Below are positions 1 through 64,000 of a stretch of DNA of 64,000 bases, one piece after another. The notes under the pieces were generated by a model. It was not told the DNA's origin. It saw nothing but the letters and a program-made list of their open reading frames with translations, and did no database searches. Made by a program: the position numbers and the translations under genes. The first letter of the stretch is position 1; the number at the start of each line of letters is the position of its first letter. The stretch comes from Aliiroseovarius crassostreae (GTDB lineage Bacteria; Pseudomonadota; Alphaproteobacteria; Rhodobacterales; Rhodobacteraceae): NCBI RefSeq assembly GCF_001307765.1, contig NZ_LKBA01000004.1, positions 186,001 through 250,000 on the forward strand. The letters are read 5' to 3'.

Positions 1-2
1 AT

Positions 3-533
3 CCGGCACATCGGATATCCCGTGGGATTGCGGCGGGGGTGTTCACCTGCTTTACGCCGCTGTTCGGGTTGCATTTTGTCATCGCGGCCACGCTTGCCTG
101 GATCATGCGCGGCAATATTCTGGCAGCGCTTCTGGCAACCTTTGTGGGCAACCCTCTGACCTTCCCGCTGATCGCAGAGCTGTCCCTCAGCCTGGGCAAC
201 ACCATGCTGGGATCACCGCAAAGCATTCACCTGCCCGCAGTCATGTCCGCTTTCGGCGGGGCCACCAGTGATATCGGATCAAATTTCTTTGCCATCTTCA
301 CCGGGGCCGATTGGGACTGGTCGCAGTTCAACTATTTCTATCACCGGGTGTTTCTGCCCTATTTGGTGGGGGGGATTGCGCCGGGTGTTCTGGCCGGGCT
401 GGTGGGCTACTTCCTGTCGAACCCGCTGATCCACGCCTATCAGCGCCGCCGGATCAAGAAGCTCAGGGCAAGATATGAAAAACGGCTGGCCGAACGGATT
501 TCCCGGGCTGGCGATAAGGGCGAAATCAGGTAA
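3..533 (+). CDS. DUF2062 domain membrane protein, 5' end outside window
   Basis: The reading frame is open from the window edge, so the true start lies upstream; a GTG at 39 falls inside the conserved part of the domain. The visible part starts in the DUF2062 pattern (RGIAAGVF, then FTPLFGLH), followed by hydrophobic helices around AATLAWIM and a conserved GNPLTFPL. It ends with a short basic tail. DUF2062 proteins are small inner-membrane proteins of unknown function. The gene runs straight into pdxJ with 33 bases between them, so cotranscription is likely. Confidence 0.85.
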   Translation, partial: PAHRISRGIAAGVFTCFTPLFGLHFVIAATLAWIMRGNILAALLATFVGNPLTFPLIAELSLSLGNTMLGSPQSIHLPAVMSAFGGATSDIGSNFFAIFTGADWDWSQFNYFYHRVFLPYLVGGIAPGVLAGLVGYFLSNPLIHAYQRRRIKKLRARYEKRLAERISRAGDKGEIR

Positions 534-566
534 CACTTGGCGCGAATCCAGATTGAGGAGCGCGAC

Positions 567-1319
567 ATGTCCGACGCAAGCAGCAAACTACGCCTTGGCG
601 TGAATATCGACCACGTAGCCACCCTGCGCAATGCGCGTGGCGGGACCTATCCCGACCCGGTGCGCGCCGCCCTTCTGGCGCAGGAGGCCGGGGCCGATGG
701 AATCACCGCCCATCTGCGAGAAGACCGTCGCCATATTCTGGACGATGATATTGGCGCTTTGATGGATGTGCTGTCGATCCCGCTGAATTTCGAAATGGCC
801 GCGACCGATGAAATGCAGGCAATTGCGCTGAAACACCAGCCGCACGCAGTCTGCATCGTGCCGGAAAAACGTGAAGAGCTGACCACCGAAGGCGGGCTTG
901 AGGTTGCGGCGCAGGACAACCGCCTGGCGGAATATATCGCGCCGCTGCGCGATGCGGGGTCGCGGATCTCGCTGTTTATCGGTGCCGAAGAGGCGCAGAT
1001 CCGCGCCGCTGCCCGGATCGGGGCGCCGGTGGTCGAGCTGCATACCGGCGCCTATTGCGATTTCCACAATGAAGGCCGGTTTGAAGAACGCGACGCCGAG
1101 CTTGCCCGCCTGCGCGAGGGCGCGCAGCTTGCCCATTCCCTTGGGCTTGAGGTGCATATGGGCCATGGTCTGACCTATGAAACGGTGATGCCGATAGCCG
1201 AAATGCCCGAGGTGATGGAGCTCAATATCGGTCATTTTCTGATCGGTGAAGCGATTTTCCGCGGCCTGTCCGAGGCGATGGCCGAGATGCGCAAACTGAT
1301 GGATCGGGCGCGCGCGTGA
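567..1319 (+). CDS. pdxJ: Pyridoxine 5'-phosphate synthase
   Basis: PdxJ condenses 3-amino-2-oxopropyl phosphate with 1-deoxyxylulose 5-phosphate to form pyridoxine 5'-phosphate, the last ring-forming step of the DXP-dependent vitamin B6 route in the cytosol. The protein has 250 residues, normal for this TIM barrel, and shows the N-terminal signature [15 protein letters not shown] and the C-terminal [14 protein letters not shown] chose ATG 567 because GAGGAG lies just upstream and the family start falls here; an in-frame TTG at 537 would add ten unconserved residues. The stop overlaps the start of the next gene by four bases, indicating translational coupling. Confidence 0.96.
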
Positions 1320-1939
1320 CCGGGTTTGAACTGCTCCTGATCTGGTTCGGCTGGGTCTTGGCCGGGGCGTCCCCGGGTCCAGCAACCCTTGGCATTGCGG
1401 CCACCGCTATGAACCAGGGGCGCACAAAGGCGCTTGCCTTTGCGGCCGGTATCCTGACGGGGGGCGCCTTCTGGGGGCTCGCCGCTGCCTTTGGCATGGG
1501 GGCCCTGATGCTGGCCCATGTCTGGCTTTTCTCCGTGATCAAATACGCAGGCGCAGCCTATCTGCTTTACCTTGCGCTGAAATCGCTCAGATCGGCGTTT
1601 TCGCACAAAGAGCTGATCGACGGAGCAATTGCTGGCGGGTCACATTTCTCAGCGTTCAGAAAAGGGGCGTTGGTCCATCTGACCAATCCCAAGGCGATCC
1701 TGTCCTGGGGGGCGGTGTTTTCCATCATCCTGCCGCCCTCCGCATCCTTGTCCCAGATCATCGGCATGTTCGGTTTTCTCTATAGCGGTGGCATTCTGGT
1801 CTTTATCGGCTATGCCTTGCTGTTTTCGACCCCTGCCGCCGTGCGGGTCTATCGGTCCGCTCGCCGCGGGTTTGAGCTGGCGTTTGCCGGGCTGTTTGGT
1901 GCGGCAGGGCTGAAAATCCTGACGGTGCGGCCAGAATGA
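1316..1939 (+). CDS. LysE family exporter
   Basis: This is a 207-residue hydrophobic protein with about six membrane segments and the LysE/RhtB motif GASPGPATL near the N-terminus, followed by the usual glycine-rich helix [10 protein letters not shown]. Members export amino acids such as lysine, threonine or homoserine lactones; the substrate here cannot be told from sequence. It starts at GTG 1316, sharing four bases with the pdxJ stop, and itself overlaps acpS, so it sits inside the pdxJ-acpS transcription unit. Confidence 0.88.
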
Positions 1940-2358
1940 TTTTGGGAATTGGAACAGACCTTGCGAATATTGATCGCATTCAGGCCACGCTGGAGCGGTT
2001 CGGGGATCGCTTCCGCAACCGCGTCTTTACTGAACGAGAGCTGGCCAAGGCTGCAAGGCGCCGCGATGAGGCGGGCACGCTGGCCAAGCGCTGGGCCGCG
2101 AAAGAAGCGTGTTCCAAGGCGCTGGGCACCGGGCTTTCCATGGGGATCTCATGGCGCGACATGGCGGTGTCGAACCTTGGCACCGGGCAACCGGTGATGG
2201 AGGTCACGGGCTGGGCCAGGGAACGTCTGGATGAGATGACGCCTGAGGGGCATGAGGCCATCCTGCACCTCACCCTTACCGATGATCATCCCTGGGCGCA
2301 GGCCTTTGTTGTGATCGAAGCGCGGCCGACAGCTGGTGTGCCCTCCGGCGAAACTTGA
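1936..2358 (+). CDS. acpS: Holo-[acyl-carrier-protein] synthase
   Basis: AcpS transfers 4'-phosphopantetheine from CoA to a serine of apo-ACP, activating it for fatty acid synthesis. The 140-residue protein begins with the family signature [12 protein letters not shown], in which Asp8 binds magnesium, and carries the second metal/CoA motif [14 protein letters not shown]. Its length is typical. ATG 1936 overlaps the end of the LysE gene. The next gene, lepB, follows after a 54-base gap with its own weak ribosome site. Confidence 0.95.
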
Positions 2359-2412
2359 CTCTTTTCCCCTTAGCGACCACAACGCCCCCAACCAATTTAC
2401 AGGCAGGACCAC

Positions 2413-3192
2413 ATGGCCGAGAAAAAACCCGATGGCATCTTTGAGACCATCAAGACCATCTTTTGGGCGCTGATCATCGCGGGTGTCTTCCGCACCCTGT
2501 TCTTTCAGCCATTCTGGATCCCGACCGGGTCGATGAAAGACACCCTGCTGATCGGCGATTTCCTCTTTGTGAACAAGATGGCTTATGGCTATTCCAAATA
2601 CTCCTGCCCGTTTGGCATCTGCCCGATTTCCGGTCGGATCCTGGGGTCAGAGCCGGAGCGCGGGGATGTGGTGGTGTTTCGCCATCCGACCCTTGGCACC
2701 GACTATGTAAAACGCCTGATTGGCCTGCCGGGGGACAAGATCCAGATCAAGAACGGGATTGTCTTCATCAACGGGGTCGCAGCACCGCAGGAACCCGATG
2801 GGATCTTTACCGAAATCAAGGCCTCCCAGGGCCGGTTTGCAACCGTGCCGCGCTGTTCAAATGCGCCGGTTGGTCTGGGCGGTGTCTGCGAGAAACAGCG
2901 CAGCATCGAAACCCTTCCCAATGGCGTGAAACACAGCGTACTGAACGTGGGGACGGGTCGTCTGGACAACACCAATGTGTTCACCGTGCCGGATGGAAAT
3001 TTCTTCTTCATGGGGGACAACCGCGACAACTCGACCGACAGCCGTGTCAGCCAGAATGCTGGCGGAGTGGGCATGGTGCCGTTTGAGTATCTTTTGGGAC
3101 GGGCGGATCGCATCATGTTCTCGGCGGCGGGCAAACGGCTGGTTTATTTCTGGACCTGGCGGTCTGATCGTTTCTTCAAGGCAATCGAGTGA
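2413..3192 (+). CDS. lepB: Signal peptidase I
   Basis: LepB cleaves signal peptides from exported preproteins at the periplasmic face. There is one N-terminal membrane helix (about residues 15-31), then the catalytic serine box PTGSM with Ser40, the lysine box [12 protein letters not shown] with general base Lys100, and the C-terminal box [12 protein letters not shown]. The length is 259 residues. Two cysteines in YSCPFGICP lie between the serine and lysine boxes. The TGA stop overlaps the GTG of rnc, and the lepB-rnc-era order is a classic conserved operon. Confidence 0.96.
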
Positions 3193-3875
3193 AACTGGCG
3201 GCGGATCTCCGGGCCTTCGAAGGTCGCATCGGGCATGAGTTCAAAGACCCCGAGCTGCTGATCCGTGCGCTTACGCATGGGTCGATCTCGTCGCGCACCC
3301 GGCCGGACAACCAGCGGCTGGAGTTTCTGGGGGACCGGGTGCTGGGCCTTGTGCTGGCCGAGCGCCTGCTGAAAGATGACCCCGAGGCTGCGGAAGGTGT
3401 GCTGGCGCCGCGCTACAACGCCTTGGTGCGCAAGGAATGCTGCGCGGATGTGGCCCGCGAAGTGGGCCTTGGTGATGTGCTGAAACTTGGCCGGTCCGAG
3501 CAGAAGACCGGCGGGCGGCGCAAGCAGGCGCTTTTGGGCGACGCGATGGAAGCCGTGATCGCCGCGGTCTATCGTGACGCCGGGTTCGAGGTTGCCCGCG
3601 ATATGGTGCTGCGCCTCTGGGGGGAGCGTATCGGCAAGGTCGAGGCGGATGCACGCGATGCCAAGACCTCGTTGCAGGAATGGGCACAGGCCAGAAAACT
3701 GGCCCCGCCAAAATATGTCGAGATTGCACGCGAAGGGCCGGATCACGCACCGGAATTCACCATCGAAGCGCAGCTTGAGAACGGCAAGACGGCGCAGGCC
3801 CGCGCCAATTCGAAACGCATGGCCGAACAGGCCGCTGCCAAAGCGCTTTTGACGGCGCTGGAAAGTTCAAAATGA
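3189..3875 (+). CDS. rnc: Ribonuclease III
   Basis: RNase III cuts double-stranded RNA, maturing rRNA precursors and structured mRNAs. The catalytic domain carries the signature [14 protein letters not shown] (residues 41-54) with the metal-binding Glu and Asp, and a C-terminal double-stranded RNA-binding domain covers about residues 155-225 (TSLQEWAQ through the Ala-rich final helix). The start is GTG 3189, overlapping the lepB stop; the gene ends overlapping era. The long stems seen upstream of rpoB in this window are plausible substrates, by inference only. Confidence 0.96.
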
Positions 3876-4777
3876 CCAAAGCTGGATTTGTCGCCCTGAT
3901 CGGCGAGCCGAATGCCGGGAAATCGACGCTGACCAACCGGATGGTGGGGGCAAAAGTGTCGATTGTGACCCATAAGGTGCAGACCACCCGCGCGCGTATT
4001 CGCGGGGTTGCGATCGAGGGCGGTACGCAGATCGTCTTTGTGGATACGCCGGGCCTCTTTCGTCCGCGCAGACGTCTGGACCGCGCCATGGTTGCCGCGG
4101 CCTGGGGTGGCGCGGCGGATGCGGATATCGTTGTGCTTCTGGTCGAGGCGCATCGTGGCGTGACCGAAGGGGTGGAAAAGATCCTTGAAGGTCTGGAAGA
4201 GATTGCGCAAGGCCGCACCGTGGCGCTGGCGATCAACAAGATCGACAAGGTAAAATCCGAAGTGCTTCTGGCGCTGACCCAAGACCTCAATGAACGGTAT
4301 GATTTCGCGGAAACCTTCATGATTTCGGCCGAGAAAGGCCACGGGGTTGTTGCGCTGCGCGAATGGTTGGCGGGCGCGCTGCCGGACGGGCCGTGGCTCT
4401 ACCCCGAAGATCAGATTGCCGATCTGCCGATGCGGATGATCGCGGCTGAGATGACCCGTGAAAAACTGACCCTGCGCCTGCATCAGGAATTGCCCTATCA
4501 GATGACGGTGGAGACCGAGAACTGGGAAGAGCGCAAGGACGGATCGGCCCGTGTGGATCAGGTGATTTACGTGATGCGGGACGGGCACAAGGGGATTGTG
4601 CTGGGCAAGCGCGGTGAGACCATCAAAGCGGTGAGCCAGGCGGCGCGTGCGGAGCTGGAAGAGTTCATGGGACGCAAGGTGCATCTGTTTTTGCAGGTGA
4701 AGGTGCGTCCGAACTGGCTTGAGGAAAAAGAGCGCTACTCTGAGATGGGGCTTGATTTCAAGGACGGCAACGCGTGA
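3872..4777 (+). CDS. era: GTPase Era
   Basis: Era is an essential GTPase that binds the 3' end of 16S rRNA and helps 30S maturation. Visible motifs are G1 GEPNAGKST (residues 11-19), G3 DTPG, G4 NKID and, in the C-terminal half, the KH RNA-binding domain with [13 protein letters not shown]. The length is 301 residues, as expected. The ATG overlaps the end of rnc in an ATGA arrangement and the stop overlaps the GTG of the following gene, so the three are translationally coupled. Confidence 0.97.
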
Positions 4778-5106
4778 CGCGGCTGACCGCGGATGTCTGG
4801 GTCTCGGCTTATCTGACCCGCCTCCGCCTTGCGGGCATACCTGCGTTTGTAACCCGGAAAGGGGACGTGACCGCGGGGGCCGTTCTGGTCAAACTGAACA
4901 CGCTGGACGGCCGGGCCGTCGCGTATCAGCGCAGTTTTGATCTGATGACCGGTGAACGTGCCTGGGTGGTGCTGTCGGAAGGAGAGGAGCGGGATGTGGA
5001 CGCCGCTCTTGCCCGTCAGAAGAGTTTTGATCCTGACCTTTGGGTAATTGAAGTGGAAGATAAATCCGGGCGGCATCTGTTGGATGAGCCGGGATTGATC
5101 GACTGA
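4774..5106 (+). CDS. DUF1491 family protein
   Basis: A 110-residue soluble protein of the alphaproteobacterial DUF1491 family, with the typical opening LTADVWVSAYLTRLRLAGIP, the middle block VLVKLNTLDG and a C-terminal FDPDLWVIEVED. Its function is unknown. Its regular place directly after era, here with a four-base overlap (GTG 4774), suggests a link to the era-recO unit, but nothing in the sequence gives a biochemical role. Confidence 0.85.
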   Translation: MTRLTADVWVSAYLTRLRLAGIPAFVTRKGDVTAGAVLVKLNTLDGRAVAYQRSFDLMTGERAWVVLSEGEERDVDAALARQKSFDPDLWVIEVEDKSGRHLLDEPGLID

Positions 5107-5137
5107 GGGATCGCCCCAACGGAGTTTGCGCCCGACC

Positions 5138-5232
5138 TGCCCAGCCCTGCGGGCTGGGCTGTCCGGTCACGGGGGGCCTCGCTCCGCTCGGCCATGCCTC
5201 CGGCGGGGATATTTCTGACCAGAAAATAAGGT
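5138..5232. repeat. Intergenic hairpin plus diverged GGGATATTT-box element
   Basis: Between the DUF1491 gene and recO lies a GC hairpin (GCCCAGCCC / GGGCTGGGC) that may end the upstream transcript. It is followed by a box GGCGGGGATATTTCTGACC. The box resembles the core of the repeat copies near 30.76, 30.82 and 54.16 kb, but the flanks are diverged, so membership of that family is tentative. Confidence 0.45.
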
Positions 5233-5299
5233 AGTCGTGAAGAAAGAGGGATTGCCTTTGCGGTCAGTCGATCTCATCTTCCCAACAGGAGGATACGTG

Positions 5300-6049
5300 A
5301 TGGACTGGCGGGATGAAGGGGCGCTTCTATCTGTGCGCAAGCATGGTGAAACCTCTGCCATCATTGATGTATTCACCGAAGGTCACGGCCGTCATGCGGG
5401 TGTGGTGCGAGGGGGGGTAAGTCGCAAGATGACTCCGATCCTGCAACCCGGTGCGCAGCTTGATGTCACCTGGCGGGCGCGACTGGAAGAGCATATCGGC
5501 AGTTTCACCGTGGAGCCGGTCCGGGCGCGTGCGCAGATCTGGTCTGACCGGGCGGCCTTGGCGGGTCTGAATGCCATCACCTCCCTGTTGTCCTACGCCC
5601 TGCCCGAGCGCGAACCCCATCCGGTTCTTTATGACCGGACGCAATCCATGTTGAACCTGCTGGGCACCAATCCGGCCTGGCCGGTGGCCTATCTCAAGTG
5701 GGAGTTGGCGCTTTTGGAAGAATTGGGGTTCGGGCTTGATCTGAGCAGCTGTGCCGTGACCGGGACGCGTGATGATCTGTGTTTCGTATCCCCCAGAACC
5801 GGACGCGCCGTGTCATTGGCCGGGGCAGGGGAATGGGCGGATCGTCTGTTGCCACTTCCAGCGGACATGCTGGGGCGGGGACAGGGGCGTCTTGCGGATG
5901 TTCTTGAAGGGTTGAGCACAACCGGATATTTCCTTGTGCACCGTCTGGCCGCTTCGCTTGGAGATCGCCCACTGCCCGATGCGCGGGCGCGACTGGTGGA
6001 CCGGCTGCAGAGGGATCTGCGGGATCTGGGGCGGAATGCTGACGTTTGA
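5300..6049 (+). CDS. recO: DNA repair protein RecO
   Basis: RecO works with RecF and RecR to load RecA on single-stranded DNA gaps coated with SSB. The 249-residue protein begins with the OB-fold opening [17 protein letters not shown] and continues into the helical C-terminal domain. ATG 5300 is preferred because AGGAGG ends eight bases before it; an in-frame GTG at 5237 would add 21 unconserved residues. The usual zinc-binding cysteines are only partly present (one in SSCAVTG, one in DDLCFV), as in many alphaproteobacterial RecO proteins. Confidence 0.93.
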
Positions 6050-6063
6050 GCGTCTGCGCTTGA

Positions 6064-6456
6064 TCAGGGGCTTGCCACAAACAGCATGTCACGCCCGGCA
6101 TCATTGTTCAGCAGCAAAGTGTCGCCTGACACTTCAGCCAGGCTCATGGCTTTGAGCGCGCTGAAATAGGCGGTTTCAGCTGCAAGCTCGGGGCAGGCTC
6201 TCCGGGATGCAATGATGTTTCCGAGCTCAAACCACGGATATGGAACCGTCACCTTGGCGGAATAGCTGTTACAGGGCGCCTGGCCGGAAACCTGCCCGCG
6301 GGGGTCGAGCTTTAAGCTGGCGCGGGCTGGGGCGGGCCCCCCGTCAAGTTCTTGCCAGACCCAGGTGGTTTTTTCCGGGGCATAGCCGGACAGGGTTTCG
6401 TCATTGCAGGCGGCCAGGATCAGAAGCGACATGGCCAGGACGTTCATTGGTCTCAT
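6064..6456 (-). CDS. META-domain lipoprotein
   Basis: A 130-residue predicted lipoprotein: a short signal sequence ends in the lipobox LILAAC with the lipidated Cys17. The rest matches the META/HslJ-like fold: a tryptophan-containing first strand, GQVSGQAPCNSYSA, RRACPELAAETAYFSAL and a final DTLLLNND block. Family members are small envelope proteins linked to stress or drug tolerance, without a known reaction. It ends 14 bases from the recO stop, convergently. A second in-frame ATG lies three codons downstream. Confidence 0.75.
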   Translation of the reverse strand: MRPMNVLAMSLLILAACNDETLSGYAPEKTTWVWQELDGGPAPARASLKLDPRGQVSGQAPCNSYSAKVTVPYPWFELGNIIASRRACPELAAETAYFSALKAMSLAEVSGDTLLLNNDAGRDMLFVASP

Positions 6457-6484
6457 TCTTCGGTTCCAATACGTATCAGGTCAC

Positions 6485-7045
6485 CTAAGCGTCCCGCAGG
6501 GCCAGAAGAGCGGCGAGCAGCGTGCTTATCGCGTTGCGATTGTCGATCTTATCCGTGGCGGAAAGGGTGCCCAGGCCGATATAGGCACCATAGATGATCC
6601 GGGCGAAATCGGGGTTGGTCAGGTCCAGCTCAACCAGGATCTCATTAAGGTAGTCGAGGCGCTTTTGATCCACGCGAGCAACGGCCCGGGCCACGTCGGG
6701 ATGGCCCAGTGCCCAGGCCCGGATGGCAGGCTCGGTGACGTCTCCGCCATGGGTGGCATCATTTGCGGTGGCAATCTCTCCCAACAGGTAGAGGCGTCGC
6801 ACCGGGTCGGGTTCAGTGGCCAGCCCATCCGTGATGGCGTCCACGGCGCGATGTTCCCATAGCTGGATCATCTGAGTGTGAAAATCCGACAGGTCTTTGA
6901 AATGCCAGTAGAAAGACCCTTTGGTCGTGCCTAGCTCACGCGCCAGTGGTTCTGCTTTCAGGGCCTTGACCCCTTGACGTGCCAGGGCACGAAAGCCTGC
7001 CATTATCCAGTCTTCACTGCTCAGCCGGTTTCGTTTTTCCGTCAT
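6485..7045 (-). CDS. TetR/AcrR family transcriptional regulator
   Basis: A 186-residue regulator with an N-terminal helix-turn-helix (about residues 12-50, with LARELGTTKGSFYWHFKD, the typical recognition-helix end) and a divergent all-helical ligand domain. It is transcribed away from the two small membrane-protein genes at 7131 and 7499. Two inverted-repeat operators lie in the 85-base gap, one covering the predicted -35 box of its own promoter, so autorepression and control of the membrane-protein pair are likely. The ligand is unknown. Confidence 0.88.
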   Translation of the reverse strand: MTEKRNRLSSEDWIMAGFRALARQGVKALKAEPLARELGTTKGSFYWHFKDLSDFHTQMIQLWEHRAVDAITDGLATEPDPVRRLYLLGEIATANDATHGGDVTEPAIRAWALGHPDVARAVARVDQKRLDYLNEILVELDLTNPDFARIIYGAYIGLGTLSATDKIDNRNAISTLLAALLALRDA

Positions 7046-7053
7046 TGCCTCAC

Positions 7054-7107
7054 CATACGATAGCGTACTGAAGAGTATTGGCAGTGATTAGCATACGCAA
7101 GCGTATG
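7054..7107. promoter_or_regulatory. Two TetR-type operators and the tetR promoter
   Basis: The site at 7092-7107 is a near-perfect palindrome, CATACGC-AA-GCGTATG. A second, imperfect copy, CATACGATAGCGTA, lies at 7054-7067. On the minus strand TTGCGT (7095-7100) and TACTCT (7072-7077) are 17 bases apart, a good sigma-70 promoter for the regulator. Operator 2 covers its -35 box and operator 1 its start region. Confidence 0.7.
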
Positions 7108-7130
7108 GAGTGAGAAAATGTGAGGAACCG

Positions 7131-7502
7131 ATGAAAAGGTCTATGATTTTGGCGGCCGTCCTGATGGGGCTGACCACCGGAGTGCATGTTCTGGCTGGAG
7201 GGCCGGACATTCACCTGCCGATACAGTCCAGCAACCTGCCCGCGGATTTGCGGGCGATATCGGCCGTTCTCTGGCACGCCGTGACCGTCAACCTTACTCT
7301 GTTCACCTTGTCACTGGCCTGGATGGTGCGTCATGAAAACAGGGGGCTTGGCGTGCTGCTGGTTGGGGTGCTGCTCGGGTATGCGGGGCTATTCCTGTAT
7401 TACGGAGCGACGATCCTCGGAACGCTTTGGGTGATGCCTCAATGGGTGATTTTTCTGCTGATCCCGGCAGTGATGCTGTTTGGAATGAGGGGACGCGCAT
7501 GA
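7131..7502 (+). CDS. Small integral membrane protein, regulated by the divergent TetR
   Basis: A 123-residue protein with about four hydrophobic segments (an N-terminal MILAAVLMGLTTGVHVLAGG helix, then segments around residues 45-65, 72-90 and 100-117). I do not recognise a characterised family. ATG 7131 was chosen because GAGG lies six bases upstream; an in-frame GTG further up would overlap the operator. It shares four bases with the next membrane-protein gene (ATGA), so the two are made together, presumably derepressed when the TetR protein binds its ligand. Confidence 0.75.
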   Translation: MKRSMILAAVLMGLTTGVHVLAGGPDIHLPIQSSNLPADLRAISAVLWHAVTVNLTLFTLSLAWMVRHENRGLGVLLVGVLLGYAGLFLYYGATILGTLWVMPQWVIFLLIPAVMLFGMRGRA

Positions 7503-7909
7503 CTGGCTTGCTGATTGCGCTCCTGTCTGCCATCGCGGTGTTGCATCTGATCTGGGCCCTGGGCTTCAACTGGCCGATCCGGGACGAGATCGCGTTGGCA
7601 AAGGCGGTGGTGGGCGCAAAGGGAATTACCCGGATGCCCCCGAGATGGGCAAGTGCGCTGGTGGCCTGTGCCCTTTTTGGGGCCACCCTGTTGGTGGCCA
7701 TGCTGGCAAATCTCATGCCCGTCTCGCTTCCCTCCGGGCTGACGACGGTCGCGGGTTGGGGCATGGTGGGTGTCTTTGCGCTGCGAGGAGGGGTCAGTTA
7801 TCTGCCTGTCTGGCGCAGGCATCAAGAAGCCCGCTTTGACCGGTTGAACAGGATTCTCTACGGCCCGCTTTGCCTGCTGATCGCGGTGCTGACAGCGGCG
7901 CATATATGA
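7499..7909 (+). CDS. DUF3995 domain membrane protein
   Basis: A 136-residue, four-helix membrane protein resembling DUF3995: an early AVLHLIWALG helix followed by NWP, a middle TM hairpin and a last helix LLIAVLTAAHI. ATG 7499 overlaps the stop of the preceding gene. No catalytic residues stand out. As the second gene of a TetR-controlled pair it may take part in a small efflux or membrane-adaptation function, which is inference from context only. Confidence 0.7.
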   Translation: MTGLLIALLSAIAVLHLIWALGFNWPIRDEIALAKAVVGAKGITRMPPRWASALVACALFGATLLVAMLANLMPVSLPSGLTTVAGWGMVGVFALRGGVSYLPVWRRHQEARFDRLNRILYGPLCLLIAVLTAAHI

Positions 7910-7934
7910 AAGGGCCACCTTGTGGGCGGCCCTT
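7910..7934. terminator. Hairpin between convergent genes
   Basis: AAGGGCC and GGCCCTT form a seven-pair stem around an 11-base loop just after the DUF3995 stop. No strong T-run follows on either strand, so it is a weak terminator shared by the two convergent genes at best. Confidence 0.45.
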
Positions 7935-7976
7935 GTGCTTAAGGTCATAAGATTCTGAGATTGCGCTCGGGCAGCT

Positions 7977-9623
7977 TTATCCCAGCAGGCGGCGGGCAAT
8001 CACCTGCGCCTGAATTTCGGCAGCGCCTTCGAAAATGTTCAGGATGCGCGCGTCACACAGGACCCGGCTGATCTGATATTCCAAGGCAAACCCGTTGCCG
8101 CCGTGGATCTGCAGCGCGTTGTCGGCACAGGCCCAGGCGATGCGTGCGCCCAAGAGCTTGGCCATGCCCGCTTCGAGGTCGCAACGCTGGTCGTGGTCCT
8201 TTTCCCAGGCCGAGAAATAGGTCAGCTGACGCGCCACCATGATCTCAACCGCCATCATGGCAAGCTTGTTGGCCACACGTGGGAAATTGATCAGGGATTT
8301 GCCGAACTGCTTGCGGTCTTCGGCGTATTGCATGCCGATTTCCAGCGCGTTCTGAGCGACACCAATGGCGCGCGCGGCGGTCTGGATCCGGGCCGCTTCG
8401 AAGGTCTTCATCAGCTGTTTGAAGCCCTGACCCTCAACCCCGCCGAGCAGATTTTCACCCTTCACCTTGAACCCGTCAAAGCCCAGTTCAAATTCCTTCA
8501 TGCCGCGATAGCCCAGCACCTCGATCTCACCGCCGGTCATACCTTCGGTCGGGAACGGGTTCGCGTCGTCACCGGGGGTCTTTTCCGCCAGGAACATCGA
8601 CAATCCGCGGTGATCGGTGCTGTTGGGATCGGTGCGTGCCAAGAGCGTCATCACATGGGTGCGGGCCGCGTGGGTGATCCAGGTCTTGTTGCCGGTCACC
8701 TCGTAATCGCCCTCGGCGTTCTTCACCGCACGGGTGCGCAGGCTGCCAAGGTCGGATCCGGTGTTGGGTTCGGTGAAGACGGCTGTGGGCAGGATCTCGG
8801 CTGATGAGATCTTGGGCAACCACTGTTCCTTCTGTTCATCCGTGCCACCTGCAAGGATCAGCTCAGCGGCAATCTCGGAGCGGGTGCCCAGCGAGCCGAC
8901 GCCAATATACCCGCGTGACAGCTCTTCCGAGACCACCACCATCGAGGCTTTCGACAGGCCAAGCCCACCATATTCTTCGGGGATGGTCAGGCCGAATACA
9001 CCCATCTCCGCCAGCTCTTCGAGGATCTCCAGCGGGATGTAATCGTCTTTCAGGTGCCAGTCATGGGCATTGGGGGCGACGCGTTCGTCGGCATAGCGCC
9101 GGAACTGCTCGCGGATCATCTCCAGCTCTTCATCCAGACCGGTGGCGCCGAATGTTGCGTGACCCGCATTGTCCCGCATCAATTCAACCAAGCGGGTGCG
9201 GGCGGTCTGAGAGTTGCCACCGGCCACCAGCGTGTTGATTGCGTCGGTGTTCAGAGCAGCACCGTCCACCCCCATATCGGCCAGACGGGCCATTTCGTTC
9301 TGGCTCATCATCATGCCGCCCTTGATCTGGGCAAGATATTCGCCAAAGGCAATTTGCAGGATCAGGGTTTCCATCTCGCCAAGCTGACCAGCCTCGTTCA
9401 GGCGGGTGGCCCAGGCGTTCATTTGGCGCAGGCTTTCCGTATAGGTGGCGAGCCAGGACAGGGCGTGGGCTGCGGCCTGATGCTCTTCCAGCTTGGCACC
9501 AGAGATGCGGTCGCCCTCGCTCACCATCTCACGAACCGATGTCCTGGCGGTCTCGAACACGGTTTCCACCGGGGCAATGGCCGCGCCGGTGAGGGTCAGA
9601 ATATTGTCGATCAGGGCGCTCAT
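7977..9623 (-). CDS. mcd: Acyl-CoA dehydrogenase with long N-terminal extension, probable (2S)-methylsuccinyl-CoA dehydrogenase
   Basis: An FAD enzyme of 548 residues. About 160 extra N-terminal residues precede a standard acyl-CoA dehydrogenase body (FTEPNTGSDLGSLRT substrate-loop motif, GNKTWITHA, DRKQFGKSL, QIHGGNGF). The catalytic glutamate is in NIFEGAAEIQ near residue 532. This length and extension match Mcd of the ethylmalonyl-CoA pathway, which oxidises methylsuccinyl-CoA to mesaconyl-CoA and passes electrons to ETF; etfBA are 13 kb away. ATG 9623 has AGGAG eleven bases upstream. A plain acyl-CoA dehydrogenase is the alternative. Confidence 0.78.
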   Translation of the reverse strand: MSALIDNILTLTGAAIAPVETVFETARTSVREMVSEGDRISGAKLEEHQAAAHALSWLATYTESLRQMNAWATRLNEAGQLGEMETLILQIAFGEYLAQIKGGMMMSQNEMARLADMGVDGAALNTDAINTLVAGGNSQTARTRLVELMRDNAGHATFGATGLDEELEMIREQFRRYADERVAPNAHDWHLKDDYIPLEILEELAEMGVFGLTIPEEYGGLGLSKASMVVVSEELSRGYIGVGSLGTRSEIAAELILAGGTDEQKEQWLPKISSAEILPTAVFTEPNTGSDLGSLRTRAVKNAEGDYEVTGNKTWITHAARTHVMTLLARTDPNSTDHRGLSMFLAEKTPGDDANPFPTEGMTGGEIEVLGYRGMKEFELGFDGFKVKGENLLGGVEGQGFKQLMKTFEAARIQTAARAIGVAQNALEIGMQYAEDRKQFGKSLINFPRVANKLAMMAVEIMVARQLTYFSAWEKDHDQRCDLEAGMAKLLGARIAWACADNALQIHGGNGFALEYQISRVLCDARILNIFEGAAEIQAQVIARRLLG

Positions 9624-9822
9624 CTTACTGTCTCCTGTCAAAGGGGCCCGGATTCGGACCCGCAAAAAAGCTCTCGCCCCCCGGATAGCCATTTTGCAGT
9701 TGCAGCGCAATAAAAATGCGCACACATCACCGTATTCGAACAATTATAACGCGGCGATAGGGCGCATGACGCCCCCTTCCTGTTCCTGTAAGACGGGAGG
9801 CAAAGATTTTCTGGAGTTCAAG

Positions 9823-10590
9823 ATGGGTATTTTGGCAGAGCTGTCCCCCTGGGTCCTGTCCCTGGCAGTTTTCGTGACACTGGCGGCGGGGTTTGTGAAA
9901 GGTGCGGTCGGGTTCGCCATGCCGCTGATCATGATCTCGGGGCTGGCCACGGTGCTGCCGGCGGAAACCGCGCTGGCGGCGCTGATCCTGCCCACGGTGC
10001 TGACCAATGTGCAGCAAAGCCTACGTCAGGGGCCTGCCGCAGCCTGGGGCACGATCGGCAAGTTCAAGATCTTCCTGATCGCCTTTCTTGTCCTGATCGC
10101 CTTTTCCGCCCAATTGGTGCGGGTGCTGCCGCAAAACTGGCTGTTCATTGCAATTGGCGGGCCGATTGTCCTGTTTTGCCTGATGCAATTGCGGGGCTGG
10201 TCCCCCAACCTGAAGGCGGAAAACAGGCTGCGGGATGAAGGGATTGTCGGCGCGATAGCCGGGTTTATCGGCGGGTTGTCCGGGGTGTGGGGGCCGCCCA
10301 CCGTGGCGTATCTGACCGCCATTCACACCCCCAAGGCCGAGCAGATGCGTGTGCAGGGGGTGATCTACGGGGTTGGCGCTCTGGCCCTTCTGGTGGCACA
10401 TCTGAAATCAGGTGTGTTCAGTCTTCACACGGCTCCCCTTTCTGCCCTGATGCTGGTCCCGGCAGGGATTGGCATGGTGATTGGCGGGCGTTTTCACGAT
10501 GCGATGCCGCAAAAGACCTTCAAGCGGGTGACATTGGTGATTCTCACCGTGGCGGGGGTGAACCTGATCCGTAAGGGGCTGATGGGCTGA
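9823..10590 (+). CDS. TauE/SafE family sulfite/organosulfonate exporter-like permease
   Basis: A 255-residue membrane protein with about eight hydrophobic segments and the two repeated motifs of the family: GFVKGAVGFAMPLI near the N-terminus and GFIGGLSGVWGPP in the middle. Such permeases export sulfite or sulfoacetate or import small organic anions; the substrate is undetermined. The start is ATG 9823 with GGAG seven bases upstream. The frame stays open far upstream to 9493, but that part is antisense to the Mcd-like gene and carries no family similarity. Confidence 0.85.
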   Translation: MGILAELSPWVLSLAVFVTLAAGFVKGAVGFAMPLIMISGLATVLPAETALAALILPTVLTNVQQSLRQGPAAAWGTIGKFKIFLIAFLVLIAFSAQLVRVLPQNWLFIAIGGPIVLFCLMQLRGWSPNLKAENRLRDEGIVGAIAGFIGGLSGVWGPPTVAYLTAIHTPKAEQMRVQGVIYGVGALALLVAHLKSGVFSLHTAPLSALMLVPAGIGMVIGGRFHDAMPQKTFKRVTLVILTVAGVNLIRKGLMG

Positions 10591-10593
10591 CGC

Positions 10594-11436
10594 TTAGGTG
10601 TCGCCAAGGATCGCGGGCCACATTGCTGCATTGCGGCGGGCAAATATCGCCGTATGTCCCACCTGTTTCAGGCCGAAATCTGCGGGCCCGAGCACAACAT
10701 GTTCATGGGAGCAGGACGGATATCTCTGCGCCAGTTGGGCCACCACATGCGGCGGAACCGCGCCATCATCGCTGAGCGCCACCGTGCGCAGCGGGCAATT
10801 TGGACCTGTGGTCGGAATGGGGCCAAGCTCTGCCACGTCGAAACCGGGGGTGGTGCACCAGCGTTTCCATTGGCGAAAGACCGGGCCGGGAATGTCGCTG
10901 CCCAGGCCGGAAACCCGTCCGGGAAGGTATCCCCACATGGCCAGGGCCAGCGGCCCGACACCATACCAAAGGGCCCTCACCAGGGCCTGATACGGCCAGG
11001 GGTGATCGCGGGTGTGCACAGGTCCGGAACAGACCGCAATGATCCGGGAAATCTCGTCCGACCGGCTTTGGCGCGCGCTCATCAGGCCGCCAAGGGAATG
11101 TCCGATCACCCAGATCGGAGCGCCATGCGCCCGCGCCGACAGCCAGTCGCGGGCGGCTTGTTGATCCTCGATGCCCCAGTCCTGCATGGTTGCGGTGACG
11201 CGATGGATCGGCGTGCGCGCCGAGGCCCCAAAGCCGCGATAATCATATGTCAGACAACTTACCTGCTGCTCCTGTGCCAGCCAGTTGGCGAAATGCCGGT
11301 AGAAGGGATGCGGCACGCCGGTTGCCCCGTGCAGCACCGCCACGGCGTGGGGGCGGGACGCTTCGTGCCATGTGCCCTGCAACGCTGGTGAGCCGGGGAT
11401 CAGGACGGGCTGGCTGGTGTCGGTGAGATCGCGCAT
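10594..11436 (-). CDS. Alpha/beta hydrolase
   Basis: A 280-residue alpha/beta hydrolase with an oxyanion-hole segment VLHGATGVP, a strand and turn TYDYRGFGAS, the nucleophile elbow GHSLGG with Ser114, and a probable catalytic histidine in KQVGHTAIF near the C-terminus. Proteins of this type act as serine esterases or lipases in the cytosol; no substrate can be named. It lies head-to-tail after pckA on the minus strand with about 200 bases between, and is convergent with the exporter gene. Confidence 0.82.
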   Translation of the reverse strand: MRDLTDTSQPVLIPGSPALQGTWHEASRPHAVAVLHGATGVPHPFYRHFANWLAQEQQVSCLTYDYRGFGASARTPIHRVTATMQDWGIEDQQAARDWLSARAHGAPIWVIGHSLGGLMSARQSRSDEISRIIAVCSGPVHTRDHPWPYQALVRALWYGVGPLALAMWGYLPGRVSGLGSDIPGPVFRQWKRWCTTPGFDVAELGPIPTTGPNCPLRTVALSDDGAVPPHVVAQLAQRYPSCSHEHVVLGPADFGLKQVGHTAIFARRNAAMWPAILGDT

Positions 11437-11503
11437 GGGGACAGATCAGCGCAGGTTCTGCGGTTTGGTAAAGTCTGACCGCGCGTCAGGTCAGGCAACG
11501 TCA

Positions 11504-11530
11504 AGGCGTTTCGGGATAAACTTGAAACGC
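11504..11530. repeat. Fragment of the GCGTTTC two-hairpin repeat family
   Basis: AGGCGTTTCGGGATAAA is followed by CTTGAAACGC, an imperfect short hairpin with the same GCGTTTC/GAAACGC ends as the full elements at 21.6, 31.8 and 54.3 kb. Only one hairpin arm pair is present, so this looks like a decayed or half copy. Confidence 0.5.
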
Positions 11531-11568
11531 ATTAACCAGCGGTGCGGGCTGTAGGGAAGGGATCGCGA

Positions 11569-11609
11569 AACGAAAACCGCCCCACGTTGCACGGGGAACG
11601 CGGGGCGGT
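11569..11609 (-). terminator. Rho-independent terminator of pckA
   Basis: On the minus strand, directly after pckA, ACCGCCCCGCG and CGTGGGGCGGT form an 11-base stem with one mismatch, followed by TTTTCGTTT. The position and T-run fit termination of pckA. Confidence 0.8.
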
Positions 11610-11633
11610 GATTTTCAAATGATCTGCAGGGGG

Positions 11634-13232
<1,599 letters not shown>

Positions 13233-13641
13233 AGAATTCGCTCCTGTCGCCGGTCCAGAGATCCCCCGGCGTATCTGTTCCACATGTAAGCGCGTGGTCT
13301 GTCCTGACCCGATCCGCGGGCCGGGCCACGCGCGCCACCCTCATGTGAACGAGCGTGGTGTGGCGGCTATAGCATGGGGGAAATGAAAGGGAACAGGGCG
13401 CAATTGGCTCGTTAGCGCAACCAAACGCTTGTTTGCGCAAACTGTCGCAGAATTGCCCGCCAGGTCGCCTTCCGTAGGGTGAGACATATTCGCCATGTTT
13501 TTACACTTTCGCGGTTTTATTGATGCATGTGCGAAAGCCGATTCGCAGTTCTCTGTTGATTCTCAAGGCCGAAAACGGGATTATGGCAAGAATAAGACAA
13601 AGCAAAACAACATTCACGAGCAGCACAAGGAGACCTCTGTA
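13233..13641. promoter_or_regulatory. Divergent control region between pckA and chvI
   Basis: About 400 bases with no gene. The clearest structure is an interrupted palindrome at 13415-13438, GCGCAACCAAAC / GCTTGTTTGCGC, in which nine of twelve base pairs match. It sits roughly 180 bases upstream of pckA and 200 upstream of chvI and is a candidate binding site for a dimeric regulator. A good AAGGAG ribosome site for chvI ends at 13633. Confidence 0.55.
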
Positions 13642-14346
13642 ATGTCGAGGATCGCTCTTGTTGACGACGACCGTAATATTCTGACGTCGGTGTCGATCAC
13701 TCTTGAGGCGGAAGGCTTCGAGGTGGAAACCTATAATGATGGGCAATCCGCTTTGGATGCCTTTACCAAGCGCATGCCCGACATGGCCGTGCTGGATATC
13801 AAGATGCCTCGCATGGATGGGATGGATCTGCTGCAGCGCCTGCGCCAGAAAACCTCGACCCTGCCGGTCATTTTCCTGACATCCAAAGATGACGAGATTG
13901 ATGAGGTTCTTGGCCTGCGTATGGGGGCCGATGACTATGTGACCAAACCGTTTTCCCAACGTCTGCTGGTGGAACGCATCCGGGCGCTTCTGCGTCGTCA
14001 GGAAGTGCGGGCAAAGGATGATGAAGGGGATGTCGAGGAAAGCAAGATCCTCGAACGCGGTGAGCTGACCATGGATCCCTTGCGCCACGCGGTGACATGG
14101 AAGGGCAATGATGTCTCGCTGACCGTGACCGAGTTCCTGCTGCTGCAGGCGCTGGCCTCGCGTCCGGGCTTTGTGAAAAGCCGGGATCAGCTGATGGATG
14201 TGGCCTATGATGATCAGGTCTATGTGGATGACCGGACCATCGACAGCCATATCAAGCGCCTGCGCAAGAAAATGCGTATGGCAGACAAGGATTTTGCGGC
14301 GATCGAAACCCTCTACGGGATCGGCTACCGCTATAACGAGGAATAA
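13642..14346 (+). CDS. chvI: Response regulator ChvI
   Basis: A 234-residue OmpR-type response regulator. The receiver domain has the acidic pair in LVDDD, the phospho-acceptor Asp52 in [12 protein letters not shown], the Thr in FLTSKDDE and the conserved KPFS. A winged-helix DNA-binding domain covers the C-terminal 100 residues ([20 protein letters not shown], then [18 protein letters not shown]). In alphaproteobacteria ChvI controls envelope, acid-stress and carbon genes. The start is ATG 13642 with AAGGAG upstream; in-frame sequence before it has no similarity. chvG follows after 59 bases. Confidence 0.95.
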
Positions 14347-14405
14347 ATCCCTGCCCGTGGGGCTGGGGTTGGACCAGGCGGACAGAACAGAGACTGGGGA
14401 AGAAT

Positions 14406-16097
14406 TTGCGCGATACCAAAGTGTCATCAGGCTCGGATGTGGTTATCGGTGAAGATTGGGTTGGCCCCCAGAACACCGTCGAAGCCGAGCTGCGCGATGG
14501 ACGGGCCAAGCGGGGATTGATTTCCATCAATCGTTCACCGCTTGCCCGCAAGATTATCATTTTCAACCTTCTGGGTCTGCTGGTGCTGGTGGCGGGGGTG
14601 CTCTATCTCAACCCGTTCCGCGACAGCCTTGTGCTGCAGCGCGAACGCGGTCTGGTGGTTGAGGCCGAGCTGATTGCCAATGTCTTCGAAGCGCAGATGC
14701 AAGAGGGCACAATCCTTTCAGCAGGGCTGGATGTCACCGGAACACTGGCTTCTCTCAGCCTACCCGAAGGTGTAGAAGCCTTTGTTTTTGATCGAGAAAA
14801 AAACCTGTTGGGAAATGTTGTCGGACAGGCCCGCATTGTGCCCGGCCCCGTGAACGGGCTTGCTTCAGGGCCCCGTTCAACCATTATCACCGATATGCTG
14901 AACAGTCTCTGGGACAGTGTTTCATCGGTTCTGGCAAGCGGGGAAAAATCCAAACCGCTCGATCGTGAGGCGCTGGTCCGGGCCCTGCTGGACAAATCCC
15001 TGACCGGGAGAACGCAGATTGCCCCGGGGGCAAAAAGTGATGTCGGGATGGTGTTTTCGGTTGCGGCCCCGATCCTGAAGGACGGGGTGACACTTGGCGC
15101 CGTTGCGGTTTCATCCGCAGATGGGGAACTTGATTTTCTGGTGCGCAGTGAGCGGGAGCAACTGCTGCAGATGTTTGTGATTGCCATTCTAGTTTCGATC
15201 GGGTTGAGCTTGGTTCTGGCCTCGACCATCGCCAACCCGCTGTCAGATCTGGCCACGGCCGCCGAGCTGGGGCGCGACAAGAATGCGCGTAAGGTCAATC
15301 CGGGCCGGGTGCGTATTCCGGACCTGTCCGGTCGCCCCGATGAAATCGGGCGGCTATCCGGTGCGCTGCGCGGCATGGTGGCGGCCCTTTATGACCGGAT
15401 CGATTCAAACGAACAATTTGCCGCTGATGTCGCCCATGAAATCAAGAACCCGCTTGCGTCTCTGCGCTCTGCCATCGGGACGCTTCGGGTGGCCAAAAAG
15501 GATGAGCACCGCGTCAAACTGCTGGATGTGATTGAGCATGATGTGCGTCGGCTGGACCGTCTGGTCAGTGACATCTCCAACGCTTCACGGCTGGACAGCG
15601 AGCTTGTGAAGGAAGAGGAAGAACCATTCAACCTTCTGAAAATGCTTGGGAACCTCACACAGTATCTCGGCGATGAAGCGGTTGATAAAGGGGTGGATTT
15701 CATTTCCGATCTGCCGCCGGAACCGATTGTGATCAATGGGCTTGAGGCGCGTCTGGCACAGGTTTTTGTCAATCTGATCACCAATGCGCTCAGCTTCTGT
15801 GAAGAAGGGGATGCGATCCGGGTGTGGGTCCGCAGGCGTGCCAACCGGGTGTTGGTTGTGGTCGAAGACACCGGTCCGGGTATTCCCGAACAGGCCCTGA
15901 CGAAAGTGTTCAAGCGGTTCTACTCCGAACGTCCGGAAAGCCAGTTTGGTAACAACTCAGGCCTTGGCCTGGCGATTTCCAAGCAGATTGTCGAGGCGCA
16001 TGGTGGGGTGATCTGGGCGGAAAACATTCGCCCAACCGATGCAGACATCACTTCTGAGCCCCTGGGTGCACGTTTTGTGGTCGGGCTTCCGGTGTGA
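14406..16097 (+). CDS. chvG: Sensor histidine kinase ChvG
   Basis: An inner-membrane histidine kinase of 563 residues: a cytosolic N-terminal tail, TM1 at about 50-68, a periplasmic stimulus-sensing domain to about 250, TM2 at 253-273, HAMP, the dimerisation/phospho-acceptor helix DVAHEIKNPLASL with His344, and an ATPase domain with NLITNAL, DTGPGIP and GLGLAISKQIVEAHGG. It phosphorylates ChvI. The start is taken as TTG 14406 with GGGGA five bases upstream, because no ATG occurs before conserved sequence; the exact start is less certain. It overlaps hprK by four bases. Confidence 0.93.
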   Translation: MRDTKVSSGSDVVIGEDWVGPQNTVEAELRDGRAKRGLISINRSPLARKIIIFNLLGLLVLVAGVLYLNPFRDSLVLQRERGLVVEAELIANVFEAQMQEGTILSAGLDVTGTLASLSLPEGVEAFVFDREKNLLGNVVGQARIVPGPVNGLASGPRSTIITDMLNSLWDSVSSVLASGEKSKPLDREALVRALLDKSLTGRTQIAPGAKSDVGMVFSVAAPILKDGVTLGAVAVSSADGELDFLVRSEREQLLQMFVIAILVSIGLSLVLASTIANPLSDLATAAELGRDKNARKVNPGRVRIPDLSGRPDEIGRLSGALRGMVAALYDRIDSNEQFAADVAHEIKNPLASLRSAIGTLRVAKKDEHRVKLLDVIEHDVRRLDRLVSDISNASRLDSELVKEEEEPFNLLKMLGNLTQYLGDEAVDKGVDFISDLPPEPIVINGLEARLAQVFVNLITNALSFCEEGDAIRVWVRRRANRVLVVVEDTGPGIPEQALTKVFKRFYSERPESQFGNNSGLGLAISKQIVEAHGGVIWAENIRPTDADITSEPLGARFVVGLPV

Positions 16098-16579
16098 GTG
16101 AGGCCGCCACGCAGGGTTCCCTGACTGGTGCGGTTCTGACCCCGGACGCGCGCGGCTATGTGCCCGCGACCACGGTTGCGATTGATGGCAGGGGGGTGAT
16201 GCTGATTGGCCCGTCCGGGAGCGGAAAATCCGCGCTGGCTCTTCAGCTTATTTCCTACGGGGCGATGCTGGTATCTGATGACCTGACCCGTGTTGCGGCC
16301 ACGCCGGGTGGACTTACGGCCCATGCCCCAGATCACATGGCAGGAAAGATGGAAGCGCGTGGGGTCGGACTGATCCGGGTGCCCCACGCAATCTCTGCCC
16401 CTTTGGCCTGGGTGGTGGACCTGTCCCGGACCGAAGATCAGCGCCTGCCGCCATCGCGCCCGGTCACAATCGTGGCAAAATACCCGCTTGCCACCCTTTG
16501 GCGGGTTGACGCGCCGCATTTTCCAAGTGCCTTATTTTACATGGTAAAACTCGGTGTCCATAATGAAGACGATGGTTGA
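16094..16579 (+). CDS. hprK: HPr kinase/phosphorylase, short alphaproteobacterial form
   Basis: HprK phosphorylates HPr on its regulatory serine and so tunes the nitrogen-type PTS. This 161-residue form lacks the N-terminal domain of Firmicute enzymes, as usual in alphaproteobacteria, and consists of the kinase core: P-loop GPSGSGKS (residues 39-46), LVSDD with the catalytic acidic pair, and [12 protein letters not shown]. The start is GTG 16094, overlapping the chvG stop. Its 3' end overlaps rapZ by 26 bases if GTG 16554 starts rapZ. Confidence 0.92.
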
Positions 16580-17501
16580 CGCGACAGATCCTGCGCAACG
16601 CGATCCCAGCCCCCCCAGTGTTGTTCTGGTGACCGGCCCGTCGGGGGCAGGACGCAGCACGGCCGTGCGGGTTCTGGAGGATGTGGGGTATGAGGTGATC
16701 GACAACCTGCCGCTGTCCCTTGTGAACCGCGTTTTGACCGGCCCGGCGCTGACCCACCCGATTGCGCTTGGGGTGGATGCGCGCAACCGGGACTTCTCGA
16801 CCGAGATGATGGTTGACGTGATTGAAACGCTGCGCAGCGACCCACGTTATCACATGGAGCTGTTATATCTGGATTGCACCGATGACGTGCTGGTGCGCCG
16901 TTATTCCGAAACCCGTCGCAGGCACCCGCTTGCCCCTGCAGACACGCCGCTTGATGGCATTCGGGTTGAGAAGCGCCTGCTGGAACCGGTGCGCGGGCGG
17001 GCGGATGTCCTGATAGATACGGCAGACCTGTCGCCTCATGACCTCAAAGAGGAACTGCTTCGGTGGTTGTCTGTTTCGGGAACGGATCGGCTGGCGGTTT
17101 CTGTTCAATCTTTCAGCTATAAGCGGGGGGTGCCGCGCGGGCTGGACCTGGTCTTTGATGCGCGCTTCCTGCGCAACCCGCATTGGGATCCCGACTTGCG
17201 CGCCCTGACCGGGCAGGATGACCGCGTGCTGAACTATGTCGCGCAGGATGCGCGGTTTGCTCCGTTTTTCGACAAGATTTCGGATCTGGCAGAATTCCTG
17301 CTGCCAGCCTATGGCGAGGAGGGAAAAGCGCATCTGGCCATTGGTATTGGCTGCACCGGGGGAAAGCACCGCTCGGTCGCCCTGACGGAAAAGCTGGCAA
17401 AGGCACTTGCACATAAGGGCTGGCAGGTGTCAATTAGGCATCGGGAACTTGAGCGTCAGCCCACGGGGCAGGCGATGGACAATTTGGGGAAAGAGGCGTG
17501 A
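16554..17501 (+). CDS. rapZ: RNase adapter protein / GlmZ-type regulator RapZ (YvcJ family ATPase)
   Basis: RapZ-family proteins bind nucleotides and, in enterobacteria, guide RNase E to the glmS-regulating small RNA; the alphaproteobacterial role is less clear but tied to the PTS. The 315-residue protein shows the P-loop GPSGAGRST, the VDARNRDF block, [12 protein letters not shown] and the C-terminal [17 protein letters not shown]. Start choice is uncertain: GTG 16554 gives the listed form, while ATG 16563 and ATG 16572 are also in frame; none has a strong ribosome site, suggesting coupling to hprK. Confidence 0.93.
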
Positions 17502-17899
17502 TCGGAATTGTGATCGTCGCACATGGTGGGTTGGCTGGCGAGTATCTGGCCGCGGTTGAACATGTGGTCGGCCAGCAGGATGGTGTGGCCGCCATTGCGA
17601 CAACGGCCGAGCTGGATCGAGCCGCAAAGCAGAATGAGATTTGCCTGGCGGCTGATCGGGTTGATCAGGGCGATGGCGTGGTTGTCGTCGTGGATATGTT
17701 CGGGGGGTCGCCTTCCAACCTCTCCCTGCCAGCCTGTTGCAAATCGGATCGGCGGATCCTTTATGGGGCTAACCTGCCGATGCTGGTGAAACTGGCAAAA
17801 TCGCGCCATTTGCCAGTCGAACGCGCAACGGAAATGGCCCTGACAGCAGGGCGCAAATATATTGATTGTATCAACGCGGGTCAGGGGACATCGACATGA
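17498..17899 (+). CDS. PTS mannose/fructose-type IIA component (EIIA-Man family)
   Basis: A 133-residue EIIA domain of the mannose family with the phospho-acceptor His9 in VAHGG and the conserved [13 protein letters not shown]. No IIB, IIC or IID genes are nearby, so this is a phosphoryl-relay protein of the regulatory nitrogen PTS rather than a sugar transporter part, as usual in alphaproteobacteria. It starts at GTG 17498 overlapping rapZ, and overlaps the HPr start by four bases. Confidence 0.92.
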
Positions 17900-18168
17900 G
17901 CAATAGCCGGGTTCTTGAGATCATCAACGTCAAGGGGCTGCATGCACGCGCCTCTGCGAAATTCGTTGAAACGGTTGAGGCGCATGATGCCCATGCGCGG
18001 GTTGAAAAGGATGGGCTTGAGGCCGAGGGAGACTCGATCATGGGGCTGTTGATGCTGGCCGCGTCTCAGGGCACCAGCATCCAGGTGGATACATCCGGAC
18101 CGGAAGCCGCCAAGCTGCTTGATGCGCTCGACACGCTTGTTGCGGACAAGTTTGGTGAGGGAATGTAA
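17896..18168 (+). CDS. Phosphocarrier protein HPr/NPr
   Basis: A 90-residue HPr. The active-site His16 lies in VKGLHARAS and the HprK-target serine (Ser47) in EGDSIMGLLML, so both regulatory sites are present. It passes phosphate from enzyme I (not in this window) to the EIIA encoded immediately upstream. ATG 17896 is used; upstream in-frame sequence belongs to the EIIA tail. It closes the chvI-chvG-hprK-rapZ-EIIA-HPr block. Confidence 0.93.
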   Translation: MSNSRVLEIINVKGLHARASAKFVETVEAHDAHARVEKDGLEAEGDSIMGLLMLAASQGTSIQVDTSGPEAAKLLDALDTLVADKFGEGM

Positions 18169-18212
18169 CAACGCATTTCTTCGGATGTGTTCAAAACCAA
18201 TGGTGATCCTGT

Positions 18213-19076
18213 TTGACCTCTGATCGAGACGCATATGACGATGACGGGGCGCAGGCCCATTATGACCGTCGCGGTCTGACATACGCAAATTCCTTCAACA
18301 ACCCGCTGCAGGCGGTGGCCATCCGGGCAATTGAATGGATGACCGGAAAGCTTGCGATCATCCGAATGGTGCGCAAGGTCGAAAAGCAGGGTGTTCCCAA
18401 AGGGCAGGCCTTCTGGCGCGCCTGCCTTGATGTGATGGGAATTGATGTTCAGACCCCTGTCGAGGAGCTCGCGCATATCCCGCTGGATGGGCCGGTTGTG
18501 GTGGTTGCCAATCACCCGCATGGGCTGGTGGATGGAATGGTGCTGGCCCAGCTGATTGGGCAACGGCGCGATGATTACCGCATTCTGACCCGGTCGGTTC
18601 TGGATGGGATTGACGAAGTCGCGTCGAGCTACATGATCCCGGTGCCTTTTCCCCACGATCCCGAAGCGCAACGCAAGATGGTGGAAATGCGCGCAAAAAC
18701 AATGGATTGGCTGAAAGAAGGTGGGCTGGTGACGCTGTTCCCTTCCGGTGTTGTCGCGTCCAGTGACACGCTCTGGGGGCCGCCGGTTGAACGGGACTGG
18801 AACGTGTTTACCGCCCAGTTGATCCGCCGGTCGGGGGCCAAGGTTGTGCCCATTTATTTCCCCGGTGCCAATTCGCGCTGGTACCAGATCGCCAACCGCC
18901 TGTCCCCGACGCTGCGCCAGGGGCTTTTGTTGCGCGAGATTGTCAAAAGCTGCAACAAGCCGCAGCGCCCGGTTGTCGGGCCTGTTCTGACCGAGGCGCA
19001 GATGGCCATGTTGTCTGAGGATCCGCGCGGCTTCATGTCCTGGTTGCGCGACCATACCCTGAACTTGAAACGCTGA
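18213..19076 (+). CDS. Lysophospholipid acyltransferase-like protein (PlsC superfamily)
   Basis: A 287-residue protein with the acyltransferase motif in the form NHPHGLVDG (about residues 90-98), a second block LFPSGVVASSD and a third VVPIYFPGANSRWYQ, the order seen in PlsC-type enzymes. It probably transfers an acyl chain in phospholipid or ornithine-lipid remodelling at the inner membrane; the acceptor is unknown. The start at TTG 18213 is inferred from the open frame. It lies 44 bases after HPr and may be read from the same transcript. Confidence 0.78.
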   Translation: MTSDRDAYDDDGAQAHYDRRGLTYANSFNNPLQAVAIRAIEWMTGKLAIIRMVRKVEKQGVPKGQAFWRACLDVMGIDVQTPVEELAHIPLDGPVVVVANHPHGLVDGMVLAQLIGQRRDDYRILTRSVLDGIDEVASSYMIPVPFPHDPEAQRKMVEMRAKTMDWLKEGGLVTLFPSGVVASSDTLWGPPVERDWNVFTAQLIRRSGAKVVPIYFPGANSRWYQIANRLSPTLRQGLLLREIVKSCNKPQRPVVGPVLTEAQMAMLSEDPRGFMSWLRDHTLNLKR

Positions 19077-19158
19077 CCGGACGTAGGGAAGTTAAGGGAA
19101 AAGTCAGACCTTCCCCCTAGTTAGGATGGTAAACTCTCGTTTCGGAGGCCGTCCAGAT

Positions 19159-21558
19159 ATGTCCGTGTTTGACTTTGGAAACCTGAAAGTTTCGCGTGCC
19201 ATTTTTCTCGTTCCCGTTGTCCCGTTGCTTGTGGCACTGGCGTTCTCTACCATCCTTGTTCTGGAAAAAGTGAATGAAGCAAGGCAGTTGGACAGGCTCA
19301 GTCAGCTGATTTCACCAATTGCGCTGATCACGCAGGCCGTGCATGAGCAGCAGAAAGAGCGTGGTGCGACATCCGTGTTTCTGTCCTCCGGTGGCAAGGA
19401 GTTCAAACAGGAGCTTGCAGATCAACGCCTAAAGACAGATTCGCGCCATGCTGAGATTCTGACCTTTGTGGCGCAAAATGATCTTGGCGCAATTGATGCT
19501 GCATTCTGGGACCAGCTTTCCGGCTATCAGGCATGGTTTCAGGATATCGCCTCGACACGTGAAAAGGTTGATCAGCTTGCGATCTCCGCCAAATCCGCCA
19601 TTGAGCTGTACACAAATCTCAACACCGACATGCTGGATCTGGTGCAGCGTGTTTCTCTGATCAGCGATGATAAACGCATAGCGGATGAGACCCTGGCGTT
19701 CGTGCATCTTCTCAAAGGCAAGGAAGCCGCCGGGATCGAGCGGGCGGTGGGCTCCGGTGGATTTGCCGCAGGTCACTTTGATATTGAGCGGGCGGGCCGG
19801 TTGAAGGGATTGATCGAAGCGCAAGCCGTCAATTTTGACAATTTCCGCTTCATGGCCACCCCCGCCGCTCTCGCGGCTTATGAAAAGATGCAGGGGTCCG
19901 AGGTGGTGCAAAAAGTGGAGCGGATGCGGAATATCGCCTTGGGGCAGGAGGGCGCAGGAAATCTGGGTGGTTTTACCGGAGGGGATTTCTTCAACCTCCA
20001 GACGGAACGTATCAATCAATTGAAAAACATTGAGAATTTGATCTCGGATGAGTTGCAGATTTTGATGGCGCAACAAAAGGGTGCCACAGATAAGCGCCTT
20101 ATCGTGCTTGCGCTGGCGTCGCTCGGGGCAATCGGCCTGGCGCTGATGATATCGGTCTATTTTGCGGGGCAGATCCGTCGTGGTTTCGGTCAGTTGGTCA
20201 TAACCGCCCGAGAACTCGCCGACGGAAATCTTGAAATTGAGTTTCCCCCTGTTCAGACAAATGAGTTTGGAGAGGTCATGGCCACGTTGGATGTGTTTCG
20301 ACACAACAGCATCGAACGTCGCGCTATGGCCATCCGTGAAGCAAAGGAACGCGAAGCACGTATTGAGATGCAGCGCCGCGAGCAGGAGCGAGAAGCGGAA
20401 CTGGCCCGTCAGGATGCAGAGCGTGAATGCCGGATTGCGCAGAAGCGTGAAGAGCAGTTGCAACGTGAAATGCAGGTCGCGGAGGAGATCGCGACCGTTG
20501 TCAACGCCTGTGCCTGGGGGAAGTTCGACCGGCGGCTGGATCCCTCGCAGATGGAGGGCGCTTTTGCCGAGATTGGGACCGGGCTGAACCGGGTGTGTGA
20601 TGTGACAGAAAAAGGTCTGAACCAGATCAGCCATGCGCTTGCGGCATTGGCAGGGGGGGACCTGACCTATCAAATGACTGGTGATTACGATGGTGTGTTT
20701 GCAGAAATTCAAGCGCAGGTAAACTCGTCCATTACCCGCCTCTCAGCCAGCTTTGCGCGGGTGCGGGACAGTGGATCGGTGATCAGCGGTTCTACTCAGG
20801 AAATCGCCGGTGCGACCCAGGACCTCGCCATTCGCACGGAACGTACTGCGGCGACGCTTGAAGAAACCACCTCTGCCATCAAAACTTTGTCGCAGTCGGT
20901 CACAGGCACGGCTGGTCTGGCAGCTGAGGTGAACGCCGCTGCGATGTCAGCCAATGATAAAGTCCGCTCCGGCAATGAGCTGGTGCAGTCGACGGTCTCT
21001 GCCATTCGCGAAATTCAAACCTCGTCCGGCGCGATAGGAGCGGCCATCAGGCTGATCGACGACATTACGTTCCAAACCAACCTTCTTGCATTGAATGCCG
21101 GTGTCGAAGCCGCCCGCGCAGGTGAAGCTGGTCGGGGATTTGCCGTTGTCGCGTCTGAGGTCCGTGATCTGGCTGCCCGGTCTTCCAGGGCGGCTGGAGA
21201 GATTTCCGAACTGGTAAAACGCAGTGAAGAAGAAGTGGACCGTGGTGTGGCAATGGTGGACCGGACCGGTGCTGCGCTTCAGTCTATTGCAGAAGCGGTC
21301 TCCGAGATTGTCGAGCGGATTGATGAAATTGCAAAATCAGCGGCGGATCAATCGGTGAGCATTCAAGAAATCACTGTTGCAGCAGAGCAGCTTGATCAGG
21401 TTACGCAGCAGAACGCGGCCATGTTCGAACAGGCAAGTTCCAGTGGCGTGTCACTGCGTATGGAATCCGAAAACCTGGATGGGATTATTGCCACATTCAG
21501 GATTGCGGAGCATTTTCAAAGCCAAAATGGGGGGCAGCAGCCCACCAAAGCAGCGTAA
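19159..21558 (+). CDS. Methyl-accepting chemotaxis protein with NIT sensor domain
   Basis: A 799-residue chemoreceptor. TM1 lies near residues 18-37, followed by a nitrate/nitrite-type helical sensor domain ([18 protein letters not shown] is its hallmark) to about 305, TM2 near 315-335, HAMP, a long charged coiled coil rich in Arg and Glu, and a signalling hairpin with [20 protein letters not shown]. It would report small ligands to CheA. ATG 19159 is preferred for the GGAGG at 19144-19148; ATG 19126 is in frame upstream. No che genes are adjacent. Confidence 0.9.
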
Positions 21559-21628
21559 CCAGCAGGGCCCGCCCATTGGGTGTTGATGGGGCCTGATGTG
21601 TCGTTGTGTGGCTGTGCGCAATCCCCAC

Positions 21629-21748
21629 TTAAAGCGTTTCGAGATTAACTTGAGACACAAGTTGATTTCGAAACGCTGGCAACATCAGTAGGTTTCGAGC
21701 GCTTCGCCTCATTATTGTGTCTCAATAATTAAGTCGAAACACTTTAAG
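21629..21748. repeat. Two-hairpin intergenic element, copy A
   Basis: This 120-base element opens CTTAAAGCGTTTCGAG and closes GTCGAAACACTTTAAG, with near-complementary ends about 33 bases long. Inside, hairpin 1 (21632-21676) pairs AGCGTTTCGAGATTAACTTG with CAAGTTGATTTCGAAACGCT through G-T wobbles around the loop AGACA. Hairpin 2 holds CATTATTG-TGTCT-CAATAAT. The linker is GGCAACATCAGTAGG. Copy B at 31829-31947 is its close relative in the opposite orientation. Confidence 0.8.
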
Positions 21749-22099
21749 GGCGGTTGCAGTCTGGGAGGATTCATCAGTGATGCGGGGGACCTTCGTACGA
21801 AGGATGGCATTGCTGCAAGCCTCTCTCCGCTCCGGTACTGGGGGCAAGTTTTGCGTCGGGACACGTGGGGTTGTTTTCAAAACAAGGATAGCGGCCCGAA
21901 CCCAATCTGTCCGATACGCAGCCATCGCGCCACATAATTATCGTCTGGATAGGCTGATTTTATAAGGGTTGGTCCGTGACGTCGGTTTCTCCGAGATAGT
22001 TTAATATCTGGTTACCAGTTTAGATCGAATTCTCAGGTTAGCAAAATTTCAAGAGCTTTGGGCGAATCTCTTCTTGGGTGAAAAAATGGAGTGGGTGAA
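21749..22099. other. Gene-free stretch with two short perfect palindromes
   Basis: Between repeat A and the DUF6473 gene I see no credible gene. Two palindromes stand out: CCTTCGTACGAAGG at 21790-21803 and TTGTTTTCAAAACAA at 21871-21885. Base composition becomes AT-richer towards the DUF6473 start, as for a promoter region. A GGAG ribosome site is at 22088-22091. Confidence 0.4.
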
Positions 22100-22927
22100 A
22101 TGGCCTATCAAAGCCTTGGCGAAGCGTCGCTTGAGTATTTTCCATGCCGTTATGGGGCGTCGAAGATTTTGTTTCGCGGACCGCAGCGTTCGCTGGATGG
22201 AGCGTATGTAGCGGCTCTCGGAGGAAGTGAAACTTATGGGAAATTTGTGCAATATCCCTATCCGGACCTCATGGAAGGCCTGTTGGGAATGCCGGTGGCC
22301 AATTTCGGATGCATGAATGCAGGGGTCGATGTGTTTGCCCATGATCAGACCATTCTGGATGCCTGCAACCATGCAAAGAGGACGGTTCTTCAGGTGCCTG
22401 GTGCGGTGAACCTGTCCAATCGGCTCTATGCTGTCCATCCCCGCCGTAATGATCGCTTCCTGCGCGCATCCAACCTTCTGAAAGCGATTTATCGTGAGGT
22501 TGATTTTACTGAGTTCAATTTTACGCGCCATATGCTGCAAACCCTTCAGGAGATTTCTGTAGAGAAATTTGCCATGGTCGAAATGGAGTTGAAGGAAGCA
22601 TGGGTCGGGCGAATGAAATCACTGGTGGCGCGCATTGAAAGTCCGCTGATCCTGCTGTGGCTTTCTGAACGCGCCATTTCTGAAACCTGCCCGCATGGTG
22701 TGCTTGGACCGGATCCGGCAATGGTGGACGAGGACATGATCAACGAGGTGCGCCCCTTTGTGCAGGACATTGTCGAGGTGAAAGTTTCATCGCAGGATAT
22801 CACAATCGGGCGCGAGGATCTGATTTTCCCGGAAATGGACGCGGCGGCTGCTCAGTGCATGCTGGGGGCTGTTGCCCATGACCTTGCCGCCGATGCGCTG
22901 GTCAGTTGCATTCGCGCGCATCCCTGA
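22100..22927 (+). CDS. DUF6473 family protein
   Basis: A 275-residue protein with the pattern of DUF6473: an opening YQSLGEASLEYFPCRYGAS, FRGPQRSL, and GGSETYGKFVQYPYPDLMEG followed by an ANFGCMNAGVDVF block. The function is unknown; the fold looks like an SGNH/sulfotransferase-like alpha/beta protein, but I cannot assign catalytic residues. ATG 22100 has GGAG close upstream, while GTG 22091 is an in-frame alternative adding three residues. It stands alone between a repeat-bearing gap and the etfA terminator. Confidence 0.7.
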   Translation: MAYQSLGEASLEYFPCRYGASKILFRGPQRSLDGAYVAALGGSETYGKFVQYPYPDLMEGLLGMPVANFGCMNAGVDVFAHDQTILDACNHAKRTVLQVPGAVNLSNRLYAVHPRRNDRFLRASNLLKAIYREVDFTEFNFTRHMLQTLQEISVEKFAMVEMELKEAWVGRMKSLVARIESPLILLWLSERAISETCPHGVLGPDPAMVDEDMINEVRPFVQDIVEVKVSSQDITIGREDLIFPEMDAAAAQCMLGAVAHDLAADALVSCIRAHP

Positions 22928-22950
22928 CGGAGCTTAGTTGCACATCAAAA

Positions 22951-22980
22951 AAGGCCCGCCATTTGGCGGGCCTTTCTATT
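22951..22980. terminator. Bidirectional terminator between DUF6473 gene and etfA
   Basis: AAGGCCCGCC-ATTT-GGCGGGCCTT is a perfect ten-pair stem flanked by an A-run on the left and CTTTCTATTT on the right, so it can stop transcripts from both convergent genes. Confidence 0.88.
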
Positions 22981-22996
22981 TGGTTCGAAAGCTGGA

Positions 22997-23926
22997 TCAG
23001 CCGAGTTTTTCGGTCAGGGCCGGAACAGCTTCGAAGAGGTCGGCCACCAGACCGAAGTCAGCCACCTGGAAGATCGGTGCTTCTTCGTCTTTGTTGATAG
23101 CAACGATGATCTTCGAGTCCTTCATCCCAGCCAAGTGCTGGATGGCGCCCGAAATGCCCACGGCGATGTACAGTTCGGGGGCGACAACCTTGCCGGTCTG
23201 GCCGACCTGCAGGTCGTTGGGGGCATAGCCCGAGTCAACGGCTGCCCGCGAGGCGCCAACGGCTGCGTTCAGCTTGTCGGCTAGGGTTTCGATCAGTTTG
23301 AAATCCTCTTCCGAGCCAACGCCACGGCCACCTGATACGACAACGCCAGCCGAGGTCAGCTCGGGGCGGTCGCTTTCGGCAACCTTGTCTTCAACCCATT
23401 CGGACAGGCCGGGGTTGTCCGCGACGGACACGGTTTCGACAGCCGCCGAACCGCCTTCGCCTGCCGCTTCGAAGGTCGAGGTGCGGAAGGTGATGACCTT
23501 TTTCGCATCCGACGATTTCACGGTCTGCATGGCGTTGCCGGCATAGATCGGGCGCACGAACGTGTTGCCGTCCACCACTTCGGTGGCATCCGAGATCACC
23601 ATCACGTCCAGAAGAGCGGCCACGCGGGGCATCACGTTCTTGGCGTCGGTGGTGGCTGGGGCCACGATGTGGTCGTAATCGCCAGCCAGCGACACGATCA
23701 GGGCTGCGGTCGATTCTGCCAGGCGGTGACCCAGCGATGCGTCTTCGGCAACCAGAACCTTGGCCACGCCATCGATCTTGGCGGCGGCTTCACCGGCGGC
23801 GGCGGCGGTGCCACCAGCGGCCAGAACGGTCACATCACCCAGTGCCTTGGCAGCGGTGACGGCCTTGGCGGTGGCGTCCAGCGCCAGTTCGCCATTGTTG
23901 ACTTCTGCGAGAAGAAGAACAGCCAT
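22997..23926 (-). CDS. etfA: Electron transfer flavoprotein, alpha subunit
   Basis: EtfA carries the FAD of the ETF heterodimer that takes electrons from acyl-CoA dehydrogenases and passes them to ETF-ubiquinone oxidoreductase. The 309-residue protein shows the N-terminal nucleotide-like domain ([20 protein letters not shown]) and the C-terminal FAD domain with [37 protein letters not shown] and [10 protein letters not shown]. Its ATG shares one base with the etfB stop. The Mcd-like dehydrogenase of this window is a plausible electron donor. Confidence 0.96.
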
Positions 23927-24684
23927 TATACAGCCCCCGCTTCTTTGAGTTTCTCAACCAGTTCGTCGACCGAACCCACAATGATGCCAGCGGCGCGGGC
24001 AGCAGGTTCTTCGGTCTTGACGATTTCCAGACGGGGCGACACGTCAACGCCGTAATCGGCGGCGGTTTTCTCGTCCAGCGGTTTTTTCTTTGCCTTCATG
24101 ATGTTCGGCAGCGACGCATAGCGCGGCTCGTTCAGGCGCAGGTCCACGGTGACGATGGTCGGCATGTTGACCTTGATGGTCTGTAGACCGCCGTCCACTT
24201 CGCGGGTCACAACAGCCTTGTCGCCGTCGATGTCCAGCTCGGAGGCAAAGGTGCCTTGCGACCAGCCCAGGAGCGCCGACAGCATCTGGCCGGTGGCGTT
24301 CATGTCATTGTCGATGGCCTGTTTGCCGGCGAGAACCAGACCAGGCTGCTCTTCTTCAACAACTTTGGCCAGGATCTTGGCAACGGCCAGCGGCTCGATA
24401 TCCTGATGCACATCTTCGGCTGCCACAACCAGGATGGCGCGATCCGCCCCCATGGCCAGCGCCGTGCGCAGGGTTTCCTGAGCTTGCTTCACGCCGATCG
24501 AAACGACCACAATCTCTTCTGCCTTGCCGGCTTCTTTCAGGCGAATGGCCTCTTCGACGGCAATCTCGTCAAAGGGGTTCATCGACATTTTCACGTTGGC
24601 AAGATCGACACCGGTCCCATCCGCTTTTACACGAACTTTCACATTATAGTCGATCACGCGCTTAACAGGTACAAGCACCTTCAT
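23926..24684 (-). CDS. etfB: Electron transfer flavoprotein, beta subunit
   Basis: EtfB is the AMP-binding partner of EtfA. The 252-residue protein begins [18 protein letters not shown] and contains [16 protein letters not shown] and the conserved recognition loop [22 protein letters not shown] with the ADP-side residues. ATG 24684 is the family start; in-frame upstream residues to 24723 are not conserved. Upstream on the same strand the island of insertion elements begins 166 bases away, separating etfBA from the cobalamin adenosyltransferase gene. Confidence 0.96.
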
Positions 24685-24860
24685 TGGCGTGTCTCTCCCA
24701 GTTATGCCCCGAAGGGCGGTCATGCTCTCGCGACACGTTTAACGAGTCGTGGCTGTCAAAAACAGCGCAAAATCGTCACGTCTTGTTCCAAGGACGCCGC
24801 GTTTTTTGTTTTTTGGGGGGATTCTCTACGAGAATGTTTCGAAGACCCTAGGGCGTAGAC

Positions 24861-25334
24861 TCATAAGAGCCAAATGACTGTTGCGGCGATGAGGGCTGCT
24901 GCCAAGAAGGTTTGTTGGCATCGAAATGTTCGCAGGCTGAGTTGTCGCCAGTCCTTCAGTCGGTTGAACATGCGCTCGACGATGTTGCGGGTTTTGTAGA
25001 GGTCTGCGTCATATTCGAATTGCATTTTGCGGTTCTTGCGCGGTGGGATGCGGGCGGTTGCATGGCGTTGCACGAGCCAATCGCGCAGATGGTTTGCGTC
25101 GTAACCTCGGTCTGCAATGACTGTGCGGCCTTTGGTGATATATGACTCAAGGCATTGATTCGCATGGGTAATATCGGCTCGATGTCTGAGGTCAGATGCA
25201 GATGGACCGGCTTGCCACTGCCATCGCACACCAGATGCAGCTTTGAATTCAACCCGCCTTTTGTCTTGCCGATATCCCGTCCTTCGCCGGTGTTTTTGGG
25301 GCACCATTGGCTGCGATGCGATGCGTTTTGACAT
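24861..25334 (-). CDS. IS5-family transposase, second frame (catalytic C-terminal part)
   Basis: Residues from ADRGYDANHLRDWL to NIVERMFNRLKDWRQL carry the last two acidic residues of the DDE catalytic set, and the tail ILTATVIW-type helix (LIAATVIWLL) ends the element. The first part (KRRVEFKAASGV) continues the fold begun in the other frame. This frame is +1 relative to the first and overlaps it by 86 bases, around the run CCCCAAAAAC. A frameshift is therefore needed to make a full transposase; both frames otherwise look undamaged. Confidence 0.82.
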   Translation of the reverse strand: MSKRIASQPMVPQKHRRRTGYRQDKRRVEFKAASGVRWQWQAGPSASDLRHRADITHANQCLESYITKGRTVIADRGYDANHLRDWLVQRHATARIPPRKNRKMQFEYDADLYKTRNIVERMFNRLKDWRQLSLRTFRCQQTFLAAALIAATVIWLL

Positions 25335-25572
25335 GGCTGGAGTCGATCATCAGCGTGGAAAGATCTGCCGTCTCCCGCGCCAAAGTTTCGAACACATGCT
25401 CGAAAACGCCGGCTTCAGACCATCGTTTCCAGCGGTTGTAGAGCGTCTTGGCGGGGCCATATTCCGGCGGCACATCGGACCAGCGATAGCCTCGCTGAAT
25501 GCAGAAAATGATGCCCGATAACACGCGCCGGTCGTCGACACGCGGAACACCGCGCGGCTTTCTGGGCAGCAA
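25249..25572 (-). CDS. IS5-family transposase, first frame (N-terminal part)
   Basis: This frame shows PRKPRGVPRVDDRRVLSGII, the bundle typical of the IS5/IS427 group, then PPEYGPAKTLYNRWKRWSE and STLMIDSSHVKTH with the first catalytic Asp. Similarity extends upstream of TTG 25572 through WLTEEQYNKIRPL, but a TGA lies just before and no ATG is in frame, so the start codon is unclear; this may be a non-standard start or a silent copy. Confidence 0.7.
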   Translation of the reverse strand: MLPRKPRGVPRVDDRRVLSGIIFCIQRGYRWSDVPPEYGPAKTLYNRWKRWSEAGVFEHVFETLARETADLSTLMIDSSHVKTHRIAANGAPKTPAKDGISARQKAG

Positions 25573-25786
25573 GGGCCTGATTTTATTGTACTGTTCTTCG
25601 GTGAGCCAGAAATGTCAAAGATATGGAACCCTCCTAAGTCCACATCTTGAAACACATCAACGTTTATAGGTCTACGCCCTAAAGAGTGAGATCAGAATTC
25701 GTAGGAAACAATACGAGAATCCACCAAAAGAGTTCTCATTCAAGATGTTGCATAAAAGTATCCGTCCGGTAAAGGAGCGCACCGGA

Positions 25787-26158
25787 TTAGAAACCTTTGA
25801 TTGAGACAGAATAGTCTGGAAGAATGAGGCCCGCGTCCTCAACGTTTTCGCTGTATGCAAAATCCCGGCTTACAGAGGCGATGTATGTATCAGTGAACTG
25901 ACCGGCTGTTTCACCGTTGCTTGATCGGTGGGCCTGCAAATCTTCCGCTTCGAACCGACTGTTCAGAAAGTTGGCTCGGCCAATGCCCAAGAACTCACAA
26001 GCAAAAGCATTCATGCGCGACATGAGCTTTGACTGCCGGTACGTCACAAATGCTGTGAACTCAGGTGTATCAAGGTAGAGAACGCCGAAATACTCACCCG
26101 CTGGGCGGCTCTTTATCAATGCACACAGGAGCAGGGTTTGGCGAAAGCTCATCAACAC
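25787..26158 (-). CDS. Hypothetical protein beside the IS66 remnant, probably a fragment
   Basis: A 123-residue frame I do not recognise, with SRMNAFACEFLGIGRANFLNSRFE in the middle and a C-terminus DAGLILPDYSVSIKGF. It has no clear ribosome site. Its first codons overlap the broken 3' end of the IS66 transposase, so the original N-terminus was probably lost when the element arrived. It may be the tail of a gene that occupied this locus before the insertions. Confidence 0.35.
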   Translation of the reverse strand: MLMSFRQTLLLCALIKSRPAGEYFGVLYLDTPEFTAFVTYRQSKLMSRMNAFACEFLGIGRANFLNSRFEAEDLQAHRSSNGETAGQFTDTYIASVSRDFAYSENVEDAGLILPDYSVSIKGF

Positions 26159-26627
26159 GCCCTTTCAGCGAGGAGTGCAAATCGCCACAGCATCAATCCC
26201 TCAATCCGATTGATTTTGTGATCCGGCAGACGTTCCAGCCCCCATGTGAGCCATGCCTCAGCATCAATGCCGTTCATTTTGGCGGTCTCGATGAGGGTAT
26301 AGGCGATGGCAGCGGCCTTGCCGCCGCCAACGGAGCCCATGAACAGGTAGTTTTTGCGACCCAAGGCGATGGGACGGATCGAGCGTTCACATATGTTGTT
26401 GTCCAGTTCCAAGCTCCCATCGCTCAGATAGGACGGATGATCCGGCGCACGACAAAGCGACCGGGGATATATTCCAGCTCCTCAGTGACGTCCTCGCCCA
26501 CCTGACGCAGGGGGCCGCCGCAATCATTGCAGTCTTCAGCGGGGTCGTCAGGCAAGGATTTGATCGCATCCAACATGGGCGATCTATACCGGAATGCCCC
26601 GATCGATGGAACGCAAAACAGCGCCAA
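26152..26627 (-). pseudogene. tnpC: IS66 transposase TnpC with internal deletion
   Basis: An N-side piece (26424-26627) holds the zinc-finger part, SLPDDPAEDCNDCGGPLRQV then VTEELEYIPGRFVV. A C-side piece, in another frame, holds LELDNNICERSIRPIALGRK then TLIETAKMNGIDAEAW. They join near 26435, where RRIIRP is followed at once by the SYLSDGSLELDNN end of the catalytic domain. Most of the catalytic core between them is deleted, and the extreme C-terminus is lost too. Confidence 0.82.
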
Positions 26628-26651
26628 AGCCCATGTTTTATGGGGTCTTGA

Positions 26652-26958
26652 TCACCCTGCCGTCAGTGGCTTCCAGGTCTTTTGCGGCATACGCCAATCC
26701 CCCCCTTCCAGCAGCATCGACAGCTGAGACGGGCTCAGGCTGACCTTACCATCCTTCGCCGCAGGCCAGACAAACCGCCCGCGTTCCAGCCGCTTGCTGA
26801 ACAGGCAGGCTCCTTGGGGCTCCGCCCGTTCTTGCCTCAAACTGTCCACTGGACAGTTTGCCACGTTCCGTGGACCGGCGCGAACTCCCACCAGATGATC
26901 TTCAGCAGATCACCCCGGCGGCCAGCCACACCCGTGTATTGCTTGGCACCGGGATCAT
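26652..26958 (-). pseudogene. tnpB: IS66 accessory protein TnpB, rearranged
   Basis: The start, MIPVPSNTRVWLAAG (ATG 26958, overlapping the tnpA stop as ATGA), jumps directly to GDLLKIIW, so the MRxGF-type middle is deleted. After that about 70 unrelated bases containing a perfect 23-base palindrome are inserted. The frame then resumes in QGACLFSKRLERGRFVWP through LSMLLEGGDWRMPQ. It cannot encode a working protein. Confidence 0.8.
26838..26860. repeat. Perfect 23-base palindrome inside the tnpB remnant
   Basis: CAAACTGTCCA and TGGACAGTTTG flank a single C. It lies within the foreign segment that interrupts tnpB between its IIW and QGACLFSK codons, so it arrived after IS66 or marks a repair scar. 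Confidence 0.75.
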
Positions 26959-27349
26959 GGCATCAGCCCTTCGACCAGAGACATCACCGCCGACAGCGCA
27001 GTGTTGCCTTCCACCAATATCCGCCGACCATCAGACAGCGTGATGTCCACGCGCTGAACCGAAAGTGGCGCACCGGAAACTGTCGGTGGCGAAGGCAATC
27101 GCGACGCGATTGGGGATGAGGCAACGCCTTCGATCTCAACGGGCAGAAACTCGGCAACCTCCGCCTCGGCATCCGCATCATCCGGGGCAAACAGAGGATC
27201 ACGCAGCCACTTATGGATCAGATTGGCGTTCATCGCGTAACGCCGCGCCACTTGCGCAACCGCCCCCCTGACGCCCGCGCCTGAGCACAGATCGAAACCT
27301 TCTCTTCGTCCGACCAAAACCGCTTCTTCCCGCCCTTCTTCGCCCCCAT
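26955..27349 (-). pseudogene. tnpA: IS66 transposase accessory protein TnpA, frameshifted
   Basis: From ATG 27349 the frame reads MGAKKGGKKRFWSDEEKVSI then CAQARASGG, the proper helix-turn-helix opening. A run of six G residues near 27265 shifts the frame, and the family continues in another frame as VAQVARRYAMNANLIHKWLR and FLPVEIEG through RVDITLSDGRRILVEG. One extra G explains the break. Confidence 0.78.
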
Positions 27350-28595
27350 AACCCGCCTCATAATGTCCACTATCGATGGTGGACACCATCAACACACTCT
27401 ATCCCACGTCAGAGCAGGGACACCGGACGCATACGCTTAAAAGCGATAACGGTACACCACAAAGGCGGTAGCAATGTGGGAAGCCGCTTCATGTCTGGAC
27501 GTCGTATATAAAAATTGAGAGAGCAGTGGCTAGGTGTTCAGTCCCAAGGTGTGATGGTCTACGGATCTGTGGCCATCAAAAGGAAACTCTATGGGACAAG
27601 TTCTTCACGGGAGCGGCAAGACTACGCACGCCGTCCGAGCTCTCATACAGCGATCGAAAGCTTTGAACGCGGCGTTGAGCCGGGAGCTTGGCATCAACGT
27701 TAAGACCGTGGCCAAGTGGCGCAAACGCGATCATATTCATGATGCCGCGATGGGGCCAAGGACGTGCACTCAACGGTTCTCAGCATGGAAGATGAAGCTG
27801 TTATCGTTGCATTCCGGCGGCACACGCTATTGCCGCTGGATGACTGTCTCTACGCCCTGCAGCCGACCATCCCACACCTGACACGGTCATCGCTACACAG
27901 GTGCCTACAGAGGCATGGGATCAGCCGATTGCCGGCGGTCAAGGGCGACAAGCCCAAGAAGAAATTCAAGCGATACCCAACCGGGTATTTCCACATGGAC
28001 ATTGCTGAAGTGCGCACCTGCGAAGGCAAAATCCGACTATTCGCAGCCATCGACCGTATGTCGAAGTTTGCTATGTCGAACTTCATGAGCGCGCTGGCAA
28101 GATGTTGCGCAATTTGATCGCAGCAGGGCCCTACAAAATCCACACGATCCTGACGGACAATGGCATCCAGTTCACCAATCGCATGCAGGACACATCAGCT
28201 TTTGATCACATCTTCAGCCGGGTTTGCCGTGAGAATGAAATTGAACAACGCCTGACAAAGGGGAACCATCCCTGGACGAACGGACAGGTCGAACGCATGA
28301 ACCGAACGATCAAGGAGGCGACAGTTAAGCGGGACCATTACGACACCCATTCTCAGCTCGAAGCGCACATCACCGACTTCATCGCAGCTTACAACTACGC
28401 AAGACGCTTGAAGACACTGCACGGCCTCACGCCGTTCGAATACATCTGCAAAATCTGGACGTCAGAGCCGGAGCGATTCAATTCAAACCCAACCCATCAC
28501 ACTTTGGGACTAGGTTTTGTTGACGTTCAGGATTCATAAATCGTGTGAGTTCTGATTCAAGGTTGCACACAACAGGAGAGCAGCCTTGCCCCGTT

Positions 28596-29086
28596 TTATT
28601 TTCCACCTATTGGAGATAAACCACCGGCTTCCAGCCGGTCCGCTTCAGCGACTCTCTTGATGATCTCTCCTCATCATCCGCGCACACGCGATTTTACCAC
28701 AGGTTCCACGTCGTGTGGGTCACAAAATACCGCTACAAGGTGTTGCAGGGTCCTATGCGTGAGCGGATCCGAGAGATCATACGCCAGACGTGCGATGAAA
28801 TGGGCGTTCACATCGTGCGCGGTGTGCTGGCGCGAGACCATGTCCACATGTTCCTGTCGATCCCGCCGAAACTGTCGCTGTCGGATGTCATGCAGAGGAT
28901 CAAGGGCCGTTCCTCCCGCCGCATCCAGATGGAATTTCCCGAACTGCGCAAACGCTACTGGGGCAGGCGCTTTTGGGCGCGTGGGTACTTTTCCACCACT
29001 TCGGGCAATGTCTCCGACGACATCATCATGCAGTATCTGGAATTACATTCCTCCAAATGATGCTACCGGCGTCAGCCGGTAGTCAT
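28596..29086 (+). mobile_element. IS200/IS605-type element inserted in the IS5 transposase
   Basis: The ends are set by rejoining the host codons CGT-TTC, so they are accurate to one or two bases. A hairpin CCGGCTTCCAGCCGG lies near the left end (28624-28638) and CTACCGGCGTCAGCCGGTAG at the right end (29063-29082), as expected for the stem-loop ends used by single-strand HUH transposases. There is no target duplication. Confidence 0.82.
28713..29060 (+). CDS. tnpA: IS200/IS605-family HUH transposase TnpA
   Basis: This Y1 transposase carries the HUH motif in ARDHVHMFLSIP and the probable nucleophilic tyrosine in IIMQYLELH near the C-terminus, with the typical core KYRYKVLQG and GRSSRRIQMEF. 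The GTG at 28713 begins inside the fold (upstream in-frame HTRFYHRFHV also belongs). No ATG, GTG or TTG with a ribosome site is in frame further up, so the N-terminus is unclear; the copy may be poorly expressed. Confidence 0.78.
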   Translation: MWVTKYRYKVLQGPMRERIREIIRQTCDEMGVHIVRGVLARDHVHMFLSIPPKLSLSDVMQRIKGRSSRRIQMEFPELRKRYWGRRFWARGYFSTTSGNVSDDIIMQYLELHSSK

Positions 29087-29876
29087 TCACTCTGAACGAC
29101 GCCCAATGGGCGATCATTGAGCCGCATTGCCTTGGCAAATCGACAGACCCCGGCCAGACCGGGCGCGACCCGCGTCTGTTCGTGGAGGCCGTCCTTTGGG
29201 TGGTTCGAACCGGTGCGCAGTGGCGTGACCCGCCGGGTGATTTTGGCAATTGGAATTCGGTGTTCAAGCGGTTTCGCCGCTGGGTCAAGGCTGACGCTTT
29301 TTATCGAATGTTCAAGGCTTTGGCTGCCAGTTCGGATTTCGAATACGCGATGATCGACGGTACCATCGTCAAGGTTCACCGCGCGGGCCAGGGCGCAAAA
29401 GGGGGCCTCAGAGCCAGGCCATAGGCAAGTCGCACGGCGGTATCTCCACCAAAATACTGGCCATGACTGACGCGCTTGGAAACCTCGCCGACTTCTGCTT
29501 GTTGCCAGGCCAGGCTCACGACCTGCGCGGTGTGCCAGATTTGCTGAATGGGCTGGACGCGGGTCACATGTTGGCCGACCGTGCCTTCGATGCGGATTGG
29601 CTGCGCCATGCCCTGTCCAAGCGCGATATCGCACCCGTGATCCCGCCACGAAAGAAGAGAAAGCACCCGGCAAGCTACGATGAGGAAATGTACAAATGGC
29701 GGCATCTGGTCGAAAACTTCTTCCAGAAGATCAAGGATTACAGGGGTATAGCAACGCGCTACTGCAAAACAGACACCAGCTTTAAGGCCTTCATATCCAT
29801 CGCAGCGACAATCCTATGGCTCAAGGGAACGTCAACAAACCCTAAACACCTAAGTTTGGTTTGCATTTTCTCAATT

Positions 29877-30449
29877 TCACCGATTGGCCCCCGGCACCCA
29901 CAGCACATCCGCTTTGCCGCCGTCATTCGCCACACGCGCCGCAACAAAACACCAATCTGACAGGCGGTTGAGGTATTTGACCGCCACCGGGTTCACCTCT
30001 TCGACACTGGCGAGCTCTGTCGCAAGGCGTTCGGCGCGGCGGCTGACCGTGCGGACCATGTGAAGATGGGCGGCGAGGGGGGACCCCCCGGGCAGGATGA
30101 AGCTGCGCAAGGGATCGAGTGCCTTGTTCATCACGTCGATCTCGGCCTCCAACCGGTCCACCTGCTCTTGCGCCATGCGCAGCGGTGGATATTCGGCCTC
30201 GGCGTCTTTGGTCATCTCGGGTCGGCAAAGATCGGCACCAAGATCAAACAGGTCGTTTTGGATGCGGGCAAGGGCGGCGTCCACGTCGTCTCTGGCATGC
30301 AGTCGGGCCAGACCAATCGCTGCGTTGGTCTCATCCACGGTGCCATAAGCACTTATGCGCGGATCATGTTTGGCCCGCCGCGTGCCATCCCCCAACGCGG
30401 TTTCACCCTTGTCACCCGTGCGTGTGTATATCTTGTTCAGAACGACCAT
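29877..30449 (-). CDS. Cob(I)alamin adenosyltransferase, PduO type
   Basis: This 190-residue enzyme transfers the adenosyl group of ATP to cob(I)alamin to form adenosylcobalamin. It shows the ATP-binding N-terminus YTRTGDKGETALGDG, then AYGTVDETNAAIG, and the C-terminal signature LNRLSDWCFVAARVAN. Adenosylcobalamin serves methylmalonyl- and ethylmalonyl-CoA mutases. The ATG overlaps the stop of the small membrane-protein gene. The stop codon directly abuts the IS481 element, whose arrival left the protein end WVPGANR intact. Confidence 0.93.
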   Translation of the reverse strand: MVVLNKIYTRTGDKGETALGDGTRRAKHDPRISAYGTVDETNAAIGLARLHARDDVDAALARIQNDLFDLGADLCRPEMTKDAEAEYPPLRMAQEQVDRLEAEIDVMNKALDPLRSFILPGGSPLAAHLHMVRTVSRRAERLATELASVEEVNPVAVKYLNRLSDWCFVAARVANDGGKADVLWVPGANR

Positions 30450-30652
30450 CAGTTGCCTCCTCTCATCCAGATAAACAGAAGAATAAGCGCAATGGCCACG
30501 GCCTGTGCGTAGATCCGGTACCGCATGAAGCGGTTGGAATGCTTTTGCGCCACCTTCCCGCCCGCGCCGAATGTGCCAATACCCATCAGCAGGATGATCA
30601 GCACAGCGGCCACAGCAATGACGACAAGGACAAAAAGCGGATCTTCAAACAT
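30449..30652 (-). CDS. Two-helix small membrane protein (HIG1-like, twin transmembrane)
   Basis: A 67-residue protein with two hydrophobic helices (FVLVVIAVAAVLIILLMGIG and YAQAVAIALILLFIWMR) joined by a short basic loop GGKVAQKHSNRFMRYR, the layout of HIG1-type and so-called twin transmembrane proteins of Rhodobacterales. ATG 30652 has AGGAG seven bases upstream; a long in-frame extension to 30823 is antisense-like and contains a repeat. It is coupled (ATGA) to the adenosyltransferase gene. A role in respiratory complexes is suggested by the fold only. Confidence 0.75.
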   Translation of the reverse strand: MFEDPLFVLVVIAVAAVLIILLMGIGTFGAGGKVAQKHSNRFMRYRIYAQAVAIALILLFIWMRGGN

Positions 30653-30729
30653 TTGGAACTCCTGTTGACTGGCAATTGGATAGCGCGCACCTGAGTAAAA
30701 AGCGAGGGGGCGTTTGTCGTGTCCCGCCA

Positions 30730-30869
30730 GGGGCTTTGCCCCTCTTGCCCCTTGTGGGGGCAATTCACCCCAGGATATTTCAGGCAAGAGGAAGATGCAG
30801 ATGCTCTTTTCCTCTTGCGGCAAATATCCCGGGGTGAGCCGCGCAGGCGGCGAGGGGCAGCGCCCCTTT
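30730..30869. repeat. Inverted pair of a 65-base repeat (TATTT-box family)
   Basis: A copy on the plus strand (30730-30794: GGGGCTTTGCCCCTC, TCACCCCAGGATATTTC, AGGCAAGAGGAAG) faces a copy on the minus strand (30806-30869: GGGGCGCTGCCCCTCG, TCACCCCGGGATATTTG, CGCAAGAGGAAAAG), with 11 bases between. Together they can fold into one long stem. A third copy lies at 54119-54178. Confidence 0.75.
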
Positions 30870-30873
30870 CTGT

Positions 30874-31704
30874 TCAGCCGTTTGGGGTGACCCGATCAAG
30901 CATCCGCGTCGACATCAACCGCCGGGCCGTCCCGGCGATATGGGTGGCGCGGGTCACGTAATAACGTGGGCGGGGACGGGGGTGTTCCAGTGCATGGATC
31001 AGTTTTTCGGTAACGGCAGAAGGGGGCAGTTCGAACCGGTCAGGCGTGCCGCTGTCATCATAAAGCCGGGTGCGCAATTTGCGATAAAGGCCCGCGCGGG
31101 CGCTGTTTTCCCAGTCGATCCAGCGCTCAAACGGGGCTCGGGAATTTTCGCGGATACGGGTTGTGATCGGGCCGGGTTCTATCAGTGCGATATGGATCCC
31201 GGTGCCGCGCATTTCCAGCCGCAACGTGTCGGTCAGCCCTTCCAGGGCGAACTTGGTTGAGCTGTAAGCGCCGCGCCAGGGCAGGGCGGTCAGGCCCAGC
31301 ACGGAGGAGTTGTTGACCACGCGCCCGTGGCCTTGCGCGCGCATCACGGGAAGCGCCAGACGGGTCAGGTGATGGTATCCAAAAACATTGACCTCATAGA
31401 TTTCGCGCAGGGCGTCGGTCGGCACGTCCTCAACAGCGCCGGGAATGGCATAAGCCCCGTTGTTGAAAAGCGCATCAAGGCGGCCATTCGTCCGGGCCAA
31501 TACGGCGTCCATTGCCGCCTCGATTGACGCGGTGCTGGAATAGTCGAGCTGCAGGCTCTCAAGCCCCTCTTCGGTCAGGCGCTCGACATCCTTTTGTTGT
31601 CGGCAGGTGGCAAAGACGCGCCAGCCGCGTTTGGCAAGGGAATGCGCCGCGTCATATCCGATGCCCGACGAGCATCCGGTGATAAGCAGGGATTTCTGTG
31701 TCAT
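30874..31704 (-). CDS. Short-chain dehydrogenase/reductase
   Basis: A classical SDR of 276 residues: cofactor loop TGCSSGIG (residues 9-16), NNGAYA, the catalytic serine strand VVNNSSVLG and the catalytic Tyr/Lys pair in GAYSSTKFALEG. The basic residues after the second strand (CRQQKD) suggest NADP(H). The substrate is unknown; the C-terminal part (PRPRYYVT) resembles broad-specificity oxidoreductases. It ends near the repeat pair at 30.8 kb and has only a weak ribosome site. Confidence 0.88.
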   Translation of the reverse strand: MTQKSLLITGCSSGIGYDAAHSLAKRGWRVFATCRQQKDVERLTEEGLESLQLDYSSTASIEAAMDAVLARTNGRLDALFNNGAYAIPGAVEDVPTDALREIYEVNVFGYHHLTRLALPVMRAQGHGRVVNNSSVLGLTALPWRGAYSSTKFALEGLTDTLRLEMRGTGIHIALIEPGPITTRIRENSRAPFERWIDWENSARAGLYRKLRTRLYDDSGTPDRFELPPSAVTEKLIHALEHPRPRPRYYVTRATHIAGTARRLMSTRMLDRVTPNG

Positions 31705-31828
31705 GAGGGAGAGTTGGCAAGGACGGGGGGGCGCGTCAACAGGAAATCAAAAAAATTATCGGAAGGGAAGCGGCGCGCGTTCCCTCCCGTTCTTGCGAAA
31801 TTGGAGTAACTTGAAACATCGCAGAACA

Positions 31829-31947
31829 CTTAAAGCGTTTCGATTTATTATTGAGACACAATACTGAGGCAAAACGCTCGAAACCTACTGATGTTGCGGG
31901 CGTTTCGAAATCAACTTGTGTTTCAAGTTAATCTCGAAACGCTTTAG
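31829..31947. repeat. Two-hairpin intergenic element, copy B
   Basis: This is a 119-base element whose sequence matches the reverse complement of copy A at most positions, including CTCGAAACCTACTGATGTTGC in the linker. It opens CTTAAAGCGTTTCGAT and closes CTCGAAACGCTTTAG. It lies between the divergent-side SDR gene and the SH3-protein gene. Its right flank has GTTGATATCT, also seen beside the fragment at 43.6 kb. Confidence 0.8.
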
Positions 31948-31984
31948 CACGTTGATATCTTTGGGGGCAGGCCGTGTTTGTGCT

Positions 31985-32542
31985 TTAGCGGTTGGCTGAC
32001 AGGAATTTTGCCGCCATAAAACCGCGCTGGCCGGTCTCGATGACCATGATCTGGGTCCAGCCCGGGGCCGCGGTGCCCATGTCCAGAACTTCCATGCCGC
32101 GTGTCACACGCCCCAGTTTGCCGTGGCGGGTAGAGGGGCCGGCACGCAGGTTCACGGCGCTGGCGGTCACGAATTTCGGGACAGATGTGCCGGAAATCTG
32201 CGCCGCAGCGGCCACTTTGACGATTTCAGCCTCAGCCGTTTTTGCCATCTCACGCGCGGCGGCCATCGCACGGCCGACTTCGCTATCGGGATTCGGAGGG
32301 GTGATTTTTGTTTTTGGCTTGACCTTTGCCACCACGGCAGCAGGGACCGGGTCGGCTGCATTTGCTGTCGGGGCAATAAAGGCCGCTGTCTTGAGAGATG
32401 CCGAAACCGGCTCGATTGTGGCCGCTTCGATTTTTGGTTCAAGGCCCAGACGATCGGCTGGCAAGCCTTCGTCGCGTCCAAAATGCGCCATGGCCAGCCC
32501 CAAGGTGCCAACGGTCAAGAAAGTCAGTTTGAAAATACCCAT
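31985..32542 (-). CDS. SH3 domain (SH3b) exported protein
   Basis: A 185-residue protein with an N-terminal hydrophobic helix (LTFLTVGTLGLAMAHFG), an Ala/Pro/Lys-rich linker and a bacterial SH3 domain in the last 65 residues (VTASAVNLRAGPSTRHGKLG, then GWTQIMVIETGQRGFMAAKFL). SH3b domains bind peptidoglycan or peptides in the periplasm. It is divergent from parC with 124 bases between. Confidence 0.8.
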   Translation of the reverse strand: MGIFKLTFLTVGTLGLAMAHFGRDEGLPADRLGLEPKIEAATIEPVSASLKTAAFIAPTANAADPVPAAVVAKVKPKTKITPPNPDSEVGRAMAAAREMAKTAEAEIVKVAAAAQISGTSVPKFVTASAVNLRAGPSTRHGKLGRVTRGMEVLDMGTAAPGWTQIMVIETGQRGFMAAKFLSANR

Positions 32543-32666
32543 TACATGCCCCCCAATAATTTGGGTGAATTACTACAATGCGCTTTAAAAAAGGTTACGG
32601 GGAAAGTATGACGTCATTCCCCTTAAGCAGCTTTACCCTTACCTCAGCACTCGATACACAATCAGT

Positions 32667-35000
32667 ATGACAGATTTGACCGAAAATCACAACGAGAAGA
32701 GCCAGTCGATTTCCGAGCCACTGCGCCGGGCCATTGGTGAACGTTACCTTACTTACGCGCTGTCGACGATCATGCACCGCGCGCTGCCGGATGCACGTGA
32801 CGGGCTGAAACCAGTGCATCGTCGCATCCTTTACGCGATGTCACGTCTGAAGCTGTCCTCTACGGGCAAGTTCCTGAAATCGGCCAAGATTTCAGGCGAC
32901 ACCATGGGGGATTTCCACCCGCATGGCGATGCGGCGATCTATGATGCGATGGCGCGTCTGGCACAGGATTTTGCCGTGCGATATCCGCTGGTCGACGGGC
33001 AGGGCAACTTTGGCAATATCGACGGCGACAACCCGGCAGCCAGTCGTTACACCGAGGCGCGGATGACCTTCATCGCCGAGGCAATGTTGCAGGGGCTTGA
33101 TGAAAACGCGGTTGATTTTCGGGACAATTACGATGGGCGCCTGACCGAGCCGGTGGTGCTGCCGGCAGAGTTTCCGAACCTGCTGGCCAATGGGGCGGCA
33201 GGCATCGCCGTGGGCATGGCCACCAATATCCCGCCGCATAATATTTCAGAGCTGATCGACGCCTGCCTGCACATGATCAAGGTGCCGGATGTGCGCGATG
33301 ATACGCTTTTGAACTACGTTCCGGGCCCGGATTTCCCCACTGGCGGCGTGATTGTCGAGCCGCGCGAAAACATCGCAAACGCCTATCGCACCGGGCGCGG
33401 GTCGTTCCGGCTGCGCTGCAAGTGGGAGATCGAGGATCTGGGCCGCGGTCAATGGCAGGTCATTGTCACCGAGATCCCCTATCAGGTGCAGAAATCCAAG
33501 CTGATCGAAAAGATCGCTGAGGTGATCCAGACCAAGAAAGTGCCGATTCTGGCGGATATCCGTGACGAATCCGCAGATGACATCCGAATCGTTCTGGAAC
33601 CCAAATCCAAAAACGTGGATCCCGAGCTGCTGATGAACATGATGTTCCGCAATTCGGATCTGGAAACCCGTTTTTCGCTGAACATGAACGTGCTGATTGA
33701 CGGGGTCACGCCCAAGGTCTGCTCGATGAAAGAGGTGCTGCGCGCCTTTCTCGATCACCGGCGTGACGTGTTGGGGCGGCGGTCGCGCCACCGGATGGCC
33801 AAGATCGACCACCGTCTTGAGGTGCTTGAGGGCTTCATCATTGCCTTTCTCAACCTCGACCGCGTGATTGATATCATCCGCTATGACGACGACCCGAAGG
33901 CCGCCCTGATGCGAGAGGTCTGGGGGGGCACGTTCCCGCGTGCCATGTCCGAGGCGGATTACGTCCCGCCCGCACCCGGCGACGGCGAACTGACCGAGGT
34001 GCAGGCCGAAGCCATCCTGAATATGCGCCTGCGCAGCTTGCGCCGTCTGGAAGAGGTTGAGCTGGTCAAGGAACGCGACAAGCTGATGGAAGAGCGCGCC
34101 GGGCTTGAGGATCTGCTCGCGTCGGAAGATCTGCAATGGGACAAGATTGCCGAGCAGTTAAAACTGGCGAAAAAGACCTTTGGCAAGGATCACGAAGGGG
34201 GCGCGCGGCGCACCCGGTTTGCCGAAGCGGCAGAGGTTGAAGACGTGCCGCTTGAGGCGATGATCGAACGCGAACCGATCACCGTGGTCTGCTCCAAGAT
34301 GGGGTGGATCCGCGCCATGTCGGGCCATATCGACCTGAAACGTGACCTCAAGTTCAAAGATGGCGACGGGCCGCGTTTCACCTTCCACGCGGAAACCACT
34401 GACCGGCTGCTGGTGTTTGATAGCAATGGCAAGTTCTTCACCCTGTCGGCGGCCAACCTGCCCGGTGGGCGTGGCATGGGCGAACCCCTGCGCCTGATGG
34501 TGGATCTGCCCAACGAGGCCGAGATTGTTGACCTCTTCATTCATCGCCCGGGTGCCAAGCTGATTGTGGCCTCGAATGAGGGCAACGGGTTTGTGGTCAA
34601 TGAGGATGACGTTCTGGCCCAGACCCGCACCGGCAAACAGGTGCTGAATGTGGGGGATGGGCATGCGCAGGTCTGTGTGCCGGTGACCGGGGACCACGTT
34701 GCGGTGGTGTCGGAAAACCGCAAGCTTCTGGTCTTCCCTCTGGATGAGCTGAACGAAATGACCCGTGGCAAGGGGGTCCGCCTGCAGAAATACAATTCCG
34801 CCCGTGGCAAACAGGGGGTGTTTGAGCTGGATGGCGGCCTGTCCGACATCAAGAGCTTTTCCCTTGAAGAGGGTCTGTCCTGGCCCGCTGCAGGGGAACG
34901 CACCCGCACCGAAACCGACCTATCGCCCTGGCTTGGCAAACGGGCAGGGGTGGGCAAAGCCCCGCCACACGGTTTCCCCCGCAACAACAAGTTCGAGTGA
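32667..35000 (+). CDS. parC: DNA topoisomerase IV subunit A
   Basis: ParC is the DNA-cutting subunit of topoisomerase IV, which unlinks daughter chromosomes. The protein has 777 residues, with the winged-helix/CAP part, the active-site tyrosine Tyr128 in [23 protein letters not shown] in the quinolone-pocket region and the C-terminal blades ([20 protein letters not shown] and [12 protein letters not shown]). The shorter C-terminal region and context favour ParC over GyrA. The quinolone-pocket residues [22 protein letters not shown] look wild-type by the family pattern. Confidence 0.92.
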
Positions 35001-35003
35001 CAC

Positions 35004-36191
35004 ATGGCGCCCCGTATCTTACCAGTATCTTACGCGGGGCGCGGTATGCCCCTGTTTTTCCTGGCCCTGAAAACCGGCTTTCTGACCGTGTTGACGCTGG
35101 GTATCTATCGCTTCTGGGCGCGCACCCGGATCCGGCGCTATTTTTGGAGCGCAATCCGCCCCGGCGGGGTGCCGCTGGAATATGTGGGCGACCCGATTGA
35201 AAAGCTGATGGGTTTTTTGGTCGCGGTGGTGATCATGGCGTTTTACATCGGCATCGTGAACCTGCTCCTGATGTATTTCAGTTTTGCGCTGTTTCAGGGC
35301 AACGAGGCAGCCTATGTGCTCAGCTTTGTCGGGCTTGTGCCGCTTTACTTCTTTGCCGCCTATCGCGCGCGCCGCTATGTGCTGGCGCGCACCCGCTGGC
35401 GCGGCATCCGGTTCGGGATGGACGAAGGCGCCTGGGGCTATTCCTGGCGCGCCATGGTGCATTGGGGGCTGAGCATCGTGACCCTGGGGCTGAGTTTCCC
35501 ACTTACCCGCTTATGGTTGGAAAAATACCTCACCCATCACAGCTTCTTCGGGGATCAGCGCCTTGAGCAGGGGGGCGGGCGTTTCCTGCTCTACGGGGCG
35601 ATGAAACATGTCTATTACCCGGTGATCCTCAGCGTGGTGGCGATCGGTGTGGCCGCAGCGGTTGACAATCCCTGGTGGTTTGCCCTGCTGGCCCTGACCA
35701 GCCCATGGGCAATTTATGGCTGGGCCTTCTGGAAAGCTGACAGTTTCCGGCGGCTGATCGAGGCCAAGAAACTGGGCACCCTGGGTTTTCGCGCCCGACC
35801 GCGCGCGGGACGCGTTCTTGGGATCTATCTTCTGGGCGGGGTCATCCTGAACCTCGTGCTGACCGGGCTGATGGTTATCCTGGCCACACTGGCCTTCCTG
35901 TTTCTTGGCGGGGCCGACCTGATGGACCCGGAGCAGTTGGAACAGTTGGAGAATTTGGGCGGGATGGGGGCCGTCTCCGCACCGCTGCTGATTGGGGCCT
36001 ATTTCACGATTTTCCTGGTGACGGGTGCCGCCTCGCAGGCCATCTTTGCCCTGCCTCTCGCGCGTCACTTCGCCGAAGTGACCGAGTTGATTGACCCCGG
36101 CCAGCTGCGCCAGATCCGCCAGCGGGACCGTGATGAATTTGCCGAAGCCGAAGGCTTTGCCGATGCGCTTGATGTGGGGGCTGCGATATGA
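35004..36191 (+). CDS. DUF898 family membrane protein (YjgN-like)
   Basis: A 395-residue integral membrane protein with about eight hydrophobic segments. The DUF898 hallmark occurs twice: LFFLALKTGFLTVLTLGIYRFWARTRIRRYFW at the start and again as LSIVTLGLSFPLTRLWLEKYLT near residue 155, showing an internal repeat. Its function is unknown. The gene begins three bases after the parC stop and overlaps the M48 protease gene by four bases, so membrane protein and protease are likely co-made; the pairing is seen elsewhere and hints at a common quality-control role. Confidence 0.82.
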   Translation: MAPRILPVSYAGRGMPLFFLALKTGFLTVLTLGIYRFWARTRIRRYFWSAIRPGGVPLEYVGDPIEKLMGFLVAVVIMAFYIGIVNLLLMYFSFALFQGNEAAYVLSFVGLVPLYFFAAYRARRYVLARTRWRGIRFGMDEGAWGYSWRAMVHWGLSIVTLGLSFPLTRLWLEKYLTHHSFFGDQRLEQGGGRFLLYGAMKHVYYPVILSVVAIGVAAAVDNPWWFALLALTSPWAIYGWAFWKADSFRRLIEAKKLGTLGFRARPRAGRVLGIYLLGGVILNLVLTGLMVILATLAFLFLGGADLMDPEQLEQLENLGGMGAVSAPLLIGAYFTIFLVTGAASQAIFALPLARHFAEVTELIDPGQLRQIRQRDRDEFAEAEGFADALDVGAAI

Positions 36192-37429
36192 GTGAGACCC
36201 CTATCGACTTTGATGGCTTTGCCGATTTTGCCCACGGTCATCGTGCGGTCCTGACGCGCGTGGGGGTGCGGCGGGCTCCGACCGGGCTTGAACTGCACCT
36301 GCCGGAAGGCGCGCCCCTGTTCTGGCCCTGGGCCGAGTTGCGCGCCCTGCGGGATCAGGCGGATCGGGACGGGCTTGTTCTGTTTTGCAAAGGGGACATG
36401 GTCTCGCGTCTGTTCCTGCGCGATGCAGAGCTTGTCGACCATGTGCGCCGCTCTGCGCCCGCGCTGGGCAGGCGCGCGACAAAACTTCCCCTCGGCAGGC
36501 TTGCACTTCGGGCCTCGGGCGCGGTGGCCTCGGTTGCGGCGATCATCTTTGTGCTGGTGCCGCTGATGGCGGCGCAACTGGCCGAAATCCTGCCGCCTGA
36601 TGGCGAAAAGGCGCTGGGCGACAGCACGCTGGCGCAGATCCGCGAGGTGCTGGGGGAGGCGGATCTTGAGGTGCGCACCTGTCAGGGCCCCGAAGGTCAG
36701 GCCGCGCTGGCCGGTCTGCGGGATCGTCTGCTGCCGGAAGAGGCCTTGCCATACCCGGTGGATATCCATGTGTTCGACCACGATCTGGTCAATGCATTTG
36801 CCCTGCCGGGGGGGCATGTGATTCTGTTCCGTGGCCTGATTGACGAGGCGCGCAATCCGGATGAGGTGACGGCGGTTCTGGCCCATGAAATCGGTCATGT
36901 GGTGAACCGGGACCCAACCCGCGATGCGTTGCGGTCGGCCGGGTCGATCGGGGTGCTGGGGTTGCTCTTTGGTGATTTTGCGGGCGGAACGGTTGTGCTG
37001 TTTATGGCCAACCAGCTGATCAATGCCAGCTATAGCCAGGCTGCGGAAACCGCGGCGGATGAATACGCCCATCAAGTGTTGACGCGCGAAGGGATTTCCC
37101 CCGCGGCGCTGGGCAGCTTTTTCGAGCGGTTGAAGGAAGAATATGGGGACGCCGAAGGGTTGATCGCGCATCTGAGTTCCCACCCGCAGCTCGAAAAACG
37201 GATCCTGGCGGCGGGGGCTGCGGTTGCGGCGGATACACAATACACCCCCTCCCTGACGCCGGTGGAATGGCGCGGTTTGCAGGCGATCTGCCGCGAGGAG
37301 GGCACGGATTATGAGCCCTTGAATGAAACGGATGACGAAACGGATGGTGATGCGGATGAAGGGGCAGAGACCCCGGAGCGGGACATCGACGAAGCAACCG
37401 GTCGGCAACAGGAGTTCAAGCATAAGTAA
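36188..37429 (+). CDS. M48 family zinc metalloprotease
   Basis: A 413-residue protein: a cytosolic N-terminal domain of about 100 residues, one membrane helix at about 107-130, and a protease domain with the zinc motif HEIGH (residues 233-237) and the downstream glutamate in AAETAADEYA. A positively placed ALPGGHVILFRGL matches the BepA/Oma1-type subfamily. The C-terminus is very acidic (NETDDETDGDADEGAE). It presumably degrades misfolded envelope proteins. ATG 36188 overlaps the DUF898 stop. The 196 bases after it lead to tufA without a clear terminator. Confidence 0.88.
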   Translation: MSETPIDFDGFADFAHGHRAVLTRVGVRRAPTGLELHLPEGAPLFWPWAELRALRDQADRDGLVLFCKGDMVSRLFLRDAELVDHVRRSAPALGRRATKLPLGRLALRASGAVASVAAIIFVLVPLMAAQLAEILPPDGEKALGDSTLAQIREVLGEADLEVRTCQGPEGQAALAGLRDRLLPEEALPYPVDIHVFDHDLVNAFALPGGHVILFRGLIDEARNPDEVTAVLAHEIGHVVNRDPTRDALRSAGSIGVLGLLFGDFAGGTVVLFMANQLINASYSQAAETAADEYAHQVLTREGISPAALGSFFERLKEEYGDAEGLIAHLSSHPQLEKRILAAGAAVAADTQYTPSLTPVEWRGLQAICREEGTDYEPLNETDDETDGDADEGAETPERDIDEATGRQQEFKHK

Positions 37430-37625
37430 GCCTGCGGGAATGCCCCCTTTTTGTCCCTGATCCCGTGAAAAGGGCGGATTGGCTGACACCCTGTCTCAAC
37501 AGTTTCGGCTTTCAGCACCGATGAATGCAGGGAAGGCTTGATTTTCCGGCCTCAACCAAGTAACGAGCGCGCGATGATGAACCTAAGGGGCTGTTTCGGT
37601 CCCTCCAAGTACAAGGCAAGGCGTA

Positions 37626-38801
37626 ATGGCTAAGGAAAAGTTTGAACGCGGTAAACCGCACGTAAACATCGGCACCATTGGTCACGTTGACCACGGCAAG
37701 ACGACACTGACCGCAGCGATCACCAAGTATTTTGGTGACTTCAAAGCCTACGACCAGATCGACGGCGCGCCGGAAGAGAAAGCCCGCGGGATCACCATCT
37801 CGACCGCGCACGTTGAGTATGAGACCGACGCGCGTCACTACGCCCACGTTGACTGCCCGGGTCACGCTGACTACGTGAAGAACATGATCACCGGCGCCGC
37901 GCAGATGGACGGTGGTATCCTGGTTGTGAACGCAGCTGACGGCCCGATGCCGCAGACCCGCGAGCACATCCTGCTGGCGCGTCAGGTTGGTGTGCCTGCT
38001 CTGGTTGTCTTCATGAACAAAGTTGACCAGGTTGACGACGAAGAGCTGCTTGAGCTGGTTGAAATGGAAGTTCGTGAACTGATGAACGAATACGACTTCC
38101 CGGGCGACGACATGCCGATCATCGCGGGTTCCGCGCTGGCCGCCATGGAAGGCCGTGATCCGGAAATCGGTGAGAACAAGATCCGCGAACTGATGGCCGC
38201 TGTTGACGACTACATCCCGACCCCGGATCGTCCGATTGACGGTGACTTCCTGCTGCCGATCGAAGACGTGTTCTCGATCTCGGGCCGTGGTACCGTTGTG
38301 ACCGGTCGTGTGGAACGTGGCGTGATCAACGTTGGCGACTCGATCGAAATCGTTGGCCTGAAAGACACCCAGACCACCACCTGTACCGGTGTTGAAATGT
38401 TCCGCAAACTGCTGGATCGCGGTGAAGCTGGTGACAACGTTGGCGTTCTGCTGCGCGGTATCGACCGTGAGAAAGTTGAGCGTGGCCAGGTTCTGTGTAA
38501 GCCGGGTTCGGTTAACCCGCACACCAAGTTCGAAGCTGAGGTCTACATCCTGACCAAGGAAGAAGGCGGCCGTCACACCCCGTTCTTCGCGAACTACCGT
38601 CCGCAATTCTACTTCCGCACCACCGACGTGACCGGCACCGTTCAGCTGCCGGAAGGCACCGAAATGGTGATGCCGGGCGACAACCTGAAGTTCAACGTTG
38701 AACTGATCGCGCCGATCGCAATGGAAGAAAAACTGCGCTTCGCCATCCGCGAAGGCGGCCGCACCGTCGGCTCCGGCGTTGTGTCGAAAATCGTTGAGTA
38801 A
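37626..38801 (+). CDS. tufA: Elongation factor Tu, copy 1
   Basis: EF-Tu delivers aminoacyl-tRNA to the ribosome. The 391-residue protein has G1 [10 protein letters not shown]2 region RGITIS, G3 DCPGHADY and G4 NKVD, followed by domains 2 and 3. The protein is identical to copy 2 at 58648, and by eye the two genes differ only at two synonymous positions near the 3' end (GTC GGC versus GTT GGG), pointing to recent gene conversion. Upstream there is only a modest AAGG ribosome site. tRNA-Trp, secE and nusG follow, the usual tufB-type context. Confidence 0.97.
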
Positions 38802-38884
38802 GATTAAATTCCCCTCGGGAATTTGACCTGGCGGCAGGTGAATTGCGCAGCAAATCACCGAGAGCCTGATCGACGAAAGAATAG

Positions 38885-38916
38885 AAGGGCCGCTCATTGA
38901 GCGGCCCTTTTCTTAT
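38885..38916 (+). terminator. Terminator after tufA
   Basis: AAGGGCCGCTC-ATT-GAGCGGCCCTT followed by TTCTTATTT is a perfect 11-pair stem with a T-rich tail. Confidence 0.92.
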
Positions 38917-38982
38917 TTGGTCACAGGAACGCAATGTTAACTCTCTTGAGGATAGAAATGTCTCAAAAAGGGCCTGTTTGCG

Positions 38983-39372
38983 ATGGTGCGTTTTTCTCAG
39001 GATTTTTTGTGGGCGGCGGGTCTTGGTTTCCTGGCGTTTCATCTGGCGTTCCGCGCGCACTATGAATTTGTATGGACCGATCTCTACGACATGCATCCTT
39101 TGCTGGAACTGTTATGGGCAGGACCAGTCTTGATTGCCGCCTGTTATGTGCAAGTCGTCCTGCATCTGTGGTTCGCGTGGTGGCGGACAGGGGCGCATGC
39201 GGCGCATATTGTCGCCGCAGCGCTGGTTTTTGGGGTTTACTGGACCACGTCTTACCCGGTGCTCACGGCAGCAATGTGGCGCATGGGGCAGTTCCCGGAG
39301 TATCGCGTGTTCATTTTTAGCTATATGTCAGATGGCGGGTGGCCACCGGAAAGATGGCCTATGCAACAGTGA
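38983..39372 (+). CDS. Small membrane protein of unknown function
   Basis: A 129-residue protein with three to four hydrophobic segments (FLWAAGLGFLAFHLAF, LLELLWAGPVLIAACYVQVV, AAHIVAAALVFGVYWTT). It is rich in Trp, Tyr and His. I do not recognise a family. ATG 38983 is preceded only by a weak AGGG. It lies between the tufA terminator and a minus-strand gene with which its 3' end overlaps by 14 bases. It interrupts the usual close tuf-tRNA-Trp spacing, as accessory genes often do here. Confidence 0.5.
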   Translation: MVRFSQDFLWAAGLGFLAFHLAFRAHYEFVWTDLYDMHPLLELLWAGPVLIAACYVQVVLHLWFAWWRTGAHAAHIVAAALVFGVYWTTSYPVLTAAMWRMGQFPEYRVFIFSYMSDGGWPPERWPMQQ

Positions 39373-39760
39373 CCTCGAAGCTTGGTTTGTTCCAGAAAGT
39401 TAGGATTGGATAGGCGTAAGTTACTTCAAAGATGACCTTTGTCTTTCCATACCATTCGCCGAGGCTAAATTGCCAATCGCCGTCGCCATTTGAGGCAACT
39501 GCGGTTGATGGGCCTTGCAGGTCTGGAGCAACTGCAATTTTAATCCCATAGTCATTATCAGAACTTGTTGCGGCTGTTGTCCAAGAGACGGTGTACGTTT
39601 GCCCCTTCTCAATTTCCAAGTCCATTTCCAAGATCTTATAGTTACCCGCTGATCCTGATTCTACGGAACCAGAGGCCGTTCCCTTGCACTGGAGGGATGT
39701 CTTGCGAACGGCCTTGGAAATTGCACTGTGCAGCGACTTACCTTTAAATTCGTATTGCAT
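39359..39760 (-). CDS. Hypothetical small beta-rich protein with upstream octamer repeats
   Basis: A 133-residue protein with no recognised family. It has many Thr, Ser, Val and aromatic residues in alternating patterns (YKILEMDLEIEKGQTYTVSW, KVIFEVTYAYPILTFW), which suggests a beta-sandwich. There is no obvious signal peptide. ATG 39760 has AGGAGA eight bases upstream, so it is probably real. Codon use is more AT-rich than in neighbouring translation genes, consistent with transfer. Five copies of an octamer lie 34 bases upstream of its start. Confidence 0.6.
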   Translation of the reverse strand: MQYEFKGKSLHSAISKAVRKTSLQCKGTASGSVESGSAGNYKILEMDLEIEKGQTYTVSWTTAATSSDNDYGIKIAVAPDLQGPSTAVASNGDGDWQFSLGEWYGKTKVIFEVTYAYPILTFWNKPSFEVTVA

Positions 39761-39793
39761 GTCTTTTCTCCTACATTGGAGACAGACATAAGC

Positions 39794-39833
39794 TTCATGT
39801 GTTCATGTGTTCATGTGTTCATGTGTTCATGTG
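39794..39833. repeat. Five tandem copies of TTCATGTG
   Basis: Five uninterrupted 8-base repeats. On the minus strand they sit 34-73 bases before the start codon of the hypothetical gene, in its leader or promoter. Such tracts change copy number by slippage. Confidence 0.92.
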
Positions 39834-39960
39834 GTGTTCAATTGTAGTGCTCTCCGTTAATTGGTCGGTAAGTGAACTGGTCCGGGTTCAGTTGTTGCGA
39901 TTTTCACCACGCACCCCCTTGCGCCCCCGTTCGACTTGTCGTAATCCAACACCCGGCCTT

Positions 39961-40036
39961 AGGGGTATAGCTCAGTTGGTAGAGCGACGGTCTCCAAAAC
40001 CGTAGGTCGCGGGTTCGAACCCTGCTGCCCCTGCCA
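39961..40036 (+). tRNA. tRNA-Trp (anticodon CCA)
   Basis: A full cloverleaf: acceptor AGGGGTA/TGCCCCT, D arm GCTC-AGTTGGTA-GAGC, anticodon stem ACGGT/ACCGT around loop CTCCAAA, T arm GCGGG-TTCGAAC-CCTGC, and an encoded 3' CCA. It lies between tufA and secE, as in many proteobacteria. Confidence 0.98.
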
Positions 40037-40173
40037 TTTCCCTTCATCGGTGATATTTTCAACCTGCCGCGTGCTATGATGCAGGCAATTGCGTGCTCTG
40101 TGCACGGGTGGGCTTGAAAATCCCGCACGCTTTGCGTATTTCACCGCCTGACCCTTTAAGTCTGAGAGAAAAC

Positions 40174-40365
40174 ATGACCAATCCGCTTCAATTCATCCAG
40201 CAAGTGCGCGCTGAGGTTTCCAAGGTTGTCTGGCCGAGCCGCCGTGAGGTGCTGCTGACCACGGCTATGGTCTTTGTGCTGGCCTCGCTGACGGCCCTGT
40301 TCTTTTCGGTGGTGGATCTGGGGATCCGCAGCGCACTGACCGCTGTTCTGGGCATGTTTAGCTGA
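40174..40365 (+). CDS. secE: Preprotein translocase subunit SecE
   Basis: SecE is the clamp subunit of the SecYEG channel. At 63 residues it is the short single-helix form: the amphipathic part FIQQVRAEVSKVVWPSRREV carries the conserved WPSR(R/K)E motif and precedes one TM helix (TAMVFVLASLTALFFSVVDL). ATG 40174 is the family start; upstream in-frame residues are not conserved. nusG follows after 219 bases containing a promoter-like site and a hairpin. Confidence 0.95.
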   Translation: MTNPLQFIQQVRAEVSKVVWPSRREVLLTTAMVFVLASLTALFFSVVDLGIRSALTAVLGMFS

Positions 40366-40419
40366 TCGTTTCGCCGGACCTTTGGTTCTGCGAAACTTCG
40401 GGTGCCCTCTTGAATTCCC

Positions 40420-40492
40420 TTGATTTCACGGGTAGTCCGGGCGCTATAACAGATAGGGGCGTGCGGCGAATCAAGTTGCACGCCGCTTTTTT
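40420..40492 (+). promoter_or_regulatory. nusG leader: promoter-like site followed by terminator-type hairpin
   Basis: TTGATT (40420-40425) and TATAAC (40445-40450) are 19 bases apart, a little long. Right after the expected start point, GCGGCG pairs with CGCCGC (40463-40486) ahead of TTTTTTATT. GCGTGC and GCACGC in the same segment can pair instead. The hairpin either ends the secE transcript or acts as an attenuator for nusG. Confidence 0.55.
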
Positions 40493-40584
40493 ATTCCCGG
40501 TCGTCTGACCCCGCAGGTGAAGGCGGTGACGGGAGGATATGGGCGGTTTCCGCCCCAACGTGATGATATTGAGACGAGGCTGAA

Positions 40585-41121
40585 ATGGCGAAACGCTGGT
40601 ATTCGGTAAGTGTGCTGTCGAACTTCGAAAAGAAGATCGCCGAACAGATTCGTTCGGAAGTGATCGAGAAGGGTCTTGAGGACCAGATCGACGAAGTGCT
40701 GGTGCCGACCGAAGAAGTGATCGAAGTGCGTCGCGGCAAGAAAGTGACCTCGGAACGCCGCTTCATGCCGGGGTATGTTCTGGTTCACATGGAAATGTCG
40801 GATGAGGGCTATCACCTGATCAACTCGATCAACCGCGTCACCGGCTTCCTTGGTCCGCAGGGCCGCCCGATGCCGATGCGCGATGCAGAGGTGCAAGGTA
40901 TTCTGGGACGTGCCGAGGAAGGCAATGCCGAGGCGCCGAAACTGCTGATCAGCTTTGAAGTGGGTGAGAAGGTCAATGTGACCGACGGTCCGTTTGAAGG
41001 CTTTGATGGCACTGTCGAAGAGGTGGACGAGGACGGGCAGCGCCTCAAGGTTTCCGTTTCGATCTTTGGCCGCGCCACCCCGGTGGAACTGGAATACACT
41101 CAGGTGTCGAAACAGGCCTGA
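40585..41121 (+). CDS. nusG: Transcription termination/antitermination factor NusG
   Basis: NusG binds RNA polymerase, suppresses pausing and links it to Rho or the ribosome. The 178-residue protein has the NGN domain ([47 protein letters not shown]) and the C-terminal KOW domain ([20 protein letters not shown]). The ATG lies 15 bases after a GAGACGAGG stretch. A terminator at 41192 separates it from rplK. Confidence 0.97.
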
Positions 41122-41453
41122 TCAGTCAGGGGCGTCTGGTTGGCATCAGGTTTGCACCAGGTTTGTGTTTGGCAGACGAACAAGAGTTACGAGGCAGGTG
41201 GCGACACCTGCCTTTTTCATTTGGGGGGGCGGTAGGGCAGGCTGTGCATTGCCTGGCTTCAATTCCCACCCGGTTTTTCCCAAAATCACTTGCGTCCTGT
41301 CCGTGATCAGTGTATCGGCACCCATCGCGTCCCGGATCCCGCATCCGGGCGTGTTCTTTTGCGTGGAAGGGAAAGGGTCGCGGCCCGGCACCGGACCACG
41401 GCAATGAAAGGCAAGGGGACGCGTCCCTGAGCTGTTGTTAAAGGAGAAGCCAA
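41122..41453 (+). promoter_or_regulatory. nusG-rplK intergenic region with terminator and rplK leader
   Basis: AGGCAGGTG-GCGA-CACCTGCCT followed by TTTTTCATTT (41192-41220) is a strong terminator for nusG. Further on, TTGCGT and TATCGG with a 17-base gap (about 41290-41318) form a weak promoter candidate for rplKA. A short self-complementary GGGACGCGTCCC lies near 41416. The rplK ribosome site AAGGAG ends at 41446. Confidence 0.65.
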
Positions 41454-41879
41454 ATGGCTAAAAAAGTAGCTGGCACCATGAAACTGCAGGTTCCTGCAGG
41501 TCAAGCCAACCCGTCGCCGCCCGTCGGCCCCGCGCTGGGTCAGCGCGGCATCAACATCATGGAATTCTGCAAGGCCTTCAACGCGAAGACCCAGGAACTG
41601 GATGCTGGCGCCCCGTGCCCGACCGTGATCACCTATTATCAGGACAAGTCCTTCACCATGGACATCAAGACGCCGCCCGCGTCCTATTTCCTGAAAAAAG
41701 CTGCCAAGCTGAAATCCGGTGCCAATACCCCGGGTCGTGAGACCGTGGGTTCGGTGACCGCCGCTCAGGTGAAAGAAATCGCCGAAGCGAAAATGAAAGA
41801 TCTGAACGCGAACGACATCGACGCCGCAATGCAGATCATCCTGGGCTCTGCCCGCTCCATGGGCATCGAGGTGAAGTAA
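41454..41879 (+). CDS. rplK: 50S ribosomal protein L11
   Basis: L11 forms the GTPase-associated stalk base with 23S rRNA. The 141-residue protein shows the N-terminal [19 protein letters not shown] and the C-terminal RNA-binding part ([20 protein letters not shown]). It ends one base before the rplA ATG, so the pair is translated together. AAGGAG is seven bases upstream of the start. Confidence 0.98.
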
Positions 41880-41880
41880 G

Positions 41881-42579
41881 ATGGCGAAACTGGGTAAACG
41901 CACCAAAGCCGCTCGCGAAGCATTCGCCGGCAAAGAAAACCTGACCGTGGAAGATGCTGTTGCTCTGGTGAAGGGCAATGCTTCGGCCAAGTTTGACGAA
42001 ACCGTGGAAATCGCCCTGAACCTGGGCGTTGACACCCGTCACGCAGACCAGATGGTGCGCGGTGTGGTTGGCCTGCCGAACGGCACCGGCAAAACCATGC
42101 GCGTTGCTGTCTTCGCCCGTGGCCCGAAAGCTGAAGAAGCTCAGGCCGCTGGGGCAGACATCGTTGGCGCCGAAGACCTCATGGAGTCGATCCAGGGCGG
42201 CAACATCGATTTCGATCGCTGCATTGCAACCCCGGACATGATGCCGGTTGTTGGTCGCCTGGGTAAGATCCTCGGCCCGCGCAACCTGATGCCGAACCCC
42301 AAGGTTGGCACCGTGACCATGGATGTGAAAGCCGCCGTGGAAGCCGCCAAAGGTGGTGAAGTGCAGTTCAAAGCCGAAAAAGGCGGTGTTGTGCACGCAG
42401 GCGTTGGCAAAGTGTCCTTCGACGAAGCCAAGCTGGTTGAAAACGTGCGCGCCTTTGTGGGTGCTGTTCAAAAAGCCAAGCCGTCGGGTGCCAAAGGCGC
42501 CTACATGAAAAAGGTTGTTCTGACCTCGACCATGGGCCCGAGCGTTACGCTCGACATTGATAACGCAACCGGCAACTAA
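41881..42579 (+). CDS. rplA: 50S ribosomal protein L1
   Basis: L1 forms the mobile E-site stalk and often represses its own operon. It has 232 residues with the signature around [20 protein letters not shown] and [19 protein letters not shown]. The gene is followed by the repeat X1 hairpin and a terminator (42705-42732), so rplKA is transcriptionally separated from rplJL here. Confidence 0.98.
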
Positions 42580-42584
42580 AACAT

Positions 42585-42684
42585 GTCGCGCAAAACCGGG
42601 CACCGGATTTGCGCGGCTTGGATATGCAAAATCAAGAAGTTGGACAAGAAGTTGGAGTGGGCCGCGTGTCCGCGACGCTCTCTG
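42585..42684. repeat. Direct repeat X1 next to the inserted methyltransferase gene
   Basis: It begins with the hairpin CGCGCAAAACCGG-GCA-CCGGATTTGCGCG (one mismatch), followed by ATGCAAAATCAAGAA and GTGGGCCGCGTG and ending CGACGCTCTCTGA. A diverged copy X2 with the same block order lies at 43715-43812. Confidence 0.75.
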
Positions 42685-42704
42685 AGCCACGCGAAGTTAT
42701 GATT

Positions 42705-42732
42705 AAGGGCGTCCTTCCGGGCGCCCTTTTTT
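42705..42732 (+). terminator. Terminator after rplA, followed by a C12 tract
   Basis: AGGGCGTCC-TTCC-GGGCGCCCT with a G-T pair, followed by TTTTTTG. Immediately after it come twelve C residues (42735-42746), eight bases before the stop of the convergent methyltransferase gene. Confidence 0.88.
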
Positions 42733-42753
42733 GTCCCCCCCCCCCCAGACAGG

Positions 42754-43518
42754 TCAGGACTTTTTCGTGACCAGCACCCGGGCGGATTTCGGGGTGAATT
42801 CCTCATCCAACGCCTGTACGTCCCCATAGGCCTGAAGCTCGGCCATCGTGCGTTCATATGTCCGTTTGCGGACGTCCAGGATGATCTGCCCGCCTGGCTT
42901 CACGGAGTCACGGAAGAAGGCGGCATAGGTGCTCCAGGGGTAGTGGAACCCGCAGGAAATGAAGCTTACGGCCATATCCTGATTTTTCACCTTTTCCACG
43001 GAGCTTTTGAGTGGGTTAATCGTCGTAATCTTGCTTTTGGCAACGCCATTGTCGGTCAGGAACTTTTTGGCGACATCAAGGTTCGAGTAGGCAGAGCCTC
43101 TTTCCTTAAAGCCGAAATGACGATCTTCCGAGCTTTCCAGATCAATCAGGGTCAGTTTGCATTTGAAGTCCCGCGCGAGAAACAGGTCAAAGATTGCATA
43201 GCCACACCCGATATCCGTCACGGCTTTTGGAGGGGAGCTCTCAAGCACCGGCTTGAGTTCTTGATATTCGAGATGAATGAAGGCGATCGCACGTCGAATA
43301 AGCGTTTTGGCTCCCATTTCCTCGATGACTTCAAGAAGAGGGGCGTCATTCCCGTTTGACCATTTCCTGATAAGTTGATGTCGCTGTGGGTGGTCCATGA
43401 TGATTGCGGACCGTTGAAGGATCAGGTTCAGCACGTCTGTTTGTGAGAAGGCTGAGATGTTCAGGGACGCAATGGTGTCTGTGTCTGCGGCCTGTACTGC
43501 GGTGTCGAAAGAAATCAT
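42754..43518 (-). CDS. Class I SAM-dependent methyltransferase-like protein
   Basis: A 254-residue protein with SAM motif I in VTDIGCGYAIFDLFLA, an acidic second strand end LTLIDLESSE, and a late strand DMAVSFISCGFHYPW followed by SVKPGGQIILDVRK, the normal class I order. The N-terminal 90 residues are helical and unassigned. The substrate is unknown; the style resembles sugar- or small-molecule methyltransferases. ATG 43518 is used (an in-frame extension to 43638 runs into a repeat). It is antisense to and inserted between rplA and rplJ, flanked by direct repeats X1 and X2, so it is probably a recent arrival. Confidence 0.72.
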   Translation of the reverse strand: MISFDTAVQAADTDTIASLNISAFSQTDVLNLILQRSAIIMDHPQRHQLIRKWSNGNDAPLLEVIEEMGAKTLIRRAIAFIHLEYQELKPVLESSPPKAVTDIGCGYAIFDLFLARDFKCKLTLIDLESSEDRHFGFKERGSAYSNLDVAKKFLTDNGVAKSKITTINPLKSSVEKVKNQDMAVSFISCGFHYPWSTYAAFFRDSVKPGGQIILDVRKRTYERTMAELQAYGDVQALDEEFTPKSARVLVTKKS

Positions 43519-43611
43519 CGGATCTGCCTGTTTTGATGTGTTCTCTTGGAGGCCTGTGTGAACACTATTATGTGAAAATAATGGTAAACGGTGGGGCAGT
43601 CCTGTCAATAA

Positions 43612-43672
43612 AGCGTTTCGGGATAAGCCGCGACACATAATTTATTCCGAAACGCCCACGACATTGATATCT
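43612..43672. repeat. Half copy of the two-hairpin repeat family
   Basis: AAGCGTTTCGGGATAA ... TTATTCCGAAACGC forms one hairpin with the family ends, followed by CCACGACATTGATATCT, similar to the linker of the full copies. The second hairpin is absent. It lies upstream of the methyltransferase start. Confidence 0.6.
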
Positions 43673-43714
43673 CTTGCGGCCTTTCGATTTTCCCTGATGT
43701 CAGGTTGGGGCGTA

Positions 43715-43812
43715 TCGCGCAAAACGGGGCACTGGTTTTGCGTTCCGCGGACATGCAAAATCAAGAACTCAAGTGGGTCGCGTGAATGGAATAAACGCGA
43801 CGCGCTCTGAAA
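43715..43812. repeat. Direct repeat X2
   Basis: TCGCGCAAAACGGGGCACTGG, then ACATGCAAAATCAAGAA, AGTGGGTCGCGTG and CGCGACGCGCTCTGA: the same order and strand as X1 at 42585, clearly diverged, with a 14-base gap relative to it and a longer tail. Confidence 0.75.
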
Positions 43813-44257
43813 CTGAACTGCTTTAGTTGAGTGTTGATATGGTGGGGCGTGTGCGATCCAGTCAAATGCCAGGTCGGCCTGGGTGACGGGCGGTTTGTGA
43901 ATGATTCTGTATGTGCTATGGTCGGCGAAAGCTTCCAATCCGCATATGTCTTGCGAATTGCATTATGGGGGTTGGAAAACCAGCCCGAACCCTCTAGAGA
44001 CACACTTGCAACCCAGCGTGCGATTCGTCGTGCGCTGTTTTGTGTTTCGTCCGAGACGGTGGGTGACCCCGGCGGATCAGATGCGGGCCAGCCGAGGTTG
44101 GCCCTCATGGGATGCGCAAGGATCATAATTCCTGCCTGAGACGGGAAATGGACAAAAGAATTCTCTTGGCTGGCTCAGCCCTGGGGCGATTTTGCGAAGG
44201 ACCCGTAAAGGACCCGATTGCCGGGTTTTCTCATGAAAATCTGGTGAAATATGAGCC

Positions 44258-44273
44258 GGGGGGCTTGCCCCCC
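44258..44273 (+). promoter_or_regulatory. GC hairpin at the rplJ ribosome site
   Basis: GGGGGGC-TT-GCCCCCC lies five bases before the GGAG that serves GTG 44291. A hairpin here is well placed for feedback by the L10-L7/L12 complex, which binds the rplJ leader in other bacteria; the binding itself is inferred. Confidence 0.5.
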
Positions 44274-44290
44274 ATACTTGGAGTGAAACT

Positions 44291-44803
44291 GTGGATAGAG
44301 CACAAAAAGAGAAGCTGGTCGACGAACTCGGCCAAATCTTTGAAAGCTCTGGCGTTGTAGTGGTTGCCCACTACACGGGTATGACAGTTGCTGAAATGCA
44401 AGACCTGCGTTCGCAAATGCGCGAAGCTGGCGGGTCGGTGCGTGTTGCCAAGAACAGGCTCGCCAAAATCGCTCTGGAAGGTAAGCCGGCCGCTTCGATC
44501 GCCGACCTCCTTTCGGGCATGACCGTTCTTGCCTATTCCGAAGATCCTGTGGCTGCTGCCAAGGTGATGGACGCATACGCCAAGACCAACGACAAGTTGG
44601 AAATCCTTGGTGGTGCAATGGGCGAGACCGCTCTGGATCTGGCTGGTGTGAAAGCCGTTGCCGCTATGCCGTCGCGTGAAGAGCTTATCGCTTCGATCGT
44701 GGGCTGCATTGGCGCACCTGCTTCGAACATCGCTGGGGCCATTGGCGCACCTGCTTCGAACATCGCATCCATTCTCTCGACCATCGAAGAGAAAGCTGCA
44801 TAA
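44291..44803 (+). CDS. rplJ: 50S ribosomal protein L10
   Basis: L10 anchors L7/L12 dimers to the ribosomal stalk. It has 170 residues, starting at GTG 44291 ([17 protein letters not shown]); [13 protein letters not shown] is typical. The C-terminal helix that binds L7/L12 contains a tandem repeat: the 26 bases coding IGAPASNIA occur twice with a 33-base period (44708-44733 and 44741-44766). Similar doubling is usual in Rhodobacterales L10, so it is not a local error. Confidence 0.97.
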
Positions 44804-44875
44804 GCAAACTGAAATCCCCGTGTCTGGATACCCCTTACACGTTGGAACACATCTAAATCGAACGGAAACAGTAAA

Positions 44876-45250
44876 ATGGCTGATCTGAAAGCACTCGCCG
44901 AAAGCATCGTTGGTCTGACCCTGCTGGAAGCACAAGAACTGAAAACCATCCTCAAAGACGAGTACGGCATCGAGCCGGCTGCTGGTGGCGCTGTTGTTAT
45001 GGCCGCTGCTGGCGACGCTGGTGGCGCCGCTGAGGAAGAAAAAACCGAATTCGACGTCGTTCTGAAGAACGCCGGCGCTTCGAAAATCAACGTGATCAAA
45101 GAAGTTCGCGGCATCACCGGTCTTGGCCTGAAAGAAGCCAAAGAGCTGGTCGAAGCTGGCGGCAAGATCAAAGAAGGCGTGGACAAAGCCGAAGCAGAAG
45201 ACATCAAAGGCAAGCTGGAAGCAGCTGGCGCCGAAGTCGAACTGGCCTAA
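44876..45250 (+). CDS. rplL: 50S ribosomal protein L7/L12
   Basis: The stalk protein that recruits translational GTPases. It has 124 residues with an N-terminal dimerisation part, an Ala/Gly hinge ([19 protein letters not shown]) and a C-terminal domain [20 protein letters not shown] then [13 protein letters not shown]. It starts 72 bases after rplJ. A structured leader follows before rpoB. Confidence 0.98.
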
Positions 45251-45289
45251 GCTTTACGCTTTTAAGGGCGCATATGCCCTTGCAAATAC

Positions 45290-45405
45290 TGGCTGGGCCC
45301 GGAGAGATCCGGGTCCAGCCGAACCTGTCTTGGAGAGGGGCCTTCGGGGCCTCGTGAAAACGGCCTGATCGTCCGCGATGCAGGCCCCTCTCCTGGGAAA
45401 GGTTC
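45290..45405 (+). promoter_or_regulatory. Long RNA stems between rplL and rpoB
   Basis: A first hairpin, GGCTGGGCCCGG-AGAGAT-CCGGGTCCAGCC, covers 45290-45320. A second, long-range stem pairs GGAGAGGGGCCT (45332-45343) exactly with AGGCCCCTCTCC (45382-45393), extended outward by GAACCT with AGGTTC (45321-45326 and 45400-45405) across a small internal loop. No T-run follows. It is a candidate RNase III processing site or partial attenuator. Confidence 0.65.
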
Positions 45406-45526
45406 GGACGGGAGGAAACCTTTGGGACGGTTTCCATGAATTGGTCCACCCCCCAATCTCGGACGAGGCGTCACCGGGGACCCGACGGTCGGCGCATCAG
45501 TTGAGAACATGAAAGGTAGTTACCGG

Positions 45527-48500
45527 ATGGCGCAGACCTATCTTGGCCAAAAACGCTTGCGTAAATACTACGGTAAAATCCGTGAAGTATTGGAGATGCC
45601 GAACCTGATCGAGGTTCAGAAAGCATCCTACGATCTTTTCCTCAAATCCGGCGATCAGCCCCAGCCGATGGACGGCGAAGGCATCAACGCCGTGTTCCAG
45701 TCGGTTTTCCCGATCAAGGATTTCAACGAAACCGCCATTCTCGAGTTCGTGAAATACGAACTGGAAACGCCGAAATTCGACGTGGAAGAATGCCAGCAGC
45801 GTGACCTGACCTATTCGGCGCCGCTGAAGGTGACCCTGCGTCTGATCGTATTTGATATCGACGAAGATACAGGTGCGAAGTCGGTTAAAGACATCAAGGA
45901 ACAAGACGTGTTCATGGGCGATATGCCCCTGATGACGCCGAACGGCACCTTTGTCGTGAACGGCACCGAGCGTGTGATCGTGTCTCAGATGCACCGTTCG
46001 CCGGGCGTGTTCTTTGACCATGACAAAGGCAAGACCCACTCCTCGGGCAAACTTCTTTTTGCCTGCCGCATCATTCCCTATCGCGGCTCCTGGCTCGATT
46101 TCGAATTCGACGCCAAGGACATCGTCTTTGCCCGTATCGACCGTCGCCGCAAACTGCCTGTGACCACCCTGCTTTATGCGCTGGGTCTGGACCAGGAAGG
46201 TATCTGTGACGCCTATTACGACACCGTCAACTACAAGCTCGACAAGAACAAGGGGTGGGTTACCAAGTTCTTCCCCGAGCGTGTGGCCGGCACCCGTCCG
46301 ACCCAGGATCTGGTCGATGCTGCCTCTGGCGAAGTCATTGCCGAAGCTGGTAAAAAGATCACCCCGCGTGCCGTCAAGAAACTGATGGAATCGGGCGAAG
46401 TCACCAACCTTCTGGTGCCGTTTGACAGCATCGTTGGCCGCTATGTCGCCCGTGACATCATCAACGAAGAAACCGGCGCGATCTATGTGGAAGCCGGTGA
46501 CGAGCTGACGCTGGAATATGACAAGGATGGCGAACTGATCGGTGGCTCGCTGAAAGAGCTGCTGGATGCCGGTTTCACCGAGATCCCGGTGCTGGATATC
46601 GATAATATCAACGTCGGTCCCTACATCCGCAACACCATGGCCGCGGACAAGAACATGGGTCGCGAAACCGCGCTTATGGATATCTATCGCGTCATGCGCC
46701 CGGGTGAGCCGCCCACGGTGGAAGCCGCGTCTGCCCTCTTCGACACGCTGTTCTTCGATTCAGAGCGCTACGACCTGTCGGCCGTTGGTCGCGTGAAGAT
46801 GAACATGCGTCTTGACCTGGATGCCGAAGACACCCAGCGCACGCTCCGCCGCGAAGACATCATCGCCTGCATCAAGGCGCTGGTGGAGCTGCGTGACGGC
46901 AAGGGTGACATCGACGATATCGACCACCTGGGCAACCGTCGTGTGCGCTCGGTCGGTGAGCTGATGGAAAACCAGTATCGCGTGGGTCTCCTGCGCATGG
47001 AACGTGCGATCAAGGAACGCATGTCCTCGGTCGAGATCGACACCGTGATGCCGCAGGACCTGATCAACGCGAAACCGGCGGCTGCTGCGGTGCGCGAATT
47101 CTTCGGCTCCTCGCAGCTGTCGCAATTCATGGACCAGACCAACCCGCTGTCGGAAGTCACCCATAAACGCCGTCTCTCGGCGCTTGGGCCGGGCGGTCTG
47201 ACCCGCGAACGTGCAGGTTTTGAGGTGCGTGACGTTCACGCAACCCACTATGGCCGCATGTGTCCGATTGAAACGCCGGAAGGGCCGAACATCGGTCTGA
47301 TCAACTCGCTGGCCACCTTTGCCCGCGTGAACAAATACGGTTTCATCGAAACCCCGTATCGTAAGGTTGTGGACGGCAAGGTCACCGATGAGGTGAACTA
47401 CATGTCTGCCACCGAAGAGATGCGTCATACCGTGGCTCAGGCCAACGCGCATCTGGATGCGGATGGTCGTTTCGAGAACGATCTGGTGAACACCCGGAAA
47501 TCGGGCGAATACACCATGGCGCAGCGCGAAAGCGTTGACCTGATCGACGTGTCGCCAAAACAGCTGGTATCAGTGGCGGCCTCGCTCATCCCGTTCCTTG
47601 AAAACGACGACGCCAACCGTGCTCTGATGGGCTCGAACATGCAACGTCAGGCCGTGCCGCTCCTGCGGGCCGAAGCTCCGTTTGTGGGCACCGGTATCGA
47701 AGGCAAGGTTGCGATCGACTCAGGCGCGGCCATTCAGGCCAAACGCGGCGGCGTGATCGACCAGGTGGATGCCACCCGGATCGTTGTGCGCGCCACCGAA
47801 GACCTGGCCCTGGGCGACGCTGGTGTGGACATCTATCGTCTGCGCAAGTTCCAGCGCTCGAACCAGAACACCTGTATCAACCAGCGTCCGCTGGTGAAGG
47901 TGGGCGACAAAGTGTCGAAAGGCGAAGTGATCGCTGACGGCCCGTCGACCGATATGGGCGAACTGGCTCTGGGTAAAAACGTGGTTGTCGCGTTCATGCC
48001 CTGGAACGGCTACAACTACGAAGACTCGATCCTGATTTCTGAGCGCATCGCGCGTGACGACGTGTTCACTTCGGTCCATATCGAAGAGTTCGAAGTCGCT
48101 GCCCGTGACACCAAGCTTGGGCCGGAAGAAATCACCCGCGACATTCCGAATGTCGGTGAAGAAGCGCTGCGCAACCTCGACGAGGCCGGCATCGTTTACA
48201 TCGGTGCGGATGTGGAGCCGGGCGACATTCTGGTTGGTAAGATCACCCCCAAAGGCGAAAGCCCGATGACGCCGGAGGAGAAACTCCTGCGCGCCATCTT
48301 CGGCGAAAAAGCCTCGGACGTGCGCGACACCTCGCTGCGTGTGAAACCGGGTGACTTCGGCACCGTTGTGGAAGTGCGTGTCTTCAACCGTCATGGTGTG
48401 GAAAAAGACGAACGTGCCCTGCAGATCGAGCGTGAAGAGGTCGAAAGCCTTGCCCGCGACCGCGATGACGAGCTGAACATCCTTGAGCGCAACATCTATG

Positions 48501-49663
48501 CGCGCCTCAAGGGCATGATCCTCGGCAAAGTGGCTGTGAAAGGTCCGAAAGGTGTGAAAGCCGGTTCGACCATCACCGAAGAACTGCTTGAAACCCTGTC
48601 GCGCGGTCAGTGGTGGCAGCTCGCCCTTGAGGACGAGGATGACGCCAAGATCGTGGAAGCCCTGAACGAACAGTTCGAGACCCAGAAACGTGCGCTTGAG
48701 CACCGTTTTGAAGACAAGGTCGAGAAAGTGCGTCGTGGCGACGATCTGCCGCCGGGTGTGATGAAGATGGTCAAAGTCTTCATCGCCGTGAAGCGTAAGC
48801 TTCAGCCGGGTGACAAGATGGCCGGTCGTCACGGGAACAAAGGTGTTATTTCCAAGGTTGTGCCGATGGAAGACATGCCGTTCCTCGCAGACGGGACCCC
48901 GGTTGACTTCTGTCTGAACCCGCTTGGCGTGCCGTCGCGGATGAACGTTGGTCAGATCCTTGAAACCCACATGGGTTGGGCCGCACGCGGTCTGGGTCTG
49001 AACGTGGATGAAGCCCTGGGTGAATACCGCCGGTCCGGCGACCTGACCCCGGTGCGCGAAGCCATGCGCATCGCCTATGGCGACGATGTCTATGAAGAAG
49101 GCATTGTGGGCATGGACGAAGATGAGCTGGTGGATGCCGCAGGCAATGTCACCCGTGGTGTGCCGATTGCAACGCCGGTCTTCGACGGTGCGAAAGAGGC
49201 TGACGTGAACGACGCGCTGACCCGCGCCGGTTTCGACACCTCGGGCCAGTCGGTTCTGTTTGACGGTCGCACCGGTGAACAGTTCTCGCGCAAGGTGACG
49301 GTGGGTGTGAAATACCTGCTGAAACTGCACCACCTCGTGGATGACAAGATCCACGCGCGTTCGACCGGGCCGTACTCGCTTGTTACCCAGCAGCCGCTGG
49401 GCGGTAAGGCGCAGTTCGGTGGCCAGCGCTTCGGTGAGATGGAGGTCTGGGCTCTGGAAGCATATGGCGCGGCTTACACGCTGCAAGAGATGCTGACGGT
49501 GAAATCGGATGACGTTGCTGGCCGGACGAAAGTCTATGAAAGCATCGTCAAAGGCGAGGACAATTTCGAAGCTGGCGTGCCGGAATCGTTCAACGTTCTT
49601 GTCAAAGAAGTCCGCGGCCTCGGCCTCAACATGGAACTCCTGGATGCGGAGGGGGAGGAGTAA
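45527..49663 (+). CDS. rpoB: RNA polymerase beta subunit
   Basis: This is the catalytic beta subunit, 1378 residues long, the usual length in Rhodobacterales. It contains the rifampicin-pocket region [20 protein letters not shown] followed by [14 protein letters not shown], with no known resistance substitution visible, and the C-terminal [14 protein letters not shown]-type segment (here [18 protein letters not shown]). ATG 45527 ([16 protein letters not shown]) matches the family; ATG 45509 in frame would add six residues. rpoC follows after 50 bases. Confidence 0.98.
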
Positions 49664-49713
49664 GGCGCCCGCCTTACCCCTCCCACCCTTCCCCTTAGAA
49701 AAAGGAACGCAAA

Positions 49714-52700
49714 ATGAACCAGGAATTGACAACCAACCCGTTCAACCCGCTGACCCCGCCGAAGGTTTTCGACGAAATCAAGGTGTCGCTGGCCAGCCCG
49801 GAACGGATCCTGTCTTGGTCCTATGGTGAGATCAAGAAACCCGAAACCATCAACTACCGCACGTTCAAACCCGAACGTGACGGCCTGTTCTGTGCGCGTA
49901 TCTTTGGCCCGATCAAAGATTATGAATGCCTTTGCGGCAAATATAAGCGCATGAAATATCGCGGCGTTGTCTGCGAGAAATGTGGTGTTGAAGTTACCCT
50001 TCAAAAGGTCCGCCGCGAGCGTATGGGCCACATCGAACTGGCCGCCCCCGTGGCACATATCTGGTTCCTCAAGTCGCTGCCGTCGCGCATCGGCCTGATG
50101 CTGGACATGACGCTCCGTGATCTGGAACGCATTCTTTATTTCGAAAACTACGTGGTGATCGAACCGGGCCTCACCGACCTCACCTACGGTCAGCTGATGA
50201 CCGAAGAAGAGTTCATGGATGCCCAGGACACTTACGGCATGGACGCCTTCACCGCCAATATCGGTGCGGAAGCCATCCGTGAGATGCTGAGCCAGATTGA
50301 TCTGGAAGCCGAAGCCGAGCAGCTGCGCGCTGACCTGGCTGAAGCCACCGGCGAGCTGAAGCCCAAGAAGATCATCAAGCGTCTGAAGATCGTTGAATCG
50401 TTCCTTGAATCGGGCAACCGCCCCGAGTGGATGATCATGACCGTTGTGCCGGTGATCCCGCCAGAGCTGCGCCCGCTGGTGCCGCTGGATGGGGGCCGTT
50501 TCGCGACCTCGGATCTCAATGATCTCTATCGCCGCGTGATCAACCGGAACAACCGTCTGAAGCGCCTGATCGAACTGCGTGCGCCCGATATCATCGTGCG
50601 CAACGAAAAGCGGATGCTGCAGGAATCTGTGGATGCGCTGTTCGACAACGGCCGCCGTGGCCGCGTGATCACCGGCGCCAACAAGCGTCCGCTGAAATCG
50701 CTTTCCGACATGCTGAAGGGTAAGCAGGGTCGCTTCCGTCAGAACCTTTTGGGAAAACGCGTCGACTTCTCGGGTCGTTCGGTCATTGTGACCGGCCCGG
50801 AACTCAAGCTGCACCAATGTGGTCTGCCGAAGAAGATGGCGCTCGAACTGTTCAAGCCGTTCATCTATTCACGTCTCGAAGCCAAAGGCCTGTCTTCCAC
50901 CGTGAAGCAAGCCAAGAAGCTGGTGGAAAAAGAGCGTCCCGAAGTGTGGGATATCCTTGATGAGGTGATCCGCGAACACCCGGTCATGCTGAACCGTGCG
51001 CCCACGCTGCACCGTCTTGGCATCCAGGCGTTTGAGCCGATCCTGATCGAAGGCAAAGCGATCCAGCTGCACCCGCTTGTCTGTTCTGCGTTCAACGCTG
51101 ACTTCGACGGCGACCAGATGGCTGTTCACGTGCCGCTCTCGCTGGAAGCCCAGCTGGAAGCCCGTGTGCTGATGATGTCGACCAACAACGTGCTGTCGCC
51201 CGCCAACGGCGCGCCGATCATCGTTCCGTCGCAGGACATGATCCTTGGCCTCTACTACATTTCGATGGAGCGTGAGGGCATGAAAGGCGAAGGCATGATC
51301 TTTGCCGACGTGGATGAGGTGATCCACGCGCTTGACGCTGGTGAAGTGCATCTGCACGCCAAGGTCACTGCCCGCATTCCGCAGGTGGATGCCGAAGGCA
51401 ACACCGTGATGGTGCGCTTTGAAACCACGCCAGGCCGGGTCCGTCTTGGTGCTCTGCTGCCGCAGAACAACAAGGCCCCGTTTGAGCTGGTGAACCGTCT
51501 TCTGCGGAAGAAGGAAGTGCAGCAGGTCATCGACACCGTCTACCGTTACTGTGGCCAGAAAGAGTCGGTTATCTTCTGTGACCAGATCATGTCCATGGGC
51601 TTCAAAGAAGCGTTCAAGGCTGGCATCTCGTTCGGTAAAGACGACATGGTTATCCCCGACAACAAGTGGGAACTCGTCGACGAAACCCGTGACCAGGTGA
51701 AGGGGTTCGAACAGCAGTATATGGACGGTCTCATCACCCTTGGCGAGAAATACAACAAGGTGGTCGATGCCTGGTCGAAATGTAACGACAAGGTCACCGA
51801 CGCGATGATGGGCACCATCTCGGCCAATAAGCGCGACGAAAATGGCGCCGAAATGGAACCGAACTCGGTTTACATGATGGCCCACTCCGGTGCGCGTGGT
51901 TCTGTCACCCAGATGAAACAGCTGGGCGGGATGCGCGGCCTGATGGCGAAACCGTCGGGTGAGATTATCGAAACGCCGATTATCTCGAACTTTAAAGAAG
52001 GTCTGACCGTGCTCGAGTACTTCAACTCGACCCACGGTGCCCGTAAGGGTCTGTCGGATACCGCTCTGAAAACCGCAAACTCCGGTTACCTGACCCGTCG
52101 TCTGGTGGACGTGGCACAAGACTGCATCGTGCGCGAAGTGGATTGTGGCACCGAAAACGCGATCACCGTGGAAGCGGCCGTGAATGACGGTGAAGTTGTG
52201 TCGTCGCTGGGCGAACGTGTTCTGGGGCGCGTGGCGGCCGACGACATGATCAAGCCGGGCACGGACGAGGTGATGGTCGCCAAAGGCGAGCTGATCGACG
52301 AACGCAAGGCCGATATGATCGAAGAAAGCGGCATCGCTGCCGTGCGCATTCGCAGCCCGCTGACCTGTGAGGCAGAAGAAGGCGTCTGCGCCAACTGCTA
52401 TGGCCGTGACCTGGCCCGCGGCACCCGCGTGAACGTGGGTGAAGCCGTCGGCATCATCGCAGCCCAGTCGATCGGTGAACCCGGCACGCAGCTGACCATG
52501 CGGACCTTCCACATCGGTGGGGTTGCACAAGGTGGCCAGCAGTCGTTCCAGGAAGCCAACCAGGAAGGCAAGATCGAGTATCGCAACGCCAATATCCTGG
52601 AAGATCGCCACGGCGACACCATTGTCATGGGCCGCAACATGGTTGTTGCCATTGTCGATGACAACGGCGTGGAACGGGCGGCCTTCAAACCGGGCTATGG

Positions 52701-53982
52701 TGCGAAACTGTTTGTCAAGAACGGGGCCACTGTGTCGCGTGGTGACAAGCTGTTTGAATGGGACCCGTTCACCCTTCCGGTGATCGCCGAGAAAGATGGT
52801 AAGGCCAAGTTCCTCGACCTGACCTCCGGGATCTCGGTGCGGGACGAAACCGATGATGCCACCGGCATGACGCAGAAAATCGTGACCGACTGGCGTGCTG
52901 CGCCGAAGGGCAACGAGCTGAAGCCGGAAATCATCGTGGTGGACGAAAACGGCGAACCCGTGCGCAATGATGCGGGCAACCCGGTTGCCTACACTATGTC
53001 GGTGGATGCCATTCTGTCGGTCGAAGATGGTCAGTCGGTGAAAGCCGGTGACATCGTCGCGCGTATCCCGCGCGAAGGGTCGAAGACCAAGGACATCACC
53101 GGTGGTCTGCCGCGTGTTGCCGAACTTTTCGAAGCCCGTCGTCCGAAAGATCACGCGATCATCGCTGAGATTGATGGTTACGTGCGCTTTGGCCGCGACT
53201 ACAAGAACAAGCGTCGCATCTCGATCGAGCCGGCTGATGAGGGCCAAGAGGCCGTCGAATACATGGTGCCCAAGGGCAAGCACATTCCGGTTGCGGAAGG
53301 TGACTTCATCCAGAAGGGCGAATATCTGATGGACGGTAACCCCGCACCGCACGATATTCTGGCTGTTATGGGTGTTGAGGCCCTGGCCAACTACATGATC
53401 GACGAAGTTCAGGACGTGTATCGTCTGCAGGGCGTGAAGATCAACGACAAGCATATTGAAGTGATCGTGCGCCAGATGTTGCAGAAGTGGGAGATCTCGG
53501 ATTCGGGTGAGACCACGCTGCTCAAGGGCGAACATGTGGACAAGGCCGAGTTTGACGCGGCAAACGAGAAAGCATCGCGCGAAGGGCGTCGCCTGGCATC
53601 GGGTGAACCGATCCTGCTTGGCATCACCAAAGCGTCGCTGCAGACCCGGTCGTTCATTTCGGCCGCCTCGTTCCAGGAGACCACCCGCGTTCTGACCGAG
53701 GCATCGGTCCAGGGCAAACGCGACAAGCTGGTTGGCCTCAAGGAAAACGTCATCGTTGGTCGCCTGATCCCGGCCGGGACCGGTGGGGCCACCCAGGACG
53801 TGCGCCGCGTGGCCCAGGCCCGCGACAACAAGGTGATCGAAGAGGCCCGCGCCGAGGCCGAACAGGCCGCGATGCTGGTCGCACCGGTCGAGGACGCTGC
53901 GTCTGTATTCGGTTCGGATGTCGAGGAAGATGATCTCGGCCTGATCGACACCCCGGAAATGGGTGGCGACGAGCAGCCCTGA
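49714..53982 (+). CDS. rpoC: RNA polymerase beta' subunit
   Basis: 1422 residues. The N-terminal zinc site is [20 protein letters not shown], the magnesium-binding active site NADFDGD is at about residues 463-469, and the second zinc cluster is in [15 protein letters not shown] with its partner cysteine upstream. The trigger-loop region carries [16 protein letters not shown]. The start has AAGGAACGC upstream. A strong terminator follows 28 bases after the stop, ending the rplJL-rpoBC unit. Confidence 0.98.
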
Positions 53983-54009
53983 TCTGGGTGATCCAACCTG
54001 AAAACATGC

Positions 54010-54040
54010 AAAAAGCCCCGCCTTTCGGTGGGGCTTTTTC
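54010..54040 (+). terminator. Terminator after rpoC
   Basis: AAAAAGCCCCGCC-TTTC-GGTGGGGCTTTTT, a 12-pair stem with one bulge-like mismatch and T-run on the plus strand. Confidence 0.93.
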
Positions 54041-54118
54041 TATGGGGGATGTGTCCCCTCCGAGGGCCGCGCTCGTTTGCGTAAGGGGGACGGGCCGGGG
54101 GCGGTGGCGGGCGTGAAG

Positions 54119-54178
54119 AGGGGCGCTGCCCCTCGCGGCGAGGCCGCTCACCCCGAGGTATTTGAGGCAAGAAAAAGG
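54119..54178 (+). repeat. TATTT-box repeat, third copy
   Basis: AGGGGCGCTGCCCCTCG, CGCTCACCCCGAGGTATTTG, AGGCAAGAAAAAG, in the same block order as the pair at 30730-30869. It lies between the rpoC terminator and the two-hairpin element E. Confidence 0.75.
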
Positions 54179-54258
54179 AGGCGCGGGGAAGGTCATCTCC
54201 GACCGGGCGCGGTGGGCAGGATCTGTCGTGATTGGGCTGGCGTGCAAGGGGTGGATTG

Positions 54259-54375
54259 TTAAAGCGCTTCCATATTACGTTGAAACTTCGTGATGTGGAA
54301 ACGCTGCGCATGCTGCAAGGATGGTGGGCGTTTCCAGTTATTGCTGTGATCCAACAAGAACTGGAAACGCTTTAA
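54259..54375. repeat. Two-hairpin intergenic element, diverged copy E
   Basis: A 117-base element with ends TTAAAGCGCTTCCA and TGGAAACGCTTTAA. Hairpin 1 (AGCGCTTCCATATTACG ... CGTGATGTGGAAACGCT) and hairpin 2 (GGCGTTTCCAGTT ... AACTGGAAACGC) are joined by GCGCATGCTGCAAGGATGG. The design equals copies A and B but the stem sequences differ, with both arms changed together. Confidence 0.75.
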
Positions 54376-54397
54376 CAGTCTGAGAAAGGATCGTGTA

Positions 54398-55309
54398 ATG
54401 GCCCTGAGCGACAATATGAAAGGCGCGGTGTTCATGACCGCGGCGATGACCTGCTACACGCTGAACGACGTGTGTGTGAAGCTGATGCTGGACGGGATGC
54501 CGCTGGGGCAGACCGTGACACTGCGCGGGGTGATTGCGGTGGCTTTGATGTATGTCGTCGGGCGCTATCTGGGGGTCCTTCGCTTCAACCTGCCCTGGCG
54601 TGAATGGATGTTGATCGGTTTGCGCGCCGGGGCCGAAATCACTGTGACCTACTGTTTTCTGACGGCTCTTTACAACATGCCGATTGCCAATGTGACAGCG
54701 ATCATACAGGCCGTGCCGCTGACGGTGGCGCTGGCGGCCTGGGCGGTTTTGGGGGAGCCGCTTGGCTGGCGGCGCCTTGTGGCTATCCTTGTGGGATTTG
54801 TTGGTGTCTTGTTGATTGTCCAGCCGGGGGGTGAGGGGTTTTCGGTCTGGTCGATTTATGCGCTGGCGGCGGTGGCGCTGATCACATTGCGCGACCTGAT
54901 CGTGCGGCGGATGGATCCGGCGACCCCGTCCACGACGGTGGCGTTCCTGACCGCCATTGCCATCACTGTGGGATTTTCGGTTCTGTCCATCGGTGAGGAC
55001 TGGGCCGGGGTGGATGCGGCTTCGGCGGGCCTGTTGGTTTTGGCGGCAGGGTTCATCACCATGGGATATCTGCTGTCGGTTATGGTGATGCGGGTGGGGG
55101 ATATTGGGTTCATCGCGCCGTTTCGCTATGCGGGGCTGGTGGTGGCGCTGATCACCGGGCTGTTGATTTTTGGCGACTGGCCGGGTGGGGTCACGCTGCT
55201 GGGAGCGGCGATTGTGGTGGGCACGGGATTGTTCACCCTATATCGCGAGCGGTTGGCGGGCCGTCAGCTGTGCAAACGGGGGCAGGGCGGTGTGACGGCG
55301 GCCAATTAG
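54398..55309 (+). CDS. EamA/DMT superfamily permease
   Basis: A 303-residue inner-membrane protein with about ten TM helices in two EamA repeats; the first repeat ends LVGFVGVLLIVQPGG and the second GAAIVVGTGLFTLYRERL. It probably exports a small metabolite; the substrate is unknown. ATG 54398 is used, with GAAAGGA upstream. It sits between rpoC and rpsL, where the translation gene series is often interrupted in this group, and starts 23 bases after the two-hairpin repeat E. Confidence 0.88.
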   Translation: MALSDNMKGAVFMTAAMTCYTLNDVCVKLMLDGMPLGQTVTLRGVIAVALMYVVGRYLGVLRFNLPWREWMLIGLRAGAEITVTYCFLTALYNMPIANVTAIIQAVPLTVALAAWAVLGEPLGWRRLVAILVGFVGVLLIVQPGGEGFSVWSIYALAAVALITLRDLIVRRMDPATPSTTVAFLTAIAITVGFSVLSIGEDWAGVDAASAGLLVLAAGFITMGYLLSVMVMRVGDIGFIAPFRYAGLVVALITGLLIFGDWPGGVTLLGAAIVVGTGLFTLYRERLAGRQLCKRGQGGVTAAN

Positions 55310-55586
55310 GGGCATGCTGTTGACAGGGGGGGCGACTCTGTTTATACGCGCGAGCATCCAGCAAAGGGGAAGACCCCTGCGCACTTACAGGAATTGTGGG
55401 ATCAAGACCGGAACTGCTTTGAAGAACCGGCCCTCTGTGAACCAACCGCGACGTTTGCCTCGGTAAGGAAACGCTCGCGGATTTTCGCTTTGTGAGGATC
55501 GTCATGATCCTGTCATGCGAAGAAGATTTAACCGCGTGGGGCCTTGGCCTTGCGTAGACGAAGTTGAGAAACGGGAAACGAGCCCT
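55310..55586 (+). promoter_or_regulatory. rpsL-operon promoter and leader
   Basis: TTGACA (55320-55325) and TATACG (55343-55348) are exactly 17 bases apart, a near-ideal sigma-70 promoter; the expected start is near 55355, giving a leader of about 230 bases before rpsL. In-frame sequence from 55515 to 55586 is not conserved in S12. Confidence 0.78.
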
Positions 55587-55958
55587 ATGCCAACGATCCA
55601 ACAGCTGATCCGCAAACCGCGTCAGCCCAAAGTCAAGCGTTCCAAGTCGCAGCACCTGGAATCTTGCCCCCAAAAGCGCGGTGTTTGCACCCGCGTTTAC
55701 ACCACGACCCCGAGAAAGCCGAACTCGGCTATGCGTAAAGTTGCGAAGGTTCGCCTGACCAACGGTTTCGAGGTGATCTCCTACATCCCCGGTGAAAGCC
55801 ACAACCTGCAAGAGCACTCGGTTGTTCTGATCCGTGGCGGTCGTGTGAAAGACCTTCCGGGTGTCCGTTATCACATTCTGCGTGGTGTGTTGGATACCCA
55901 AGGCGTCAAAGACCGTAAGCAACGTCGTTCGAAATACGGCGCCAAGCGTCCGAAGTAA
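55587..55958 (+). CDS. rpsL: 30S ribosomal protein S12
   Basis: S12 shapes the decoding centre. It has 123 residues: [35 protein letters not shown] and the C-terminal [18 protein letters not shown]. The lysine in TPRKPNSA (Lys43 in E. coli numbering) is the streptomycin-sensitive form. ATG 55587 is the family start. It leads the str operon rpsL-rpsG-fusA-tuf. Confidence 0.98.
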
Positions 55959-55970
55959 GGAGAGTCTGAT

Positions 55971-56441
55971 ATGTCTCGTCGTCACGCCGCTGAGAAGCGC
56001 CAAGTACTGCCCGACGCCAAATATGGTGATGTAGTTCTTTCGAAATTCATGAACAACCTGATGATCGACGGCAAAAAGTCGGTCGCAGAGAAAATTGTCT
56101 ACAATGCGCTGGATCGCATCGAAGACAAAGTCAAGCGTGCCCCGGTGGAGCTGTTCCACGAAGCGCTCGACAACATCAAACCCTCGGTTGAGGTTCGTTC
56201 GCGCCGCGTTGGTGGTGCAACCTACCAGGTTCCGGTTGAAGTGCGCCCCGAGCGCCGCGAAGCCCTGGCCATCCGCTGGTTGATCAAAGCGGCCCGTGCC
56301 CGCAATGAAAACACCATGGAAGAGCGCCTTGCAGGTGAACTTCTGGATGCCGTGAACTCGCGCGGTACTGCTGTTAAGAAACGCGAAGACACCCATAAAA
56401 TGGCCGACGCCAACAAAGCGTTCAGCCATTATCGCTGGTAA
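55971..56441 (+). CDS. rpsG: 30S ribosomal protein S7
   Basis: S7 starts assembly of the 30S head. It has 156 residues with [20 protein letters not shown], the signature [20 protein letters not shown] and the C-terminal helix ending AFSHYRW. AAGGAGAG precedes the ATG closely. It lies 12 bases after rpsL and 21 before fusA. Confidence 0.98.
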
Positions 56442-56462
56442 CGCCAAGGAAGGACGAACACC

Positions 56463-58580
56463 ATGGCACGCGAATATCCGCTCGAGCTGTACCGCAACTT
56501 CGGTATTATGGCTCACATCGATGCAGGTAAAACCACCTGTTCCGAGCGTATCCTTTACTACACCGGCAAGTCCCACAACATTGGTGAGGTGCACGATGGT
56601 GCAGCCACCATGGACTGGATGGAGCAGGAGCAGGAACGCGGGATCACCATCACCTCGGCTGCGACCACCACCTTCTGGGAACGCACCGAAGACGGTGAAA
56701 CCGCTCAGACGCCCAAGCACCGCATGAACATCATCGACACCCCCGGCCACGTTGACTTCACCATTGAAGTTGAGCGTTCGCTGGCGGTTCTCGACGGTGC
56801 CGTCTGTGTTCTGGACGCCAATGCCGGTGTTGAGCCGCAAACCGAAACCGTGTGGCGTCAGGCTGACCGCTACAAGGTTCCGCGCATGGTGTTCGTCAAC
56901 AAGATGGACAAGATCGGCGCAGACTTCTTCAACTGCGTTCGCATGATCGAAGACCGCACCGGCGCCCGCGCCGTTCCGGTTGGCATTCCGATCGGTGCAG
57001 AAACCGAGCTGGAAGGCCTGATCGACCTGGTCAACATGGAAGAATGGCTGTGGCAGGGTGAAGACCTTGGCGCATCGTGGATCAAAGCACCGATCCGTGA
57101 CAGCCTGTCGGACATGGCCAACGAGTGGCGCGAGAAGATGATCGAAGCCGCCGTCGAACAAGACGACGACGCCATGGAAGCCTATCTGGAAGGCAACGAG
57201 CCCGATGCAGACACCCTGCGCAAACTGCTGCGCAAAGGTACTCTGGCACTGGACTTCGTTCCGGTTCTGGGTGGGTCCGCCTTCAAGAACAAAGGCGTTC
57301 AGCCGCTGCTCAACGCTGTGATCGACTATCTGCCCAGCCCGCTGGACGTTGTGGATTACATGGGCTTCAAACCCGGTGACGAAACCGAAACCCGTAACAT
57401 TGCCCGTCGTGCAGACGACGACATGGCGTTCTCGGCTCTGGCGTTCAAAATCATGAACGACCCCTTCGTTGGCTCGCTGACCTTTACCCGCGTCTATTCG
57501 GGTGTCCTGAACAAGGGCGACACGCTCCTGAACTCGACCAAAGGTAAGAAAGAGCGCGTTGGTCGTATGATGATGATGCACTCGAACGACCGTGAGGAAA
57601 TCACCGAAGCGTTCGCAGGCGACATCATCGCGCTGGCAGGTCTAAAAGACACCACCACCGGTGACACGCTGTGTGCCGCCAACGACCCGGTGGTTCTGGA
57701 AACCATGACCTTCCCGGATCCGGTGATCGAGATCGCGGTTGAGCCGAAAACCAAGGCTGACCAAGAGAAAATGTCGCAAGGTCTGGGCCGTCTGGCTGCT
57801 GAAGACCCGTCCTTCCGTGTGGAAACTGACATCGAAAGCGGTCAGACCATTATGAAGGGCATGGGCGAACTTCACCTCGACATCCTGGTGGACCGCCTGA
57901 AGCGCGAGTTTAAAGTGGAAGCCAACATCGGTGCCCCGCAGGTTGCCTATCGCGAGACCATCTCGAAAGCGATCGAGCACACCTACACCCACAAGAAACA
58001 GTCGGGTGGTTCGGGTCAGTATGCTGAAGTCAAAATGGAAATCATGCCGACTGAAGCAGGCGAAGGCTATTCGTTCGAAAGCCGCATCGTTGGTGGTGCC
58101 GTTCCGAAGGAATACATCCCGGGTGTTGAAAAAGGCATCAACTCGGTTATGGATAGCGGCCCGCTGGCCGGCTTCCCCGTGATCGACTTCAAGGTTGCCC
58201 TGATCGACGGTAAGTTCCACGACGTGGACTCCTCGGTTCTCGCCTTCGAAATCGCTGCCCGTATGTGTATGCGTGAAGGCATGCGTTTGGCTGGCGCCAA
58301 ACTGCTGGAACCGATCATGAAAGTGGAAGTGATCACGCCTGAAGAGTACACCGGTGGCATCATCGGCGACCTCACTTCGCGTCGTGGTCAGGTGTCTGGT
58401 CAAGAGCCGCGCGGCAACGCGATTGCAATCGATGCAAACGTGCCGCTGGCGAACATGTTTGGCTACATCAACACCCTGCGCTCCATGTCTTCGGGTCGTG
58501 CGCAGTTCACCATGCAGTTCTCGCATTACGATCCGGTTCCGCAGAACATCTCGGACGAAATTCAGGCGAAATACGCGTAA
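56463..58580 (+). CDS. fusA: Elongation factor G
   Basis: EF-G drives translocation after peptide bond formation. It has 705 residues: G1 [20 protein letters not shown]2 [11 protein letters not shown]3 [10 protein letters not shown]4 NKMD, then domains II-V with the domain IV region [17 protein letters not shown]. The length is normal and the codon use strongly biased, as expected of a highly expressed gene. The second tuf copy follows after 67 bases. Confidence 0.98.
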
Positions 58581-58647
58581 GCGTTTTTCCCACACAGAAA
58601 ACCGGGCGGGGGCGGCCCCGTCCGGACCAATTTAAAAGGAGGCCATC

Positions 58648-59823
58648 ATGGCTAAGGAAAAGTTTGAACGCGGTAAACCGCACGTAAACATCGGCACCAT
58701 TGGTCACGTTGACCACGGCAAGACGACACTGACCGCAGCGATCACCAAGTATTTTGGTGACTTCAAAGCCTACGACCAGATCGACGGCGCGCCGGAAGAG
58801 AAAGCCCGCGGGATCACCATCTCGACCGCGCACGTTGAGTATGAGACCGACGCGCGTCACTACGCCCACGTTGACTGCCCGGGTCACGCTGACTACGTGA
58901 AGAACATGATCACCGGCGCCGCGCAGATGGACGGTGGTATCCTGGTTGTGAACGCAGCTGACGGCCCGATGCCGCAGACCCGCGAGCACATCCTGCTGGC
59001 GCGTCAGGTTGGTGTGCCTGCTCTGGTTGTCTTCATGAACAAAGTTGACCAGGTTGACGACGAAGAGCTGCTTGAGCTGGTTGAAATGGAAGTTCGTGAA
59101 CTGATGAACGAATACGACTTCCCGGGCGACGACATGCCGATCATCGCGGGTTCCGCGCTGGCCGCCATGGAAGGCCGTGATCCGGAAATCGGTGAGAACA
59201 AGATCCGCGAACTGATGGCCGCTGTTGACGACTACATCCCGACCCCGGATCGTCCGATTGACGGTGACTTCCTGCTGCCGATCGAAGACGTGTTCTCGAT
59301 CTCGGGCCGTGGTACCGTTGTGACCGGTCGTGTGGAACGTGGCGTGATCAACGTTGGCGACTCGATCGAAATCGTTGGCCTGAAAGACACCCAGACCACC
59401 ACCTGTACCGGTGTTGAAATGTTCCGCAAACTGCTGGATCGCGGTGAAGCTGGTGACAACGTTGGCGTTCTGCTGCGCGGTATCGACCGTGAGAAAGTTG
59501 AGCGTGGCCAGGTTCTGTGTAAGCCGGGTTCGGTTAACCCGCACACCAAGTTCGAAGCTGAGGTCTACATCCTGACCAAGGAAGAAGGCGGCCGTCACAC
59601 CCCGTTCTTCGCGAACTACCGTCCGCAATTCTACTTCCGCACCACCGACGTGACCGGCACCGTTCAGCTGCCGGAAGGCACCGAAATGGTGATGCCGGGC
59701 GACAACCTGAAGTTCAACGTTGAACTGATCGCGCCGATCGCAATGGAAGAAAAACTGCGCTTCGCCATCCGCGAAGGCGGCCGCACCGTTGGGTCCGGCG
59801 TTGTGTCGAAAATCGTTGAGTAA
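58648..59823 (+). CDS. tufB: Elongation factor Tu, copy 2
   Basis: Identical in protein to the copy at 37626. It closes the str operon, starting after AAAGGAGG, a much stronger ribosome site than that of copy 1. The DNA identity begins at the ATG and extends past the stop into the first bases of the 3' region (TAAGRTTAAATT, CTCGGRAATTTGA), the range expected of a gene-conversion tract. Confidence 0.97.
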
Positions 59824-59933
59824 GGTTAAATTTCCTCGGGAAATTTGATCTGGCGACAGGCGATTTGGCGGAAACGCCAAATCTGCCGAGAGCTTTAATT
59901 AGCGTCAGCTAATGTTCAGATGGAAAAGGCCGC

Positions 59934-59955
59934 CTCCGGGCGGCCTTTTTTATTT
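59934..59955 (+). terminator. Terminator after tufB
   Basis: AAAAGGCCGCC-TCC-GGGCGGCCTTTTTT: a seven- to eight-pair GC stem with a T-run. Just before it, GATTTGGCG-GAAA-CGCCAAATC (59861-59883) forms a second stem capped by a GAAA tetraloop. Confidence 0.9.
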
Positions 59956-59989
59956 GAATTCCACGATCCCGAGACACACCACCAAACCA

Positions 59990-60048
59990 GTGTCGAAAAT
60001 CGTTGAGTGGGTGGCAGGTGAATTGCTTGCAAATCGCCGAGAACCCAC
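59990..60048 (+). pseudogene. Stray 3' end of a tuf gene with its downstream hairpin
   Basis: GTGTCGAAAATCGTTGAGT repeats the last codons of both tuf genes (VSKIVE) but runs on without the stop. It is followed by GGCAGGTGAATTGC, TTGC, AAATCGCCGAGA, the same segment as after tufA (GGCAGGTGAATTGC, GCAGC, AAATCACCGAGA). This is a fragment of a third tuf 3' region, beyond the tufB terminator. Confidence 0.78.
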
Positions 60049-60121
60049 CCCGTGCTGCGCATGTGCCGGGGGCCCGTATATATGGGAAATTCATGTGACG
60101 ATTTAGGCTCTATCAGTTTCT

Positions 60122-60487
60122 ATGCGTAGATGGAGATATCGCTCGTCTATGGGGATCTCCCCTTCGGGTGATTCAATTTGGAGCCTGTTGGACAGAAAAG
60201 GGTTTAACCCCACTGTCTATGAGCGGAATGCAAGCAACAAGGAGAAGAAGGTAGATGTTGGCATTGCGCACAGGATTACAAAGGATGCCTATAGCCTGAC
60301 CGACAAAGACAAAGACGATATCCTTTTGGTTGCAGGGGGCACGGATTACATAGCTGTCGTGCCCGATTTGGTTGCAGAAGCGTATACTGCAGAGGTCGCA
60401 TTTTGGGACCACTTGGCACGTGACCTGCAAGACGTCTCGTCGAATTGGATTGGGTTGAAACAACGCCACAAGCTATTCACCTTGTAG
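60122..60487 (+). pseudogene. NYN-domain (PIN-like nuclease) protein, N-terminally truncated
   Basis: The C-terminal two thirds of a NYN domain: LLDRKGFNPTVYERNASNKE, KKVDVGIAHRITKDAYS with the conserved acidic Asp, and DDILLVAGGTDYIAVVPDLV with a second acidic residue, then EVAFWDHLARDL. The first strand with its catalytic Asp (a FIDxxN-type motif in complete members) is missing; the frame before GISPSGDSIW is unrelated. The GGTDYI block has Gly where most have Asp (GDxD). It is probably a non-functional fragment linked to the rearrangement beside tufB. Confidence 0.55.
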
Positions 60488-60532
60488 GGGGTAAAGGTCG
60501 TCATTTAGGGAGCTGGAATAGGCCTTTTCTTC

Positions 60533-60561
60533 TTGCCACATCCCCCAAACCCCCGTATATC
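60533..60561 (+). promoter_or_regulatory. Promoter of the S10 operon
   Basis: TTGCCA (60533-60538) and TATATC (60556-60561) with a 17-base, C-rich spacer CATCCCCCAAACCCCCG. The predicted start near 60568 leaves a 147-base leader before rpsJ. A near twin lies upstream of rplB at 63736. Confidence 0.75.
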
Positions 60562-60714
60562 GCGCGGGTTCGCATTGTGAATTTGCAATGGGGAAGATTC
60601 GGTTTTGCCTGATGGCGAGCGGATATAGCCCTGAATTCACATTGGGTTCGACGAGGGCAGGGGGAATGAGCCACCTGTCGTCCTATCAACTCCTAGCCTG
60701 AAAGGGCGAATGCT

Positions 60715-61023
60715 ATGCAAGGCCAAAACATTCGTATCCGTCTGAAGGCGTTTGACTATCGCGTGCTGGATGCCTCCACGCAAGAGATCGTCAACACCGC
60801 CAAACGGACTGGTGCACAGGTTCGCGGGCCCATCCCGCTGCCGAACAAGATTGAGAAATTCACGGTTCTCCGTGGTCCTCACATCGACAAGAAATCCCGC
60901 GATCAGTTCGAGATCCGTACGCACAAGCGTCTGCTCGACATCGTTGACCCGACCCCGCAGACCGTGGACGCGCTGATGAAGCTCGACCTGGCTGCTGGCG
61001 TTGACGTCCAGATTTCGGTTTAA
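60715..61023 (+). CDS. rpsJ: 30S ribosomal protein S10
   Basis: S10 is a 30S head protein and, as NusE, part of antitermination complexes with NusG. It has 102 residues: [40 protein letters not shown] and [20 protein letters not shown]. It opens the S10 operon; rplC follows after 14 bases. Confidence 0.98.
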
Positions 61024-61037
61024 GGAGGGTATCTAAG

Positions 61038-61763
61038 ATGCGCTCTGGTGTAATCGCTAAAAAGGTTGGCATGACCCGCCTTTTCATGGAAGACGGCAAA
61101 CAGATCCCTGTGACCGTTCTTCAACTGGACAATCTGCAAGTTGTTGCTCAGCGCACCATCGAAACTGACGGCTATACCGCCGTTCAGCTGGGTGCCGGGG
61201 AAGCAAAAGCAAAACGCACCTCCCAGCCGATGCGCGGTGTCTATGCCAAAGCTGGCGTGGCCCCCAAGCGCAAGCTGGTGGAATTCCGCGTTCCCGCCGA
61301 AAACCTGATCGAAGTGGGCGCCGAAATCTCGGCTGAGCACTTTGTCGAAGGTCAGAAAGTGGACGTGGCAGGCACTTCGATCGGTAAAGGTTTTGCCGGT
61401 GCCATGAAGCGTCACAACTTTGGTGGTCTGCGCGCCACCCACGGTGTGTCGATCAGCCACCGTTCGCACGGTTCGACCGGTCAGTGTCAAGACCCGGGCC
61501 GCGTGTTCAAAGGCAAGAAAATGGCCGGCCACATGGGGGCCGTCCGTGTGACCACTCAGAACCTCGAGGTTGTGAAAACCGATGCCGACCGTGGCCTCGT
61601 TTTCATCAAGGGCGCTGTGCCCGGCTCAAAAGGTGGCTGGGTCACCGTAAAAGACGCCGTGAAAAAGAAGCTGCCCGAGAACGTTCCGTTCCCGGCTGCT
61701 CTGAAAACTGCTGCAACCGAAGCTCCCGCCGAGGAAGCTCCTGCGGAAGGTGGTGAAGCATGA
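61038..61763 (+). CDS. rplC: 50S ribosomal protein L3
   Basis: L3 is an early assembly protein near the peptidyl-transferase centre. It has 241 residues with [36 protein letters not shown] and [21 protein letters not shown] (the extended loop). It carries a C-terminal Ala/Glu/Pro-rich extension ([15 protein letters not shown]), common in alphaproteobacteria. It overlaps rplD by four bases. Confidence 0.98.
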
Positions 61764-62377
61764 AACTTGACGTGATCAAACTCGATGGCGGCAAAGCCGG
61801 TTCGGTTGAACTGGACGAAGCCCTCTTTGGTCTGGAGCCGCGCGCGGACATCCTGCACCGTGTGGTTCGCTGGCAGCGCAACAATGCGCAAGCTGGCACC
61901 CACAAGGTGAAGACCCGCTCGGAAACCTCCTACTCGACCAAGAAGATCTATCGCCAAAAAGGCACCGGCGGCGCCCGCCACGGTGACCGTAACGCGCCGA
62001 TCTTCCGCAAAGGTGGTATCTACAAAGGTCCGACGCCGCGTTCGCACGGCCACGACCTGCCGAAGAAATTCCGCAAGCTGGGTCTGAAGCACGCCCTGTC
62101 CGCCAAGCTGAAAGCTGGTGAACTGGTTGTGATCGACGAAGCCGCTTCGGAAGGCAAGACCGCCGCCCTGGCCAAGCAGGTCAAGGACCTGGGCTGGAAA
62201 CGTGCTCTGGTGATCGACGGTGCCGAGATCAACGAAGGCTTTGCACGCGCTGCAAAGAACATCGAAGGCCTCGACATTCTGCCGACCATTGGCGCCAACG
62301 TCTATGACATCCTGAAGCGTGACACCCTGGTGATCACCAAAGCAGGTGTCGAAGCTCTGGAGGCTCGCCTGAAATGA
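61760..62377 (+). CDS. rplD: 50S ribosomal protein L4
   Basis: L4 lines the exit tunnel and, in E. coli, represses the S10 operon. It has 205 residues; the tunnel loop is in [20 protein letters not shown], followed by [23 protein letters not shown] 61760 overlaps the end of rplC, and the stop overlaps rplW. Confidence 0.98.
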
Positions 62378-62670
62378 CCGCTAAAGCAGAACTCTACGAC
62401 GTGATCCGCAAGCCGATCATCACCGAGAAAGCAACGCTGGCATCGGAAAACGGTGCTTATGTTTTCGAAGTGGCAATCGACGCGAACAAACCGTCGATCA
62501 AAGAAGCCGTTGAAGCCCTGTTCGACGTGAAGGTGAAAGCCGTGAACACGACGATCACCAAGGGTAAAGTCAAACGCTTCCGCGGTCAGATCGGTAAGCG
62601 TAAAGACGTCAAGAAAGCCTATGTGACCCTCGAAGAGGGCAACGCAATCGACGTATCCACCGGTCTCTGA
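62374..62670 (+). CDS. rplW: 50S ribosomal protein L23
   Basis: L23 sits at the tunnel exit and docks trigger factor and SRP. It has 98 residues: [20 protein letters not shown], then [20 protein letters not shown]. It normally leads directly into rplB; here a terminator follows 31 bases after its stop and rplB is 1.3 kb away. Confidence 0.98.
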
Positions 62671-63021
62671 TCCGGCGGCCGATTGTAGGCTCATGAACTG
62701 AAAAAGCCCCTCGCGATTGCGGGGGGCTTTTTTTGTTGGAGAGTTTTCACCCCGCAGAATTACCCCCGCCCGGACGCAGGTGCGCAGCACCCCGGGCAGA
62801 GCCCGACCGCCCCCATGGGCGGGCTCTTTTGCCATGTTGCGGGCGCTTATGAGCATGAGAGTATGTGGTTGGGTCAGTGGAGCCATTGCCAGTGTCGCAC
62901 CGCCCGCCCGCGGTCTGGCACTGCCCTTGTGGCGTGTGAGCTTTTGGATGCCTTTCCAAAGCACCTATCCTTTGCAATGTTTTCGATTGCATTCGTAGGA
63001 AAAATATTGGGGAGAGTTTGA
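62671..63021 (+). terminator. rplW terminator and a second terminator-like hairpin
   Basis: AAAAAGCCCCTCGCGATTGCGGGGGGCTTTTTTT (listed by parts: stem AAGCCCC / GGGGCTT at 62703-62732, then T-run) is a strong terminator inside the S10 operon. A second stem, GAGCCCG ... CGGGCTC followed by TTTTG, lies at 62799-62830. I see no gene in the remaining sequence; the upstream part of the next gene is AT-rich from about 62970. Confidence 0.8.
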
Positions 63022-63738
63022 GTGGTTATTGAAGATGAGATTGACTTTACTGAGGCTTCAGAAATGTCTCACAAGGTGAGAAGCTACGTTGAAAGTAGTT
63101 TTGAGCACGAATTGCCGGGAGAAGGAGATCGGCTATTTGTTGATAGGCCAATTGAACGGGGCAATATGCTGAATTTTTGGCCTTATGAGGTGCATGGTAA
63201 TCACTGTAGGGGGTATTGTGATGCAGCGCGTTTGGTCGGTAGTCAAATCCTGTTGGGTCCATATCAATCAGATCACATGGTTATGCCTCTGGCATTCTTG
63301 TATCACCACGCCCTTGAGCTTTCGTTGAAGTGCGGGATCTATGAAGCTGAAAGGGCCAATGGGAGGACCGCGAGAGAGGCCTTCGACTTGGTGTACGGTG
63401 AAGAGTCTAAGTATGGGCATAGCTTGAAGAAGTTGTGGCAGAAATACAGGTGCGTTATGTTTCGTTTTTCGGAGCATCAGCCGGATTACAAAATGAGAAT
63501 GAATGCCGCCGAAAAACTGATAGAAGAGTTTGATGGCTTTGGGAAAAGCGGCTTCCTCTTCCGGTATCAGCGCGACAGGAAAGCGGCGAAGTCTTATCTG
63601 CTCGAAGAGCAAACGGAGGAAGCGCCTTATAGGCGGCCGAACGCGACAATGATGAATGTGCGCGTGTTTGTCAGCAGCGCGGAAAAGCTTTTAAATTTAA
63701 TTTCTGGATTACAAGACGATATTCCTGACGCCCTATAG
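63022..63738 (+). CDS. Unrecognised protein inserted in the S10 operon, possibly HEPN-like
   Basis: A 238-residue soluble protein starting at GTG 63022 with GGGGAGAG upstream. A helical block LAFLYHHALELSLKCGIYEA followed by KYGHSLKKLWQKY resembles the helix-helix layout of HEPN-type proteins, but the RxxxxH catalytic motif is not clear, so this is only a hint. Codon use and base composition are visibly more AT-rich than in the flanking ribosomal genes, a sign of transfer. No partner nucleotidyltransferase or other toxin-antitoxin gene is adjacent. Confidence 0.6.
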   Translation: MVIEDEIDFTEASEMSHKVRSYVESSFEHELPGEGDRLFVDRPIERGNMLNFWPYEVHGNHCRGYCDAARLVGSQILLGPYQSDHMVMPLAFLYHHALELSLKCGIYEAERANGRTAREAFDLVYGEESKYGHSLKKLWQKYRCVMFRFSEHQPDYKMRMNAAEKLIEEFDGFGKSGFLFRYQRDRKAAKSYLLEEQTEEAPYRRPNATMMNVRVFVSSAEKLLNLISGLQDDIPDAL

Positions 63739-63804
63739 ACACCTTCCCCCAACCCCGCTATATCCGCACAGTCGAGAGGCCACAGATTCGTTCTGCGGCC
63801 TTTT
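63736..63804 (+). promoter_or_regulatory. Promoter and hairpin upstream of rplB
   Basis: TAGACA (63736-63741, overlapping the stop of the preceding gene) and TATATC (63759-63764) with the 17-base spacer CCTTCCCCCAACCCCGC closely copy the rpsJ promoter. Right after the expected start, AGGCCACAGA-TTCG-TTCTGCGGCCT (63777-63801) forms a stem followed by TTTTG, as terminator or leader structure. Confidence 0.6.
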
Positions 63805-63966
63805 GATATTTGGAATTCGGGGACCTCGTGGTGCGGTGTAAGCCAGATCAAAAGGGCCCTTTAACCTGGTCACCTGTTCAGCCAATGGCGTTCAGGGGGC
63901 TTTACCTACCAGGTGGTGACCTCGGGCAAACTCGGGGCATCGCCAAGCTAACGGAAGACAGAAAGC

Positions 63967-64000
63967 ATGGCACTTAAGTCGTACAAACCGACGACGCCGG
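63967..64000 (+). CDS. rplB: 50S ribosomal protein L2, start only
   Basis: The first eleven codons, MALKSYKPTTP, match the start of L2 (the family opening ALK.YKPTTPG). GGAAGACAGAAAGC precedes the ATG. The rest lies beyond the window. Confidence 0.9.
   Translation, partial: MALKSYKPTTP

Follow-up and report, generated by a model that had tools for sequence, protein, structure and literature searches.

Two-hairpin intergenic repeats of an Aliiroseovarius genome are very probably MITEs derived from IS630/Tc1-mariner insertion sequences

Among the described repeats, those closest in plan to the elements studied here are the Caulobacter CcrM-associated intergenic repeats (CIR; Chen and Shapiro, 2003, as described in PMC2229807). 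According to section 7 of that 2007 review, CIR are only partly MITE-like, their mobility mechanism needs more information and the role of their GANTC site is undetermined. ISY100, a member of the IS630 family, duplicates TA and is mobile with 30 bp of each end, as stated in PMC2170065. Literature searches for REPIN in Rhodobacteraceae and for repetitive extragenic palindromes in Roseobacter returned nothing related by title, and the same was true of searches with the end strings of the elements. RIME1 and Bru-RS are presumably similar repeats; a literature search for RIME1 described as palindromic found nothing.

The 64-kb stretch of Aliiroseovarius crassostreae DNA analyzed here (the window) contains three such elements, A, B and C, which exist as first described in the initial annotation; copy A and the reverse complement of copy B align almost throughout. 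All follow one plan of about 110 bp, with two inverted-repeat arms and a linker of approximately 20 bases (Table 1). Copy C shares this plan but belongs to another class than A and B, and it scores more weakly against the profiles of the left (LE) and right (RE) ends of Rhodobacterales IS630. Arm 1 of copy A is RE-like, agreeing at 25/28 bases with the RE of IS630 from Roseovarius THAF8. In the degenerate copy D the right end has been lost and the left arm retained. A match to a catalogued repeat had been named as an outcome that would speak against the initial reading, and on this point the answer is divided: the plan is that of the CIR repeats as given in PMC2229807, yet no Rfam family matched at the elements, the three window matches at gathering score all lying outside copies A–D.

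Table 1. Positions of the element copies within the window.
Feature	Position	Strand	Details
Copy A with flanking TAs	21630..21746	+	TA 21630-21631, 21745-21746; arm 1 21634-21676, linker 21677-21698, arm 2 21699-21742
Copy B (L005) with flanking TAs	31831..31946	-	TA 31831-31832, 31945-31946; arms 31835-31877, 31900-31942
Copy C (L006) with flanking TAs	54260..54374	-	arms 54264-54304, 54328-54370; separate class, GCGTTTCC arms
Copy D, degenerate fourth copy	43607..43724	+	covariance model R1, 46.6 bits, E 5e-10
Possible one-arm fragment	11467..11555	.	covariance model R1, best 14.7 bits, E 0.12; alone not significant

Genome-wide, 41 full elements were recovered in this member of the genus Aliiroseovarius (GTDB) with the pattern AAAGCGYTTCN{78,106}GAARCGCTTT, while the reversed-pattern control gave 0. 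Copy A is outside this set because its right end reads GAAACACTTT. The family, which the initial annotation had staked on the existence of further copies, thus comprises at least 42 full copies in the genome and the degenerate copy D in the window. The end motif AAAGCGYTTC itself occurs 257 times, compared with 11 for its reversed control. The elements are short (end-motif spacing of 103–126 bp) and carry no transposase gene. Their distribution is patchy, with the strict pattern present in 9/295 genera. In the relative Roseovarius OFTM168, a MAG, 11 copies have 100% identity and 7 more 93–97%, which points to recent spread, and 18 copies were counted in genome G499. A class-wide covariance search, which scored 9 of the up to 1706 candidates in each genome, was positive in 3/385 genomes and is uninformative on absence; in the own genome itself it recovered only 9 matches.

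The borders of the elements read YTA/TAR. Across 82 ends of the own genome, T occupies position -1 in 98%, C or T position -2 in 94%, and G is never found at -2; a four-base target duplication was rejected from this border composition. When 12 loci were queried for empty sites, one clear case with a single TA was obtained, in genome G005, and a second candidate aligned poorly. Borders and empty site together indicate duplication of a TA target, a pattern that is equally readable as A...T inserted between T and A. One element (L057) is a nested copy. Together with the identical dispersed copies in the relative and the IS630-matching ends described below, these data support the earlier suggestion of a small non-autonomous mobile element. 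Single hairpins of 49 bp also occur; deleting in script the segment between the arm repeats of element L051 left 49 bases, one base off the solo hairpin L055, and such hairpins are most simply explained by slippage that deleted the segment from one arm's CGAAACGC repeat to the other's.

Full-length IS630 copies (~1050 bp) on Rhodobacterales plasmids have two unequal ends that equal the arms of the elements, the LE reading ...AAAACCTGAATC and the RE ...TTTAACCTGAGACA. The match to IS630 ends exceeded the 99th percentile of shuffled arms for 79/89 elements of other genomes and 40/41 of the own genome, in a test that used positions 10–25, which are free of search-pattern constraint. Broken IS630 copies bearing the elements' own ends were found in two element-carrying genomes. 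Within the window, the earlier statement of no visible parent transposase stands; elsewhere in the genome a single IS630 fragment was seen (C14:22747-23061) and no complete copy. A PF13358 search detected no IS630 in 11/16 element-bearing or related genomes, OFTM168 included, although as a MAG it may be incomplete. These negatives weigh against the derivation, yet MITE status does not demand a complete parent IS in the same genome, since that parent may be lost. A search over 1.0 Mb for an autonomous element sharing these ends, at a spacing of 130–3500 bp, yielded seven pairs, apparently neighbouring or nested copies. We conclude with high confidence, from sequence comparison, that the elements are MITEs descended from insertion sequences of the IS630/Tc1-mariner type. 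Each terminus retains approximately 26 bp of IS630 end sequence, and the fold-back copy that comes after each end gives rise to the two hairpin arms, with the linker between them. An IS630 transposase supplied in trans would then bind both ends and excise the element, and insertion at YTAR would duplicate the TA. As the genome now retains just part of such a transposase gene, the copies here probably lie dormant for as long as no plasmid imports an active IS630.

Covariation of the arms counts in favour of this proposal and could also be read as a sign of host function. Copies A, B and C fold far better than shuffled sequences on both strands (six sequences, z -6.4 to -9.4), with 0/200 shuffles as good for each strand. 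The whole element had been proposed to fold as a cruciform, and single copies can indeed pair end to end; across 45 sequences, however, it is the arms that covary, each as a separate hairpin, and the long outer palindrome hardly does. The two-arm fold had 87.2% of cells paired vs. 77.1% in shuffles and 164 double-change cells vs. 66, a level reached by 0/500 shuffles. The whole-element palindrome was rejected as the kept fold (69.5% of cells paired vs. 68.9% shuffled, 67/500 shuffles), although its covariation score (0.124 vs. 0.100) was above every shuffle and RNAalifold by itself favoured the outer pairing. Covarying arms would fit an element that selection maintains primarily for what its RNA or DNA does for the host at gene ends, as a terminator, mRNA stabiliser or processing site, and whose mobility is incidental or past. 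The placement agrees with this, as 29/58 classifiable elements lie between convergent genes, where nearby YTAR sites would predict 16.1 (p 6e-4, with a crude ORF caller). Nevertheless, convergent placement also fits tolerance of insertion, palindrome-templated mutation can yield paired changes, and identical dispersed copies and IS630 ends account for the sequence without a host function. Given also the occurrence in so few genera, we regard selection for such a function as improbable.

Two further origins imply another mover. The initial annotation had offered a REP-type structural repeat as one option, and in a REP/REPIN system two inverted REP hairpins would be moved by a RAYT (Y1) transposase. 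REPINs with RAYTs (PMC3116915) do resemble the elements in their two inverted palindromic units and proposed mobilisation in trans; the elements are likewise present in many, mostly extragenic copies, and Y1 genes occur in the genome, one of them between A and B. But no RAYT was found above the cut-off in the genome (best 42.3 bits vs. 80), and the eight Y1 transposase matches resemble IS200-type TnpA. The target, YTAR, is symmetric at both borders, and the ends match IS630, a DDE-type parent in place of a Y1 gene, so that the REP-type reading was abandoned as very unlikely. The least probable of these origins, with hardly any weight in our estimation, is from a different family with a TA target, namely the IS427 group within IS5. 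This group is abundant in the genome (26 N-terminal domain matches), its borders being CTAG where readable, and the reading would call for an IS427-group copy with AAGCGTTTCG ends. Instead, the ends readable at 9/26 loci begin GGGCGTAGAC, GGCTCAGG, GGGTCAGG or GGCGGCGTCTGC, and AAGCGTTTC stands at the border of 0/26 loci, two loci containing the motif away from the border, at a place common to both.

With IS630 as the preferred parent, the GANTC sites of CIR-type repeats can be compared with those of the insertion sequences. Among alphaproteobacterial IS630 copies, GANTC, the CcrM site, is found at one LE place (bases 21–25) in 35/36 and at that RE place in 0/36; an RE GANTC at a different offset was seen in 3/36, and 34/36 have a second GANTC upstream of the transposase start. 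Thinning at 60% identity leaves six IS630, with LE 6/6 vs. RE 0/6, and base-wise contrasts that are not significant. Of three non-alphaproteobacterial controls with readable ends, none had the site. In the elements, GANTC is present at the arm-loop place in just one of the 41 own copies, and the window copies, which have lost it, were therefore not filed as CIR. In other genomes 38/89 elements have it (37 in one arm, one in both), and with OFTM168 excluded 37/70 are without it. Genome G499 retains GACTC in 5/7 examined elements despite its 18 copies, so expansion does not require GANTC loss.

It is possible, though doubtful, that CIR-type repeats took their GANTC from the IS630 control region, that CcrM methylation, a cell-cycle-dependent mark, gates both the making of transposase and the use of the left end, and that MITE lineages devoid of the site escaped this gate. 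Dam gating of IS10 offers a parallel. The escapees would then be the lineage found in the window and, in Roseovarius OFTM168, the burst of 11 copies. The idea is weakened by the elements outside OFTM168 that lack the site, by its retention in G499, by the small number of non-alphaproteobacterial controls, by the outcome of the thinned comparison and by the RE sites at a different offset. The left-end GANTC cluster predicts CcrM-controlled transposition coupled to replication, and movement of the elements may be tied to the DNA-methylation clock of the cell. One motif recurs in inverted orientation, as TGAATC in the left end and as GATTCA in the leader. Judging from these letters, the motif could serve as transposase operators, an alternative to a role in methylation. 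In the literature that pairs CcrM with IS630, the content checked was not about IS ends.

Tracing to IS630 offers an origin for a bacterial repeat family of unexplained mobility; for Rhodobacterales elements of the CIR plan it supplies IS630 as the parent, YTAR, with the TA duplicated, as the target, and a source for the two unequal arms. Compared with the IS630 family itself (for example the pTHAF8_a plasmid copy of Roseovarius THAF8 and ISRm2011-2 of Sinorhizobium), the elements are alike in end sequences and YTA/TAR borders, and differ in lacking the transposase gene and in keeping only ~26 bp of each end, followed by the fold-back. The pneumococcal RUP, a MITE that IS630-Spn1 is proposed to move (PMC2229807), is similar in its size of ~107 bp, TA target and IS630-like ends but has a different sequence and host; the other repeats described there are without arms and linker. 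CIR differ by the arm-loop GANTC, missing in 40/41 own elements. As described, CIR are like the elements in a length of ~110 bp, two long inverted-repeat arms with a linker, terminal TA and an alphaproteobacterial host.

The initial annotation placed three two-hairpin repeat copies, A, B and C, in the window, and all three were recovered there. Copy A aligns nearly end to end with the reverse complement of B, and copy C belongs to another class with the same plan; folding z-scores for the three ranged from -6.4 to -9.4 per strand against dinucleotide shuffles. The pattern AAAGCGYTTCN{78,106}GAARCGCTTT gave 41 matches in the 3.72-Mb A. crassostreae genome (hereafter own elements) and none for the reversed control; copy A is outside this set because one changed base hides it from the full-element pattern. 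The short end motif matched 257 times in the genome (control, 11), which also holds partial and single-hairpin copies.

Repeat copies and neighboring features in the window
Feature	Position (strand)	Setting or remark
Copy A	21630-21746 (+)	follows a chemoreceptor gene at a distance of ~70 bp
Copy B	31831-31946 (-)	between the end of an SH3-domain gene and the start of a short-chain dehydrogenase gene
Copy C	54260-54374 (-)	directly upstream of an EamA transporter gene
Fourth copy, degraded	43607-43724	found with a covariance model
IS200-type TnpA and two IS427-domain transposase genes	28695-29042, 29092-29313, 25390-25605	clustered IS genes that lie between A and B
Rhodo-rpoB (Rfam)	45406-45495	expected next to rpoB/ribosomal protein genes
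L2-Alphaproteobacteria leader (Rfam)	63868-63964	expected next to rpoB/ribosomal protein genes

The element reads YTA, then AAGCGTTTC. Its arm 1 folds back to GAAACGC, which some 20 linker bases separate from GCGTTTC; arm 2 folds back to GAAACGCTT, and TAR follows. The end motifs of the 41 own copies lie 103-126 bases apart, and there are at least three linker classes. In an alignment of 45 diverse sequences, the two-arm fold paired 87.2% of cells vs. 77.1% in shuffles and held 164 double-change cells vs. 66 (0/500 shuffles). End-to-end pairing of the whole element reached 69.5% vs. 68.9% (67/500), although its covariation score was nevertheless above shuffles (0.124 vs. 0.100). The arms are the better supported folding unit; their paired changes may come from selection or from palindrome-templated mutation. 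Single hairpins of 49 bp with element ends on both sides were seen at four loci (L052, L053, L055, L056) and look like deletions between arm repeats.

Of the 82 ends of the own elements, 98% have T directly outside AAAGCG. At the second position out, 94% have C or T and none has G, and no strong preference follows beyond it. For 77 elements of other genomes the second outside base is likewise never G; T at these borders is no evidence, since it was part of the search pattern. The commonest left/right border pairs, TT/AG in the own genome and CT/AG elsewhere, rule out a four-base target duplication. When the joined flanks of 12 loci were searched in 21 same-genus genomes, one clear empty site was found, CAAGCTAAAGTG in G005 vs. 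CAAGTTA-element-TAAAGTG in the own genome, along with a second candidate whose alignment was not clean. One element is nested inside another at TTAA (L057). The Roseovarius MAG OFTM168 carries one element in 11 copies at 100% identity and seven more at 93-97%; nine of the identical copies had borders read, with TA on both sides in all nine and full YTA/TAR in eight. Class-1 elements (≤92% identity) also occur on plasmids of several A. crassostreae strains and could reveal strain-level insertion differences. At L019 (~1348-1426) a class-1 element is apparently broken by an IS200 copy after its first arm. At L017 (~1347-1490) a complete class-2 element is followed, ~20 bp on, by the start of an IS200 tnpA, and no left-end hairpin of IS200 was seen in the gap.

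Three transposase groups were considered as parents. No RAYT, the Y1 transposase of REPIN systems, scored above cut-off in the own genome; its eight Y1 matches, one of them between A and B, resemble IS200 TnpA. The IS427 group was rejected, as the ends readable in nine of its 26 own-genome loci were all unlike the element ends. The sole own IS630 match is a fragment, 83% identical to the query from a Roseovarius THAF8 plasmid over residues 69-173, and a PF13358 search of 16 genomes left 11, OFTM168 among them, without an IS630 match. Two element-bearing genomes contain broken IS630 copies with element ends. That in G647 is a derivative of ~630 bp with TA/AAGCGTTTCGCG at its ends, and the remnant end in G499 shares 26-28 of 30 bases with four of five chosen G499 element ends and 21/30 with the fifth. 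Full-length copies came from tblastn on 754 plasmid records. Ends were readable, and unequal, in 13 of the 16 copies examined (of 60 listed), the left end (LE) being, e.g., CTA/AAGCGTTTCGAAGAAAACCTGAATCG and the right end (RE) CTA/AAGCATTCCGCCTTTAACCTGAGACATATCCG, with variants, and these two resemble the elements' two arms. Using LE/RE profiles built from eight Rhodobacterales copies and confined to positions 10-25, which were free in the search pattern, we found that 79/89 other-genome and 40/41 own elements scored above the 99th percentile of shuffled arms. Arm types were LE+RE 61, RE+RE 26 and LE+LE 2 in the other genomes, and RE+RE 37, LE+RE 3 and LE+LE 1 in the own genome. Arm 1 of copy A is identical to the THAF8 RE at 25/28 positions; copy C scored weakly. 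ISY100, a member of the IS630 family with ends of 24 bp, is mobile with 30 bp of each end and duplicates TA (PMC2170065). The elements are very probably IS630-derived two-armed MITEs.

The two IS630 ends also differ in GANTC, the CcrM site. Borders were located in 41 of 57 loci examined (16 + 30 + 11) and not in 16; 36 were kept after L303 and L333 (poor end matches) and three cyanobacterial copies, which lack the LE GANTC, were dropped. With LE assigned by transposase direction, GANTC occupied bases 21-25 in 35/36 LE vs. 0/36 RE; three RE carried it elsewhere. Thinning at 80% protein identity left 30/31 vs. 0/31 (N was A in 22, T in 4, C in 2 and G in 2), and at 70%, 18/18 vs. 0/18. G21 and C25 are largely preserved at both ends, while A22 (LE 31/31, RE 15/31) and T24 (31/31, 11/31) are mainly LE features. 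Additional sites occur at bases 23-40 in 24/36 loci and, upstream of the transposase start, at bases 41-72 in 34/36 (36 of 38 sites GATTC; shuffle expectation for bases 41-77, 4.2, maximum 12); bases 201-1020 are sparse (0.3-0.6 sites per kb). Within the cluster at bases 21-72, the first and last sites are inverted copies of TGAATCA. IS10 is under Dam control. A serious alternative is that the IS630 cluster consists of transposase operator sites. CcrM with GANTC methylation is reported for three alphaproteobacterial MAGs in PMC9296519, which discusses a Rhodobacteraceae MAG too. Among the elements, GANTC at the LE place was found in one arm of 37/89 and both arms of 1/89 in other genomes, and in 1/41 own elements; anywhere in the element, counts were 38/89 (33.0 in shuffles) and 3/41 (14.5). 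In OFTM168 the site reads GAATA in the identical copies and GACTC in L257, L262 and L263, which belong to the seven near copies.

The strict pattern matched 9/295 family genomes (one per genus), two of which (G502, G566) hold only elements with similar ends and other internal sequence. An element at L067 (~1050-1155) is of the same kind; all these measure ~104 bp and are probably further MITE families with related ends. Named genomes gave at least 91 stretches, with titles mostly of Rhodobacterales. Among the matches listed, MAGs titled Planctomycetota and Verrucomicrobia (L089, L090) also carry the element, likely through binning contamination. Relative to genes called with a crude ORF caller, 22 of the 89 other-genome elements fell inside ORFs and nine at ORF edges. 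Against expectations from nearby YTAR sites, the remaining 58 were convergent in 29 (16.1 expected; p 6e-4 for placement), tandem in 21 (27.3) and divergent in eight (14.6).

The Caulobacter CcrM-associated intergenic repeats (CIR), as described in PMC2229807, consist of a pair of arms joined by a linker; they measure ~110 bp, have TA at their termini and carry GANTC in the loop of one arm. Compared with that description only, our elements share the arms, linker, length and termini; unlike CIR, the window copies are without GANTC and for this reason were not filed as CIR. Two further alphaproteobacterial families yielded two-arm elements that carry GAATC in one of the arms (L277, L278); the genomes concerned have IS630 matches as well. 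The window elements follow the CIR plan without the CcrM site. A probable parent family is named for these two-armed elements, along with a testable idea of possible CcrM regulation.
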